64,000 bases of DNA from Achatina immaculata (lineage: Eukaryota; Mollusca; Gastropoda; Stylommatophora; Achatinidae), in NCBI GenBank assembly GCA_009760885.1, contig CM019719.1:32056084-32120083 (forward strand), read 5' to 3'. Every line of letters starts with the position of its first letter. The stretch's first letter is position 1. Below the pieces are notes generated by a model that saw only the letters and a list, made by a program, of their open reading frames with translations, was not told the origin of the DNA and did not search any database. The position numbers and the translations under genes are program-made. Of the stretch, positions 1-64,000 are shown piece by piece.

Positions 1-35
1 GCCTTTGTGTAATGCTCAATATGAGGACTGCTCGC

Positions 36-1287
36 AATGGTCAGGGACTGAATTTTTTTTTCTGGGAAACTATAAAACACAGTAAAGTGATGCCAAGCAT
101 GGGTTGCAGTAACCATTCCTGAGTGTACATAAAAAATCTGAACCTGTTATCTTCGGTCATTCACATTGAACAAGGCTCCAAGGGAACGCTTGCAGGTTCT
201 GGTGCATTACAATATGGATGAGAAAATTCAACAGCATGTGTGCACTCAGGACGACTGGTGCTAAAACTTACTAGTGCTACAATCAGCTTTTGGTGAGTCC
301 TGCCTAAGTTGATCGAAGACATCTGAGTAGTTTTCCTGCTTCAAAAGTGGACACTGACTGTTTGAAGATGAACACTGCCCTGGCAGACCATCCACCTCCC
401 ACATCGATCAGGCTGAGATACGGTAAAAGAAATCATTTGCACTAACCAACATTCAGCAGTCAGAGAAGTAGCAGAGGATGTAGGAATGGCAGTTGCTACT
501 TGCCATAAAATTCTAAGTGAAGATTTGGGTATGAGATGTGTGTCAGTGAAACTCATGGCCCATTTCCTGACTGTGGAGCAAAAAGGAAGATCGCGTGTCA
601 ATTTGCACTGATCTCCATGAGTAAGCCCAAAATAATCTCAACTTCTTGCCATCGATAATCATGGTGATGAAAGCTGGACATATCAGTATGACCTAGAAAC
701 TAAGTTAATGTCATCCCAATGGGGAATGTCATCATTTCCTCAATCAAAGAAGGCACAGCAGGTGAAGTCCAATGTCAAAATCATGTTGATTGCTTTCTTC
801 GACACTGATGGACTAATTCATCATGAATATATCCCTAGAGAGCTGATAGTGAATGTAAAATTCTACGCAGCAGCTGTACAATGCCTCCACAACACTGTGC
901 GAAGAAATCATCCTGAGAAGTGGCATATTGGTGACTGGATCTTTCACCATGACAATGCCCCTGCACCCATATCTTTCACAACAAATGAATTTTTGGTAAA
1001 ACACCACATTACATTGCTTCTACACCCTCCATACTCACCTGACCTTGCTCCTTGCAACTTCTTATTCTCACATCTGAATAAAACATTGAAAGGCCACCGA
1101 TTTGATAAAGCTGAAGAGATTCAAACAAATGTGATGAGACAAATGAGAGTTATTTCGCAAAGTAACTTCCAAAAGTCTTTCCATAAACAACAGGACAATC
1201 ACAAGGAGACTAGTTTGAAGGAGAATAGACCAAGAAGCCTGTAAGTCTACTCATTTCAACCAAAAAAAATTCAGTCCTGGAACTCTG
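36..1287 (+). mobile_element. decayed mariner-like transposon
   Basis: Imperfect terminal inverted repeats lie at about 36-63 (core AGGGACTGAATTTTTTTT) and 1261-1287 (the reverse complement begins CCAGGACTGAATTTTTTTT). Between them on the plus strand are remnants of a mariner transposase: a helix-turn-helix part around 460-600 (REVAEDVGMAVATCHKILSE) and a longer frame at 708-1244 with FHHDNAPAP and HPPYSPDLAPCNF, the second and third catalytic blocks. Frame breaks separate the N-terminal and catalytic parts, so it is inactive. Type D,D34D is inferred from the YSPDLAP block. Confidence 0.85.
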
Positions 1288-1333
1288 CAAACAGGCCTTT
1301 ATTGTTCCATAATATTCTAAACAAAATGATATG

Positions 1334-1352
1334 TGGGGGGGGGGGGGGGGGG
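1334..1352. repeat. poly-G tract
   Basis: Uninterrupted run of about 18 G. Similar runs occur at 14224-14240 and 19340-19356. 1290-1576 otherwise shows no recognisable feature and lies in CLCN7 intron 12. Confidence 0.9.
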
Positions 1353-1576
1353 TGAATTAATTCAGACTCCATAACAAACACAACAAGAGTGCTTAGTCCA
1401 CACAGATCTATGGTACCAAACCTAGTGCGATGGATCAGATATGTCCACTACCAGGATGCCACAAAAATCTGGACAAAACTGTGACCTCATCTCTGATAAA
1501 TGGGCTCTTGATTCAGCAAAATATGAAGCTTGAAGGCTGGCAGTGGAATAATCAACAACTTCTACAAATAGGAAAC

Positions 1577-1835
1577 AATAAGGCTTTCACACAGCAAAGT
1601 AACAGAGCACAGTACTATATGGTTAGACTTTGAAAAACTGGGGAAAAATCATAAACAAAACACTCTTAGACATGACTCTCAGACATGAGAGAAAGAAAAA
1701 TGAAAAGAGAATTAAAGCCGGTTCAAGTCCCAGGTAATTCTCTTGTCATTTTTCTTTATGTCTAAAAGTGTTTTGTTTACAATTATTTTCAAGTTATAAC
1801 CATACAATATTGCGCTCTGTTACTTTACAATAAAA
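1577..1835. repeat. fold-back pair of SINE-2 bodies
   Basis: The left arm (about 1577-1700, minus orientation) and right arm (about 1733-1835, plus orientation) are reverse complements over roughly 100 nt. Both contain the motif TTTTAGACATAAAGAAAAAT or its near match. The right arm starts with a B-box-like GGTTCAAGTCCC at 1721. The sequence is related to the plus-strand SINE at 35690-35880. Confidence 0.75.
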
Positions 1836-1940
1836 AAAAAATTTCCCATGCTGTGAGGTAGGGAAACTTTACATACAACTTGAAAAGCTCAGTATACAAA
1901 ATATATAGTATAAAAAAACAGAAAGCTTTACAAAACTCAC

Positions 1941-2088
1941 TTGCACAAGGACAGAATTATTGTCCTGTTTGTTATCTGTGAGGTCCTTGCAATCAATGCT
2001 GAAGAAGATAAGAATGTAGGCGAAGCATGGAGTACATGCAGCCACTATCAGTACTTCCAGAACTTTGTGCCATTTCTGCTGTACATAC
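1941..2088 (-). CDS. CLCN7: CLCN7 exon 12 (last exon in window)
   Basis: 148 nt between CTGCAG and donor GTGAGT. It encodes [17 protein letters not shown], then a helix and the DCKDL motif (compare DCQPL in vertebrates), then a polar stretch ending SVLVQ, phase 0. The next exon was not found in 1-1940 and is probably outside the window. Confidence 0.87.
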
Positions 2089-5000
2089 CTGCAGATTTCA
2101 AGAAATTTTTAAAATATATATATATTTATTGGAATGACCTTCCAATATTTTTAAGGGCACTGATAATAAGCAGGAATTAATATTAACTAAACCATTATAC
2201 ATTTATAAGATTTTGATCTAGATTAAAGCACATAATTTATTATTTAACAGAACAAAAACCAAGCATAAATGTGCCAGTGAGACTCAGAATTATTTGAGTC
2301 ACAACATAATATGTGGGCTTTATTAATAAAATTCATGTTAGACAATAAGATAGGAAAATGTCATGCTTCTGGCTGATGCAATGTCAGTAATTACATCTTA
2401 TATCCTTTCCGTGCCGTTAAACACCATACAGGGCTCGCACTGTAGTTCACCAAGTTATCCCGTTTTGTGCGAGCTTTTCAACCTCATCAAGGGATTTTAT
2501 GCCTACTAATTTAGCCTCTCTTAATAATATCCTCTTTAGAGTTTCACGTGGCCGACTTCTTTTTCTCTCGCCTGTTGTGTTCCACTTGATAGCTTGTTTT
2601 GGGATTCTCTGATTGTTTCTTCTCATCACGTGACCGATATATGCTCATCTCCTTTTTCTGATCACCCATAAGAGAGGCTGTTTTTCACTCATCTGCCTTA
2701 TCTCAGCGCTGTTCTTGAATTCATTCCACTTTATACCAAGTATTTTCCTTAGGATTTTGTTTTCAAAAGAGTCTAAATTGTTGTCTATTTCTTTGGTTGT
2801 TTTCCAGCTTTTGCATGCATAAATAAGAGTAGATATTACACTTGACCCCCGTGTGGTACCCGGGATCTGCAAAGAATAGGACCACTGTACCCTACCATGC
2901 ATGATCGTAAAAGGCGACTAAGGAGGGTTCAGCATAGGGCCAGCAACCCTAGCTGGTAAAAAACTATCAGACTGCTACAGAAACAGAAGCAAGGGAAAAA
3001 GCAAATGCAGGTGGAAGGAGAAATGCTTATCAGGAAACTGAGCCCATGAAGGTTGTGGATGAAAGCCAGCCACTGGAAGTCCCCAGCCCGACTGCAGACC
3101 TCCTGGAACCTAAACAAAAGATGCAAATAGGCAGCTGGAATGTAAGAACACTAAACCAGACTGGAAAACTAGCACAAACCATCAAGGAAATGCACAGATA
3201 CAAACTAGACATACTAGGAATACAAGAAGCAAGATGGACAGGACAAGGCAGAAGGAAATTAACAACACAGCACACAGAAGATACAATAATATGGTCAGGT
3301 AAAGAAGATCTTCATGAAGGAGGAGTAGCATTGATTATAACAAAAGAAGCATCAAGAGCATTGCTGAAATGGACCCCAATAAATGAGAGATTATTATATG
3401 CACGGTTCAACTCAAGATTCACGAAGCTGTCTATTATAGTTTGTTATGCACCAACAGAAGCAGCTGAAGAGGAATTAAAAGAAGATTTTTACAACAGCCT
3501 CCAAGCCACAGTAGAAACAATACCCAAGCATGATATGCTACTCATCTTGGGCGACTTCAATGCAAAAGTAGGTGAAGGAAATGAAGATAGAAGAAGAATC
3601 ATGGGAAGAGAAGGAATCGGAGAAATAAATGAAAATGGAGAAAGACTGTGCAGTTTCTGTGAAGAAAACATGATGACCATCGGAGGGACAATTTTCCAAC
3701 ACAAAAACATCCATAAGGTGACTTGGAGGTCACCAGATAAAACCACAGAAAACCAAATCGATCACATACTAATAAACAACAAGTGGAAACGGTCACTAAA
3801 AGATGTGCGAGCAAGGAAAGGAGCAGATATAGGAAGTGATCACAACCTTCTGGTAGCAAAAATAAAACTAAAATTAAGGAAAGCCAGAATCGGAGAACAC
3901 AGAAAGATACATTTTGATACAAGAAAACTGATAGACCAGCAAACAAGAAATGAATTCTCAATAATACTTAAGAACCGCTTCAGTGTCCTACAAGATGAAG
4001 CAGAAATGTCCATATTAGAGTTCAATAAAACACTACAGGAAACAGCAAAAGAGGTGCTGGGATATCGGAAAAGGAGAAAAGAGGAATGGATAAGTGAGAC
4101 CACATGGGAAAAGACAGAGCAAAGAAAAGAAATCAAGAAAAAATTACTGAACACCAAATCACAACGGCTTAAAGAACGAGTTTTAAGTAATTATGCACAA
4201 AAAGACAAAGAAGTGAAGGAATCATGCCGTCAAGATAAACGTCAATATTATGACAACTTAGCAGAAACAGCAGAGAAAGCAGCATATACAAATGACATGA
4301 AAACCATATATAAAATCACAAAGCAGATGACAGGTAACTTCAATACAAGATGTGAAAGTGCAGTAAGAACACAAAATGGACAACTGGTCAGTGGAGAAAG
4401 AGAAAAAATTGAAAGATGGAGGGAACACTTTAACACCCTACTAAACAGAACACAAGCAGCACAAGCAATAGATATACCTGAAGCAAAAGTGGAACTAAAC
4501 ATCAATACAGGACCAATAACAATAAATGAAGTAAAAGAGGCGATAAAGATGCTAAAATCAGACAGGGCACCAGGTGAAGATGAAGTGACTGCTGAGATGT
4601 TGAAAGCAGAAGAAACAGAAACACCAAAACAACTTTGCCGGATATTACAACAAATTTGGGATTTAGAAAAAGCCCCAGAGGAGTGGAAAACTGGTCTTAT
4701 AGTAAAACTACCAAAGAAGGGTGACCTCAGAGATTGCGGGAACTGGAGAGGCATTACCCTACTGCCACTCACTAGTAAAGTATTTTGCAGAATAATCATC
4801 AACAGAATTGTACCAACACTTGAGGAAAAACTTCGGAAAGAGCAGGCAGGATTTAGGAAAGGAAGATCATGCATAAACCATATATTTGTACTTAGACAAA
4901 TATTAGAACAGGCAAATGAGTGGCATAGCACAACATATGCATTATTCATAGATTTTGAGAAAGCCTTTGACAGTGTCAACAGAGATGCACTGTGGAAAAT

Positions 5001-8000
5001 CCTAAGATGGCATGGCCTCCCCCATAAAATAGTTAATGTAATCAAAGCCCTATACGAGGGTTTTCAGTGCAAAGTTATCTGTGGAGAACATACCTCCAGC
5101 AGCTTTAGGGTACAAACAGGAGTGAAACAGGGATGTGTACTATCACCAACATTATTTATCTTGGCAGTAGACTGGTTAATGAAGGAGGCAACATCAGACA
5201 AACGCAGAGGATTACAATGGACCCTTGACACAGTGCTGGAGGACCTTGACTTTGCGGACGACATTTGTCTATTATCAAGCAGTCACAAAGATATGCAAGA
5301 TAAAATAAACAAGTTAACCCAGAATGCAAACAACATAGGACTAAAGATCAATGTAGGAAAGACAAAGTTAATGAAGCAAAATGTGAACAACAGAAATGTA
5401 CTCAGAGTAGATAACAAGTTAGTGGAGGAGGTCAACGAATTTGTATACCTTGGCAGCAGAGTAGTAGAAAATGGAGACAGCACAGAGGACATCAACAGCA
5501 GACTTACTAGAGCAAACCAGGCTTTTGCAATGCTACAGAATATATGGAAATCAAATAAACTAAGCATAAATATGAAAATCAGGATATTTAAGAGTAATGT
5601 TCTAAGTGTACTACTCTATGGAAGTGAATGCTGGAAAATCACCAAAACCATAGAAAACAAGTTGAATTCTTTCCAGACTAAATGTTTACGTAGAATTAAA
5701 AAAATATTTTGGCCAAACACCATAAGAAATAACATTTTATTGGCAGAAATGCAGATGAAACCACTGACAACAATTATTGAGGAAAGACGCTGGCGATGGT
5801 TGGGACATGTGCTCCGAATGACTGACAACTCACTACCAAAAATAGCACTAAGATGGACACCACAGGGGAGCAGAAGTAAGGGTAGACCAAAAGAGACATG
5901 GAGAAGAACAACAGAAAGGATGTTGAGCAATAGAGGGCTCACCTGGGCAAGAGCAGAAAAAAAGGCGAAAGACAGGCATTTGTGGAAAACCCTTGCGGAA
6001 GCCCCATGTGCCCTGGGCACTTAAGGTTCAGAGAGAGAGAGAGAGATTACACTTGAATTGAGTAATCTTAGCTTGGTTTTTGTGCTTCTGAAAGTGCTTG
6101 ACTGAAGGACAATGCTGCTTTTGCAATTCTAACTACTTTTCTGGTGTTACTATCCTGGTCTATGTAGCTGCTGAGATGTGCAAATTGGTTTACTTCATAA
6201 ACAACTGTTCTTTCTATGTATATTTTTCCTTCTTGAAGTTTCATTAGTTTACTGAATATGTCAGTAATTACCACATTAAAAATGTCACTCCAGTGATCTG
6301 CAAACAGCAATATACCAGATATGTATGCTTTTCTCAAAAGCAGTAACGCAGTATATTCTGTCACTGTGGTATACTTGAGAGCGAAGCAGTAGACGTCCCA
6401 GCAAAAGGAGCTGGCAGATTACCAAAGACAAACACAAATATAACATACAAGTATTAACATACAAGAAACAAGCGAAAGAGCATCCAGGTCACCTCAAAAA
6501 TGACACCTGCTACCAACTTGGATGAGAAGAGCAAGACATCATTTTTTTTTCTTCTGGGTCCAGATCGGTCATAAAAGAATGAGATGCCACCTATTCAACA
6601 AGCGCAATCAACATGTGCACATGTGCCACCATTAAGATGATTGGAAAACACAGAATGCCCAAAGTATAAGGAGCAGAGAAAACAGCATGCATCTTCCTAT
6701 AAGAAAATATGCACGTGAGAGTCTGAGAGGTAAAGGTCATATTCTCTTCCTAGTCTACAGCACTTAATATATTACAGGACTGATCTCTCTTTTGACAAAC
6801 TCCAGCTTCATTATACATAAAATTTCTTTCACTATTTACTTGACCTCACAATCAGAATATTAGTAAACATAATCTGAGAAGCCATGCTCACATCATCCTA
6901 AACACAGTCAGTCTGTGGTTAATGTAGTTGAATAATGCACCAAGCAGACCACCTGTGAATTCAGATACAAAGGATAAACTATACCACAATTTTATCTGGT
7001 TCATAAAACATCACAAAATGTAATATAACTTTCCTGTTACATAAAACATTGTGTAAAGTGAAGACAGACATGCAATGAAGACATCAAAAACTGAGGAGAA
7101 AAATGGAGTAACTGAATCTGGTATTCAAATGTTAGTGAACTATGCTTCGCTGACACTGGCAACTGTCTTCAGACTTTCACACTAGTTTCTCCCATTTACT
7201 GAATTCAGCACAAGGTTACTAGGTAAATTATCATAATGAATTCAGCACAAGGTTACTAAGTAAATTATCATACTGAATTCAGCACAAGGTTTATCATACT
7301 GAATTCAGCACAAGGTTATTAAGTAAATTATCATACTGAATTCAGCACAAGGTTACTAAGTAAATTATCATACTGAATTCAGTACAAGGTTACTAAGTAA
7401 ATTATCATACTGAATTTGACACATGATTACTACATAAATTATCATACTTAATTCAGCACAAGGTTACTATATACATAACCAAACTGAATTCAGCACAAAG
7501 TTTTACTATATAATGATCATACCAAATTGAGCACAAGGTCACAATGTATATTAGCATGAAGCAAAATTTAAAAAAAAAAAAAACAGAAAGACATGGGACA
7601 ACAAAGTAAACCGGTGACACTGAATAAAAAATTGAGAGCTTGTGAAAGTACTGAGTACTGTCATTCTATCTTACACATGATGCAGGACAACTTAGCTAAA
7701 TCTCTTCAGTGCTCTTCTCACTGCCTCTCCTTTAATGAAGAGAAGAAAGGTAAAGCATGGTCTATAATGCCATAAGATCAAGGGGATAAGGTGTCAGCAC
7801 CAAAATTTTCCTTGACCTCTTGACACATTTTACTTCCCTAGCTCCATGAGGAGCCAGGTACTTGTTTCTACAACTGGGTGACCTTCTGGTCAGAACTGAA
7901 CCACTAGCCTCACAGTCAGCCGCGCAGAGCCGCGCCGAGCTACGCTACACAGCGCGGGCTGCTGCTGTTGCACACGCCGACCATTCTTTTGGTGAAAAAG

Positions 8001-11000
8001 CGCTCTCAAGTTCCGTGCGTGGGGAGAAAGGCTTTCGCTCCCCTCCCGGACGGCGAGAGTTAAGGTGTTTCAATGCAGAAGCAAGTGGTTTGTCCGTCGA
8101 GCGAAGCATGTAAACGGCTAGCCAGCCAGGTTCGTGCTAACGATGTAGTACGGTTTTGTCGACCGATGGTCTCAAAATTGGCCCATCTCTCGCAAAGAGT
8201 ATCGGGTCTGCAGTATGTAATGTGCGTTTGTTGTGGGCGGCTGGGCTCTCTTCTCATTCGCTAAAGCAGAGAGAGCCGCTGGACTCCCCCGCGGGTTAAA
8301 GGAAGTGAAACGCCGCCGGGGTTGAAAGGGATCCGCTCTGTGCAGAGCGCTGTCTCCCTTGCCCCACGTCGGTCTGTCGGTAGATATTCGACTAAGGTGC
8401 GGTGAAGAAAGCTATCTGGTTGATCCTGCCAGTAGTCATATGCTTGTCTCCGCTGCTGGCGAGATTCTTCAACTGCCGTGCATGGAGCGGTGATCCTCTG
8501 GGCCAATGAAGAAAGGTGCAAATGGGGTTGTCGCGCGGCATCACTGCAGAAAAGGTGGTAGAAAGGATAAAGCGAAGCAAACAGTCAAATCATGGCACCT
8601 CTGGTCTGGAGGTCGGCCATGTCCTGAATGCAGTCATATCGGGTGGAATGCATGAACCGGCTTAACCCAGAGGTTAAGACACTGCTGGCGAGACTCTTCG
8701 AATGCCGCGCATGGAGTGAAGCTCCTCCCGGTCAAGGAAGAAAATGCGGAAAAAGAAATAAGGGTTGCTGTGCGGTGCCGGTGTGAAAGGGTGAAGGAAA
8801 GGATAAAGTGAAGTTTAGTCGGTATGTCCAGTAGTATCGCTACGAGAGCTACACATACCATGGCACCTCTGCTCTAGAGGTCGGCCATGTCCGAAATACA
8901 CCTACACTGGTGAAATATGCCTAAACCGGCACATACCAGTGGTGAAACCTGATGGCCAGGCATGTCACGCCACCTCCGCTCTTGAGGTCAGTCACACCTG
9001 ATATACACCCATACTGGTGAAATATGCCTAAACCGGCTCATACCAGGGGTGGAACTTGAAGGCTAAGCATGTTGAGGTACCTCTGCTCTAGAGGTCGGTC
9101 ACGTCTCAAACTTGCCCATACTGGGATAATATGCCTAAACCAGCTCAACCCAGAGGTGGAAGTCACTAGTGGCGAGGATTCGTCCTCCTGGACAAAAGCT
9201 CCATCCTGGTCACAACTAGGAAGGGTAGCGGCCACGACCACAAAATGCTGAAGTCGGAGACACTGGACCAGGGCAGTCTAGATAGGCAATCACCTCTCAC
9301 CCGGCGGGGATGTATGCATATCCTAATCACGCTGTGGTTTTCCGGTGAGAGAGTCCAACACTGGGCTGGATGGGCAACCACCTCTCACCCGGCGGTGATA
9401 CATGGGTATCTCAAAACACGTCGAGGTCTTCCGGTGAGAAAGTCCAACCCTAGACTAAACTGGTGCAATGAAAACCACGGTGTCATGCAATCCTGCTTCT
9501 GAGACCCACCATGAATACAGGCTCAAGCCCTGAGATACTCTGAACCTCTTGTGGTCCTCTTGGGGATCTCATGTGGTCCATTCGGGGACCGCACGGGGGA
9601 TCACGGGACTTAATGAGGACCACAGGAGTAAATTCAGTAGGATCACAGGGCGGTCTTGATGGTAGAAGCGAACGAAGAAGAAGAAGAAGAAGACTAGTCT
9701 CACAGTGAGAGACTACTGCACTAACCACAAATGCCCAGACACCCGTGAATAGGGATGAAAATTATGTTGCTGCACACTTTCAAGAAATCTCCAAAGTTCT
9801 TTTTTTTTGTCATTTTAGCATTGTTTCAGCATACATTTGTTACATGTTCTTCTTCTGTCTCATTTAGACAAGTTACAGCAGGGTTTCTCAACCCACGTTC
9901 TGTGGAACCCTAGGATTCCATGACAATTCTGCATGAGTCTTTTTCCCTCAGAGTATATATAACTGATGAATCTCTCCCAGGCACTTCTCGTGGAACCTTA
10001 GGACTTGGCTACAGGCTTTTGTTTTTGTCCAAGACAAATTGGTTAAAAAGCCTTTTTTTTCTATGATAGGAAAAAGAAATCTACTCTTCCAGCGCCATAT
10101 GCTGCAAGTCAAACCTGGTTAACATTTTGTACATCATCAGCACAAGGTTACTAAGTAAATTATCATACTGAATTCAGCACAAGGTTACTATAAATTATCA
10201 TACTGAATTCAGCACAAGGTTACTGAGTAAATTAGCATACTGAATTCAGCACACTCATTTATTATTATTCTTTTCTGCAGCAGGCATTTTTTTCTGCCTG
10301 CTCTAGTGACTTTATTAGAACTGGTATATCTTATGTTGAGGGGAGTAAGGGCAGTGATATCTGGGAGGAAGGTGGTGGTGGGGTGGGGTGGGGGAAAAGA
10401 GGACAGGGCACATGAGGTAAAAAATGAGTAAAAAAAAAAAAAGGTAATCCTCTCATGCCTTAGAGACACATAGGGATATGGTGTTAGTGCCCATATTTTC
10501 CTTGACCTGTCGAGTGCCAGTAAATATTTTAATGCTGGGACTTTGCAGGCAGAAAAGAAAAATATATTGTGAAAAACATAACATGTGAAAGAGGACGACA
10601 ATGTGAAACTCTAAAGAGGACGACCATGTGAAACTCTAAAGAGGACATTGTTTAGTGGGCATAAAATCCCTTGATGAGGTTAAAAAGCTCGCTGAAAACA
10701 GGAAAACTTGGCAAACTACCATTTGAGCCCTACGTGACGTTTAACGGCACGGGAAGGATATAACAGAAATCTGAGGACAGCCTGCCCGCAAAGTCAATGA
10801 GAAAATCACACAGTGCCTTGATTAAATGTATCAGTGTAATACATGCTTGCTAATAATAACTAACACAGTGAGACAGAATACATAAACTGCTACTCACCAA
10901 CAGCTCCCATGCATATCACAATCAGAAGGTAATAAATTCTGTAATTCACATTCTGAAAAACAGAAATACAAAAAAATACTGCTATAAATACAACTACAAA

Positions 11001-14000
11001 TTTAAATAAAACTACCACAAGTATACTTCAAGAAGCATCCATCAATACTGAATGTAAAAAAGGTCAGAAATGTTTACTTTCTGCTTTTTACAATTGCTGT
11101 ATGTAAGCAACCAAAAAAGCATGTGAATAACTATAGCCACTTGCAAATGAAATAGATAATAGTATACTCTATTAGAGACATTAATACTGCTAAAACACCC
11201 ACAATGGCACAGCAAGGAGAGAGGATAGGAATCCAACCTTAAAAAAACCTGCTGAAGCAAGTATGGACTTTATGAAACACAGTTGCGGCACCATAAATTT
11301 TGCCTGCAGACCACAAGAAGTTGAAAGAATTTACTATGCTGTAAAATACCATTATGCTTCCTTGGTGACTGCTTTCTTGATTCAGGTCTGAGGTCACAAA
11401 TAAGAGGATATGACCACAATTCAAAATTAATACTTCATGGAAGAAGCTACAAAACAAACAAACAAACAAATATATATATATATAAATACATATATATATG
11501 TGTGTACATATGTATATATGTATGTGTGTGTATATATATATATATACACACACACACACATACATTCTTTCAAAATAATTATCCATTCACTATTTATATA
11601 TGAGGAATTTTCACATGATTTATACATTACTGATACCAAACATATCCCTAACTAAACTACAAAAATGAACTGCCATAAGGGAAGTAGTCTGTCTTAAATT
11701 TCTCCTATAAGAACATGTAACAGAGGCATGAGAAGATATGAATAAGATTCTACACTGATGCTCAATACAAATCTATAACCATAGAATATCTGATGTATGA
11801 AATGAAAGACTCTAAAGAAATCCTTTAAAAAAAGAACACAGAATAATTGTAAGGACATCCATACAGCACTTAAGAGAGGAAAGTTAGCTAAAGCAGATGT
11901 CTGCAAACTGTATTCAGCCAAGACCCTACTTCAATTCCACAAAGTGCCCTTGGAAACAGGCTGTGTCACTTCAGACAGCCAACTAAGGTCAAGATCAACA
12001 TGGTTCTCATCATGGTGGAGCTTACAAGAAAGTCTAACATTGCAAATCACTTGAAGAGTAATTTACGCCCTATGTCATGATGAAAGTTACTATGCTTGCC
12101 TGCAGAAAAGCTAGGATCCCATTCTCATAACATTCAAAGCAAGAACAAGAAAAGATACACCCAAGAGGAAACTGCATCCTTCCATGATGCCTCACGATAC
12201 ACATGAGGGAATAAAGAGCCCAACAAAGACTACCTGTTAAACTGAGGACAATACTTTGTGAATTATGAACACTGATTTGCAAGCCTTCCCTATATCAACA
12301 GTATTATGAGCCTTAATGTAGCAACAACAAGATCCTTATCTTATCTTCCTTCCTAGTGACCACAATACAGATCAGTGTTTCCCAAAGTGGGTGATAATGC
12401 TTCCCCTTGTGGGCATTCAAAATTGTGGGTGGTGAAAGAAAAAGGGTCAGCAGGGGGGCAGTGGAAGAAAAAAGGGCAGTAGGAGGGCAATGAGGGAAAA
12501 TGAAGCAGAAGACAGGGACAGTAATACTTTCCATCTTAGCACTTTTCAACCTGATACTGAGAAACTTGTGTCCCTACATGAAATTCATTCATCACGTTAA
12601 ATGTTGAGAAAATAATGCAGTAGGTGAGCTATAAGTATACTCCTTCATACTGTCAAATAAATTGGTCTTCCAGTTGAAATTTTTGTTATGTAATGCTTGT
12701 CCTAGTTTAATAGGTCATTGTGTGAGTAGTAGGTTCTAAGGACTGCAAACGCGCCTCAAACAGCCTCTGGCAGTCAAGTCCAGCTCCTGGCCTTCCCGTG
12801 GCAGAACTGTTTAAACCGACAGGAGAAGGGGCGAGGGCGAATATCTGGCACCTGAAAACCAGTTACTTAGGATAGATGAGTGGCACGTTTGGTAGCTCAT
12901 CTGCCGCTTTTGGCGAGATTTTCAGCTGCCGTGCGTGGAGCGGTGCTCCTCCCAGCCAATGAAGAAATTTGCAAATGAGGTTGCTGCACAGCATCACTGC
13001 GGAAAAGGTGGTAGAAAGGATAAATCGAAACAAACAGTCAAATCACGGCACCTCTGGTCTGGAGGTCGGCCACGTCCTGAGTGCAGTCATATCGGGTGAA
13101 ATGCATGAACCGGCTTGTCCCAGAGGTTAAGACACTGCTGGCGAGACTCTTCAAATGCCGCGCATGGAGTGAAGCTCCTCCTGGTCAAGGAAGAATGCGG
13201 AAAAGAAATAAAAGTTGCTGTGTGGCGCCGATGGGAAAAGGTGGTGGAAAGTGAAGTTTAACCGGTATGTCCAGTAGTATCACTACGAGAGCTATACCAC
13301 GGCACCTCTGCTCTAGAGGCCGGCCACGTCCGAAATACACCTACACTGGTGAAATATGCCTAAACCGGCACACACCAGGGGTGGAACTTGATGGCTAGAC
13401 ATGTCATGCCACCTCCGCTCTAGAGGTCGGTAATGCCTGATATACACCCATACTGGTGAATTTTGCCTAAACCGGCTCATACCAGGGGTGAATCTTGAAG
13501 GCTATGAATGTCACAGTACCTCTGCTCTAGAGGTCGGTCTCGTTCCAAACACGCCCATACTGGGATAATGCCTAAACCGGCTGAACCCAGGGGTAGAAGT
13601 CACTAGTGGCGAGGATTCGTCCTCCTGGACAAAAGCTCCATCCTGGTCACAACTAGGAAGGGTAGCGGCCATGACCGCAAAATGCTGAAGTCGGAGACAC
13701 TGGACCAGGGAAGTCTAGATAGGCAACCACCACTCACCCGGCGGGGATGTTTGCGTATCCTAATCACGCTGAGGTTTTCCGGTGAGAAAGTCCAACCCTG
13801 GACTGGATGGGCAACCACCTCTCACCCGGCGGTGATACACGGGTATCTCAAAACACGTCGAGGTTTTCCAGTGAGAAAGTCCACCTCTGGCCTGGGTAGG
13901 CTACCGCCTCTCACCCAGCGGGGATGCACTGATATCCTAAACACGTCGAGGTCTTCCGGTGAGAAAGTCCAACCCTAGACTAAACTGGTGCAATGAAAAC

Positions 14001-17000
14001 CACGGTGTCATGCAATCTCGCTTCCGAGACCCACCAAGAATACAGGCTAAAGCCCTGTGATACTCTGAACCCCTTGTGGTCCTCTCGTGGATCTCATGTG
14101 GTCTTTTTGGGGACCACACAGGGGACCACGGGACCTAACGAGGACCACAGGCGTGAATTCAGTAGGATCACAGTGCGGTTTTTGGTGGTAGAAGCGAACG
14201 AAGAAGAAGTGTGAGTAGTACATGGGGGGGGGGGGGGGGTAGCATTGCAGATGTGGCCTGGGAGAAAAGAGGCCAGCAACCCAAACAAGCCTGGGAAACG
14301 CTGATATAGATTATCTTCTATGTTTTTCATACACATACTACATGTCTCAGTTATTTTTCCACTGGTATTATAAATGTTGATCACAATTCTCCACACACTA
14401 ACTTAAATATCAGGCTTACTTCAAAGGTCCCAAAATCAATTAGGCCAGCATAAGAAAGATCCCCTGGGTGTCCTTTGATGAAGCTTTGAATAATATTCAA
14501 GGTCATTGTTGAAACCATGGAAGAAAAAAACTACCAGGAAAGAAAAACAAAAAAAAAGCATCATAAACTCAAATTTTAGAAAACTGAATCTCACACTGCT
14601 TAGTAAAGCAGCTAAGAAATGTGTAAATACCACTACGCTGGAGGTAAGAAAGAGAACTGAGTTAGCTGGATGAACATGAACAGTTTACATTGCTTAATGA
14701 AGTACCTACAGATGAAACTGTTAATTAATGGCAAAAAGCATTAACAGAGTCATTTTACAGTTATAAATGTACTGCTGTTTATAGGGCTTTGCTTGTGCTT
14801 TTCAGACAAAACACAGTCATTTACAATGTATAATTTCATTACAAAATAACTGAAATATCTGGTCAATAATGCTTATTACAAATCTTCTTTCATCACTGAA
14901 AGCAAAATGTCATACTCTGTTATATATCTTCCATCTAGTGATAATGGGCCTTTTGGCTAAGATCAAAGTGTAGTTCTGCACTCTGTAGAATGTACACTTT
15001 GTTATTTTGGAACCAACGAGGTGTTTGAGGCCGCCCTGCACATTGACTGCCGGGGGTAAGGTCCGCATCTCGTTACGGGTGGGCCCGGTTTGCAGTACCA
15101 CCGGGTCACGGCCTGTTGTTTTCGTTGTCTCAAAAACAAAAAAAACAAAAAAATCTAGTGATAATGGGTTCCATCCACCTGTGAATTTTTGTCCATTCAT
15201 TATGAGTGATTTCCTGTTATTTATTAAAATGATAGCATATTTTTAGTTCTGTTTCATGTAGCATTTTTGTATAAAGATGAACCATATCTCATTTTCACAG
15301 TGTCCATAGTAAAACATTTGAGACCTTTGATTTACAGAGTATCATCACCTGATGATGCTTCTAATGTTTTCTTCATTAAAAAAAAAACAAAAAACCATCA
15401 TAATAACAGGAAAGATAACTGGCAAGAGAGGCATGGGGAAAAAAATCAAGAGAAAAAAATTACTGACAGTCTAATGCGATGGCACAAAAAGTAATCAAAT
15501 AAGCCAAAAGAAAATATCAAGGAACAAGATCTATGAAGAAGCATGCCCATCAATGCCAAATCCCATGACTCCTATGATGATGATGATGATGATGATGACA
15601 CTTCTAATGAAAGGCTGGCCTCAATGGCCCCTCCAACTAGCTTTGTCCCCTGTTTTCACAGTGCACTCGCCAAAGCTGAATCCAATCCATCTCCTTATGG
15701 TGTCCACCAGTCTATACTGTTGCCATCCTCTTACTTTTTTTTCCTTCAACTTTTCCTTTTCAGTATGGTTTTCATTATTGTTTTCTCACCTCTTGATATG
15801 ATCAAAATATTTTAATCACTGTTCCAAAATAACCAGATGTATAACTAAGACTACTACAGTATATGATACACTCACCCATCACTACATTTTCAAAATGCTA
15901 CACTCATTCATCACTATATTTTCAAAATTTTACACTAACTCATCACTACATTTTCAACATGCTACACTCACTCATCACTACATTTTCAAAATGCTACACT
16001 CATTCATCACCACATTTTCAAAATGCTACACTCACTTATCACTTCAAAATGCTACACTCACTTACCACTACATTTTCAAAATTCTACTTACAATTCTCCA
16101 GACAAGAGATTGATTCCAAAATGAAGCTCCCTCTTCCAAGCTGAAAAGAACGCCACCAACAGGAGCACCAAAAGCAGCAGCTACACCAGCGGCTGCACCA
16201 GCAGACACAAAATCTCGTTTTTCTGTGTCACTCCGGAAGTCATGGAATATCTGTGCAAACCAAATGTTGCATTGTTTAAAAAAGTCAATTCACATATCGT
16301 TATTAGATATTTGCTCCAAGAACAAATAAAACAAAATAAAATTATCTTCATCCACTAAATTATCATTTTAAGAACCAACTTAGACCAAGAAATGACTTCA
16401 AATGCTTTTAATGTTTTAAAGAAATAAAATATTAAGGTATAATTTTTTCTTTCCTTTCATCATCATCATCATGTGCCGTGCCGACTGGCGTTGGCTATTA
16501 TGCTTCTCCAGAGTACACGATCCTTCATGCAGGCCATCAGCTCAGTTGGTGATCTCCTCTCACACCATCCCGTCAGACTGTCCAGTATCATTTCTCTTGG
16601 TCTTCCTCTTGATCTTCTTCCTTCTATTTTTCCTGTTGTTATAATATTTTCAATGCCCCCTCTTCTCATTGCATGTCCTATGAAAGTACATTGTCTCTCT
16701 CTTATCTTTTTGACAAGGTTTTTTGTCTCTCCAGCTCTTCTCCTACATTCTTCATTAGTTATTTTTGCTGTCCAGGGGATTCGCAACATTCTTCTAATAA
16801 ACCACATTTCTGCTGCTTCCAATGATTTTTGTGCAGACTTGCCTATTGTCCATGATTCACTTCCATATAACAAGATAGGTTCAATATAGCATTTTAGGAC
16901 TCGTTTTCTAACATTCATTGATAAGGATGTGTTGGTCAATATGTTTCTCATTCTCTGAAATGCAGTCTTTGCTTGGCCTATTCTGTTCCTAATTTCTGTT

Positions 17001-20000
17001 CTGCATTTCCCATCTGAAGTTATTACTGCTCCAAGGTATTTGAATTTCTGCACCTGCTTTAGAACAGTTCTGTTTAATTTAATACTGCATGCTGGTGGAT
17101 TCTGTTTCTTAGATATAACCATAGTCTCTGTCTTTTTGATGTTCAAAGTAAGGCCTTTCTGTTCACTTTCTTTGGCGACTTTATTCAAGAGATTTTGCAG
17201 GTCTTGTTGGTTCTCAGCTATCAGTACTGTGTCGTCAGCATACCGAAGGTTGTTAATATTGTATCCTCCAATTTTTATGCCTGGTTTTGTGATGATTGTT
17301 CTTAGAATACTCTCGCTATACAGAGAAAAAAGGTCTGGAGATAGTACACATCCTTGTCGCACCCCTTGTTTTATAGGTTGATATTTTCCAATTCTATTTT
17401 CAACTCGAACTGCTGCTTCTTGCTGCCAGTATAGATGTTTTACAATCCTCAGGTCTTTGCCGTCTATATTGATATCTTCAAGCATTTTAATAATTTCATT
17501 ATGTTTCACCTTGTCAAATGCCTTGGTGTAATCAATGAAGCATAAGTAGAGATCTTTCTGTACTTCTAAAGCTCTTTCTGTTAGTGTTCGTAAAGCATAA
17601 ATGGCATTGTGTGTTCCCTTTCCTTCAACAAATCCAAACTGTTCATCTGCTATTTCCATTATTATCTTTTTCCTTGTTCTTCTCATAATTATTCTCAGAA
17701 GTAGCTTCGTTATGTGACATGAGAGGCTGATAGTCCGGTGGTCGTCACATTCCTTTGCACCTGGTTTCTTTGGTAGTGCTATATAAAAGTGGATTTAATC
17801 AGGTCACTGGGAATATAACCACTGTTGTAGATGTCATTCAGTAACTTGGTTATTATTTTTATTCCTGTCTCCTCTAGTGCCTCTATTTCTTCTATTGTTA
17901 TATTATCAGGCCCAGTCGCTTTCCTTTAAAAATTCTTTTTTTTTTTTTATGTTTATGCATCAGCAGCATCATTATACTGAACTTACTTTCACGGAATGAT
18001 GGCTGTTTTTGCAGTTTTTTTTTTTTTACTGATGCAGTTCACGACAACACACTGCTTCTTATCAAAGTCATCACATTATCCATCCATTCATACAACTGTC
18101 ATACTCTTATTTTACATAATCACATTGTCCATCCATTCATATGGGTATCATTTTATACACTCATCTTAACATATATTCCAAAAGATGCTCATCTTAAGAT
18201 CTACTCCCAGTGATGTCCATCTTAAAATATATTCCCAAAGACACCCATCTTAAAATCTATTCCCATTGATGTCCATCTTAAAATATATTCCCAAAGACAC
18301 CCATTTTAAAATCTATTCCCAATGTTGCTCATCTTAAAACCTATTCCCAATGATGCTCTTCTTGATATCTATTCCCAATGATGCTCATCTTCAAATCTAT
18401 TCCCAGTGATGCTCTCCTTAAAAATCTATTCCCAGTGCTGCTCACCTTAACTCTTTCCCTGCCATCCATGATATGGCGAGGTCTTACGGTTAGTCTAGTG
18501 ACTGCCATCCTCGTTATGGCAAGGTTTGTTTTGTTGCAGCATAAAACCATTGTAACTTATGATTGTACACGATTTATTTGCACATGTCTGATGAACTTTC
18601 ATAGTTCAATCCAAAGCGTGGCTAACAACCGAGCGAAATCGATGTTTTAACCAAGAAATTTCAATATTTATTGTGACTTTAGAGGCATAAGGACATGTTC
18701 TATGACCTGACCACTATTTCTTAATTAAATAGACTGGAGAAGTAGTTAGAAGGTTATTTCAGACATTATTTTAGTGAGAATGGCACCACACGATGAGATC
18801 GGATGAAAATTTAAGTAGATCTGGAAATCGCCGATGGTAAACATTGTACATCTAGGCATTGCCGATGGTAAGCACTACACAGTTTTCAGCTAAAATCATC
18901 ATGCTACTTCTTTTTTCCTACAAAACTCTTCATTTATGAAATCTTCTTACAATTACAACTATTTTCATGCATAATATGTATACTTTAAAAGTGGAAGTAC
19001 TTTGTACATTCACTTTTACAACTATACCCCCTATACATATCAAGACCCGTGCTTTTTGTGTGGCACGGATGGGAATGTCCGCATTTTTTTCTGCGGCACA
19101 GGAAGAGTTAAAGTCTACTCCCATTGCTGCTCACCTTAAAGTCTATCCCCATTGATGTGGTCCTTCCCTGAGAGACTCCAGCTGCAATAACTGAACCAGA
19201 ATGAATCATGGGACCTTCCTGTGAATGTTGAATGTAACAGTGAATATAAAATTACTAAATAAAAAACATGCTCAGTCGTTCATAAGAAAAAAGATGTAAA
19301 ACTGTGCCATTGTCTTGACACAAAATAAACAGTATCTGGGGGGAGGGGGGGGGGGGGAAGGGAAGGAGAGAACAATTACAACAAAGCAATATCCTTATGA
19401 AGAAAATATATGATGGAATAACAAAACAGTAACTGAATAATCATGATTAATACAGTTTTTTTAACATGAAAGTTAATCTTTATCTACATGATTAACTTGA
19501 TTTTAGTTCTTTTCAAAAGTTAAGTTTTAAAAATGAGACATTATTACTGTAATGAGGACTATAAGCACAGAAATGGATATAATTACATTTGTCAACATTA
19601 TTAACATCTTTATCATCATTATATCATGCCATAAACAATCTTTGATGTTTCCAATCAGCTCAGCTGATGATTTTATATCAAATCATCATGTCATACCGTC
19701 AAAACTTTCTCCTCTGGTCTTCCTCTGCCTCTTTTGCTGCTCATACTGTCTATTGCTATGTGTTTAACCCTTTACCTCTTTATTTCAAGCCCAATGCCTT
19801 TCTACAAGACAAGAACCTATGAACCTACAAATCATGTCTAAGAAATGGAGGTGGATTGGGCACTCTCTGGGGAAACCTGACACCAGTATAGCAAGACAGG
19901 CACTGACATGGAATCCTCAAGGAAACAGAAAATGAGGAAGGCCTAGACTTAAGAGAAATTATGACAGTGCTCAGAGACAAGGGATACACATGGAAGGAAG

Positions 20001-23000
20001 CAGAGAATAATTCCAAGAACAGGGATGACTGAAGAGCCTTTATCCCTGGCCTACGCTCTCAAGGGAGTGAAAGGCAATGATGATGGTGATGATGATGCAT
20101 GCCTTTCTACAGTATTAATAAAATTAGTTCACTAGTGCTTGTTAAAGATCATTAGTCATTTTAGCTAAAAAAGGGATTCTTAATGGTCTTCTGAGAAATA
20201 TATCTCAAAGCCTCCAATGATCTTGGCCTTGGCATACTCCATTCATGAATTGTTTCTACTGAACACAACAGACTGAATGTAGTATTTCAGTACTAATTTT
20301 CTGATATTTGATGACAAAGAGAGGATAACCCTTGCCACATGTGGTGAAGATCCCTTGGGTAGCATTAGAAAATCATAGGTTTAAGAGGGAGAGGACAATG
20401 TTCAAGCAGATGGCTATATTTAGATATCGATCTGCAGCCCCAACAAACTGGAGATGCATCATAGCTGCTCCTGCAATTACCTGCTCTTGGGTTAAATTCA
20501 TTCATTCCTGTGACATGTCCTTTCCAGAACACTGTCTTTTTCACAGACTCCCTGAATGCAATACAGTCCACTGCAAGTTGACCAATGTCTTGCAGTGACA
20601 CATTCAGACTTTCTGTGATGTCCTGAGTCCATCTGCGGCAAGGTCATCCCTTTTCTCTTTTGCTGGGCACTGTGCCTTCTGCTATAAACCTTTCCAAGCT
20701 ATTGTGTCTCTTGATGTGGCCAAATTATCTCGGCTTTCTAATTTTTGTGGTGTTAACAAGCCAATTTTTCTGTGACACCTAATCCCATCAATATCTCTGT
20801 ATGTCATTTTCTTGGGTTAAATTTCTTCCCTTTAATGTTCAGAGACATGGGTGGAGATCACACTGCATCGATATGAAATGATGGTCACTGCACATGTTAA
20901 ATATAACATTATTTCTCTTCTCATATTTCCTTTTACCAACACTTGAAGTAAATCTTACCTTCCCAACAGCCAACCCGCCACTCACAGCACATATGACCCC
21001 AACGACCTTTGTAATCAATGTTCTGAAGCGAACAACACGAGGTACTATGACTCCATTCAGGTAGCATTTAATTTGTGGGATACCACTACCTGCAGCCACA
21101 GGCTGGGTGAAGAAATGAAATAAAAAATAAATTGCAGTTTAATCATTTTTTACAATAACTTGATAATTTTTTCAATTGTTTCTCATGGGAAAGGTTTGAA
21201 TACGGCGGGAGAGGCCCCAGTCACTCAGCTGTAGAAATGGTCACCTGACTTATTGTGGATCTGGGGAAATAAAGCTGACATGACATGACACTGAACACAT
21301 CATCCTCTAGTGTACTGACAGGAAACCAGGTCCTCTAAATGCCTCGATGATGTAACAGGGTTACCTACCTTACCTTTGATGATTTTGTTGTTGTTGTTGT
21401 TGTTGAAATAACTGATAAATTCTAAATACTGAGCTTATCTATTAAAAGGTGCAGTTGAAATAAATGAATGGATCATGAGATGAGGTGAATAAAGACAACA
21501 AATGAATGTGGTTTAAAATATATTTCCTATACTCCACATCAACCAGTCTCACGGGTGATCAGGAAAAGGAGATGGACATATGTTGGCCACTTGATGAGAA
21601 GAAATGAGCAGAGAATCCCAAAACAAGCTATCAAGTGGAACACAACAGGCCGAAGAAAAAGGGGCAGACCGCGTGAAACTCTGAAGAGAACATTATTAAG
21701 AGAGGCCAAGTTAACAGGCATAAAATCCTTTGATGAGGTTGAAAGACTCGCCGAAGACAGGAAAAATTGGCGAACTACTTTGCGAGCCCTATGTGACGTC
21801 TAATGGCACGGGAAGGATATAAGATATATATAAGATAAGATACTCAACATGCCAAACCAAGTCACGCCTGCAGTTTATCTTCTGTGCTTTGAAAAATTTT
21901 GCATTTTAAAAATAAATCTCCTTTGTCCTCTGCTTGAAAATAAGATAAACAATCATTGATTCTCTCAGTTCAAACTTCAGTACTGCTGTACACACCAACC
22001 CAATTGCTTGGAATAAGATAAACAATCATTGCTTCTCTCAGTTCAAACTTCAGTACTGCTGTACACACCAACCCAATTGCTTGAAAATAAGATAAACAAT
22101 CACTGATTCTCTCAGTTCAAACTTCAGTACTGCTGTACACACCAACCCAATTGCTTGGAATAAGATAAACAATCATTGCTTCTCTCAGTTCAAACTTCAG
22201 TACTGCTGTACACACCAGCCCAAGCGGACCAAATTTTTGACTCTTCTGTCTTGTAATCATTCTTCTCTTATGAACTATTTCTATATTCTCATACATTAGT
22301 ACTCTAAGTCTTAACAATATTTTGATTAACTCTGTCCTGCTATCTGTAAATATATATAAACTTTCTCTGCACTTTTGTTTTCCTTGCTCAGAGAAGAGCT
22401 CTCCAAGCTTCAATACAAGTACCACAAGTTATAACATGGTGTCTTTATATGAATGAATAGTGTCTTTATGGATACAAGTGTCACAAATAATAATATAGTG
22501 ACTTTACATGAGTGTCACAAATAATAAATTAAATTGTCTTTAAGAAGGGAACAAATATATCTAAAAAGTATGTTTTTTTAAAAAATTAAATCAGATCTTA
22601 AATACTTGTTCACATCCTATCCTCCATTATCTCATCTAAACAATATAGGCTACAGCTTCTTAACCTTTTAATGATTATGAACCTACTATGGAACCCACCA
22701 CAATATGTCCTTATACCCCCTTTGCCAACTGCTGAAACCATCATCATCACCAGTCCAGTTAGGTATCAGCATGACTTAAAAAAAAAAATCGTCTTCCTCT
22801 TCTTCAATCTCCCTGGAACCGCAAACTGGTGTTCTTTGCAGCCAATGCAGTGAAAATGTTGAGGCACAGCACTGTGTTGGCTTGGGAGCAAATTATGACA
22901 ACTATTTTTTTTCAGTCCCTGAGTACAGCTATAATACAGGGGTGTGCAATACTTCTTTAGCAGACTCCACCACCATGGGAACTATGGTGATCCCTGCCCT

Positions 23001-26000
23001 GTTACCCAGGCTATGCCTATTATGGGGGTACCAATGAAGAGGTGAGAATGATCTCGTTCAGCTGTGGTCTACCAAACCTGGCGCTAGCATGTCAGCTAGG
23101 GTCACTACTTGCCTGAATGGATAGCATCTTTGATCCTGGCTTCAAACAATATGAATATCTTGCTTTAACTTTACACACTGATAGCTAAGAATAGAAGAAA
23201 TGAAAGGAAATTCTAATATGGCAGAACTTTTCTTTTAAAACCAAGCCTGAGGCCCATACTCCCATCATTTAGTTCCCAGATACCCCCATTTAAGAATGGC
23301 CACTTGTTATGCTTTATTTGGGCCAGGGCACGCCTGTGGCTACATGGCACATCCTGAATGGGCAGATATTTTGGCCCATGGCAGTTTACTTGATAAGATG
23401 GCCGATTTCTACTATTAGAACCCTCCCGCCATTCACCACCTGGTGGAAATACCTGTCCTTCCAAGAGAATAAAAGTTTATAAAGTTTTCATTTAGCTATA
23501 CAGCTTGTAGTAAATACTCACTTCAACAAAAACTGTTAACAATGATCCAATCAGTACAAGGCCAGTGTTGAAAGAGAACCACACCAGTTGTGGCTTCCAC
23601 ATGCACCCCCCAGAATCACACTCATCCACCACTGAACAATCCGTTAAGGAATATATATGGGCATGCTGAAAACTTCAGTGTAAATTATGTTGTTCATGAC
23701 ATGATGATTTATATTTCAAAGCTATTTTTAACAGCACAAATGTAATACAAAAGGAGAGCTATAATTATAATTCTTCTTCTTCTGTACTCTATTTCATATG
23801 CTCAGTCATGCACAAGGAGACAGGTCACTCCCATGAATCTTACTGTTGGCAGGAGTTCCTCATATGTACCCCACAGTTTCCATCCATGCTCATTTTCTAG
23901 GGTCAGGTTTGGGTTCTTAGGTTCTGCAGAGACTGCTGGTCTGCAGGATGTGTTTTGAAGTCTGGAGACCAGTCTGGCATGTGCAGAATGAGATTTGACC
24001 ATTCTTCACTTTATGCAGATGGGCTTGTAAACTGCAAGAGCCCTGCTTGAAAACTGTGGTTTGGTGTGTTCTGTTTAGCTTAAAAATGGGCTCTCTTTGG
24101 TCGTTTGCTATCTGTTCTGTCTCCATCTGGTGTTGTACATTTCCTTGATGTTTCTTTCAGTGATAGCCTATGTCACAATTGTTCTTTTTGTTATGTATAC
24201 TTTAGCATAATTAAAATTCAAAATACACACTTCGCAGATCATAAATCAGAAGCATACAAGTGTGGCAGCTGTATCTTGTGTGCTTTTCAAATTTCTATCA
24301 TGTTGTTGTTTCAGTAACTTCCTGGAACTGTGAGCAACCAATGCAGTGAAGGTGTTGGAAACATAAACATCATATCAGACTGAAAATTGGTTACAATGGT
24401 TAACTTGAAGACCTCAGAGCAGACCAAAAAGCATGCTCAGCACATTCACCCAGCAAGCTATGCCCCTTTGGTTAGTATGAGCATCACTGGGAACACCACT
24501 GCAGAAATGGGACAGGGTCTTGGCTGGTCTGCCGGCCCTGATAACTGTTTTGTCTCACAAATGCAAGAGCTCAAGACTGGCCCTGTTAACTAAACCAGAG
24601 CTCAGGGTCTGCCCTGCTAATTATGCTACACTTCAAGACCAGCTCTCATTACTCCACTACAGCTCAAGACTGGCTCTCTTTACTGCATAAGATTGGTTCT
24701 CTTCACTGCATAAAAGCTCAAGATTGGCTTTCTTTTTTGCATTAGAGCTTAAGATTGGCTCTCTTTATCACATAAGATGGCTCTCTTTATCACACCAAAG
24801 CTCAAGATTTGCTCTCTTTATGCACCAGAGCTCAAGACTGGCTCTCTTTACTGCATAAGAGCTCAAGACTGGCTCTCTTTAATGCATCAGAGCTCAAGAC
24901 TGGCTCTCTTTACTGCATCAGAGCTCAAGATTTCCTCTTTTTATGCACCAGAATTCAACATCAGAGCTCAAGACTGGCTCTCTTTACTGCATCAGAGCTC
25001 AAGATTTCCTCTCTTTATGCACCAGAATTCAACATCAGAGCTCAAGACTGGCTCTTTTTATGCACCAGTGCTCAAGATTGGATTTCTTTACTGCATCAGA
25101 ACTCAAGATTTCCTCTCTTTATGCACCAGAGTTCAACATCAGAGCTCAAGACTGGCTCTCTTTACTGCATCAGAGCTCAAGACTGGCTCTCTTTACTGCA
25201 CCAGAGCTTAAGACTGGCTCTCTTTACTGCACCAGAGCTCAAGATTTGCCCTACTAGCTGTATCAGACCTCAGGGCTGGCAATGTTAACTGCACAGAGAT
25301 TAAGATCTGCAATGATAACTGCATCAAAACTTCAGACTAACTCCCTTAACTGCACCAGGACTTAAGATTGGCCCTGTTCACTTCATCAGAGCTCATGACC
25401 AGCTCTGTTCAATGTACTAGAGCTTAAGACAAGCTCTGTTAAACAGACAAGAGTTCATACAACACTTGAGATTTTCTAACACAGTGTTACATCATTACTG
25501 ACAGTCTGCATTGTCTTTTATAGTTTATAATGTTTTAATTTATCCTTTACCGATTACCACTGAAAATTCCAAACCAATATTTCGCATCGACAGACATCAT
25601 TTGCTGTAGTTCTATAAACTTTAACATGACACAAAAGGATACACCGTTTGATGGAAGAGAATTTGACATGTGACAATTTCTCCACACCAAAGTCAATCAA
25701 TCCTGCTACAAGACCAGTCAGAATGCCTATTATGAAGCAGATAATCCATCTCTGTGCACCCCGCCAGACCAGTTTCTTCAGATGAAGAAAGGAAAAAATG
25801 AATATGTTTAAAAATTCACTAACTTGGTGGTTCTTAAACTTTTCTTGGCTGAGGATTCCCTTTTTTCAACTTAAGAATAGCTGTAGACTACTCAGTAAAC
25901 ATGAAACAATAGAACCCAGGTGATACTAAGATTTCTTTGCTCAAGCCAATCCATTTGGGTCCATGGATCTTCCAAAAAATTCTTCCATGGACCCCAGGTT

Positions 26001-26426
26001 AAGAAACTATTGCAACTAACTAATCTACTCTTTTCTTCCTTGGAAACATTTCCTGCTATTAATACTCTTAAACTTTACTTTGTTAATTCATAAATCAATT
26101 AAAAACTTGATTTAAAAAAAACTTTCCGCTAAATTCTAAATTTAATATCCTTAACATTCCTTTTGCTAAAATTTCTGAATTGAATTACTGCAATAAATGT
26201 TATGTTGCTATAGCTATTGTTCTATTTCCTTGGAACTATATGCAGAATGTTTTCAGCACAGAGTGCCATAAAGGTGTTGAAGCCCAAGCATAATAATGAG
26301 ATAGAAGTGGGTTATGTCTGCTAGTTTAATGACCTGAAGAGGATCAAAAAACAAAAAAGAGCCTTCCTGGCAGGCTCACCACCACAGAGGCCATCACCCA
26401 TTAACCAGGGTTAGCCTGTTACTAGA

Positions 26427-26459
<33 letters not shown>

Positions 26460-29400
26460 GAGATTGGAGAAGGTCTTGGTCAACTCTAGTTCATGTGTCC
26501 TGATAACAGTACTGTTATGCTACAACAATTGCCTCTGCTCTTCAATAAATGTTATAAAATTTATTATATTTCTTTTAATAAAATTTATATAAATTTCATC
26601 TCATAAAAGTGTTAAAAGTTCAATGAGAACTGCACTGATAAAAACTAGAGATCATAACAAAATAATAATAATTACATACTTAGCAATTTTAAATAGGATG
26701 TATTAAAGCCACTGTTTACACCACTGTCATGGAAGTTTTCAATTTCTAAAATTAATTCATGACCAAGAGGTAGGCTATAACTATAAAAGTAAACAGTAAT
26801 CTTGTTCATGGTCAAACATTAAATCTCAGGTTAGATTTTTGCTGGGTCAAGTTTACACCTGTCATTTGCTACATTTTAAACACTTTTTTTTAATCACTGC
26901 AACTGAAATGGATCTGTAGCACAATCTTACATCTCACATCCTTCCTTTCCTGTGCCATTAAACATCACATTGGGCTCGCATGGCAGTTTGTCAAGTTTTC
27001 CTGTTTTCAGTGAGCTTTTCAACCTCATCAAGGGATTTTATGCCTTCTAATTTGGCCTCTCTTAACAATGTCATCTTTAGAGTTTCATGTGGTTGACTTT
27101 TTTTTATTTGGCCTGTTGTGCTCCAACTGATAGCTTGTTTTGGAATTCTCTGACTGTTTCTTCTCATCACATGACCGATATATGTCCATCTCCTTTTCTT
27201 GATCACCCATGAGACAAGTTGTTGTTCCCTCATCTTGAATTCGTTCCACTTTATACCGAGTATTTTCCTTAGGCATTTGTTTTCAAACGAGTCTGTAGCA
27301 CAATGCACAATTAATAATAAGAACCACCAGGGCAACAACTGTGACACTAGTTACTTTAATCCAGTATGAAAAATTTTCATGCTCACGCAAGAGTAAGTAC
27401 TCACACTTTTTACTTTCATTCATTCATTCATTCATTCATTCATTTGCATGTCCCTTGCGGAACTTTGCCTCCCAAACAGCACTCCTGTAGGCCTCTCGGT
27501 TGTGAGCAAGATGGCCTGCTGCTGCTGCATCCATTTGCAGATCGTCAACGATGTCTTGCAGCCATCTTCGTACTTTTTACTTATGAAACTGATATTCACA
27601 AAAACATCTCTTCATATTATTCATGCACCAACAGCCATGAATGAAGGTGTATTATGATGCAGTTCACCTTGCAGGCTGATATTCTTCATTTCAGGCACAC
27701 TTTTCCAATGTACAGATACTAGTCACTATTTTTACATTTGTGCTGAATGATGCATGAAATGAGGGGGGTCCTTCAGTCAGTGTTTACACAGGAAGGACAA
27801 TCACTTTCAGTTCAGCCACTGAAAATAATTTAATTTGGTCTCTGGCTTCTTCTCAGACATTTTCAGGCTTATACAAAGGTTATCTCCCCATGAACACATG
27901 CTCATAGTGTTAAAGTCTGCAGTACTGTAATGGTACTTCTAAAGCATTGTTCTCACACTTAGAACCATTATTTCATAAAAACGTACCATCCTTTTCGAAC
28001 TCTTTTCTCTTTCCTCTTTTTGATACAGAATATTGTCTGAGATCTCATAATCTAGGCTCTGAAATAGTTTTCAATGGGGAAATAAATTAATTTACAGGTT
28101 TCAGATATGATAGTTGACAAGAAAAGAAAATGTCTAAGGAAACAAAACTGTGTGGCATTAATCACAAAAATTTGTTACTACTTCATTCAGTCAAAAAAAT
28201 CTGACAGTATATAGCTTCCTTCAAGTGATCTGCTATTTAATTTAAAGAGAAAATAAAGAAAACATAATAGTTTAATTATTCTAATATGTGTATAAAACAC
28301 GTTTGACATTCCACTTGTCTTAGATCCATGACATGGTACTGAATTACCCATTCTCCTGATTTAAAAATTTTTGTTTTTGTTTTTTTTTTTAAGAATGGAG
28401 TTCCAAGGTCATTTTTTTTTAATTTGCTAGCTTTATACATGGCCATATTTTCATATATTTATGGCTGATTTCTATGTGAAATTCAAGTTTATTTTTAATA
28501 CAATACATAGTTATAAACCAAAAACTAACATATTTCTGAAAATCAGGAACAAGAAAAGCAAACTCTTACTGGATTGTCAGAAGTTTAAAGGCTCAAAGTG
28601 TCTGCTTGAGGAGGAAGGTACATCTTTGATTTGAAGAATTGTGTTGCTTTTTCGCTCTTTGCAACAGTTTCTTGACTACACTGACAGTCATTAGTACAGC
28701 AGGGTAAAATATAAAGATAAAATCCCCATTTCCATGCCATTATGGCATATTAGGGTTACGGTGTTAGGCCCGTATTTTCCATGATCTTTGGCACATGAAA
28801 GTGTGATGTTGTCAGTATCACGCCTGGCCACATTTACCTTCCCAGATTTCTCTGGTACCCATTTTTAGAGGCTGGGTGACCCCGGGGGCTTTTCTGGTGT
28901 GTACCAGAAAAAAAATCCCACTGCTGGGACTGAACCCAGTATCACCAGATTAGTAAACTAACCACTCAGCTAACCAGGCTGTCAACACACAATGTGTCCA
29001 CAAATATGCTACCATATTCTCCTTTTCTGTGGTAGTTTCCATAAAATAAAATGTCTAGGTGCCTATTTTTGCACCTAGATTGTTTACAGTATGAAATTTC
29101 CAATCTACAATCTACTCCCTTCAATTTGGAATGTCAACCCATAAGTATCTGAGCTAATCCTGCACTCTGTTTCATAAGCTCATTAAAATGAACCATTTAC
29201 TTGCAACTTTGTTCAAGTAAACTAAATAGCAAGACAACCTCATATGAAGCTTTTATAAAGTGGCCTTGCTCGATTGTGACATGAGGCTGATTCTGCTCCA
29301 AGTCTGACTCAGGAGCGTGGGCAGTGTTCCTGAATGATGGGGTGGATGTTGATGCTCTCTGATCTATATCACCTGGTGTTGCGTTCACCTATGGAATGAG

Positions 29401-31221
29401 AAACACTGTCAAACTGGCTGAATTAACTAAATGAAAATTGAAACTATGTCTTGCTAAAGACAAAAAAAAAATTAATAACTCTGTTCTAAATCTACACTGC
29501 ACAAAAAAAAAATTAAATAAATAAATAAACTGGCACTCATGTTCATAGCTGCATGTTTCTGACAAAGATTACTTATATCAGGAAGTCAACCTTTGACTGG
29601 CTGATCACATTCACCACTGTCTGTCTGCCTGCTTGTCTTTCTTTTTGTCTGCCTGCTTGTCTGCCTTTTCATCTGTCTGTACATATTTCTTAATATATAT
29701 CACATTTTATTTTCTGCTCCAAGAGCCTTCAGTAAAGATGAGTGTCTGATCTCTGTGCATGTAATGACAATAAGTCAATGTCATTAAAACAACAGAGACT
29801 GCCTCAGACAATAACTGCTCCATCACTGTGCTACTTTAGACCACATGAGTTTAAATGTGAAGCACAACTTAATGAAAGTCTATTACATGAACCTCTGCCA
29901 TTCTCTTCCACTTTCTTTTGTCCTTTCTCTCTTTTCTCTGCTCTGTCTCCATGTTTTTTAGTTTTCAGACTGCATGTGAACATATGGATAATCACCCACA
30001 TTCTGTAAGGTAAATACAGTCCTGCTATGTCATGGAGCCACCTAAAGGATATGGTTTTAGCGTCTATATGTTCTCTGACCTGTCAGCACACTAGAGAGAG
30101 TGATGTAGTCAGCTCCAGTGCCTAGACAATTTCTTCCCCAGCTTCTGAAAAAGCCAGCTACTTATTTCCACAGTTTGGTGACCGTGACATCCCTGGCAGG
30201 ATTCAAATCGCTTTTCTGTGAGGAACTAGTGCACTAACCACTTTGCCATGGAGGCTAATCTAGTGCACTAACCACTTTGCCATGCAGGCTAATCTAGTGC
30301 ACTAACCACTTTGCCATGCAGGCTAATCTATGTCCCATAGCAGTTGCAAGCCATAGGGGTGTGAAGTGTTAGTACCTTCTAGGCCACTACAGCATTTGAG
30401 GTAGAGATGTCAGCACCTGCCCTCCCTGCTTTTGTTTTCCTAGGGAAATCCCAGGTACCCATATTTTGAGGCTCAGTGAACCCAGATGCTAGTCAGTGTG
30501 AAAAAAATTCCTCTAGAGAACAAAACTGAAACTCACTCATCTACTTTTGTAATTGTTTGAAATCTGCCACATTACTTTGTCCATTTTTTTTTCAGCTTCA
30601 TAACCCAATACAAACTCCAAAATCAAACCATTTGTCACATACCCCCCTACCCTGATCATATGCTTAATAATTTGTATATCTTTGGTAATATTACAGTAAA
30701 TACATTGTGTCTCCTATGTACTGAGGACCACTTAGAAATATGTACCAATGTTTACACTTAAAGCATATATATCTTTCTCTCTAATTGAATTCCTCATTCC
30801 ACAACACACAACTGTTTCAGTAATCTCATTACTTGTTAATATACGAGGCCAAGTCAAAATGTAACTGCATATAAAGGGACATGACCACTGAAAAACGTGA
30901 ATATACTTCGACTTGCCTTTGATTCTTTTAATATATTTTTCACTGGTTACGTCTCTTAATTTGCTGTTACTTTTTAACCCGTCCTTGTAGTTCAAGACAG
31001 CCCAGCATTCTGTTCGCAGGGCTGATAAGAAAGATATATGTAAATGTAGTAAAATATGGACATTTATCTCCACTGTTACATCTAAGGCATAACTCACCGG
31101 TCAACGATAGCAGACAAGCTTTTAGACTTACCACGGGATCCGCCGTGTCATCTTCTTTCAGCTTTCCTTTCGAACTGGCAACCTTTCCCAGAAGCGGAGT
31201 TGTCTCGTTGTTTGCTGCCAT
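1941..31221 (-). CDS. CLCN7: CLC-7 type chloride/proton exchanger gene, 12 exons in window, 3' part beyond left edge
   Basis: In other animals CLC-7 is a lysosomal 2Cl-/H+ exchanger that works with the OSTM1 beta subunit. The twelve exons, read leftward, give 1317 coding nt (439 codons) with compatible phases at all junctions. Visible family marks are the selectivity-filter motif GSGIP in [13 protein letters not shown] (exon 6), the gating glutamate of [10 protein letters not shown] split exactly across exons 6 and 7, the [14 protein letters not shown] segment with the proton-pathway glutamate (exon 8), and transmembrane helices in exons 4, 5, 6, 8, 9 and 12. PQIKC and the [22 protein letters not shown] stretch fit CLC-7 rather than CLC-6. 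The N-terminus carries a TTPLL dileucine-type motif, consistent with endolysosomal sorting. The remaining membrane helices and the CBS domains must lie left of position 1. Introns are packed with mobile elements. The start codon at 31221 is the first Met of a reading frame open to the exon 1 donor. Confidence 0.93.
2089..2394. other. intron sequence, nothing recognised
   Basis: AT-rich CLCN7 intron 11 sequence with a short (TA)n at about 2117-2126. No coding or repeat family was recognised apart from the TSD at its end. Confidence 0.6.
2846..6045 (+). mobile_element. full-length family A LINE (APE-type non-LTR retrotransposon)
   Basis: 3200 bp flanked by an 11-bp TSD (ATTACACTTGA at 2835-2845 and 6046-6056). 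It has a 5' leader of about 200 bp, one long frame and almost no 3' UTR: the stop codon is followed by GGTTC and an (AG)n tail. It is inserted in the opposite orientation inside the older family C LINE. Clade placement (RTE-like) is inferred from the protein layout. Confidence 0.95.
3046..6024 (+). CDS. family A LINE endonuclease/reverse transcriptase, intact
   Basis: 992 codons, uninterrupted. The protein performs target-primed reverse transcription: the N-terminal apurinic-type endonuclease nicks DNA, then the RT copies the RNA. Endonuclease blocks: SWNVRTL (about residue 29), [21 protein letters not shown] (about 167) and GSDHNLL (about 263). RT blocks: [58 protein letters not shown] (catalytic FADD) and FVYLGSR. 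The C-terminal tail has [12 protein letters not shown] and [10 protein letters not shown]. No nucleic-acid-binding ORF1 is seen. The start could also be the Met at 3121, 25 codons in. All catalytic blocks are present, so this copy could be functional. Confidence 0.93.
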   Translation: MKVVDESQPLEVPSPTADLLEPKQKMQIGSWNVRTLNQTGKLAQTIKEMHRYKLDILGIQEARWTGQGRRKLTTQHTEDTIIWSGKEDLHEGGVALIITKEASRALLKWTPINERLLYARFNSRFTKLSIIVCYAPTEAAEEELKEDFYNSLQATVETIPKHDMLLILGDFNAKVGEGNEDRRRIMGREGIGEINENGERLCSFCEENMMTIGGTIFQHKNIHKVTWRSPDKTTENQIDHILINNKWKRSLKDVRARKGADIGSDHNLLVAKIKLKLRKARIGEHRKIHFDTRKLIDQQTRNEFSIILKNRFSVLQDEAEMSILEFNKTLQETAKEVLGYRKRRKEEWISETTWEKTEQRKEIKKKLLNTKSQRLKERVLSNYAQKDKEVKESCRQDKRQYYDNLAETAEKAAYTNDMKTIYKITKQMTGNFNTRCESAVRTQNGQLVSGEREKIERWREHFNTLLNRTQAAQAIDIPEAKVELNINTGPITINEVKEAIKMLKSDRAPGEDEVTAEMLKAEETETPKQLCRILQQIWDLEKAPEEWKTGLIVKLPKKGDLRDCGNWRGITLLPLTSKVFCRIIINRIVPTLEEKLRKEQAGFRKGRSCINHIFVLRQILEQANEWHSTTYALFIDFEKAFDSVNRDALWKILRWHGLPHKIVNVIKALYEGFQCKVICGEHTSSSFRVQTGVKQGCVLSPTLFILAVDWLMKEATSDKRRGLQWTLDTVLEDLDFADDICLLSSSHKDMQDKINKLTQNANNIGLKINVGKTKLMKQNVNNRNVLRVDNKLVEEVNEFVYLGSRVVENGDSTEDINSRLTRANQAFAMLQNIWKSNKLSINMKIRIFKSNVLSVLLYGSECWKITKTIENKLNSFQTKCLRRIKKIFWPNTIRNNILLAEMQMKPLTTIIEERRWRWLGHVLRMTDNSLPKIALRWTPQGSRSKGRPKETWRRTTERMLSNRGLTWARAEKKAKDRHLWKTLAEAPCALGT
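6272..6891. other. intron sequence, nothing recognised
   Basis: CLCN7 intron 11 sequence between the LINE nest and exon 11. No open frame or repeat family recognised. Confidence 0.55.
6892..6952 (-). CDS. CLCN7: CLCN7 exon 11
   Basis: Sixty-one nt between ATTCACAG and donor GTGAGC. It encodes [19 protein letters not shown], equal to GVLGAVFNALN-LTMFR of the family. It enters in phase 1 and leaves in phase 2, as the neighbours require. Confidence 0.86.
7198..7562. repeat. 37-bp tandem array, block 1
   Basis: About ten units of a 37-bp motif (core GAATTCAGCACAAGGTTACT then AAGTAAATTATCATACT), decaying toward the right. The same unit recurs at 10138-10255. It lies in CLCN7 intron 10. 7563-7770 holds nothing recognised beyond a poly-A run. 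Confidence 0.92.
7917..8412 (+). other. putative rDNA 5' external transcribed spacer fragment
   Basis: About 496 nt of sequence much richer in G+C than its surroundings, lying directly upstream of the 18S start and contiguous with it. Assignment as 5' ETS is inference from position. It begins exactly at the TSD, so 7917 may mark the 5' end of a pre-rRNA. Confidence 0.7.
8413..8450 (+). pseudogene. 18S rRNA 5' end (38 nt) inside the retroposon
   Basis: TATCTGGTTGATCCTGCCAG and the following AGTCATATGCTTGTCTC are the universally conserved first 38 nt of eukaryotic 18S rRNA. The match stops abruptly at 8450, where retroposon sequence begins. This is a fragment, not an rRNA gene. Confidence 0.95.
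9870..10010. repeat. MITE-like fragment
   Basis: Begins CAGGGTTTCTCAACCCACG, like the ends of hAT-type MITEs elsewhere in the window (25825, 48249). The other end and a TSD were not found. The rest of 9761-10137 shows nothing recognised. Confidence 0.4.
10138..10255. repeat. 37-bp tandem array, block 2
   Basis: Three units of the same 37-bp motif as 7198-7562. The two blocks are about 2.6 kb apart, and most of that gap is later insertion. Confidence 0.92.
10430..10530 (-). repeat. SINE-3 fragment
   Basis: ATAGGGATATGGTGTTAGTG and TTTTCCTTGACCTGTCGAG match the 3' body of SINE-3. Truncated. Confidence 0.6.
10588..10770 (+). mobile_element. family C LINE 3' end with a duplicated 25-bp segment
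   Basis: 10638-10770 encodes the family C tail ([20 protein letters not shown] pattern) and ends GGCACGGGAAGGATATAA. It is preceded by two 25-bp direct repeats (10588-10612, 10613-10637) containing GTGAAACTCTAAAGAGGAC, itself family C sequence. Confidence 0.8.
10898..10952 (-). CDS. CLCN7: CLCN7 exon 10
   Basis: Fifty-five nt between TTTTTCAG and GTGAGT. It encodes [19 protein letters not shown], entering phase 0 and leaving phase 1. It corresponds to the IPVFIAMGVVGG helix of vertebrate CLC-7. Confidence 0.85.
10953..12719. other. CLCN7 intron 9, mostly unclassified
   Basis: No coding exon recognised. It holds a TA/TG microsatellite (11466-11572) and, at 12373-12430, a hAT-MITE-like start (GTGTTTCCCAAAGTGGGTG). 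Open frames here are non-conserved. Confidence 0.5.
11466..11572. repeat. TA/TG microsatellite
   Basis: Interrupted runs of TA, TG and CA repeats, palindromic overall (TA to TG to TA to CA). It produces spurious open frames on both strands. Confidence 0.9.
12732..14208 (+). mobile_element. (GAA)n-tailed non-autonomous retroposon, copy 2 (longest non-rDNA form)
   Basis: 1477 bp flanked by a 12-bp TSD (GTGTGAGTAGTA at 12720-12731 and 14209-14220). The first about 165 bp (12732-12895) are not shared with copy 1, which has rDNA there. Similarity starts near CGCTTTTGGCGAG. It carries the same two tandem modules and the terminal GAAGCGAACGAAGAAGAAG. It lies in CLCN7 intron 9, sense strand opposite to the gene. 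Confidence 0.9.
14420..14530 (-). CDS. CLCN7: CLCN7 exon 9
   Basis: Thirty-seven codons from acceptor CTGGTAG to donor GTAAGC, phase 0. It encodes [17 protein letters not shown], then [15 protein letters not shown], matching FFASMISTFTLN and GLINFGRF of the family. It lies 211 bp from the (GAA)n-tailed retroposon copy ending at 14208. Confidence 0.92.
14949..15152 (+). mobile_element. U2 snRNA-like retroposon
   Basis: Flanked by a perfect 16-bp TSD (ATCTAGTGATAATGGG at 14933-14948 and 15153-15168). It starts CCTTTTGGCTAAGATCAAAG, which is U2 snRNA from about nucleotide 13. Near the end it has GGTTTGCAGTACCACCGGG, like U2 stem-loop IV (GGUAUUGCAGUACC). It ends in an A-rich tail (CAAAAACAAAAAAAAC...). 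The middle does not follow U2 well and the branch-site-pairing GUAGUA is not preserved, so it is not a functional snRNA. It may be a U2-derived SINE or a chimeric pseudogene. Confidence 0.75.
15169..15856. other. CLCN7 intron 8, unclassified, with (ATG)n
   Basis: Nothing coding recognised. 15576-15598 is (ATG)n, which makes poly-Asp or poly-Met in spurious frames. Confidence 0.5.
15857..16091. repeat. 32-bp minisatellite starting at the exon 8 donor
   Basis: About eight units. On the minus strand each contains AAGTGAGTGTAGCATTTTG and AAAATGTAGTG. The unit next to exon 8 begins with the functional donor GTAAGT, and the second begins GTAAGTGAGT. Farther units read ATAAGT, ATGAGT and ATGAAT. 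Confidence 0.9.
16092..16250 (-). CDS. CLCN7: CLCN7 exon 8
   Basis: Fifty-three codons, acceptor TGCACAG, donor GTAAGT, phase 0 at both ends. It encodes [20 protein letters not shown], then [18 protein letters not shown] and WRI, near-identical in pattern to vertebrate CLC-7. The intron begins with a minisatellite whose first unit starts at the donor. Confidence 0.95.
16458..17918 (-). mobile_element. family B LINE (RTE/BovB-like), 5'-truncated
   Basis: RT-domain fragment from ATGPDNI (about 17918) to the C-terminus, with a (CATGAT)n-type tail at 16458. A candidate 9-bp TSD (plus strand CTTTCCTTT) lies at 16449-16457 and 17919-17927. The second copy overlaps what could be RT coding sequence, so part of it may be microhomology. 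Confidence 0.88.
16469..17686 (-). pseudogene. family B LINE reverse transcriptase fragment
   Basis: 405 open codons. Visible blocks: [67 protein letters not shown] (catalytic YADD), [14 protein letters not shown] and [11 protein letters not shown], and the terminal [13 protein letters not shown] and ANASRHGT. The layout is very like BovB/RTE RT. Upstream, 17687-17918 continues in shifted frames ([20 protein letters not shown]). The endonuclease is missing. Confidence 0.9.
17940..18164. other. intron sequence, nothing recognised
   Basis: T-rich CLCN7 intron 7 sequence leading into a minisatellite. Confidence 0.5.
18165..19134. repeat. 28-bp minisatellite built on the exon 7 donor, split by a TTAA element
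   Basis: About eleven 28-29 bp units at 18165-18450 and one at 19112-19134, adjoining exon 7. On the minus strand a unit reads GGTGAGCAGCAATGGGAGTA then GACTTTAA. The exon ends CAATGGGGATAGACTTTAAG before GTGAGCAGC. Units nearest the exon keep GGTGAGC, distant ones GATGAGC or GAAGAGC. The array is continuous if 18451-19107 is removed. Confidence 0.92.
18451..19107. mobile_element. TTAA-flanked inverted-repeat element, copy 1
   Basis: 657 bp between TTAA 18447-18450 and TTAA 19108-19111. Short inverted termini: CTCTTTCCCTGCC and, from the other end, CTCTTCCTGTGCC. Related to 59667-60345 and 63705-64000. The TTAA target is typical of piggyBac elements; no transposase was recognised, so it is treated as a non-autonomous relative. 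Confidence 0.85.
19135..19218 (-). CDS. CLCN7: CLCN7 exon 7 (gating glutamate)
   Basis: Twenty-eight codons between acceptor TTCACAG and donor GTGAGC. It starts with the gating glutamate: E completes [16 protein letters not shown]. It ends TTSMGIDFK. The last 22 nt of the exon plus the donor match the units of the minisatellite that fills the start of intron 7. Confidence 0.94.
19219..19780. other. CLCN7 intron 6, unclassified, with poly-G
   Basis: G-rich run at 19338-19359. No coding or repeat family recognised. Confidence 0.5.
19822..20098 (+). mobile_element. decayed RTE-like LINE 3' end with (GAT)n tail
   Basis: Degenerate coding for [13 protein letters not shown] and [13 protein letters not shown], followed by GAAGG...CTCAAGGGAGTGAAAGGCAA and GATGATGGTGATGATGATG. 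This is the usual C-terminal tail of RTE-type RTs; stops and shifts present. Confidence 0.7.
20490..20840 (-). mobile_element. decayed LINE 3' end (family G)
   Basis: The minus strand shows RTSQ...[17 protein letters not shown] and [15 protein letters not shown] with a (GAAT)-like tail, resembling the C-terminal part of RTE-like elements. No TSD found. 20105-20489 holds nothing else recognised. Confidence 0.55.
20959..21102 (-). CDS. CLCN7: CLCN7 exon 6 (selectivity filter)
   Basis: Forty-eight codons, phase 0 to phase 0, acceptor CACCCAG and donor GTAAGA. It encodes [17 protein letters not shown], with the chloride-coordinating GSGIP loop, then a helix ending GGLAVGK. This is the most diagnostic exon for the CLC-7 assignment. 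Confidence 0.95.
21480..21845 (+). mobile_element. family C LINE 3' end
   Basis: Encodes [18 protein letters not shown] and [18 protein letters not shown] to RALCDV, then GGCACGGGAAGGATATAAG and a (TAAGATA)n-like tail. Best preserved C-terminus of family C in the window. TSD uncertain. Confidence 0.85.
21932..22224. repeat. 73/74-bp tandem array with 147-bp higher-order period
   Basis: Four units (21932, 22006, 22079, 22153). Units 1 and 3 read GCTTGAAAATAAGATAAAC and TGATTCTCTC; units 2 and 4 read GCTTGGAATAAGATAAAC and TGCTTCTCTC. The alternation shows that a dimer was duplicated. Confidence 0.95.
22225..22815. other. CLCN7 intron 5, unclassified
   Basis: AT-rich sequence without recognised coding or repeat family, apart from short imperfect duplications around 22430-22530 (TGTCTTTATG, CACAAATAATAAT). 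Confidence 0.5.
22815..23105 (+). repeat. dispersed repeat D
   Basis: Contains TTCTTTGCAGCCAATGCAGTG, TTTTCAGTCCCTGAGTACAGCT, GACTCCACCACCATGG and CCAGGCTATGCCT in order. The same order is seen on the minus strand at 53585-53890, and degenerately at 24310-24580 and 26216-26500. Class unknown. Confidence 0.75.
23522..23631 (-). CDS. CLCN7: CLCN7 exon 5
   Basis: 110 nt from acceptor TTGTTCAG to donor GTGAGT. It encodes [14 protein letters not shown] and the helix [22 protein letters not shown], leading directly into PVAAGSGIP of exon 6. Two cysteines lie in the short loop before the helix. Confidence 0.88.
23775..24075 (-). mobile_element. LINE family F C-terminal fragment
   Basis: The minus strand has [20 protein letters not shown] and [20 protein letters not shown], the Cys-rich end with a QTxxHxLxxC pattern and KLWG-(S/T)-xEDL found at the C-terminus of several RNase-H-type non-LTR polyproteins. 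A second copy is at 37545-37835. Confidence 0.65.
24310..24580 (+). repeat. degenerate dispersed repeat D
   Basis: Shares CAACCAATGCAGTGAAGGTGTTG and GGGACAGGGTCTTGG with the repeats at 22815 and 53585. Confidence 0.55.
24590..25455. repeat. 31-bp minisatellite
   Basis: About 27 units of a 31-bp motif (core CAGAGCTCAAGACTGGCTCT then CTTTACTGCAT), best preserved at 24800-25250, with a longer repeated block containing GAATTCAACATCAGAGCTC. It makes three overlapping long frames that are repeat translation, not genes. In CLCN7 intron 4. Confidence 0.95.
25643..25775 (-). CDS. CLCN7: CLCN7 exon 4 (first transmembrane helix)
   Basis: 133 nt after a pyrimidine-rich acceptor ending CTGAAG. It contains the helix [19 protein letters not shown] and the following [14 protein letters not shown]. 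The donor chosen (T|GTATCC, phase 1) is the one that joins exon 5 in frame. A competing GT two bases upstream would break the frame. Confidence 0.82.
25825..26013. mobile_element. hAT-like MITE
   Basis: 189 bp. Ends TGGTGGTTCTTAAAC and, reversed, GCAATAGTTTCTTAACC. Flanked by CACTAACT (25817-25824) and AACTAACT (26014-26021), an 8-bp TSD with one mismatch, as expected for hAT elements. Confidence 0.65.
26216..26500 (+). repeat. degenerate dispersed repeat D with (GA)n
   Basis: Contains AAAGGTGTTGAAGCCC, GTGGGTTATG, GAAGGTCTTGGTC and a (GA)n run at 26431-26463. The rest of 26014-26912 shows nothing recognised. Confidence 0.5.
26926..27291 (-). mobile_element. family C LINE, 5'-truncated
   Basis: Flanked by a perfect 13-bp TSD (TCTGTAGCACAAT at 26913-26925 and 27292-27304). 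The minus strand encodes [19 protein letters not shown], then a deleted stretch, [16 protein letters not shown] and [18 protein letters not shown], with the family C tail. Confidence 0.9.
27416..27571 (-). mobile_element. family E LINE 3' end, short copy
   Basis: Flanked by an 11-bp TSD (ACTTTTTACTT at 27405-27415 and 27572-27582). Minus strand: [20 protein letters not shown], then [20 protein letters not shown] and a (GAAT)n tail (27417-27444). Confidence 0.88.
27987..28058 (-). CDS. CLCN7: CLCN7 exon 3
   Basis: Twenty-four codons between acceptor TTTCAG and donor GTACGT, phase 0 at both ends. It encodes [16 protein letters not shown] followed by a basic run, equivalent to the conserved pre-membrane segment of CLC-7. 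Confidence 0.85.
28059..28720. other. CLCN7 intron 2, unclassified
   Basis: AT-rich sequence with T-runs (28372-28390, 28413-28422). No coding or repeat family recognised. Confidence 0.5.
28725..28985 (-). repeat. SINE-1 copy (tRNA-derived)
   Basis: Reversed, it reads GCCTGGTTAGCTGAGTGGTT (A-box-like), then GGGTTCAGTCCC (B-box), CACCCAGCCTCTAAAAATGGG and CACTTTCATGTGCC...GGAAAATACGGGCCTAACAC. Same family as 37115, 61027 and the fragment at 32142. Confidence 0.88.
29239..29388 (-). CDS. CLCN7: CLCN7 exon 2
   Basis: Fifty codons between acceptor ...CCATAG and a weak donor GTTGTC. It encodes a Ser/Thr-rich polar cytosolic stretch ending KASYE, which joins SLDYE of exon 3, matching the YESLDYD segment of vertebrate CLC-7. 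Phase 0 at both ends. The donor is unusual (GTTGTC), so the 3' boundary rests mainly on the protein match. Confidence 0.75.
29389..30000. other. CLCN7 intron 1, unclassified
   Basis: Contains (GTCTGCCT)-type imperfect repeats at 29616-29670 and A-runs. Nothing coding recognised. Confidence 0.5.
30005..30340 (-). repeat. SINE-3 copy with tripled tRNA-like head
   Basis: Body at 30005-30225 (GTTCTCTGACCTGTCAGCAC, GTTTGGTGACC, GGATTCAAATC as reversed B-box). The head segment is tandemly triplicated in 34-bp units at 30226, 30260 and 30294 (CTAGTGCACTAACCACTTTG then CCATGCAGGCTAAT). Confidence 0.82.
30345..30520 (-). repeat. SINE-4 copy
   Basis: Shares GGTGTGAAGTGTTAGTACCT, AGGCCACTACAG and TGTCAGCACCTGCC (reverse complement) with plus-strand copies at 40210 and 43869. 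Confidence 0.7.
30525..31131. other. CLCN7 intron 1, nothing recognised
   Basis: AT-rich sequence up to the exon 1 donor. Confidence 0.5.
31132..31221 (-). CDS. CLCN7: CLCN7 exon 1 (start codon)
   Basis: Thirty codons from ATG at 31221-31219, ending in GTG before the donor GTAAGT. It encodes the cytosolic N-terminus, beginning [13 protein letters not shown]. The TTPLL motif resembles the sorting signals of endolysosomal CLCs. It ends in phase 0. No promoter element was identified upstream. Confidence 0.85.
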
Positions 31222-31515
31222 ATTTTCTGTTCTGATCTTGTCTGCCTTGCCTGGGGGAGTTGACTGTTACCCATTCACACAGTCTGGAAAACTGAGATTC
31301 TCCGACACATCCTGATCCGCTTCTGTTTTCTAAGGAAGTAAAGTCATGTGAAAGTAAAATCACGTGACCATCATGTGACTCCATACTTTATGTTCAGTAA
31401 TACACCGGTGACCCGCCGGTATTGTTCGCACTCTGTTGATAGCAAGTTAACGTATGTTACTAAAACTTAGTTCATTAACAAGGTCTCAAAGATAACACTG
31501 AAAGAGAACTGAAGC
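31222..31515. promoter_or_regulatory. upstream region of CLCN7
   Basis: The stretch immediately 5' of the CLCN7 start should hold its 5' UTR and core promoter. No TATA box or initiator could be assigned. ATCACGTGACC and CATGTGACTC at about 31359-31380 include a CACGTG/CATGTG pair of the E-box/CLEAR type known at lysosomal genes, a suggestive but unproven hint. Confidence 0.35.
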
Positions 31516-31516
31516 T

Positions 31517-31950
31517 AAATTCATTTGCATGTCCTTTGCTGAACTTTGCCTTCCTAACAGCACTCCTGCAGGCCTCTCGGTTGTGAGCAAGATGCCCTGC
31601 TGCTGATGCATCCATTTGCAGATCATCAACGATGTCTTGCAACCATCTTCGCATTGGTCTTCCTCTCTTTTTCCCATTATGTACCCTTCCAAGACGGTCT
31701 TCTCTAGATTATCATGACGTTTAATGTGTCCAAAATATTTAAGTTTTCTCTGTTTAATCCTCTTTACTAGGCAACCTTCTTCAATATTAACTTATTGTAG
31801 TATAGATATATTTGTTCTTTTGTGTGTGTGTGTCCATGATATTTGAAGAACTCTTCTGTAGCATTTACATTCAAAGGCACTTATATGTTTTTCAGCTGTT
31901 TTGTTAAGTGTCCAGGTCTCACATATGTTGCGATGGGAAAGGCATATGTT
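31517..31950 (-). mobile_element. family E LINE C-terminal part
   Basis: Minus strand, in two or three frames: CETWTLNKTAEKHISAFECK, RRVLQISWT, EEGCLVKRIKQRKLKYFGHI, KTVLEGYIMGKR and a tail ending CATGCAAATGAAT. Frameshifts present. Confidence 0.82.
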
Positions 31951-32141
31951 GCTAAATAGCAACAGGATATTTGGTAATATCAAATATAGTAGCTCAGAAT
32001 AGCAAAAGACAAGTAAAAGAATAAACTGTGTAGGTTTAGCCTTGAAAACAGTAAAATGCCCCGTGGCCGAAAGGTGAAGCATTATCTTCTTATGACTGGA
32101 CGGCTCTCGGAAAGCTACTGAATTCAACAGCGATACTGGCC

Positions 32142-32240
32142 ACATCACACTTTCATGTGCCGAAGGTCATGGAAAATACGGGCCTAACACCGTATTCCCC
32201 AGCATGCCTTAATGGCATGGAAACGGGAATTTTATATACA
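32142..32240 (+). repeat. SINE-1 3' fragment
   Basis: CACTTTCATGTGCCGAAGGT, GGAAAATACGGGCCTAACAC and the following terminal segment of SINE-1; head missing. 32241-32700 shows nothing recognised. Confidence 0.8.
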
Positions 32241-32704
32241 AATATTTAGCAACAACCTTTAACAGAAGCAACACAGTAAGCGAGGAAATTAAAGATCCGG
32301 CGACAATCTTGTAACCAGGCAGACATTCGAAGTTATGTCATTACACTAACACGTTCACAACAACTTTCGTGTGGTAATATGTACTGTAATTTTTCAATGC
32401 TATTCAAACAGGGTTTTGTGAAATATAAAATTGTGTATATATGGTTTTTAATTTGTAAAAATCCATACCATTTTGGGTTTTTTTTAATTTAAGGCTGATA
32501 TACCGAAAAACACGACCAAACGAACTTCGCGTGCTGCAATTTCTACAGATGGCATCACAGAACATGAACAGGTAAGTTCTCAAATATATAATCAATAATC
32601 CGGGAAATTTTCGTATCTGGAATCGGTGAAGTCACGTTGTTGCCAGTTAAGAGAGCTTCTACTGTATTTATATATTTGATCTTATTTATATACTTACAAT
32701 TGTA

Positions 32705-32915
32705 AGTATATGGTACTAGTGTCCACATTTTCCTTGATCTCTTCGTACACTAGAGGGTAATGTGATCAACATCAAGCCTAGCCGCCTTTCCTTTCCCACC
32801 AGCCAGGTACCCGTCTGTACAGCTGGGTGACTAGGACGCCTTCAGCCAGATTCGAACCTCTGACCTTCACCATGAGAGACAAGTGCACTAACTACTCCGC
32901 CACGCGCAGGAGCCC
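32705..32915 (-). repeat. SINE-3 copy (tRNA-derived), best preserved
   Basis: Reversed: GCGTGGCGGAGTAGTTAGTG (A-box region), GAGGTTCGAATCTGG (B-box), GTCACCCAGCTGTACAGACG and a body related to SINE-1 (GTGTACGAAGAGATCAAGG, AAAATGTGGACACTAGTACC). Confidence 0.85.
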
Positions 32916-33105
32916 TCGTATAGAAAAGAAGGATCAAAGAGTGCTAGCCTGATGGTATGGCTATCAGAACCAGCTAACCAAAGTTCACCAAGGCCCTATA
33001 CTATGTCTTCGTTGGTGCTCGAGGTAAAAGAATCGGCTGGTCCTCATGATACTGGAATCTGCTGAAAAGCTAATTGTTATTGGATTAGCTATTGTAAACT
33101 TGCTC

Positions 33106-34206
33106 TAGAAGCTTTAGAAGTACAGAAAGATCTCTACTTATGCTTCATTGATTACACCAAGGCATTTGACAAGGTGAAACATAATGAAATTATTAAAATG
33201 CTTGAAGACATCAATATAGACAGCAAAGACCTTTATACTGGCAGCAAGAAGCAGCAGTTCGAGTTGAAAATAGGATTGGAAAATATCAACCTATAAAACA
33301 AGGGGTGCGACAAGGATGTGTACTATCTCCAGACCTTTTTTCTCTGTATAGCGAGAATATTCTAAGAACAATCATCACAGAACCAGGCATAACAATTGGA
33401 GGATACAATATTAACAACCTTCGGTATGCTGACGACACAATACTGATAGCTGAGAACCAACAAGACCTGCAAAATCTCTTGGATAGAGTCACCAAAGAAA
33501 GTGAACAGAAAGGCCTTACTTTGAACATCAAAAAGACAGAGACTATGGTTATATCTAAGAAACAGAATCCACCAGCATGCAGTATTAAATTAAACGGAAC
33601 TATTCTAAAGCAGGTGCAGAAATTCAAATACCTTGGAGCAGTAATAACTTCAGATGGGAAATGCAGAACAAAAATTAGGAACAGAATAGGCCAAGCAAAG
33701 ACTGCATTTCAGAGAATGAGAAACATATTAGCTAACACATCTTTATCAATGAATGTTAGAAAACGAGTCCTAAAATGCTATATTGAACCTATCTTGTTAT
33801 ATGGAAGTGAATCATGGACAATAGGCAAGTCTGCACAAAAATCATTGGAAGCAGCAGAAATGTGGTTTATTAGAAGAATGTTGCGAATCCTCTGGACAGC
33901 AAAAATAACTAATGAAGAATGTATGAGAAGAGCTGGAGAGACAAAAAAACCTTGTCAAAAAGATAAGAGAGAGACAATGTACTTTCATAGGACATGCAAT
34001 GAGAAGAGGGGGCATTGAAAATATTATAACAACAGGAAAAATAGAAGGAAGAAGATCAAGAGGAAGACCAAGAAAAATGATACTGGACAGTCTGACGGGA
34101 TGGTGTGAGAGGAGATCACCAACTGAACTGATGGCCTGCATGAAGGATCGGGTACTTGGAGAAGCATAATAGCCAACGCCAGTCGGCACGGCACATGATG
34201 ATGATG
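33106..34206 (+). mobile_element. family B LINE (RTE/BovB-like), 5'-truncated
   Basis: Flanked by a 10-bp TSD (AAACTTGCTC at 33096-33105 and 34207-34216). Encodes the RT from [17 protein letters not shown] to ANASRHGT, with a long frame at 33305-34018 (YADDTILIAE) and frameshifts near 33230 and 33960. Ends in (GAT)n. Confidence 0.92.
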
Positions 34207-34659
34207 AAACTTGCTCCTAGTTCGACACGCTTCTTGTGTTACAACGTCTTCACAGCATCGGCTGCTAACAGTATCCTATTCGCTGTTACAAAGTGATACA
34301 CAAAAAAAAAGAATAAACGACCGTCCCCTGCGATGTATGTTCATTAGCTTAGATTAGCTAAACGAGCGCATGACTTTCGCTTATCTCATATAGGTTTGTT
34401 TTTTAACCCTGATACCTACTGCCACATGTCTGGTAAGAGATGCGGGAAATCCAGATATCTTGGGAAAATCCAGGTAATGACTAAATATAGAATCTGTTAC
34501 AACCGCCTTGTCACATTGTTTTTCCATCAAACCATGGGCTATAAAATCACAGGTCAACGTAGTAGAGATTTGGTGCGTTCCCAACCGTTGCGAAGCCTGC
34601 AGATAACCTTGGCGTGGTTAAAAGATGTTTCGTAGCCGAGTGCCGAGTTGATAGTTTTT

Positions 34660-34660
<1 letters not shown>

Positions 34661-34713
<53 letters not shown>
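34661..34713. repeat. (TA)n microsatellite
   Basis: About 26 uninterrupted TA units. Flanking 34217-34660 and 34714-35000 show nothing recognised. Confidence 0.95.
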
Positions 34714-34716
<3 letters not shown>

Positions 34717-35004
34717 ATATGATAGACGACTGCTCTTGGGGGCCCGTGGTTCGATTCAGTTATTTCCTTACAATCACCCCCACCTCCCCACCATGTCTAA
34801 AATGCCTTGATTTTTTCCAGGCTAATGGCAAACAGACGTTGCTAAATATTCAAGAAGAATCATAAATCAGTACCACTCCCGAAAGTTTAGAGGAAGAGTG
34901 GAGATGAGAATGATAAGATAAAGTTCTAACACTACTTCATGGGATAATGACAGTGAACTATCATTATCATCATCATCTGTCACTTTTCTAAGAATAACTA
35001 ATCT

Positions 35005-35347
35005 TACTTCTTACATCTTACATCCTTCCCGTGCCGTTAAACGTCATGTAGGGCTCGCATGGTAGTTCGCCAAATTTTCCTGTCATCGGCGAGCTTTTCA
35101 ACCTTATCAAGGGATTTTATGCCTACTAATTTGGCCTCTCTAAACGACATCCTCTTTAGAGTTTCACGTGGTCGACCCCTTTTTCTTCGGCCCGTTATAT
35201 TCCACTTGATAGCTTGTTTTGAGATTCTGTTTCTCCTCATCACGTGACCGACATATGTCACTCTCCTTTTTCTGATCGCCCATGAGATAGGTTGTTATTC
35301 GTTCATTTGCCTTATCTCTACGTTGTTCTTGAATTCGTTCCACTAAT
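35005..35347 (-). mobile_element. family C LINE 3' end
   Basis: Minus strand encodes the VERIQEQR, MGDQKKESDICRSRDEEK-like and [18 protein letters not shown] blocks with RALHDV at the end and a GGCACGGGAAGGATGTAAG tail. Frameshifted. TSD not clear. Confidence 0.85.
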
Positions 35348-35689
35348 AGTTGACCGCAGCTAATCTCCAACTTTCTCTGTCTTTTGCCTTTATATAATGC
35401 TAGTCAAGCTGCTTATTGTTTATATCTTATCGCTCAACATTCTAAATCAGCGACCATCTCCCATTCTTTTACTTTCAACCTTTGCGTCCCGCATGGTTTT
35501 CAGTATGTTTTATGACCTCTTTATATAATCTAAATACAGTGACCTAAACGAAATCTTCCGCTTGAAGAAAACATATTCATAATGTAGACTAGCTTGTAAT
35601 AATACTTGAACTTGAAGAACAGCTGTACTCCTCTGCTGGCGTGGAGATGGAACTCCTTGCATTCAGGACACTCCCATGCGCTCCCTCAT

Positions 35690-35885
35690 TAGGAGGTGCT
35701 AGTTGGCTCAGTTGATTAGTACGCTGTTCTCTCGTGGCTAGACGGCTGCTAGTCCTATCGGAGTCCGTGTTCGAATCCCAGGTAATTCTCTTGTGATTTT
35801 TCGTTCTCTCAAGTCTCACTAAAGTGCTTTGTCTACGATTTTTTTCGAGGTCTAACCCTACAAAACTGTGTTCTCTTACTTTTCC
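35690..35885 (+). repeat. SINE-2 copy (tRNA-derived)
   Basis: TAGTTGGCTCAGTTGATTAG (A-box region) and GTGTTCGAATCCCAG (B-box), then GGTAATTCTCTTGTGATTTT and a body matching the right arm of the fold-back at 1733-1835. Confidence 0.82.
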
Positions 35886-36127
35886 CATGCGCTTGGCCTT
35901 AATGTTGTTTGTAGTGTGTTTTGGGTGATAGTGCACATTGCCTGAACAAGCAAAATTCTGAATGTCTGGCACTGCCATTCGCATATATATATATTGCCAC
36001 TCTAATTCTCATAAAAGAATGAAACTATTATATATTTGTGGAAAATGTTCCAAAATAAATTATAACGAAAAGCACAACCACTTCCGGGTTAAAGACGAAC
36101 ACACTACACTGCAAAATTACACCAACC

Positions 36128-36166
36128 ATGGCGGATGAAGAGGTGGATGATCCAGTAATAGACGAG
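36128..36166 (+). CDS. POLR3E: POLR3E exon 1 (start codon)
   Basis: Thirteen codons, context ACCATGG, before donor GTAAAT, phase 0. It encodes the acidic N-terminus, MADEEVDDPVIDE (compare MANEEDDPVVQE in human). Confidence 0.88.
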
Positions 36167-39100
36167 GTAAATAAGAATACATCTTAACACAAAATTGCAA
36201 TTTTTTATTTCTGAAGTATATGACCCGTTTAAATGACATAAAACTTAAGCGATGTAAAATGTTATTCTGCCGCACTTTCTCGAATACATGGAGCTGACTT
36301 ATGATTTCACAGATGATTCAAATCTCAGCAACAAGATCGTAATAACGGCTTCATGTCAGCACTTTCATTTTCAGAATACAAAACTTCCAGAGATCCTAAA
36401 TATGAATTTATAACAGAATGGTGAGACAGGTTAAAAAAAGTTATGTTCAATGATGTCGCTTATACATATGTATAGTCAGCGTACACGTGTTTGTGTTCCC
36501 AATACCGTTTGAAATGAACAACCAAAGGTATTTCATGAACATGTATGCAGGAAACTCTCTACCGTATAGAGCGGAACAACAACAACTCCATCAGATCATC
36601 AGAGGAAGTACCCCCCCCCCATCAGACAAGTGTTTCAGCCCTATTAAACTCCTGATACTCTAAGGAGGGTGGGACCCTCTGGGTCATGACTCCCAGAGGT
36701 CTTGTGAGTTGTTGCTTTTTTCGTCCCGGGACTAAGTTGACACCGCACTTTGAAGTGCGTCTTTAGCGATTTAGCTACGGAGGACTGGTATTGGTTGTGG
36801 CAAATGACATTTATGTTCTCAATGTTTGTTTCGCATACTCCACAGCCAACACGAAGCCTTGTCTGCTGTTTCTGAAAGGCTTTTCAATGCCATTGCTCTT
36901 GCTTGTCTCTTTATGCCCAGTACTTACATAGGTCGTATAGTGATGTTGCTGTGAATCCTCTCGCTCCCACTTCTACAGCTATAACTTTTTGAAATGAACA
37001 ACTAAAGGTATTTCATGAACATTCATTTGAGCAGTGACACGGACAAGGCTTTGAGAAGAACAAAAAAAAATATATATATAAAGTGAAGTTGTTTGTTTTG
37101 TACATACACATGTGGTGGCCTGGTTAGCTGAGTGGTTAGTTTACTAATCCAGTGACACCGGGTTAAGTCCCAGCAGTGGGATTTTTTTCTGCTGCACCCC
37201 AGATCACCCAGCCTCTAAAAATGGGTAACAGAAAAATCTGGGAAGGTAAAGCAACCAGGTGTGGTACTGACCACATCAAACTTTCATGTGCTGAAGGTCA
37301 TGGAAAATACAGACCTAACACTGTATATGGCATGGAAACTGGTGTTTTACTATCTACATGCACATTGTGTAATTATATGTTGTTATTAAAAAAAATTGTA
37401 CACTGCCAGAATGTGATAACAAAATGAATGAAAATTTGAATTTTACTTATAACGTCATGAACATTCGGACTCAGGGAAATAGCTGATTCCCCAGTTTATC
37501 CACATTCTCAAGATAAATCATCATCATCCATCCATGCTCTTTGTCAGTAATTCTTCTTTCAGTTTCATATGCTCAGTTATCTAGACAAGGAGACAGGCTG
37601 CCTCCATGAATTTCACAGTCAGTAGCTCTTCCCATGGTGCACTGCAGTTTTTCATCATGTTCTTTTCTTAGGGCCAGGTTTGGGCTCTTGGATTTCTGTA
37701 GCGTATGTGTTTGGGAGTTTAGCATGTGCAGAGTGGAATTTGAGTGGCTTCAGTTTGTGTAGATGGCCTTGTAGTAAGTGATCGTGCAAGGATTTTTTGA
37801 AAATTTTAACTTTTTTCACTTTACGGGAATAGCTCGGATTTTCTGAAATACTGGTCTTTTTTTTAACACAACATTCAGTATCTTTTTTTTTTTTTTTTCC
37901 TAATGTTACATTACACAGAGCAGGAATTGAATGTTCTTGTGAAGTTTTTTTTTTCTTACCTTGTTTGTGGTGATATTTACAAAATGCTGAACCGAAATAA
38001 AAATTGGCTGATTTTTCTCCATGCAAACTGAGCATCATCATCCTACTGGTCCAGTTATCTTCCTGCTAATTTTGTTGCTTGCTTTTTACTAGGTTTTTGA
38101 TAAAGTGAAATTTAATCGGTATGTCCAGTAGTATCGCTGTGAGAGCTACACATACCATGGCGCCTCTGCTCTAGAGGCCGGCCACGTCCGAAATAACATC
38201 CATACTGGTGAAATATGCCTAAACTGGCACACACCAGGGATGAAACTTGATGGCCCGGCATGTCACACCACCTCCACTCTAGAGGTCGGTCACGCCCGAT
38301 ATACACCCATACTGATGAAATATCCCTAAACCGGCTCATACCAGGGGTGAAACTTGAAGGCTACGCATGTCGCGATACCTCTGCTCTAGAGGTCAGTCAT
38401 GTCCCAAACATGCCCATACTGGGATAATATGCCTAAACCGGCTCAACCCAGGGGTGGAAGTCACTAGTGGCGAGGATCCGTCCTCCTGGACAAAAGCTCC
38501 ATCCTGGTCACAACTAGGAAAGGTAGCAGCCACGATCACAAAATGCTGAAGTCGGAGACACTGGACCAGGGTAGTCTAGATAGGCAACCACCTCTCACCC
38601 GGCGGGGATGTATGCGTATCCTAATCACGCTGAGGTTTTCCGGTGAGAAAGTCCAACACTGGACTGGATGGGCAACCACCTCTCACCCGGCAGTGATACA
38701 CGGGTATCTCAAAACACGTCGAGGTTTTCCAGTGAGAAAGTCCAACTCCGGCCTGGGTGGGCTACCACCTCTCACCCAGCGGGGATATACTGATATCCAA
38801 AACACATCGAGGTCTTCCGATGAGAAAGTCCAAATCTGGACTAAACTGGTGCAACGAAAACCACAGTGTCATGCAATCCCGCTTCTGAGACCCACCAAGA
38901 ACACAGGCTCAAGCTCTGAGATACTCTGAATCCACTGTGGTCCTCTTGGGGATCTCGTGTGGTCCTTTCGGGGACCACGGAACTTAACGAGGATCACATG
39001 GGTAAATTCAGTATGATCACAGGGCGGATTTGGTGGCAGAAGCGAACGAAGAAGAAGAAGACTAGGTTTTTGATAATAGGTACCAGTTACAATAATTGAT

Positions 39101-42100
39101 GGCCTCTGAAAGTTTCAGTTTTTCTCTCTCTCTCTTTTTTTTTTTTTCCATCAATTTACCAGTAAGTGCTGGTTAACACTATCACTGATAGTGTTTGGTA
39201 TCTCTCTCTCTGAGCCTTAAGTATCCAGGGCACATGGGGCTTCCGCAGAGGTTTTCTGCAAATGCCTGTCCTTTGCCTTTTTTTTTTTTTCCACTCTTGC
39301 CCAGGTGAGCCCTCTGTTGCTCAACATCCTCTCTGTTGTACTTCTCCATGTCTCTTTTGGTCTACACTGACTTCTGTTCCCGTGTGGTGTCCATTTAGTG
39401 CTATACCAGTGTCTGGTATAGAGCCTGATAATTATGATTTGTTGTGTTCTGTAACAAACACAATCACCTTGTGGCATCTTGTGGAGCATTAACAAATTCT
39501 CTTCCTTTCTAACCAACCATTACATGGTGCTTTATCTGTGTTGCATTCTGTTCATCTCTGCTTATGCATTTATTCATTAGATTGGCTTTGGTCGGCTTCT
39601 TTTTCCTCCAGATCTCAGTCACATAGTTGTGTTAGTGATGTTGTTAGGCTCTCGTCAGGGCACATGACCAGTTAGTATCCAGTGCCTTATTTCAATAATT
39701 ATGTGGATATCTTGTTTGCAGTGATCATAGCACATCTCAGCATTACTTATCTGAGAGTTGTCCTAAAGACCTATGTTTTGTTCTACCCTTATGAGCATTA
39801 TAAGACAGTATGCCCTATTAATACTCACATGGACAAGCAAGCTTTAACTTCATAAAATTAACCTGTTTCAGGGGTTGAATTTGCAATAGAGTCAAAACAT
39901 AAATTTTAAGAGGAAAAACCAAATCATTAAAGGAAAAAAAAAGGGGAAATTGCTGAGGTTCACAGATTTGTGAGCATTTATTTTACCATAATTTTCCCTT
40001 TATTCATTTACTGACAGACAGACAAAATACATTATATAGTTAGATTATCATTATTGTACATTAACACACTGGACATTTTGCATCCACAGATCAATGTGTA
40101 CTTATCAAAGAGCTTGTCAGATAACCTTTACCTTATGCAGGTAAATTACAGAGTTTAAACATTCTTTTTCTTAGATTTGGGAAATAAATCTTTTGTTATT
40201 TATTGAAAATTTTGGTTTAGTTGCTAGTGCACCTGTCTGCTGATCAGAAAGACCATTTCAGTTTCACACTCACACAAAATGTTTTTGGACCAATGGACAC
40301 CAGGGTCAACCCGACCAGAAAAAAAAAAGGTACTCGGGAGAAACAAAGGCACCAAGGACGGATAACTGGCATCCTTACCTCAAATTCTGAAGTGGCCTAG
40401 AAATGTGAAGCCACTAACATGTCACACTCACATGCTATGGGGCATAGATTTTTAATCACTTTATAGTTAATATAGTGATGTGTGTGTGTATGTATAAACA
40501 CATAATTCCATAATTAAAGAGAAGAATATATATATCTCTCTCTCTCTCTGAACCTTAAGTGCCCAGGGCACATGGGGCTTCCGCAAGGGTTTTCCACAAA
40601 TGCCTGTCTTTCGCCTTTTTTTCTGCTCTTGCCCAGGTGAGCCCTCTATTGCTCAACATCCTTTCTGTTGTTCTTCTCCATGTCTCTTTTGGTCTACCCT
40701 TACTTCTGCTCCCCTGTGGTGTCCATCTTAGTGCTATTTTTGGTAGTGAGTTGTCTGTCATTCGGAGCACATGTCCCAACCATCGCCAGCGTCTTTCCTC
40801 AATAATTGTTGTCAGTGGTTTCATCTGCATTTCTGCCAATAAAATGTTATTTCTTATGGTGTTTGGCCAAAATATTTTTTTAATTCTACGTAAACATTTA
40901 GTCTTGAAAGAATTCAACTTGTTTTCTATGGTTTTGGTGATTTTCCAGCACTCACTTCCATAGAGTAGTACACTTAGAACATTACTCTTAAATATCCTGA
41001 TTTTCATATTTATGCTTAGTTTATTTGATTTCCATATATTCTGTAGCATTGCAAAAGCCTGGTTTGCTCTAGTAAGTCTGCTGTTGATGTCCTCTGTGCT
41101 GTCTCCATTTTCTACTACTCTGCTGCCAAGGTATACAAATTCGTTGACCTCCTCCACTAACTTGTTATCTACTCTGAGTACATTTCTGTTGTTCACATTT
41201 TGCTTCATTAACTTTGTCTTTCCTACATTGATCTTTAGTCCTATGTTGTTTGCATTCTGGGTTAACTTGTTTATTTTATCTTGCATATCTTTGTGACTGC
41301 TTGATAATAGACAAATGTCGTCCGCAAAGTCAAGGTCCTCCAGCACTGTGTCAAGGGTCCATTGTAATCCTCTGCGTTTGTCTGATGTTGCCTCCTTCAT
41401 TAACCAGTCTACTGCCAAGATAAATAATGTTGGTGATAGTACACATCCCTGTTTCACTCCTGTTTGTACCCTAAAGCTGCTGGAGGTATGTTCTCCACAG
41501 ATAACTTTGCACTGAAAACCCTCGTATAGGGCTTTGATTACATTAACTATTTTATGGGGGAGGCCATGCCATCTTAGGATTTTCCACAGTGCATCTCTGT
41601 TGACACTGTCAAAGGCTTTCTCAAAATCTATGAATAATGCATATGTTGTGCTATGCCACTCATTTGCCTGTTCTAATATTTTCTAAGTACAAATATATGG
41701 TCTATGCATGATCTTCCTTTCCTAAATCCTGCCTGCTCTTTCCGAAGTTTTTCCTCAAGTGTTGGTACAATTCTGTTGATGATTATTCTGCAAAATACTT
41801 TACTAGTGAGTGGCAGTAGGGTAATGCCTCTCCAGTTCCCGCAATCTCTGAGGTCACCCTTCTTTGGTAGTTTTACTATAAGACCAGTTTTCCACTCCTC
41901 TGGGGCTTTTTCTAAATCCCAAATTTGTTGTAATATCCGGCAAAGTTGTTTTGGTGTTTCTGTTTCTTCTGCTTTCAACATCTCAGCAGTCACTTCATCT
42001 TCACCTGGTGCCCTGTCTGATTTTAGCATCTTTATCGCCTCTTTTACTTCATTTATTGTTATTGGTCCTGTATTGATGTTTAGTTCCGCTTTTGCTTCAG

Positions 42101-45100
42101 GTATATCTATTGCTTGTGCTGCTTGTGTTCTGTTTAGTAGGGTGTTAAAGTGTTCCCTCCATCTTTCAATTTTTTCTCTTTCTCCACTGACCAGTTGTCC
42201 ATTTTGTGTTCTTACTGCACTTTCACATCTTGTATTGAAGTTACCTGTCATCTGCTTTGTGATTTTATATATGGTTTTCATGTCATTTGTATATGCTGCT
42301 TTCTCTGCTGTTTCTGCTAAGTTGTCATAATATTGACGTTTATCTTGACGGCATGATTCCTTCACTTCTTTGTCTTTTTGTGCATAATTACTTAAAACTC
42401 GTTCTTTAAGCCGTTGTGATTTGGTGTTCAGTAATTTTTTCTTGATTTCTTTTCTTTGCTCTATCTTTTCCCATGTGGTCTCACTTATCCATTCCTCTTT
42501 TCTCCTTTTCCGATATCCCAGCACCTCTTTTGCTGTTTCCTGTAGTGTTTTATTGAACTCTAATATGGACATTTCTGCTTCATCTTGTAGGACACTGAAG
42601 CGGTTCTTAAGTATTATTGAGAATTCATTTCTTGTTTGCTGGTCTATCAGTTTTCTTGTATCAAAATGTATCTTTCTGTGTTCTCCGATTCTGGCTTTCC
42701 TTAATTTTAGTTTTATTTTTGCTACCAGAAGGTTGTGATCACTTCCTATATCTGCTCCTTTCCTTGCTCGCACATCTTGTAGTGACCGTTTCCACTTGTT
42801 GTTTATTAGTATGTGATCGATTTGGTTTTCTGTGGTTTTATCTGGTGACCTCCAAGTCACCTTATGGATGTTTTTGTGTTGGAAAATTGTCCCTCCGATG
42901 GTCATCATGTTTTCTTCACAGAAACTGCACAGTCTTTCTCCATTTTCATTTATTTCTCCGATTCCTTCTCTTCCCATGATTCTTCTTCTATCTTCATTTC
43001 CTTCACCTACTTTTGCATTGAAGTCGCCCAAGATGAGTAGCATATCATGCTTGGGTATTGTTTCTACTGTGGCTTGGAGGCTGTTGTAAAAATCTTCTTT
43101 TAATTCCTCTTCAGCTGCTTCTGTTGGTGCATAACAAACTATAATAGACAGCTTCGTGAATCTTGAGTTGAACCGTGCATATAATAATCTCTCATTTATT
43201 GGGGTCCATTTCAGCAATGCTCTTGATGCTTCTTTTGTTATAATCAATGCTACTCCTCCTTCATGAAGATCTTCTTTACCTGACCATATTATTGTATCTT
43301 CTGTGTGCTGTGTTGTTAATTTCCTTCTGCCTTGTCCTGTCCATCTTGCTTCTTGTATTCCTAGTATGTCTAGTTTGTATCTGTGCATTTCCTTGATGGT
43401 TTGTGCTAGTTTTCCAGTCTGGTTTAGTGTTCTTACATTCCAGCTGCCTATTTGCATCTTTTAATATATATATAAAGAGTATATATTGTAAGTATTTTTC
43501 CACCTGTTGCCGCAAACTGTAAACAGATTTATAGTCAGGAAGTCATAGTGGCAAACTTGGTCAATCTGTGGAATAAGGATGTCTGTAATTTGTTTTGCAA
43601 CTGTTCAGTGCAGTTGCGTCTGAGACTTTGATCAAAGATCTTTTGTGGTTACCTTAAATGTTTAGTAGTGAATTTTGTTGTACTTTCTGCTGTAATAAAA
43701 AATATTTTTCCAAAGCATTATAGTGTGTGTGAGTGAATGAGTGAGAGAGAGAATATAGTGGAACTATTTTTAAGTGTCATCTTTTTAAGTTTAAATTTCT
43801 TAAACAGAATCTTGAGATCCTAACTAGTCCATCAGTGGATTAAATTATTAGCTTCATATATAAATGATGGTGGCAGGGTGGTAAAAGCACTTCTCTGCAA
43901 ATCAGAATTGAACACTTGTTCAATTTTGCACTGCCAGATTTTTTTTTTTGCACTGACCAGCATCTTAGCCTGCAAAAAATGGATACCTAATATCTTCTTA
44001 AGAAAACAACAGGCAGTGAAGACAGGTGCTGGCATCCCTACCTCAATTACTGTAGTGGCCTAGGAATACAAAGGCACTAACACTTCACACCCCTAAGGCG
44101 TGCAGATGCTACATGACACAGAGATCAGAATCATTAGTTCTTTGTAACATTTGCCTTTCAGTATCCACTTCGGCCAGCAAGGATGGGTTATGGACACTTT
44201 GACCACATATCAGCACGAGTTAAACCACAGCAGAAAAGGGTGGGTTTGTCTTGTTTAGGATAAGTAATATGATAATAATATGTAATAATTTGCAGGCTCA
44301 GAGGTCACAGAGTTTTATTAGTTGTAAATCCATTTAAAAGCTGGATTTTATAAAACAGATTTAATACTTTAACCTGTCACGAGCTGTTTACGCAACTTTA
44401 AAAAAAAAAAAAGTAATAATAATAATAATAATACGGTCTTATGGCTGTATTTTGTAGTCAGGAGTTTGTAGTTCTAAACTGCCAGAAATGCTACAAATAG
44501 GCATGACAACATTTCCAGGTAAAATCTAACAATTTTTGTTATTAAAAAATGTTCAGGGTTGTATTGTTCAGTAGGTTAAGAGTTTGAGTATATAAGTATA
44601 TAGACAAGAAAAGGTAATAGAACAACTAAGTGTTATAAGGTATGCTGCAGATTATCTACTACAGACTGTGTAAAGAAAGTCACAGCAGTTTTACACACAA
44701 AAAAAACTCATACTATTTCATGTCTTTAACATGATGTAACTTTGCCACTAATCAACAAAAAAAAATGCATATGTCACTTCCTAAATAATCCACCATTTTT
44801 CAAGGTGTTATGAAATGCTCAAAATATTTTTTACAAAACCCTCCACTGTTTAAAAGCATTTCAGAGAATAATAATGAGTGTAGTCATTATTATTTTAATT
44901 ATTTCAGTCTGGAAACATTAAAGTAGTAGGATTTCACTAAAATTCTGTAAAAAAAATTTTGTTTTTTTATTTTGTTTTTTTTTTCTTCAGAGGGTTAAAT
45001 TTTAACTTAAAAAAAAATATGTATATATCTCCTCATGACCCTGTCTGAGACACCTGCCACCCACCCACAAACCGCACACATGCCATGACCTTAATTTGGA

Positions 45101-48100
45101 TCGCAACCTGAGATTAAACAGCATTGAATTAAATAGCCTTGGCAGGTTTAAAAACTGAAAAAGTCTGGAAGAGAAGTTATAAGTAACATATGCTACAGGT
45201 CTTTGAACTGAAGTTGTTTTTATTGCACTGAATTCATTCTTTGATGGACAAATATTCTGTATTAGTTATTATTATTACAACTTTACACAATTTTTGTTTC
45301 TTGGTTTCATGTATGTAAAGTAAGTTTCATATTGTTCTGAAATCTTGCCAGGTTGAAATTGAACTAGCACTTGATACACATAGCAAGAACTATTCTACCA
45401 GCAAAGGAGAACAAATAGCAGTCAATGTTGATGGCAGTCTTCCTCTAAGTTCTACAGAAAGAGTATTTTCAGGGTAAAGATACAGTTTGTATAGTTTTTT
45501 TTGTGCTTTTCCTCTTCTTTTTTCTCCGTCTTTACACAAGTGATGTTATAGTGATGGTCTTTTTTTATTATAGATCTCATGTGATAGTCTTCTTTTATTA
45601 TAGATTTCAGGTGATAGTCTTCTTTTATTATAGATTTCAGGTGATAGTCTTCTTTTATTATAGATCTCATGTGATAGTCTTCTGTTTTTCTAGATTTTTC
45701 ACTTAAATCTGTGAAAGTAATGAAGTAGTAATCTAAATTTCAGGATTTACTTGTCTGATATTTGGTTTTTATTGCTCACAGAACTGTGTGTGTATCTTGT
45801 TAATATGCCATGCTGGACAGCATTGACTATCGTGCATCTCCATGTTATGCAATGCCTAGTATTTTTAATCAGCTCAAGTGCTTTATTTTTCCATGCTGTT
45901 TGGTCAGTCCATTGAGCTGTCTTTCCCCCTTTAATTTTCTAGTCATTACTAAGTTCTCTAGCTTCTGTCTTCTTATTTGTTAGTCGCTTCTTCATGCAAT
46001 AAAAACTTGTAAAGTTGTTTGCCTTACCTATTCATGATTTTATTTCATTTGTGCACTTGCCATCATCAGCTGTTATTGTTGCTCCAAGGTAACTGAATTT
46101 ATTTACTTATGTCATTGCCTTCCTGTTTGTAAGGATGTTTACTACTGTTGATATTACCATTCTTTCTGTCTTGTTGATGTTTATCCCTAAACTTCCTTTG
46201 TCTCTTTGTTAATCTTGTTATTCAGTCAATCAATCAAGTGCCGTGCCGCGTGGTGTAGGCGATCATTTCTCTCCACAGTTCCGTTTTTAGACTTGATTAT
46301 GAGATCTGCCAGTGACTTTCTTCCTAGCCACACTGACAGCCTAACCAGCAACCTCTCTCTCTGTCTTTCTCTGTCTCTTCTTGCCTCAATTTTTCCAGTT
46401 GGCACAATGTGTCCCAATTTTCCTCTTCTCAGAAAATGTCCTATAAATCTCACTTGTCTGCCTCTGATCTTTGCTGTAATTAGCCTTTTAACTCCACCCT
46501 CTCTTAAGCTTCTTCGTTGGTTTTCTTAGCTGTCCATGGTACCTTCAACGTTCTTCTTATGAACCACATTTCCATGGCCTCCATTTCTCGCTGTACTCTC
46601 TTATTCATGGACCATGGTTCACATCCATAAAACAAAATTGGCTTGATGTAACATTTAAGTACTCAGAATCTTGTTTCCATTGATATGGATCTGTTGCACA
46701 AGATGTTTCTCATTTTCTGGAATGCTGACTTGGACTGAGCACGTCTGCTTTTTATTTCATTATGACGTTTCCCATCAGCTGTTATAATTGTTCATAAGTA
46801 CTTGAATCTATCGTCTTGTTTTAGTTCTGTGCCATCTATGGTAATGCTACATTTTGGTGGTATTCTTTTCTTTGAGATGACCATCACTTCAGTCTTCTTT
46901 TTATTCAAGCTGAGACCTTTACTTTTATTTTCACGAACCATAATGTCCAGAAGAGTGTGTAGTTCCCCTTCACTTTTATCAATCAGAGCTGTGTCGTCTG
47001 CATATCTTAAGTTGTTAAGGTTATACCCGCCAATTGATATTCCTGGCATGTTATCTATATTTCTCATTGTTTTCACTGTACAGGGAGAAGAGGTCAGGAG
47101 ATAGAACACATCCTTGTCTCACTCTCAGTTTTATGTCTTGGACTGCTCCTATTTGGTTCTCAACCTTCATTGCTGCTGATTGCTACCAGTATATATTTTT
47201 GATGAGTTTCAGATCTTTTCCATGTTGATGTCTTCCAGCATTATTATAATTTCTGTGTGTCTCATTTTATTGAATGCTTTACAGTAGTTCTCAATATATA
47301 TATGGCATTACTTGTGCCTTTTCCTTCGATGAAGCCATACTGTTCTTGAGCGATTTCTGGTTTTATTTTGCCCGACTCTTCTCATGAAAATACGAAGCAG
47401 GATTTTGGTAACATGGCTCATAAGACTAATGGTTTGATGGTCTTCACATTCAGCTGCACCTTGTTCACTAGTTTCTGCAAATTGCATTTTACTTTATGCA
47501 GTTAGAATGGTGTCTTCTGCATATCTCTATTTTAATTCCTTTCAGATTTGTAATGCCTCTGTGTGTCTGCATATTTGTATATTTTTTATGAATGTAATGT
47601 CAGTGTAGAGAGCAGTATTGTATTAAATACAAGAATACATCGCCATGTTCGTTAAAATCTGATCACAGCTATATTAAAACACAGCCATCACAATACTGTT
47701 GCTAAGCAGTTATCATGGAATTATATGTTATATTAAACAGACAAATATATAAATGTTTATACAAAATTTTCAACTCCAAATCATACTATTATCACTGTCA
47801 TATGATATCATTATGTTGATAACTTATTAAAGCTTGTAGAGTCTGCAACATGACATTAGTCTAAGGGAAAGAGCTTTTAACAACATAAAGTGATGCCAGT
47901 GTTTATTTGATGTGGCAGACATAACATTGCATTTCATCATACTTTTATGATACTGATGGGGGACATTTTTTTTCATAAAAATATTCAGATGTGTGCATAA
48001 TGTTTATTATTTTTTCAGTTTGTTTCATCTTTATTTCCATACAAGCTTTATTTATTTATTTGTTTATTTGGTTGCATTTTCAGTTAACAAATGTTTGCTG

Positions 48101-51100
48101 CATTTTTCCCCCCTTTTTCTTGATTTAGATCAAAAATGGACAAGATTGTTCTGTCTTGTCCTCCATATACAAAGTCTTTTACAAATTGCCAGTATGCAGT
48201 TGGTCTCATGAAGGATGGTATGTGTTTTCTTGTTTACATGACTTATGTCAGTGGTTCCCAGAGTGGGTTTCACAGAGGGTCTTGTGGGGAGTTCACAGAG
48301 AAAGTCTGAATTATTTGAAGTACAGAAGAATGTTTGAAGGTTTTAAATTTAATGACTGGGAGTGAAATGTGTGTGGTGGTAGCATATTATTACACTCAGG
48401 GATTCACAATCTTAAAAAAGGTTGGGAGCTACTGACTCGAGGTGGTTTTGGTTGTGTTCGGTATATAACTTTAGAACATATTGTAGATTTTATTTCTTTA
48501 AATGAATTGATTCACCAAAAAAATTGAGATTTGTGGCCAAGTTTTAGTTTATGCCATCACAGACATGAATCTTCTCGCGTTAATTTGTCTGACTGTGGCA
48601 CCAGATGTGTAAAGAAGAATTATGATGACTGTCTGAGCTCTTCAGAAAGTAAAACAACTAAAGAATCTGTGAAGAGGAACAGACAGAACCACAAAAATAA
48701 GATTTTTAAGGGCATGCGTTTTTCCCATCGCAACATATGCCTGTGAGAACTGGACACTTGACAGAACAGCTGAGAAACACATAAATGCCTTTGAATGTAA
48801 ATGCTACAGAAGAGTTCTTCAAATATCATGGACACAAAAAATAACAAATATATCCATACTCATTCATTCATTCATTTGCGTGTCCCTTGCGGAACTTTGC
48901 ATCCTAAACAGCACTCCTGTAGGCCTCTCGGTTGTGAGCAAGATGGCCTGCTGCATCCATTTGCAGATCGTCAACAAATATCCATACTACAAGAACTTAA
49001 TATTGAAGAAGGCTGGCTAGTAAAGAGGATTAAAGAGAGAAAGCTTAAATATTAAACGTCATGATAATCTAGAGAAGACTGTCTTGGAAGGGTACATAAT
49101 GGGAACAAGAAAAAGAGGAAGGCCAAGGTGAAGATGGTTGCAAGACATCGTTGATGATCTCTAAATGGATGCATCAGCAGCAGGCCATCTTGCTCACAAC
49201 CGAGAGGCCTACAGGAGAGCTTTTAGGGAGGCAAAGTAACACAAGAGACATGCAAATGAATGACTGATGAATGTCTGAGCAAGAACGTGTGGTTAAAAAA
49301 AATACTTCATATAAAATGCAGAAATGCTCTTTGGAATGATTAGAGTTTGGGAAAAGATATGAATAACTTTATTCATTAACCTGTAAAGTGGGTACCATGC
49401 CTGGCATTGCATCTAGCAGAATTAGAATCTGATAGCTTCTCTTTGGAGGCATGAAAATTAGCAGCTTGCTTCTGTGTTGTGCATCCATAAGTCAGTTCCA
49501 CATCCTGATTTTAACATGCTGGGATGGTGGCCATGAGGCCACTTGCAAATGGGGCTCTGAGTCGTTCAGAGAGATGGGCTCCCTTGGTTTAAATACTGCA
49601 CTTAAACTGTCTAGCCTAGCAAAATCAGCAGAGGGTCTCTTTACCGCTTATAGAAAACACAGGAAGTATAGCTGGACAGATATAAATTGAAAACTATTTG
49701 AAAACGTTAAACTAAGAGAATATTCTGTACAGCGAGAATATTCTAAGAACAATCATCACAGAACCAGGCATAAAAATTGGAGGATACAATATTAACAACC
49801 TTCGGTATGCTGACGACACAGTACTGATAGCTGGGAACCAACAAGACCTGCAAAATCTCTTGGATAAAGTCGCCAAAGAAAGTGAACAGAAAGGCCTTAC
49901 TTTGAACATCAGAAAGACAGAGACTGTGGTTATATAGAGAAATGATACTGGACAGTCTGACGGGATGGTGTGACAGGAGATCACCAACTGAACTGATGGC
50001 CTGCATGAAGGATCGAATACTCTGGAGAAGCATAATAGCCAACGCCAGTCGGCATGGCACCTGATGATGATGATGATGAAACTAAGAGACAGGAAAAGCA
50101 ATTTCAAAACTATGTGCTATTTACATATGTGGCATAAATGATAAAAAGGAGGAGTTAATGGAGGGAATGAAAAAGAGAAAATAATGGGATTACTGACACC
50201 AAAATAAGAGAGAAAAGGATGTGAATAAATACATCAAAATTACGTATTCCTGTTTCCAGAGTGAGTGAGCAAGAAAGAGCAAAGCAGGGCATCAGAATGA
50301 TCTTAGAATCAACCACTACTGGTAAATTCCTGGAAGTGAAATGTATATCAGAAAAAAATGATAATGGCCAGAATAAAAGAAAATGAGGAGACCACAACAT
50401 GTCCAAGTATAAGCTCCATGCAATGGACAAGACAAGGAAGAAGAATTCACAGAGTCTTGTGACAATCTCCATGACGCAGTAAACAAAATAAGGAAAGAGA
50501 GAAACATAATTACGGTGGACTTTCGTACAAGATTGTGAAAGCAAGTAGAACAAAAGTAGCAGAGCTCCTTTGAGTCTTCAGTGGCCCACAGTGCTTTAAA
50601 AACAAAAATGGTGGCTGGTTCTCAGAACTTTGCAACCAGTGTGACCTTTTCAGCACAGATTCATTATTTAAACACACAGAGGCCAAAATATATGTATCAT
50701 ACAAATGGAATGATCAGACCTGAAAAAGTCAAACTGATTTTATACTAGTAAGAAACATCAAGAAAAATCAATTATAGATGCAAATACAGTACCCACCCAG
50801 AGCATATACTGGCCATAATGCAGCAACACACAAGAAAGACTGTATTAGAATGGATAAGAAGAAATGTGAAACAATAAAATTAAGCAATATTAGGTTGTTG
50901 GACAAATTACACCTTTACTAAAAAACAAGTACAACACAACTGAAAACAAAAAGAGCACCATACAATACAATCTTTCTCTCAGCTTTGTGCTGTCAGTGTC
51001 AAATTTGGATGCTAGCAGCTAAAAATTAAAGGAAAATTGCCACAACAGAAATGTGGTATTTAAGGAGAGTACTAAATGTATCAAGAAGAGACAAAAGTCA

Positions 51101-54100
51101 GAAATGACACCATTTTTTTAAAAAAAATCTTGATAGTTTTCTCAAAAATTTGAACAGGAGAGCTTCACCTTACCCCAGTGTATGCTGTTGTACAGATGAG
51201 GCCCAATTTTGATTATCTTGACAAGGCTGATACGCGGCACAACATAGAAACAGCAAACATGAATACAACAGATGGAGGTAAAGAGTCACTGAGTGTATGT
51301 ATTAACTATGTATTAATCAAAACAGATATGAAATATAATTATCACTTTTGGCTCTGCATGCATTTCTGTGGTTTTATTATGACATAAGAAAGTTACTTTT
51401 TGACTGGTTGCAGTTTATTTTTATAATGACTGAAGATATTTTTGTTTTTAAAAATGTAATCTGTAGCCATTTTTTACAATAATCTTAAAATATTACATGT
51501 GTCGACATCTCATTTTCAGCATCATGTCTGGGACCAGCCAGGAAAGTTATTCAGATTCTAGAAACTAATTCAGAAACAAAGGAGCCATTTCTCTCTCTCT
51601 CTGAACCTTAAGTGCCCAGGGCACATGGGGCTTCCGCAAGGGTTTTCCACAAATGCCTGTCTTTCGCCTTTTTTTCTGCTCTTGCCCAGGTGAGCCCTCT
51701 ATTGCTCAACATCCTTTCTGTTGTTCTTCTCCATGTCTCTTTTGGTCTACCCTTACTTCTGCTCCCCTGTGGTGTCCATCTTAGTGCTATTTTTGGTAGT
51801 GAGTTGTCAGTCATTCGGAGCACATGTCCCAACCATCGCCAGCGTCTTTCCTCAATAATTGTTGTCAGTGGTTTCATCTGCATTTCTGCCAATAAGATGT
51901 TATTTCTTATGGTGTTTGGCCAAAATATTTTTTTAATTCTACGTAAACATTTAGTCTTGAAAGAATTCAACTTGTTTTCTATGGTTTTGGTGATTTTCCA
52001 GCATTCACTTCCAAAAGGAGCCATTTAATGATAAGCAAATTCTTAAAATGACTCAGAAATGTTATATTCGGTAGTCATTGTAGGGAGATAGATTTCTACA
52101 TCTCTTATTATGTCTTTTACAAGTTGATGTGATTTTACGGTTGTTGTGATCGCAGTCTGTGCATTTTCATGGATAAACTTTCAGTTGCTTAACTCCAGAC
52201 TTTAGACTAAATAAACTTTAAGTTGCTTAACCCCTGATTTTAGACTAATAAATTTTAGTTTGCTTAACCCCTGACTTAGACTAAATATGGCATTAAAAAA
52301 ATGTGAAAATGTAAAGGCTATCAAACACCTCATTTCTTCTCAGGTGAGGCCTTAAAAATTAGTAGCAATACATTGGTTGTGAACACGAAGGTCCACACAT
52401 TTCGTCATTTGTTCCCTCTTGATCTTCACCCACTGTTAACTCTTGCATAGTTAACATTTGAGAGTGAATTTTATGTGAAACTCCCATTTTTTCTTTTATA
52501 CTGATTTCTCTGTGTATGGTGTACTGTGGCGCGCATGAAATAGCAGATGGATGTTCTCCATATTGAGATGTAGCCAGCAATATGGCATTTTGAATCAGGA
52601 AATCAAGGTAAAGCATAATACCATAGATACAATGAAGAAGCTCAACACGTGTTGGGATTTGAACTAGCTGCCCTTTGGTCGGTAGGCAGACACTTAACCA
52701 TAGAGCTGTTTTGATGTGTTAAATAAATAGGAATTTGTTTTGTGACAAAAGTATTAGTATTTCAGTGACATTTGTTCTTAATGGTGCAGGTGAGTCATCC
52801 CAGGATGAGGGAGGGGAAGAGGCTGTGCCAGTGAACATGAAGCTGTCTAGAGGAGAGAGTGAAGAGTTCAAAGCCAGAAGAATGGCAAGTTACGAGTACG
52901 TGAATCAAAAACGAGAGGAAGAGCGTTGGATTAATGTAACGCACCATGCCTCGGAGGTGGGTTTTCTGTAAGTTTCAGGATGTAACAGGTGGCTTTCTAT
53001 TGATTTTGCAAAAATATAAGTGGCAATATACACACTGTCTCAGTGCCTAATGCCCACATGTTGAAGCAGCAAGAAATAGGCTCACATTTTTCAATTCTGT
53101 GTTTGTTTTTGTTTTTTGTGTGTTTTTAGTTTCTTAATGAATATTGTGCCTGCTCCTTCACATGTGATCAAGATAAAATTTTGGTTGCTTGTAACTAACT
53201 TTTGTTATGGTCCAGATTTGTTCAGAGTGAAATGCTTAATGGACGTCGTGAAAATGAAAGTTTTTAGAATATATTTTATTGTAGTTTTTGTTAATGGTAT
53301 GATGGCTTAAGTCATTGATTGAAAAGATGGTACAGTAAAACTGGACAAAGTTTTGGTGGGCAATTCGAAAAGAAAATTGACCTGCTGAAAGTAAGAAAAA
53401 TGTAACTGTAAGACATTATTTCATATGTCTTGTCTCAGTTCACTTGTATCCAATGTCACTTTTCATCTTCATTTGTCTTGTGTTCATTAAGTACTAATTT
53501 TCATTCCTATCTGTCCACCAAAACATTGTCTGGTTTCAGTTTGCTGTCTTTACTTACAGCAGTCTATCAAATGTACAGCCATATTGTATGCATCCAATGA
53601 GGCAATCAGCCACTCATAGCTGATATGCCAGCGTCAGGGTTAGCCAACCATAGCTGACCAAGACCCTATCCCACCTCTCCGTGGTACCCCCACTAAAAGG
53701 CATAGCCTGGCTAACGGGGCAGTGATCGCCATAGTCCCCATGGTGGTGGAGTCTGCTAAAGAAGCATTGCATTGCACATCTGCTTGTCAGCTGTACTCCG
53801 GGACTGAAAAAGTAGCTGCCATAACCCGCTTCCATGCTGATACATTGTTGTGCCTCAACATCTCTACAGCACCGGCTGCAAAGAACAATAGCTAGCAGTT
53901 ACAGGGAGTTCGTACAAGTACAATATATATATATATATACAAGACTATTTTGAATATGCCTGTAGTATTGAAAATAACCAAATGAATGGACATAAAGAAC
54001 ATGACTAAAGAGGTCGAAAGACAAAGATGGAAATGACTGGGCCACATAACTCTCTCTCTCTGAACCTTAAGTGCCCAGGGCACATGGGGCTTCCGCAAGG

Positions 54101-57100
54101 GTTTTCCACAAATGCCTGTCCTTCGCCTTTTTTTCTGCTCTTGCCCAGGTGAGCCCTCTATTGCTCAGCATCCTTTCTGTTGTTCTTCTCCATGTCTCTT
54201 TTGGTCTACCTTTACTTCTGTTCCCCTGTGGTGTCCATCTTAGTGCTATTTTTGGTAGTGAGTTGTCAGTCATTCGGAGCACATGTCCCAACCATCGCCA
54301 GCGTCTTTCCTCAATAATTGTTGTCAGTGGTTTCATCTGCATTTCTGCTAATAAGATGTTATTTCTTATGGTGTTTGGCCAAAATATTTGTCTAATTCTT
54401 CGTAAACATTTAGTCTGGAAAGAATTCAACTTGTTTTCTATGGTTTTGGTGATTTTCCAGCATTCACTTCCATAGAGTAGTACACTTAGAACATTACTCT
54501 TAAATATCCTGATTTTCATATTTATGCTTAGTTTTTTTTATTTCCATATAGTCTGCAGCATTGCAAAAGCCTGGTTTGCTCTAGTAAGCCTGCTGTTGAT
54601 GTCCTCTGTGCTGTCTCCATTTTCTACTACTCTACTGCCAAGGTATACAAATTTGTTGACCTCCTCCACTAACTTGTTATCTACTCTGAGTACATTTCTG
54701 TTGTTCACATTTTGTTTCATTAACTTTGTCTTTCCTACGTTGATCTTTAGTCCTGTGTTGTTTGCATTCTGAGTTAGCTTGTTTATTTTCTCTTGCATAT
54801 CTTTGTGACTGCTTGATAACAGACAAATGTCGTCCGCAAAGTCAAGGTCCTCCAGCACTGTGTCAAGGGTCCATTGTAATCCCCTGCGTTTGTCTGATGT
54901 TGCCTCCTTCATTAACCAGTCTACTACCAAGATAAATAATGTTGGTGATAGTACACATCCCTGTTTCACTCCTGTTTGTACCCTAAAGCTGCTGGAGGTA
55001 TGTTCTCCACAGATAACTTTGCACTGAAAACCCTCGTATAGGGCTTTGATTACATTAACTATTTTATGGGGGAGGCCATGCCATCTTAGGATTTTCCACA
55101 GTGCATCTCTGTTGACACTGTCAAAGGCTTTCTCAAAATCTATGAATAATGCATATGTTGTGCTATGCCACTCATTTGCCAGCCACATAACTACAGATGG
55201 AAAAAACAAGGCACACTATACTGCCTTAACTTTGACAACTCAAGGATAAAGAATGAGGGGCAAGCCATTAGGAACATGGAGATGCACACTACAGGAGGAG
55301 TTAAAGGATGTGAGAAAGACATAAATTCAGGTATCCTGAATTATTCAAGACAGGAATGGCTTGAGAACCTCTGTTGATTCCTTATATTTGGAGTACAGAG
55401 GAGTGATGATGATGATGATTGGAATTTTTAAAATGGTCATGAAAAAAAGTAATAAAATATAATTATAGAAGATTGTTTTGTCTGCAGAAATCCTGATAGA
55501 AATAACAAGTTCTGTAATTCGTTACAAGCAAATATGTCATCTTTCATATGTAGTCCCATCTTAGTGAAGCCGAGAGGCAGCATCTACAAGCGGGTGATGC
55601 TGTACCTGTGTCTCAGTTCAAGATTACACCTCCAGAATACCTGCAGTCCCTCATACCTCCTTCCAGTGAAGACAAGAGGTATATTTATAATCTTTAATTG
55701 AGTTTTTTATTTATAAAATTACCAGCAAAAGGCCAAACACTGCAGATCCTGTTATAAACTATTTGGACACAATTTAAAGACTCCAAACTGGGCATTGCCA
55801 TAATCTGAAGGACATCCAAACCCTACACAGCAAATGCAAGGGCTGCCTGTATAATAAATTGAAAATACGAGGGGCGTTCAGAAATAATGCACCACATTGT
55901 TTTTCTCAGGAGCTGTTTATTCAAGAAGCATGAAATTTATACAAAATATGCGTAGATATGTCACTGTAAACATTGGTATTATTCAACTAATCCCCATAAA
56001 CTTGTACAGCTTTACACCAGCACGAAACAAGTGCATGTATTCCTGGCCAGTACCAGATTTTCTCTTGATTATGTGATTATGCTTCGTGAAGGAGAAGCAG
56101 GTCTGCTGGATTCTTGTGTGACTGAACTCTGCAAAAACGTTGATTGAGTTTTTTCAGTGTCTTAACATAAGCTTGCGAATCGATTGTCTCTCCTCTTGGC
56201 ATAACATCCACAAGAATTGCATCTTCAATGTCCCAAAAGACAGTGATCATGACCTTTCCAGCTGCAGGAATTGTCTTGAATTTCTTTCTTCATGGTGATG
56301 GTGGATGATGCCACTCCATTGACTGTCTTTTTGTCTCGGGTTCAAAACGATGTGCCAAGGTTTCATCACCTGTTACGATCTTAGTCAAAAAGTTCCCTCC
56401 CTCAGCATTGAAATGCTCAAACAATTCAGAAGAAATTGCTTTTCTTTGCAATCGATGTTCATTTGTGAAACTTCGAGGAACCCATCTTGCGCAAACCTTA
56501 GAAATCTGGAGCTTTTATAACTGCATTTGCACTACCATTGCTGACCAACAGCAATTGTTGAGAAGTGATATGCCTGTCAGCAAGAATAATGCCTTCAGCG
56601 CATTTCAACATTTCTGCCTTGGTAGCTGTGGCAGGACGTCCACAGCGTGGCCGATCATGCAGTTCCTATCTCCACTTATTGAGTCATTGATTCTCTGAAC
56701 CCAGCCATTGACTATACTCCTGTTGACTGCAAAACTTCCATGCACATCACATAGACGCTTGTGAATGTTCACAACAGTTTCCTTCTCTGCAGAGAGAAAT
56801 TCTATCACAATTTGCTGCTTATGCTGCAAGCTGCTAACACACTCCATTTCAACAGTTAGGGCAGCCATATTCTTTGGCCTGTTGTGGTGCAATTTGGTTC
56901 ACACTATTGGCACATGCCATATTTAAAGTGTGCAAAATTTCATACTTCTATCTTCATTATTTTTATTTACCGAAAAAAACAATGTGGTGCATTACTTTCT
57001 GAGCATCCCTCAAAGGGAGCCTAATGTACCCATGCAGTGAATTGGAAATGATGGAAGAAGAAATTCTGTAAGATAGACAGTACAAAGATCTTTGGCAGTC

Positions 57101-60100
57101 CCAATGGAAGCAGAGCTGTTTTTAGACATTATAACACTGGACAAAGTAGTGAAGTTTATATCTGCAGCCAAAGTAGACAAAGAATAAAGAAGATTCTAAG
57201 ATATTAACAATTGATATTAGCTGAAACATTATATTATTATCTTTCCAGACTGTCACAGTATTTCTGCTTAATCACAATGCTTCTGTTTCAAACATTTGAA
57301 ACTTATTAATATTTTCTACTTTCTGTGTACAAGAGTTTGAGAAGAAGTATAGTTGTAATCATTGCTAGAGTAGACAGTGTAGTCTAATTATTATAGTAAG
57401 TATTATGTATTAAGTATTATAATACTAAGTGTTATGGTTCAGACTTTCTTTAGTTTTCTTAAGGTGTAGACTATTTGTGCATCTTTGTACATTATGTGTT
57501 TATTACGTAAGTTTATGTAGAACACTGTGTCCATGATTTGACTGTGCTGTAGCAGTCTGCCAGATCTGAAATAGCTAGTTATTGCTACATTTCTTTCCCC
57601 TACGTTTTTTAGTGAGAAGCCAGCCATGCCTGACAATGTCCTGTCTCTGAATGAACTTCGTAAGCTGGATCTCAATGAACAAATCAGAGCCCTGCTTTTA
57701 AATGGTGAGTTGTAGTACATCAGCAGAATAAAGAGTGAGTTATCACTTGTAGAGAGAAGAAATGGAGAGTTTTCTGGTCAGAAGGCATGAGCAAAAGGAG
57801 AACATGCCACATTATGCTTTCTTCTGAATGTCTTTGCTGGGGGTAGAATCCAAACATCACAACATATTTACTATCAAAAAAAAAAGACACATAGCTTACA
57901 TAAGCTTTATTTTTTATATGTTGTGACAAACATTTTTTTCCCAGGTATCTCAAACCAAACGAAAATTTTCACCAAGATATCAGGTCCATGATTTAGCATG
58001 AATTTTGCTATTCTCGTGTATAGTCAGAATGCAGTTTCTGTCCTTGCTAATCACGCATTTTTTTTATCATAACTCACATTGTGTTTATGGAAAAGTCATG
58101 ATTTTTGTGGTGAGCACAAAACTCACTTCGGACGCAAATGAAACCCTATAAAAGGATGAGGTTACACAAACAAATTCAGTTAATTTTTAAGCAGACAATT
58201 ATGGCGCATCTATTGCAAAATTTACGAAACATTGCTATTGGTCGCCTGCAAGCAGGCGAAAGTCAAAAGTCAGGTTGCCAGGCATTTAAATATGCAGCAA
58301 AGTACCATTAGTCAACTTTGGCACCATTTCCAAAAGACTGGCAGTGCAGTGGATGCCCAGGGTGATAACAGCAGCTGATGATCGCTTTACTCTGGTTCAT
58401 CACCTCAGAAACAGGTTTACAAGTTTCCTCTAGTGCCCAGTCATTGGTTGCAGGACGTCGTGTGTCTGATTAAACTGTCCGGAATAGATTGCATGAAGCT
58501 GGACTGGTGGCATGACGAACTCACCTAGGTTCTGTCTTAACGAGATGACATGGCCAAAATTAATTTGTTTGGGCCAACCAGCATCAGCCCTGGACAACTG
58601 ACAATCCATGGAGACATGTCTGGTTTAGTGATGAATCTTCCTTTTTGTTGCACTGCCATGATATGTGGAGAAGGGTCTACCATAGGCCAAATAAATGTTT
58701 TGCCCAAAATTGCATTGATGAAGCTCTACCATGTGGTGATGGAGGTGTAATGGTATGGGGAATGATCAATTTCAGCGGAAGGAGTCCATTGGTGCCGATT
58801 GAAGGTGGCTTGAATGCACAATATGTCAGTGAAATTCTTCGAACCCATGTCCTTCCATTTTTGGCGGCGCAAAGGTCTATGTTTCAACAGGACAACGCCA
58901 TGGTTCACCACACAGTTCCTGACTGTCAACAACATTCTTACCCTTCCCTGGCCATCCTTGTCTCCAGACATGAATCCAATTGAGCACCTATGGGATGAGC
59001 TGCAAAGACGTGTTTATGGCCAAAATGTTTCTCCAGCCAATCATTGTGATCTGTGGCAGGCACTCCAGGAAGAGTGGGCAGCCATCCCACAGGCGCACAT
59101 CAGACATCTGATCGCATCTATGCCCAGGAGATGCCATTTGCTGATCGGTACAAGCGGAGACCACACACCATACTAACTTGAGAACCCCTGGAACTAACAA
59201 ATTCTGATCACACAGTAACTGTCAAGTGAGTGTTTAAACCCTTAGGTATTATTGTGTGAGATTTGAACATTTTACTCATTCAATTTAAAAAGCTGTAGAA
59301 TATCAAAGTTAAGGCTAAAATTGGGTCATCAGTAGTTATGCATTTCTTTTTTTGGACAGTATACTTCTGTATTGGCAGACCTAGATAGATGGACTGGACC
59401 TGAGGTGGAAGCTATGAAAATTAGAAGTAAGCCTGTGGTGCTGACAGCTCAAAAACTTAACATTGCCAAAAAAACTTTAACACCAAGGAGAAAAAAGAAG
59501 AAAGATCATTCTTCCCACCATCCTCACATCAATGTGGAGCATAAAGCACATGCTGGTTCTTCATTGTAAATTTTCCTTCCAAGCCATTACAGTTTTTTTT
59601 GCATAAGACAAAATCATTCTCTTTGACGTTGATGTTCCATGTCTGACAATAAAAGAATGTCATTAACTCTTTCTGGGCTTAACGCCAGTATACTGCCACT
59701 TTCAGTATACATGTGCTATGCTGAGTGCCAGTATGCTGGCTCGTGCTTTGTTTAGTTAAAAACCAGTGTAACTTTTTATTGCAAACGTTTTATTTGCACA
59801 TGTCCAGTGACCCTTTTCGTCCTCTTCAAAGTATGGTTAGCAGTGTGTGTGAAATTTGATGTTTTGATCAAGGATTTTCAGTTTTTTTGTGATGTAGATA
59901 GGCATATGGACATGCCCTATGACCAGACTACTGTTCTTGAATGTACCCAGAGTAGATCTAGACCTATTAGACAGGCTGGAGAAGTAGTTAGAAGGTTATT
60001 TCAGACGTTCTTTTAGTGAGCATGCCACATATCACAAGATGAGATCGTATAGATCTTCATCTATGTCTAGACTTAGTCAGTGGTAAGTAGAATACAATCG

Positions 60101-63100
60101 TCATGTTTGTTGTTGTTGGTGCTAAAAATGTTCTCCTATTTTCACACTTCTTTTTTCCTAAAAAAAAACTGTTTATGGAATCTTTATACATTTAAGTTAT
60201 TTTGATGCATAATAAGTATACTTTTAACATGGAAATACTTTGTTACATTCACTTTTACAACTGTAGCCATTATACATATCAAGACCTGTGCTCTTAATCT
60301 CGCACAACTGGAACGTCCATGTTTTTGCCTCCACCCTGGAAAGAGTTAAACTCCGTGATCTTAATGTGTGCAGCATCCATTTCTTTCTTTTACGCTAGAG
60401 GGGGTTATAGTTATTTTAAGTTCATTCCTTTTAGTCATATTTGATTTTATGGAAGCTTTTAAGAACTAACCTTCAGAGTTTCTTGCTTGCTGGGTTACAG
60501 TTTTACTTGTGTTTTCCTAGAGATCCTATAGGGGGAGGAGAATGTGAATTAGTAATTTGTGTGAGATATACAAAAGAGAGTAACAAATAATGGCTTAATT
60601 CAAGAGCAGGTCAAAGGAACAGTTTTGGAGTAGTTTTTCCAGTTTGATGTATTATGAAGTTGGAATTGTACATTTTTACCTGTACTTCACAGTTTTCAGG
60701 AGGAAGAAGGATGCAGGGTAGATAAATAAGGGTACTTGCTATTTTTAAAGTCTGTGGACTTTGTGATTGACAATTGCTGTCTTATTACTTTGTGCAGTGA
60801 AAGTGATGCGGTTCAACCAGCTCATCAGTTTTGTTCCCCCTGGCACTGATCATCAAGCGGTGCTCAGGGCCCTTCAGAGCATGGCGGTGCTGGTTCAAGG
60901 TTGCTGGGTAGTCAAGAGGTCAGTTTTTCTGAGAGTTTGGGTTCGCTGATGCATTTCATGCTGTTCAAACAAGAGAGCGTTTAATATTTTTTAGTAAAAA
61001 AATTTTTTTATTTTAATAAATCTAAAGGCAGCCTGGTTAGCTGAGTGATCAGGCACTCAGTTTACTAATCCAGTTGTACCTGGTTCAACTCCCAGCAATG
61101 GGATTGTTTCTAGTACACACCAGAAAAGGCCCCTGGATCCACCCAGCCTCTAAAAATGAGTACCAGAGAAATATTGAGAGGTAAATGCAGCCAGGCGTGA
61201 TACTGACCACATCACACTTTCATGTGCTGAAGGTCTTGGAAATACGGGCCTAACACCGTATCCCCCAATATGCCTTAATGGATGAAAATGAGGACTTTAC
61301 CTTAATAAATGTAAAGAAAGGGAAGATGATACAGTAAGTTATTCAAAGCATGAGAATAGGACATTGAAAATGATGAATTATACAGCTTTTATTATTGGGA
61401 ATTAAACCACATTGTAATGATGAAAAGTAAACGAAAATAGATAACAACCAAACAAACAATGAACATTAAGTGATAAAACTGTATCTTAACTTACGCCAAG
61501 TCCTTCATCCACAAAAAAAAAAAGGCAAGGTGCAACCCATTTGTCAGCAATTGTCCCGCATGCATTTTGAAGGTCGGACAGTTTGAAACTAAGAAAGTAG
61601 TATTAAGCTGTGTGTAGTAACCAAGCAGTCTTTCAGAATAAATGTTTGGGAGAAAATGGAACAGGATGTACCAGATTTTTTGGACCTCCCACACAAGCTT
61701 TGCTGTGGAAGCCACAGTTATAGAGGAAGGCGGGCGTAGCCACCAGAAAACATGGAGTCAGTCAGAGAGTGAAAATATGGAAAAAATAAGTGTAAGCTGG
61801 AAAGAGATGAAGACAGCATGCAGGATTGAGTTTGCTGGATCATCTCCATCTTCTTCATCGTTCACGCAGGCATCTCTCTAATCATTTCTCACAAATGTGG
61901 CATTTTTGCCCCCGGTTTTCATTACTGCTGTAAGGCTTCTTCAGTTAGAAGCTGGGGGTCTGGCCGTGTCCTTTGCCCCGAGTGGGTCTGTTGCTGGCAG
62001 CTCTGGAGTTTTCCAGCACTTCACTGAGGAACAGAAAGATCAGATCGAGTTAAACCATTGCTCTTAAGATTGCATATTATTCTTTTATGCTTGTTTTTTT
62101 TCTTTCTCCAGTGAACTAGTCTATCCTGATGAAGAGAAAGGGGAGATGGTGAAAAGGCGTAGGTTTCATGGTACAGTTTCTCCAGAGCTTTTGAGAAGGG
62201 TCAGGGACTATGCTGTAAGTATTATTTATTCCTTGACTGTATTCAGTGCCAGTGGCCATTGCCTGTGAGACCAAAAAGAAGCTGTTATGATGTACATTTT
62301 ATATAATCTCTTCATTTTTTTCCCCCCATTAATTTTGTAAAAATATATCCTAAAAACTGTTTGATTCAGCAAGTTCTAGCTATAAATTATTTACACACAT
62401 AATGGATAAAGCTGGTCTGTTTGGAATTCCACAAGGATGTGTCTTCAGGGGACTATCTGTTTATTAGAAATATCCAGGAGCCACACTCATGTAGTGAATT
62501 AGACACTGGCTTGCTGACTAGGTGGTCTAGTTTGATTTCCACTCACACTGTGGCTAAGAAAAAACTCCAAGGCTACACCCAGCCTGAAGCAGAAATGAGT
62601 ACCAGGGTTAATGCTCTGGGAAGGAAAAGGAATGTCACCATTAGTGATGGAATTTGTGCTGACATTGGCACTAGTTGGCAATTTCTGGTCAATTACTGAT
62701 TAGGCAGCAGAGCGCTTCTGGTTTGACCTTGTGCAGTGATTTGATTCACAGTGACTACCTTTACCTGATGGAAATATCCTTGGTGGTGATATCAGATCTG
62801 TGGAAAATAAAATAGAAACGACCATCATTTTCTTGTAGGCGATAGGTTTTTTAAGACGGTTCTTTCAGTAAGTTCTCGACATTAGAGGTGTGCAATAAAA
62901 TGTCATCTTAGCAGGATGTGAACTTACAAAAATGACAGTCTTTGACTGTAGAAAAAAACATATATAACTATCAGACTCTAGCAGATACATCCGATACCAT
63001 AATTTTCTAAGTGTGTTTTGTCAGACTAGATTCCACTATGTCACAGAGTGACAGAGAGGGGAAGTTGTGTGTATGTGTGTGCTTCATTACCAGACTTAAG

Positions 63101-63475
63101 CTTACAAAGTGTTAGATGTGGGCAGAGGTCATAAACATATCATGAGATTTCATTTGTTGTATGTTCAGTTTAAAAGTTGCAAGATTTTTGGTATTGTTGT
63201 GGAGGAATGGTTTAAAAAAACAACACATTTTCATTTCTTTTACCATTATTTTTTTAACTGATCATAGCTTTTGTGTAAAGAAAAATTCCCATGTTACGAA
63301 AAAGACTTCTGATCATGCCAATGAAAATGTTGATGGGCAGAAGTTATCATTGAGTGCTATGTCTCACAAATCAACATTATCTTATTGATGCATTCATCCA
63401 TATAATATGTTTCAGATGTGGAAGTTTACCCATAACAAGTATGTTGTAAGGAAAGATATTTCATCAATTGTACAG
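36128..63475 (+). CDS. POLR3E: RNA polymerase III subunit RPC5 gene, 12 exons in window, 3' part beyond right edge
   Basis: RPC5 (yeast Rpc37) pairs with RPC4 in a TFIIF-like heterodimer on RNA polymerase III and acts in nuclear promoter opening and in termination/reinitiation. Twelve exons give 1167 coding nt (389 codons), all joined in compatible phase. Recognisable blocks in order: MADEEVDDPVIDE and INVYLSKSLSDNLYLMQ (exons 1-2); YPLRPARMGY (3); VEIELALDTHSKNY and SKGEQIAVNVDG (4); GELHLTPVYAVVQMRPNFDY plus LDKAD (6); ESSQDE with an acidic run (7); PEYLQSLIPP (8); PDNVLSLNELRKL (9); VLVQGCWVV (10); MWKFTHNKYVVRK (12). The C-terminal winged-helix region must lie past 64000. Introns carry LINEs, a mariner, a Tc1-like element and SINEs. 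It is transcribed divergently from CLCN7, with 4.9 kb between the start codons. Confidence 0.93.
36600..36985 (-). mobile_element. decayed LINE fragment
   Basis: Minus strand has VEVGARGFTATSLYDLCKYW, a VEVGxRGF motif found after the RT domain in many non-LTR elements. Broken by stops. Contains a poly-C run at 36610-36620. Confidence 0.5.
37115..37354 (+). repeat. SINE-1 copy
   Basis: GGCCTGGTTAGCTGAGTGGT, GGGTTAAGTCCCAGCAGTGG and the SINE-1 body. Imperfect TSD: TACATACACATGTG (37101-37114) and TACATGCACATTGTG (37355-37369). Confidence 0.88.
37545..37835 (-). mobile_element. LINE family F C-terminal fragment
   Basis: Similar order of segments to 23775-24075 (CAGTTTCATATGCTCAG-like start, GGCCAGGTTTGGGCTCTTGG, TTTAGCATGTGCAGAGTGG). 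Decayed. Confidence 0.6.
38103..39060 (+). mobile_element. (GAA)n-tailed non-autonomous retroposon, copy 3, 5'-truncated
   Basis: 958 bp flanked by a perfect 15-bp TSD (ACTAGGTTTTTGATA at 38088-38102 and 39061-39075). It starts at AAGTGAAATTTAATCGGTAT and keeps both tandem modules and the terminal GAAGCGAACGAAGAAGAAG. Confidence 0.93.
39202..39407 (-). mobile_element. family A LINE, very short and older copy
   Basis: Flanked by AGTGTTTGGTAT (39190-39201) and AGTGTCTGGTAT (39408-39419). Encodes only the last part ([20 protein letters not shown] to APCALDT) and has visible changes from the intact copy. Confidence 0.85.
39420..40089. other. POLR3E intron 1, unclassified
   Basis: No exon or repeat family recognised before exon 2. 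Confidence 0.5.
40090..40140 (+). CDS. POLR3E: POLR3E exon 2
   Basis: Seventeen codons between ATCCACAG and GTAAAT, phase 0 at both ends. It encodes INVYLSKSLSDNLYLMQ, matching IDVYLAKSLAEKLYLFQ of human RPC5. Confidence 0.93.
40210..40455 (+). repeat. SINE-4 copy
   Basis: Head TGGTTTAGTTGCTAGTGCAC, then CATCCTTACCTCAAATTCTG, AGTGGCCTAGAAATGTGAAG and ACTAACATGTCACAC, shared with 43869 and (minus) 30345. The tRNA boxes are degenerate. Confidence 0.65.
40555..41457 (-). pseudogene. family A LINE RT C-terminal part
   Basis: 300 codons from [13 protein letters not shown] through [13 protein letters not shown] to the terminal APCALGT, in phase with the intact copy's coding but cut off from the N-terminal part by the frameshift. 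Confidence 0.9.
41673..43457 (-). pseudogene. family A LINE endonuclease and RT N-terminal part
   Basis: 594 codons from [12 protein letters not shown] through all endonuclease blocks to the start of RT ([19 protein letters not shown]), then stops. A frameshift at about 41680 separates it from the RT core, continued at 40555-41457. Differs from the intact copy at only a few residues (for example SLQDV for SLKDV). Confidence 0.9.
43869..44105 (+). repeat. SINE-4 copy
   Basis: GGTGGCAGGGTGGTAAAAGC head, GGCATCCCTACCTCAATTAC, TAGTGGCCTAGGAATAC and ACTAACACTTCACACCCC. Confidence 0.65.
44162..44239 (+). CDS. POLR3E: POLR3E exon 3
   Basis: Twenty-six codons between CTTTCAG and GTGGGT, phase 0. 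It encodes YPLRPARMGYGHFDHISARV and KPQQKR, the YPVRPA-type block of RPC5. Confidence 0.93.
44240..45351. other. POLR3E intron 3, unclassified
   Basis: AT-rich sequence with a (TAA)n run at 44415-44433. No coding or repeat family recognised. Confidence 0.5.
45352..45473 (+). CDS. POLR3E: POLR3E exon 4
   Basis: 122 nt between TTGCCAG and GTAAAG. It encodes VEIELALDTHSKNYSTSKG, then EQIAVNVDG, corresponding to VELEMAIDT and SKGEQIALNVDG in human. Leaves in phase 2. Confidence 0.94.
45545..45700. repeat. 30-bp minisatellite in POLR3E intron 4
   Basis: Five units of GTGATAGTCTTCTTTTATTA then TAGATTTCAG. Each unit carries a donor-like CAG|GTGATA and a pyrimidine-rich acceptor-like TTATTATAG. Confidence 0.93.
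45780..46200 (-). mobile_element. decayed RTE-like RT fragment
   Basis: Minus strand fragments NKFSYLGATITADD, GKCTNEIKS and RHCITWRCTIVNAVQH-like pieces correspond to the region after the RT active site of family B relatives. Heavily broken. Confidence 0.55.
46225..47400 (-). mobile_element. decayed RTE/BovB-like LINE, older relative of family B
   Basis: Minus strand: [20 protein letters not shown] (catalytic YADD) and KKKTEVMVISKKRIPPKCSI at 46792-47109, then RFIGHFLRRGKLGHIVPTGK at 46226-46453. The tail is (ATTG)n rather than (GAT)n. Many stops. Confidence 0.8.
47400..48128. other. POLR3E intron 4, unclassified
   Basis: AT-rich, nothing recognised before exon 5. Confidence 0.5.
48129..48217 (+). 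CDS. POLR3E: POLR3E exon 5
   Basis: Eighty-nine nt between TTTAG and GTATGT. It encodes SKMDKIVLSCPPYTKSFTN and YAVGLMKDG, aligned with the MDKQTF to LYRQGELH region. Phase 2 in, phase 1 out. Confidence 0.88.
48249..48434. mobile_element. hAT-like MITE
   Basis: Ends CAGTGGTTCCCAGAGTGG and, reversed, CAGTAGCTCCCAACC. An 8-bp TSD is not evident. Confidence 0.55.
48690..49273 (+). mobile_element. family E LINE fragment interrupted by another family E copy
   Basis: Plus strand, broken frames: HRNIC, ISILQELNIEEGWLVKRIKE, RKLKY, then GCAAGACATCGTTGATGATC and ATGCAAATGAATGACTGATG tail. Confidence 0.82.
48861..48972 (-). mobile_element. short family E LINE 3' end inserted in another family E copy
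   Basis: Opposite orientation to its host; starts with a (CATT)n-type tail. Flanked by AACAAATATATCCATACT (48843-48860) and AACAAATATCCATACT (48973-48988), a TSD differing by one TA step. Confidence 0.85.
49720..50078 (+). mobile_element. family B LINE with internal deletion
   Basis: Flanked by an 11-bp TSD (AAACTAAGAGA at 49709-49719 and 50079-50089). RT sequence around the active site ([13 protein letters not shown] equivalent) runs to about 49936, then jumps to the final approximately 140 nt ([18 protein letters not shown] equivalent). Ends in (GAT)n. Confidence 0.9.
50155..50990 (+). mobile_element. possible decayed LINE endonuclease region
   Basis: Broken plus-strand pieces such as NIITVDFRTRL, LCNQCDLFSAQIHYLNTQRP and KYMYHTNGM resemble the GDFN to TW-SPDG part of APE-type LINE endonucleases. 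Weak. Confidence 0.4.
51158..51277 (+). CDS. POLR3E: POLR3E exon 6
   Basis: 120 nt between TTGAACAG and GTAAAG. It encodes GELHLTPVYAVVQMRPNFDY followed by LDKADTRH, a strongly conserved RPC5 block. Phase 1 in and out. Confidence 0.95.
51591..52013 (-). mobile_element. family A LINE, 3' fragment
   Basis: 423 bp flanked by a perfect 13-bp TSD (AAAGGAGCCATTT at 51578-51590 and 52014-52026). Encodes [17 protein letters not shown] to APCALGT, nearly identical to the intact copy. 52027-52789 shows nothing else recognised. Confidence 0.95.
52790..52956 (+). CDS. POLR3E: POLR3E exon 7
   Basis: 167 nt between GGTGCAG and GTGGGT. It encodes GESSQDEGGEEAVPVNMKLS, then RRMASYEYVNQKREEERW, matching the SSQDE and VQSYEFLQKKHAEEPW segments. 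Leaves in phase 0. Confidence 0.93.
52957..53584. other. POLR3E intron 7, unclassified
   Basis: No exon or repeat family recognised. Confidence 0.5.
53585..53890 (-). repeat. dispersed repeat D
   Basis: Reverse orientation of 22815-23105. It contains the reverse complements of GACTCCACCACCATGG and CAGGCTATGCC, and GTTAGCCAACCATAGCTGAC. Confidence 0.75.
53975..55425 (+). mobile_element. decayed RTE-like LINE 3' end, split by family A LINE
   Basis: The plus strand reads RQRWKWLGHIT before 54051 and continues TDGKNKAHYTALTLTTQG, GKPLGTWR, QEELKDV and a GAGGAGTGATGATGATGATG tail after 55193. Confidence 0.75.
54052..55181 (-). mobile_element. family A LINE, 3' part
   Basis: 1130 bp flanked by a perfect 11-bp TSD (GCCACATAACT at 54041-54051 and 55182-55192). 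Encodes the RT from [19 protein letters not shown] to APCALGT in two frames (54538-55183 and 54067-54519) because of a single frameshift near 54535. Confidence 0.95.
55554..55678 (+). CDS. POLR3E: POLR3E exon 8
   Basis: 125 nt between ATGTAG and GTATAT. It encodes SHLSEAERQHLQAGDAVP and PPEYLQSLIPPSSEDK, matching SEHERQYL and PSEYLMMLMPPSQEE. Leaves in phase 2. Confidence 0.9.
55868..57013 (-). mobile_element. mariner-like transposon with well-kept terminal repeats
   Basis: TIRs of about 39 bp share CAGAAA(G/A)TAATGCACCACATTGTTTTT at both ends. The minus strand encodes a transposase remnant: QHKQQIVIEFLSAEKETVVN, CDVHGSFAVNRSIVNGWVQR, VTGDETLAHRFEPETKRQS, GKVMITVFWD and RGETIDSQAYVKTLKKLN, then decay before the HDNA block. 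Inactive. Confidence 0.88.
57014..57612. other. POLR3E intron 8, unclassified
   Basis: Nothing coding recognised between the mariner and exon 9. Confidence 0.5.
57613..57704 (+). CDS. POLR3E: POLR3E exon 9
   Basis: Ninety-two nt between GTTTTTTAG and GTGAGT. It encodes EKPAMPDNVLSLNELRKLDL and EQIRALLLN, matching PSNVLSMAQLRTLPLADQI. Leaves in phase 1. Confidence 0.93.
57871..59359 (+). mobile_element. Tc1-like transposon, decayed
   Basis: About 1.49 kb between TA dinucleotides (57869-57870 and 59360-59361). Ends CTATCAAAAAAAAAAG and, reversed, CTGTCCAAAAAAAG. The transposase remnant starts near 58201 (NLRNIAIGRLQAGESQKS). Catalytic blocks visible: WFSDESSFLLHC (58624-58659), GGVMVWGMINFSG, FQQDNAMVHHT and SPDMNPIEHLWDEL, giving the D, D and E of a DD34E Tc1 enzyme, spread over three frames, so inactive. 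Confidence 0.88.
59379..59569 (+). CDS. possible alternative last exon of POLR3E, or stray terminal exon of unknown origin
   Basis: An open frame of about 64 codons ends at TAA 59567-59569 and is followed by a canonical AATAAA at 59648. A 3' splice site can be drawn at ...TATTGGCAG|AC (exon from 59379) or at TTTTTTTGGACAG|TA (from 59360), where the Tc1-like element ends. With the first, the phase fits exon 9 exactly (G|AC), so spliced RPC5 would stop early with a Lys/Arg-rich tail (TLTPRRKKKKDHSSHH). I do not recognise the peptide. The phase match has a one-in-three chance of being accidental, so transcript evidence is needed. Confidence 0.4.
59667..60345. mobile_element. TTAA-flanked inverted-repeat element, copy 2
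   Basis: 679 bp between TTAA 59663-59666 and TTAA 60346-60349. Ends CTCTTTCTGGGC and, reversed, CTCTTTCCAGGGTGG. Aligns along its length with 18451-19107 (for example CTGGAGAAGTAGTTAGAAGG and TTCACTTTTACAACT). A 69-codon frame at 59807-60016 is not recognised. Confidence 0.88.
60350..60797. other. POLR3E intron 9, unclassified
   Basis: Nothing recognised before exon 10. Confidence 0.5.
60798..60918 (+). CDS. POLR3E: POLR3E exon 10
   Basis: 121 nt between TTGTGCAG and GTCAGT. It encodes VKVMRFNQLISFVPPGTDHQ and LQSMAVLVQGCWVVK, a clear match to VKVMPFANLMS and VAMLVQGNWVVK. Leaves in phase 2. Confidence 0.95.
61027..61301 (+). repeat. SINE-1 copy
   Basis: Flanked by TTAATAAATCTAAA (61013-61026) and TTAATAAATGTAAA (61302-61315). 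Head GGCAGCCTGGTTAGCTGAGT, B-box GGTTCAACTCCC, full body. Confidence 0.92.
61316..62111. other. POLR3E intron 10, unclassified
   Basis: Contains an open frame at 61642-61881 (79 codons) with no recognised similarity. It ends in the Ser-rich SSPSSSSFTQASL. Treated as non-coding. Confidence 0.45.
62112..62214 (+). CDS. POLR3E: POLR3E exon 11
   Basis: 103 nt between TTCTCCAG and GTAAGT. It encodes SELVYPDEEKGEMVKRRRFH, then PELLRRVRDYA, corresponding to the SDILYP to RGRDFV segment. Leaves in phase 0. Confidence 0.88.
62215..63415. other. POLR3E intron 11, mostly unclassified
   Basis: 62500-62700 has a weak resemblance to tRNA-derived SINE layout (GACACTGGCTTGCTGACTAG, ACACCCAGCCTGAAG, ATGAGTACCAGGG). 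The rest shows nothing recognised. Confidence 0.4.
63416..63475 (+). CDS. POLR3E: POLR3E exon 12 (last exon in window)
   Basis: Twenty codons between TGTTTCAG and GTATAA, phase 0. It encodes MWKFTHNKYVVRKDISSIVQ, matching MWKFTQSRWVVRKEVATV of human RPC5. Confidence 0.93.
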
Positions 63476-63704
63476 GTATAATTTATTGTCAGCTTCTCAC
63501 TGCTTTGTGCTTTATTTTACTTAACATGATGTTCATTGTCTTACCCATTTTTTTAAGAACTGGTTTCCAGCAAAACATGTTCAGCTGGTTTATGGTTACT
63601 GATTCTTTATGTTTATAGAATGAATGTAATTTTCTTTCTACACATCACATCATATTGTTCCTTAACCCTTTTGCTGATAAAGACATGTTTACTAGTTTTC
63701 TTAA

Positions 63705-64000
63705 CTCTTTCCGCGTGTATTGTCGAATTTTCGACACTTCCGGATGGTCCTGTGCGTGCGTATGGTCGAAAATTCGACAATCATTGTTCCATTAAAACAG
63801 GCGGTGTAACATTTATATTGTACGGATTTCGTCTGCGATTCCAGTGACACTTTCAAAATGGAGAATGCGTGCCTAGTTACGAGCGATGCCGAGCGAGAAC
63901 AAGGACACAAGGCATGGAAATTTTTCAATTTTTGACGATGTAGATAGGGGTATGGACATAGCCTATGGCCACCCTGCTGCTCTTAAGTGTTTTCTAAGTA
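63705..64000. mobile_element. TTAA-flanked element, copy 3, cut by window end
   Basis: Follows TTAA 63701-63704 and starts CTCTTTCCGCG. Shares GACGATGTAGATAGGGGTAT and GGACATAGCCTATGGCC with copies 1 and 2. Contains a 17-bp perfect inverted repeat, ATTGTCGAATTTTCGAC (63719-63735) and its complement at 63766-63782. Confidence 0.82.

Follow-up and report, generated by a model that had tools for sequence, protein, structure and literature searches.

In 5′ transduction, known from L1 and SVA, upstream transcribed sequence travels with the mobile element. rRNA-derived SINEs, which Longo et al. are said to have described in 2015, carry rRNA sequence at the retroposon head. Two further systems bring rRNA and retroelements together. 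In LINE-1 chimeras an rRNA piece is co-inserted at the 5′ side of the retroelement, mostly in sense; one report counts 18 28S/L1 chimeras in human and describes chimeras of L1 with rRNA, U6 and other RNAs (Law and Burns 2026, PMC13174262). The R1 and R2 LINEs and their short deleted derivatives are rDNA insertions that are transcribed within pre-rRNA (PMC3414825, PMC5035012). Here we describe a dispersed retroposon of Achatina immaculata whose copies carry pre-rRNA at their 5′ ends, and which probably acquired it from rRNA genes.

A pre-rRNA leader joined to a retroposon body

The window, meaning the whole stretch analysed, is 64,000 nt of A. immaculata (GCA_009760885.1, contig CM019719.1, positions 32,056,084-32,120,083, forward strand). 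It contains three copies of the retroposon with the following features.

7903..7916, + strand: left target site duplication (TSD) of copy 1, ACTAGCCTCACAGT
7917..8412, + strand: pre-rRNA 5′ external transcribed spacer (ETS), from the recurrent 5′ end (GT)CAGCC to 18S; the same leader with the whole 18S is found in L095/L094
8413..8450, + strand: 18S rRNA nt 1-38, from Rfam SSU on homologous loci
8438..8450, + strand: putative TSD of an rDNA-resident parent, AGTC|ATATGCTTGTCTC, TC|A site, 13 nt
8451..9673, + strand: retroposon body, short form, start CGCTGCTGGCGAG, with internal repeats and a 3′ hairpin
9674..9692, + strand: (GAA)n tail
9693..9706, + strand: right TSD of copy 1, ACTAGTCTCACAGT
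12720..12731, + strand: left TSD of copy 2, GTGTGAGTAGTA; right TSD at 14209-14220
12732..14208, + strand: copy 2, long form with 5′ module GGTTCTAAGGACTG, without rRNA head
38104..39060, + strand: copy 3, 5′-truncated, without rRNA head; TSD ACTAGGTTTTTGATAA at 38088-38103 and 39061-39076

A first-pass annotation had read 7917-9692 as one insertion unit with a GC-rich start, bounded by a 14-bp TSD. Direct repeat comparison within the window agrees with this, the two repeats being identical at 13 of 14 bp, and G+C rises from 0.28-0.44 left of 7900 to 0.53-0.60 from 7900 on (200-nt windows). The leader is 496 nt long and shares its first GT with the TSD. Neither the whole window at gathering threshold nor 7800-9800 at E up to 1 gave an Rfam match, thus the 38-nt 18S piece escaped Rfam. 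L095 shares this leader, and there the Rfam SSU model begins at the base equivalent to 8413 (model 1-482, E = 1.1e-127), which confirms that 8413-8450 is the first 38 nt of 18S. The annotation was also right to call the leader that of a pre-rRNA, since in L095/L094/L096 it runs on through the whole 18S and further, an uninterrupted pre-rRNA stretch of about 2.7 kb (ETS, an 1845-nt 18S and about 350 nt beyond). The leader and 18S piece of copy 1 have no second match anywhere in the window. As Rfam had no match in 7800-9800, we rejected the idea that the body starts with a known ribozyme; a short covarying stem remains there.

Self-matches of the window identify the body as a dispersed (GAA)n-tailed retroposon, of which copies 2 and 3 lack the rDNA part, as had been noted. 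The copy 1 body matches copy 2 at 12904-13883 (90%) and 13803-14209 (87%), and copy 3 at 38099-38746 (92%) and 38664-39061 (83%). The retroposon has two 5′ ends of its own, CGCTG in the short form and GGTTC in the long form. The copy 1 body holds no ORF of at least 130 aa, and a 153-aa stop-to-stop frame in copy 3 (38468-38929) has no Pfam match. Copies have flanking TSDs and a simple-repeat tail, as in SINE-like non-autonomous retroposons, and the element is presumably non-autonomous and mobilised by a LINE; the 3′ ends of two LINEs within the window lie in simple repeats other than that of the retroposon. Its spread across chromosome-size contigs rules out an rDNA-specific (R2-like) element. 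Leader and body were inserted together, as the annotation proposed: TSDs are present in 19 of 21 testable headed copies, and in 15 of 25 further copies the TSD scored above all shuffles.

Headed copies in the genome and their histories

Used alone as a genome query, the rRNA head had 2399 first-look candidates. Forty places were scored, the one in the window among them, and at 39 the head continues into 18S and then into the same retroposon; the remaining one (L076) leaves 18S at 639 and no retroposon was seen. With 18S 500-1001 as the query, 12 of 40 scored places were read; the retroposon follows in 11 (L083-L086, L088-L094) and a second head in L087. A nested head beginning exactly at GTCAGCC also sits at 18S nt 220 in L082, and L029 probably holds another. 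Heads mostly start at this one base, GTCAGCC, which is presumably the Pol I start of pre-rRNA. The size of the headed class rules out a one-off chimera. The process is recurrent at dozens of 18S positions, with the same retroposon at nearly every place read. The join of 18S nt 38 to body nt 1 occurs again in L012 (contig C15) with a different TSD. Since this join recurs and similar units were read at more than 50 places, assembly error is unlikely. Our junction compilation omits L001-L009 and L011, which are second stretches of the same places, and gives no assignment to L053 (5′-truncated) and L054 (other sequence upstream).

A head common to 2399 candidates could come from a single ancestral capture that has been copied along ever since. 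We found that head and body distances are uncorrelated (r = 0.03, p = 0.25; controls 0.22, p = 0.002, and 0.42, p < 0.002). Leader variants and body variants have independent histories, which rules out an inherited head of the kind seen in rRNA-derived SINEs. In L010 the leader has diverged by 9.6% (6.0% in the head/body-distance alignment) and the 18S by 0.5%. Such diverged leaders beside near-perfect 18S, the lack of correlation between head and body, and the variety of 18S exit points together refute one composite family as the main process, and we give this explanation almost no credence.

No clear siblings of one parent were seen among the pairs compared, and copies sharing a junction differ from one another about as much as random pairs do. 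L010 and L079, which have an odd junction string in common, were rejected as siblings because they differ at 40 of 470 ETS and 62 of 760 body positions. The group leaving 18S at nt 1234-1237 was rejected because its exit points differ slightly. L083, L091 and L092 have near-identical bodies and different exit points. If each head came from an rDNA-resident parent, the lack of clear siblings among the compared pairs would mean a separate parent for each headed copy.

Exit points and the insertion motif

The 49 junctions within 18S fall into 25 clusters between nt 21 and 1666, which does not support a special role for nt 38. Other exits lie inside the ETS (L050 and the inner head of L082), in ITS1 (L094/L096, L098, L099, L100) and in 28S (L017, Rfam LSU E = 1.8e-13, TSD GACAGGAACTAT). 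The 28S piece of L017 was overlooked by a broader scan. An exit hotspot at nt 218-225, behind TTTT|ATTAG, holds 14 of the 49 junctions and has ragged ends; a second ragged hotspot lies at about nt 1234-1237. Ragged ends behind one site are expected from variation in TSD length. The predicted insertion sites at hotspots in 18S are 209/210, 337/338, 532/533 and about 1224/1225. Copies with a TSD showed no 18S sequence 3′ of the tail, which counts against parents in 18S. Splicing was rejected as the joining mechanism, as inspection by eye gave no consistent GT/AG borders at the joins.

The retroposon inserts at TY|R with a TSD of 9-17 nt (n = 32 TSDs, chosen by hand, excluding L050, L051, L054, L063 and rows whose repeats were weak or misplaced). 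We found that the 18S exits lie about one TSD length downstream of TY|R, with a distance peak at 10-14 nt and smaller counts at 5-6 and 27-29 nt in a profile that the main hotspot enters 14 times. The fit was significant for the first set (18 clusters, P = 0.00045) and for a later set gathered after that test (7 of 7, P = 4e-5; 0.00064 with one per cluster). Pooling the 25 clusters gave P < 2e-5, with 2e-5 when the main hotspot is left out and 4e-5 for single-copy junctions only. This pooled test excludes the ETS junctions (L050, L082 inner), those in ITS1 and 28S, L036 (a nested insertion) and L076, whose addition at exit 639 left the result unchanged. L084, L085, L086, L090 and L093 were entered as one, and L027 was set from 1015 to 1001; L084 and L085 are not independent, since they lie 1.8 kb apart on the same contig. 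A TY|R-like site is found 9-17 nt upstream of 41 of the 49 junctions versus 48% of all 18S positions, and is absent in 6 of the 25 clusters. A shift scan of the motif against the exit points has its maximum at -1. TY|R outscores all 143 permuted motifs (z 4.66 versus at most 3.65), and the permuted scores indicate that 18S composition supplies part of the signal. The rRNA piece thus stops at a position that an insertion by the element's endonuclease, with its TSD, would produce. The exit point is linked to the insertion motif, whereas in an L1-type template-switch chimera it would be independent of that motif.

These results bear on two ways of joining separate RNAs. In template jumping, the reverse transcriptase would, on finishing the retroposon RNA at its 5′ end, pick up the 3′ end of a pre-rRNA fragment as its next template and copy as far as the pre-rRNA 5′ end. 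Most junctions are at the retroposon's own 5′ ends (CGCTG, GGTTC), several with 1-3 extra nt, and template jumping by the R2 enzyme needs nontemplated additions with an optimum of 1-2 nt (PMC8857657). Nested heads could be serial jumps, the compared pairs include no siblings, and the L1 chimeras with 28S and small RNAs offer a precedent (PMC13174262). However, template jumping does not explain why TY|R lies one TSD length upstream of the exits or why ragged hotspots lie behind a single site, and no junction among the 49 coincides with the 3′ end of mature 18S, at which no query was aimed. We consider it unlikely. RNA ligation, in which cut pre-rRNA would be joined to retroposon RNA ahead of reverse transcription, agrees with the sense orientation and the joins at retroposon 5′ ends, and the L1 report names it as a proposal for chimeras there (PMC13174262). 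It too leaves the motif offset without a reason, and we regard it as highly improbable. The insertion-site test moved our preference from template jumping, which the joins at retroposon 5′ ends had suggested, to parents residing in rRNA genes. Of the two readings offered by the first-pass annotation, the insertion-site evidence favours an 18S-resident copy transcribed by Pol I over switching by the reverse transcriptase.

rRNA genes as a probable source of headed copies

Our data argue, with good though incomplete confidence, that the best explanation is parents in rRNA genes, read through by Pol I, with the chimeric RNA reverse transcribed elsewhere. The retroposon, presumably moved by a LINE, would insert genome-wide at TY|R sites, rRNA genes among them. 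A sense-oriented copy in an rRNA gene would be transcribed by Pol I within pre-rRNA, and the read-through RNA would consist of the 5′ ETS, 18S to the insertion point and the retroposon. Reverse transcription starting at the retroposon 3′ tail would then lead to insertion at another TY|R site, and the pre-rRNA would travel along as a 5′ transduction, often back to the putative transcription start GTCAGCC. The window copy would derive from a parent at 18S nt 25/26 with a TSD of nt 26-38. End-to-end jumping accounts equally well for the joins at the 5′ ends that belong to the retroposon. It also counts against the model that no retroposon copy was observed inside an rRNA gene. The 12 matches to ITS1 (all candidates scored) are scattered, with none in tandem, so the assembly yielded no tandem rDNA array.

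If correct, this would be Pol I-driven retrotransposition of an element without rDNA specificity, and it suggests a route for retroposon expression from a borrowed promoter. We lean slightly towards a broader proposal in which rRNA genes serve as launch pads: Pol I read-through from short-lived rDNA insertions would be a major transcript source, a sizeable share of genomic copies would be children of rDNA-resident parents, and the heads would be a fossil record of past leaders. The heads would keep a record of the pre-rRNA start and of earlier leader sequences that concerted evolution wipes from rDNA, and the headed copies would form a natural collection of insertion sites within rRNA genes.

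The scale is unlike that of the LINE-1 chimeras, with more than 50 copies read, and perhaps thousands judging by the first-look candidates, versus the 18 human 28S/L1 chimeras reported (PMC13174262). Those chimeras carry 28S fragments at a few loci (PMC13174262), whereas the copies here carry the transcript's own 5′ end, with ETS and 18S up to ITS1, and exit at the element's own insertion sites. R1 and R2 occupy specific rDNA sites, and the R2 5′ end is made by a ribozyme (PMC3414825, PMC5035012); the retroposon here is dispersed and its rRNA leader is carried elsewhere in the genome. Compared with 5′ transduction by L1 and SVA, transcription at the source would here start from a Pol I promoter, with rRNA genes, at many positions, as the sources. 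Unlike those of rRNA-derived SINEs, the heads here appear to have been regained many times and not passed on with the body.

The window copy and its headless relatives

We found that the window copy (copy 1) is a retroposon headed by pre-ribosomal RNA, with the following parts on the forward strand.

7917-9692, insertion unit: leader (external transcribed spacer, ETS), 18S piece and retroposon body, bounded by a target-site duplication (TSD)
7903-7916 ACTAGCCTCACAGT and 9693-9706 ACTAGTCTCACAGT, the two sides of the TSD
Leader, 496 nt, G+C-rich
8413-8450, 18S nt 1-38
Retroposon body, 1242 nt, with (GAA)n at its end

The position of the TSD bears out the claim of the first-pass annotation that leader, 18S nt 1-38 and body form a single insertion unit. 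The body is common to copy 2 (12732-14208; 90% in the longest match) and copy 3 (38104-39060; 92%). Comparison within the window confirmed that neither carries an rRNA part, as had also been proposed. Copy 2 has its own, different 5' module starting at 12732, copy 3 is 5'-truncated, and each has a TSD.

Repeats in the body start at 8451-8490 and 8679-8720, where a short stem covaries (CGCT/AGCG versus CACT/AGTG). The junctions of two other loci, L023 and L029, fall at the second of these starts, and the 5' end of the retroposon seems to be sequence-defined. On both sides the insertion is flanked by 37-bp tandem repeats of one family (7160-7540 and 10092-10258). The window also holds inverted, near-identical LINE copies with reverse transcriptase and endonuclease domains (3116-6047 and 40532-43462), which terminate in (AG)n, not (GAA)n; no partner LINE of the retroposon was found.

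Pre-rRNA heads across the genome

The host assembly spans 1.65 Gb in 145 contigs, with the window on contig C7, and the 18S sequence is suggestive of a gastropod mollusc. The whole unit gave 16,226 candidates and the head (7917-8450) 2,399; these are first-look counts, not confirmed copies. The best 40 of each were scored, and the loci read were the best-scoring ones. Of the 40 scored head places (a first batch of 30 loci plus a later 10), one belongs to the window itself; the other 39 show 92-95% identity and are mostly full length and dispersed across contigs. Except in copies exiting at or before 18S nt 38, 18S continues past that point for a variable length and then gives way to the retroposon. 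The retroposon follows the head in 39 of these best 40 of 2,399; in the remaining locus, L076, none was recognised beyond 18S nt 639. One of the 39, L036, is complicated by a nested insertion: a second copy lies in reverse within its 18S part, and the restart of 18S at nt 10 points to duplication of roughly nt 10-25.

Among the best 40 places listed for the whole unit, 29 body places were read: 12 long form, 8 short form and headless, 6 with an ETS/18S head (window included), 1 with a 28S piece, 1 truncated and 1 unclear, a list that is biased because the query itself included a head. The usual join is to the short-form 5' end (CGCTG...). The long-form end (GGTTCTAAGG) is joined in L021, L042 and L082, and some joins are internal to the retroposon (e.g. 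L030, L034, L043, L045). Headless copies begin at the same two 5' ends. In a set of 25 copies, 15 had a TSD better than all shuffles, and in most of these the short or long form starts directly or 1-2 nt after the TSD; L063 starts 8 nt further and L054 is doubtful. In L054 a purine-rich upstream sequence, with no Rfam match at E 0.1, is joined to body nt 1 and is possibly another transcript head.

At their 5' side, nearly all heads displayed start with GTCAGCC or TCAGCC adjoining the TSD. Pol I presumably starts at GTCAGCC; the assembly yielded neither an rDNA unit to anchor it nor an rDNA array. A different start, GTTCTTTTGGCG, about 67 nt further into the leader and perhaps a pre-rRNA processing site, is seen in L012, in L013 and in the inner head of L087. 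A TSD surrounds head plus body in 19 of the 21 copies whose tail fell inside the fetched stretch, the exceptions being L035 and L038; in 12 further headed copies, outside this count, the tail lay beyond it.

Exit points, the last rRNA nucleotides before the retroposon, extend far downstream. With 18S nt 500-1001 as query (665 candidates, best 40 scored), exits ranged over nt 1018-1666 in the 12 places read, where one copy held the entire 18S plus about 350 nt beyond. The first 215 nt past 18S, judged from their position to be ITS1, served as a further query; each of its 12 candidates was scored, and 12 matches resulted. Three of four stretches read held an ITS1-to-retroposon junction, and the fourth (L097) covered the other side of its match. 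L017 carries about 76 nt of 28S in place of an ETS/18S head (62 nt of it an Rfam LSU match, 1.8e-13) in a unit bounded by a TSD; a broader scan of 11 loci missed this piece. The bodies of L083, L091 and L092 are nearly the same, differing by 3-5 nt in 377-695, and have three distinct 18S exit points; these copies are a young burst.

Source of the heads

After correction for per-copy age effects in 30 copies, leader distances showed no correlation with body distances (r = 0.03, p = 0.25). The control halves did agree, both for the body (0.22, p = 0.002) and for the leader (0.42, p < 0.002). Some copies pair a near-perfect 18S with a diverged leader, as expected if evolving rDNA was the source; in L010 the values are 0.5% and 9.6% (6.0% in the alignment of the 30-copy test). 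Thus heads were acquired many times over.

We consider it probable that parents inserted in rRNA genes, were read through by Pol I, and gave chimeric RNA that was reverse transcribed elsewhere. If the retroposon's own insertion machinery also placed the parents in 18S, every exit point is expected one TSD length downstream of an insertion site, and the majority are found there. Left TSD borders of 32 hand-picked copies gave the motif TY|R (T at -2 in 25/32; T or C at -1 in 28/32, or 29 after one correction; A at +1 in 22/32 or G in 7/32); TSD length was 9-17 nt, on average 12.2 nt. The first junction set (18 independent clusters) fitted the motif with P = 0.00045. In a later set all seven junctions fitted (P = 4e-5; 0.00064 with one per cluster, 5 clusters). 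The pooled 49 junctions in 25 clusters gave P < 2e-5, and the shift scan peaked at -1; the P value was 2e-5 without the main hotspot and 4e-5 with single-copy junctions only. A TY|R-like site lies 9-17 nt upstream of 41/49 junctions and 19/25 clusters, versus 48% of all 18S positions. TY|R counts reach their maximum 10-14 nt away; lesser ones occur at 5-6 and 27-29 nt. The motif score (4.66) exceeded all 143 permuted versions, but since these reached 3.65, some signal comes from 18S composition alone and the nominal P values overstate the significance.

The largest hotspot, nt 218-225 (14/49 junctions), lies behind TTTT|ATTAG and has ragged ends of the kind expected from variable TSD length. 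The window copy agrees with the motif (AGTC|ATATGCTTGTCTC, 13 nt), as does L017 inside 28S (AATC|AGCCAGCCCTGAC). This pattern of motif and offset is not predicted by jumping of the reverse transcriptase onto pre-rRNA, which we regard as unlikely, nor by RNA ligation before reverse transcription, which we regard as very improbable.

Nested heads and number of parents

L082 consists of leader plus 18S to nt 220, then a GTCAGCC leader to -222, then a long-form retroposon, flanked by TTGATTTCCA (TSD by eye). L087 is of the same type, as probably is L029, whose left flank is 18S near the 3' end. With read-through, such copies would arise when a headed copy lands in rDNA and is transcribed again; serial jumping accounts for them too.

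Comparison of pairs (from 34 copies, some further pairs, and seven copies) showed no siblings among copies sharing an exit point. If some 56 headed copies hold no sibling pair, equally contributing parents probably number more than about 500, an estimate from copies sampled by score and part of all pairs. Read-through therefore demands rDNA insertions that were frequent and short-lived. Provided that transcription of an rRNA gene greatly exceeds that of a dispersed copy, even rare rDNA insertions could contribute a noticeable fraction of templates.

Neither pre-rRNA-headed retroposons nor Pol I launch pads were recognised among the best-ranked titles and abstract starts of the open-licence PMC literature, which is no proof of absence. 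Related studies link jumping by the R2 reverse transcriptase to untemplated additions (PMC8857657) and, in human, tabulate 18 28S/L1 chimeras (Law and Burns 2026, PMC13174262).
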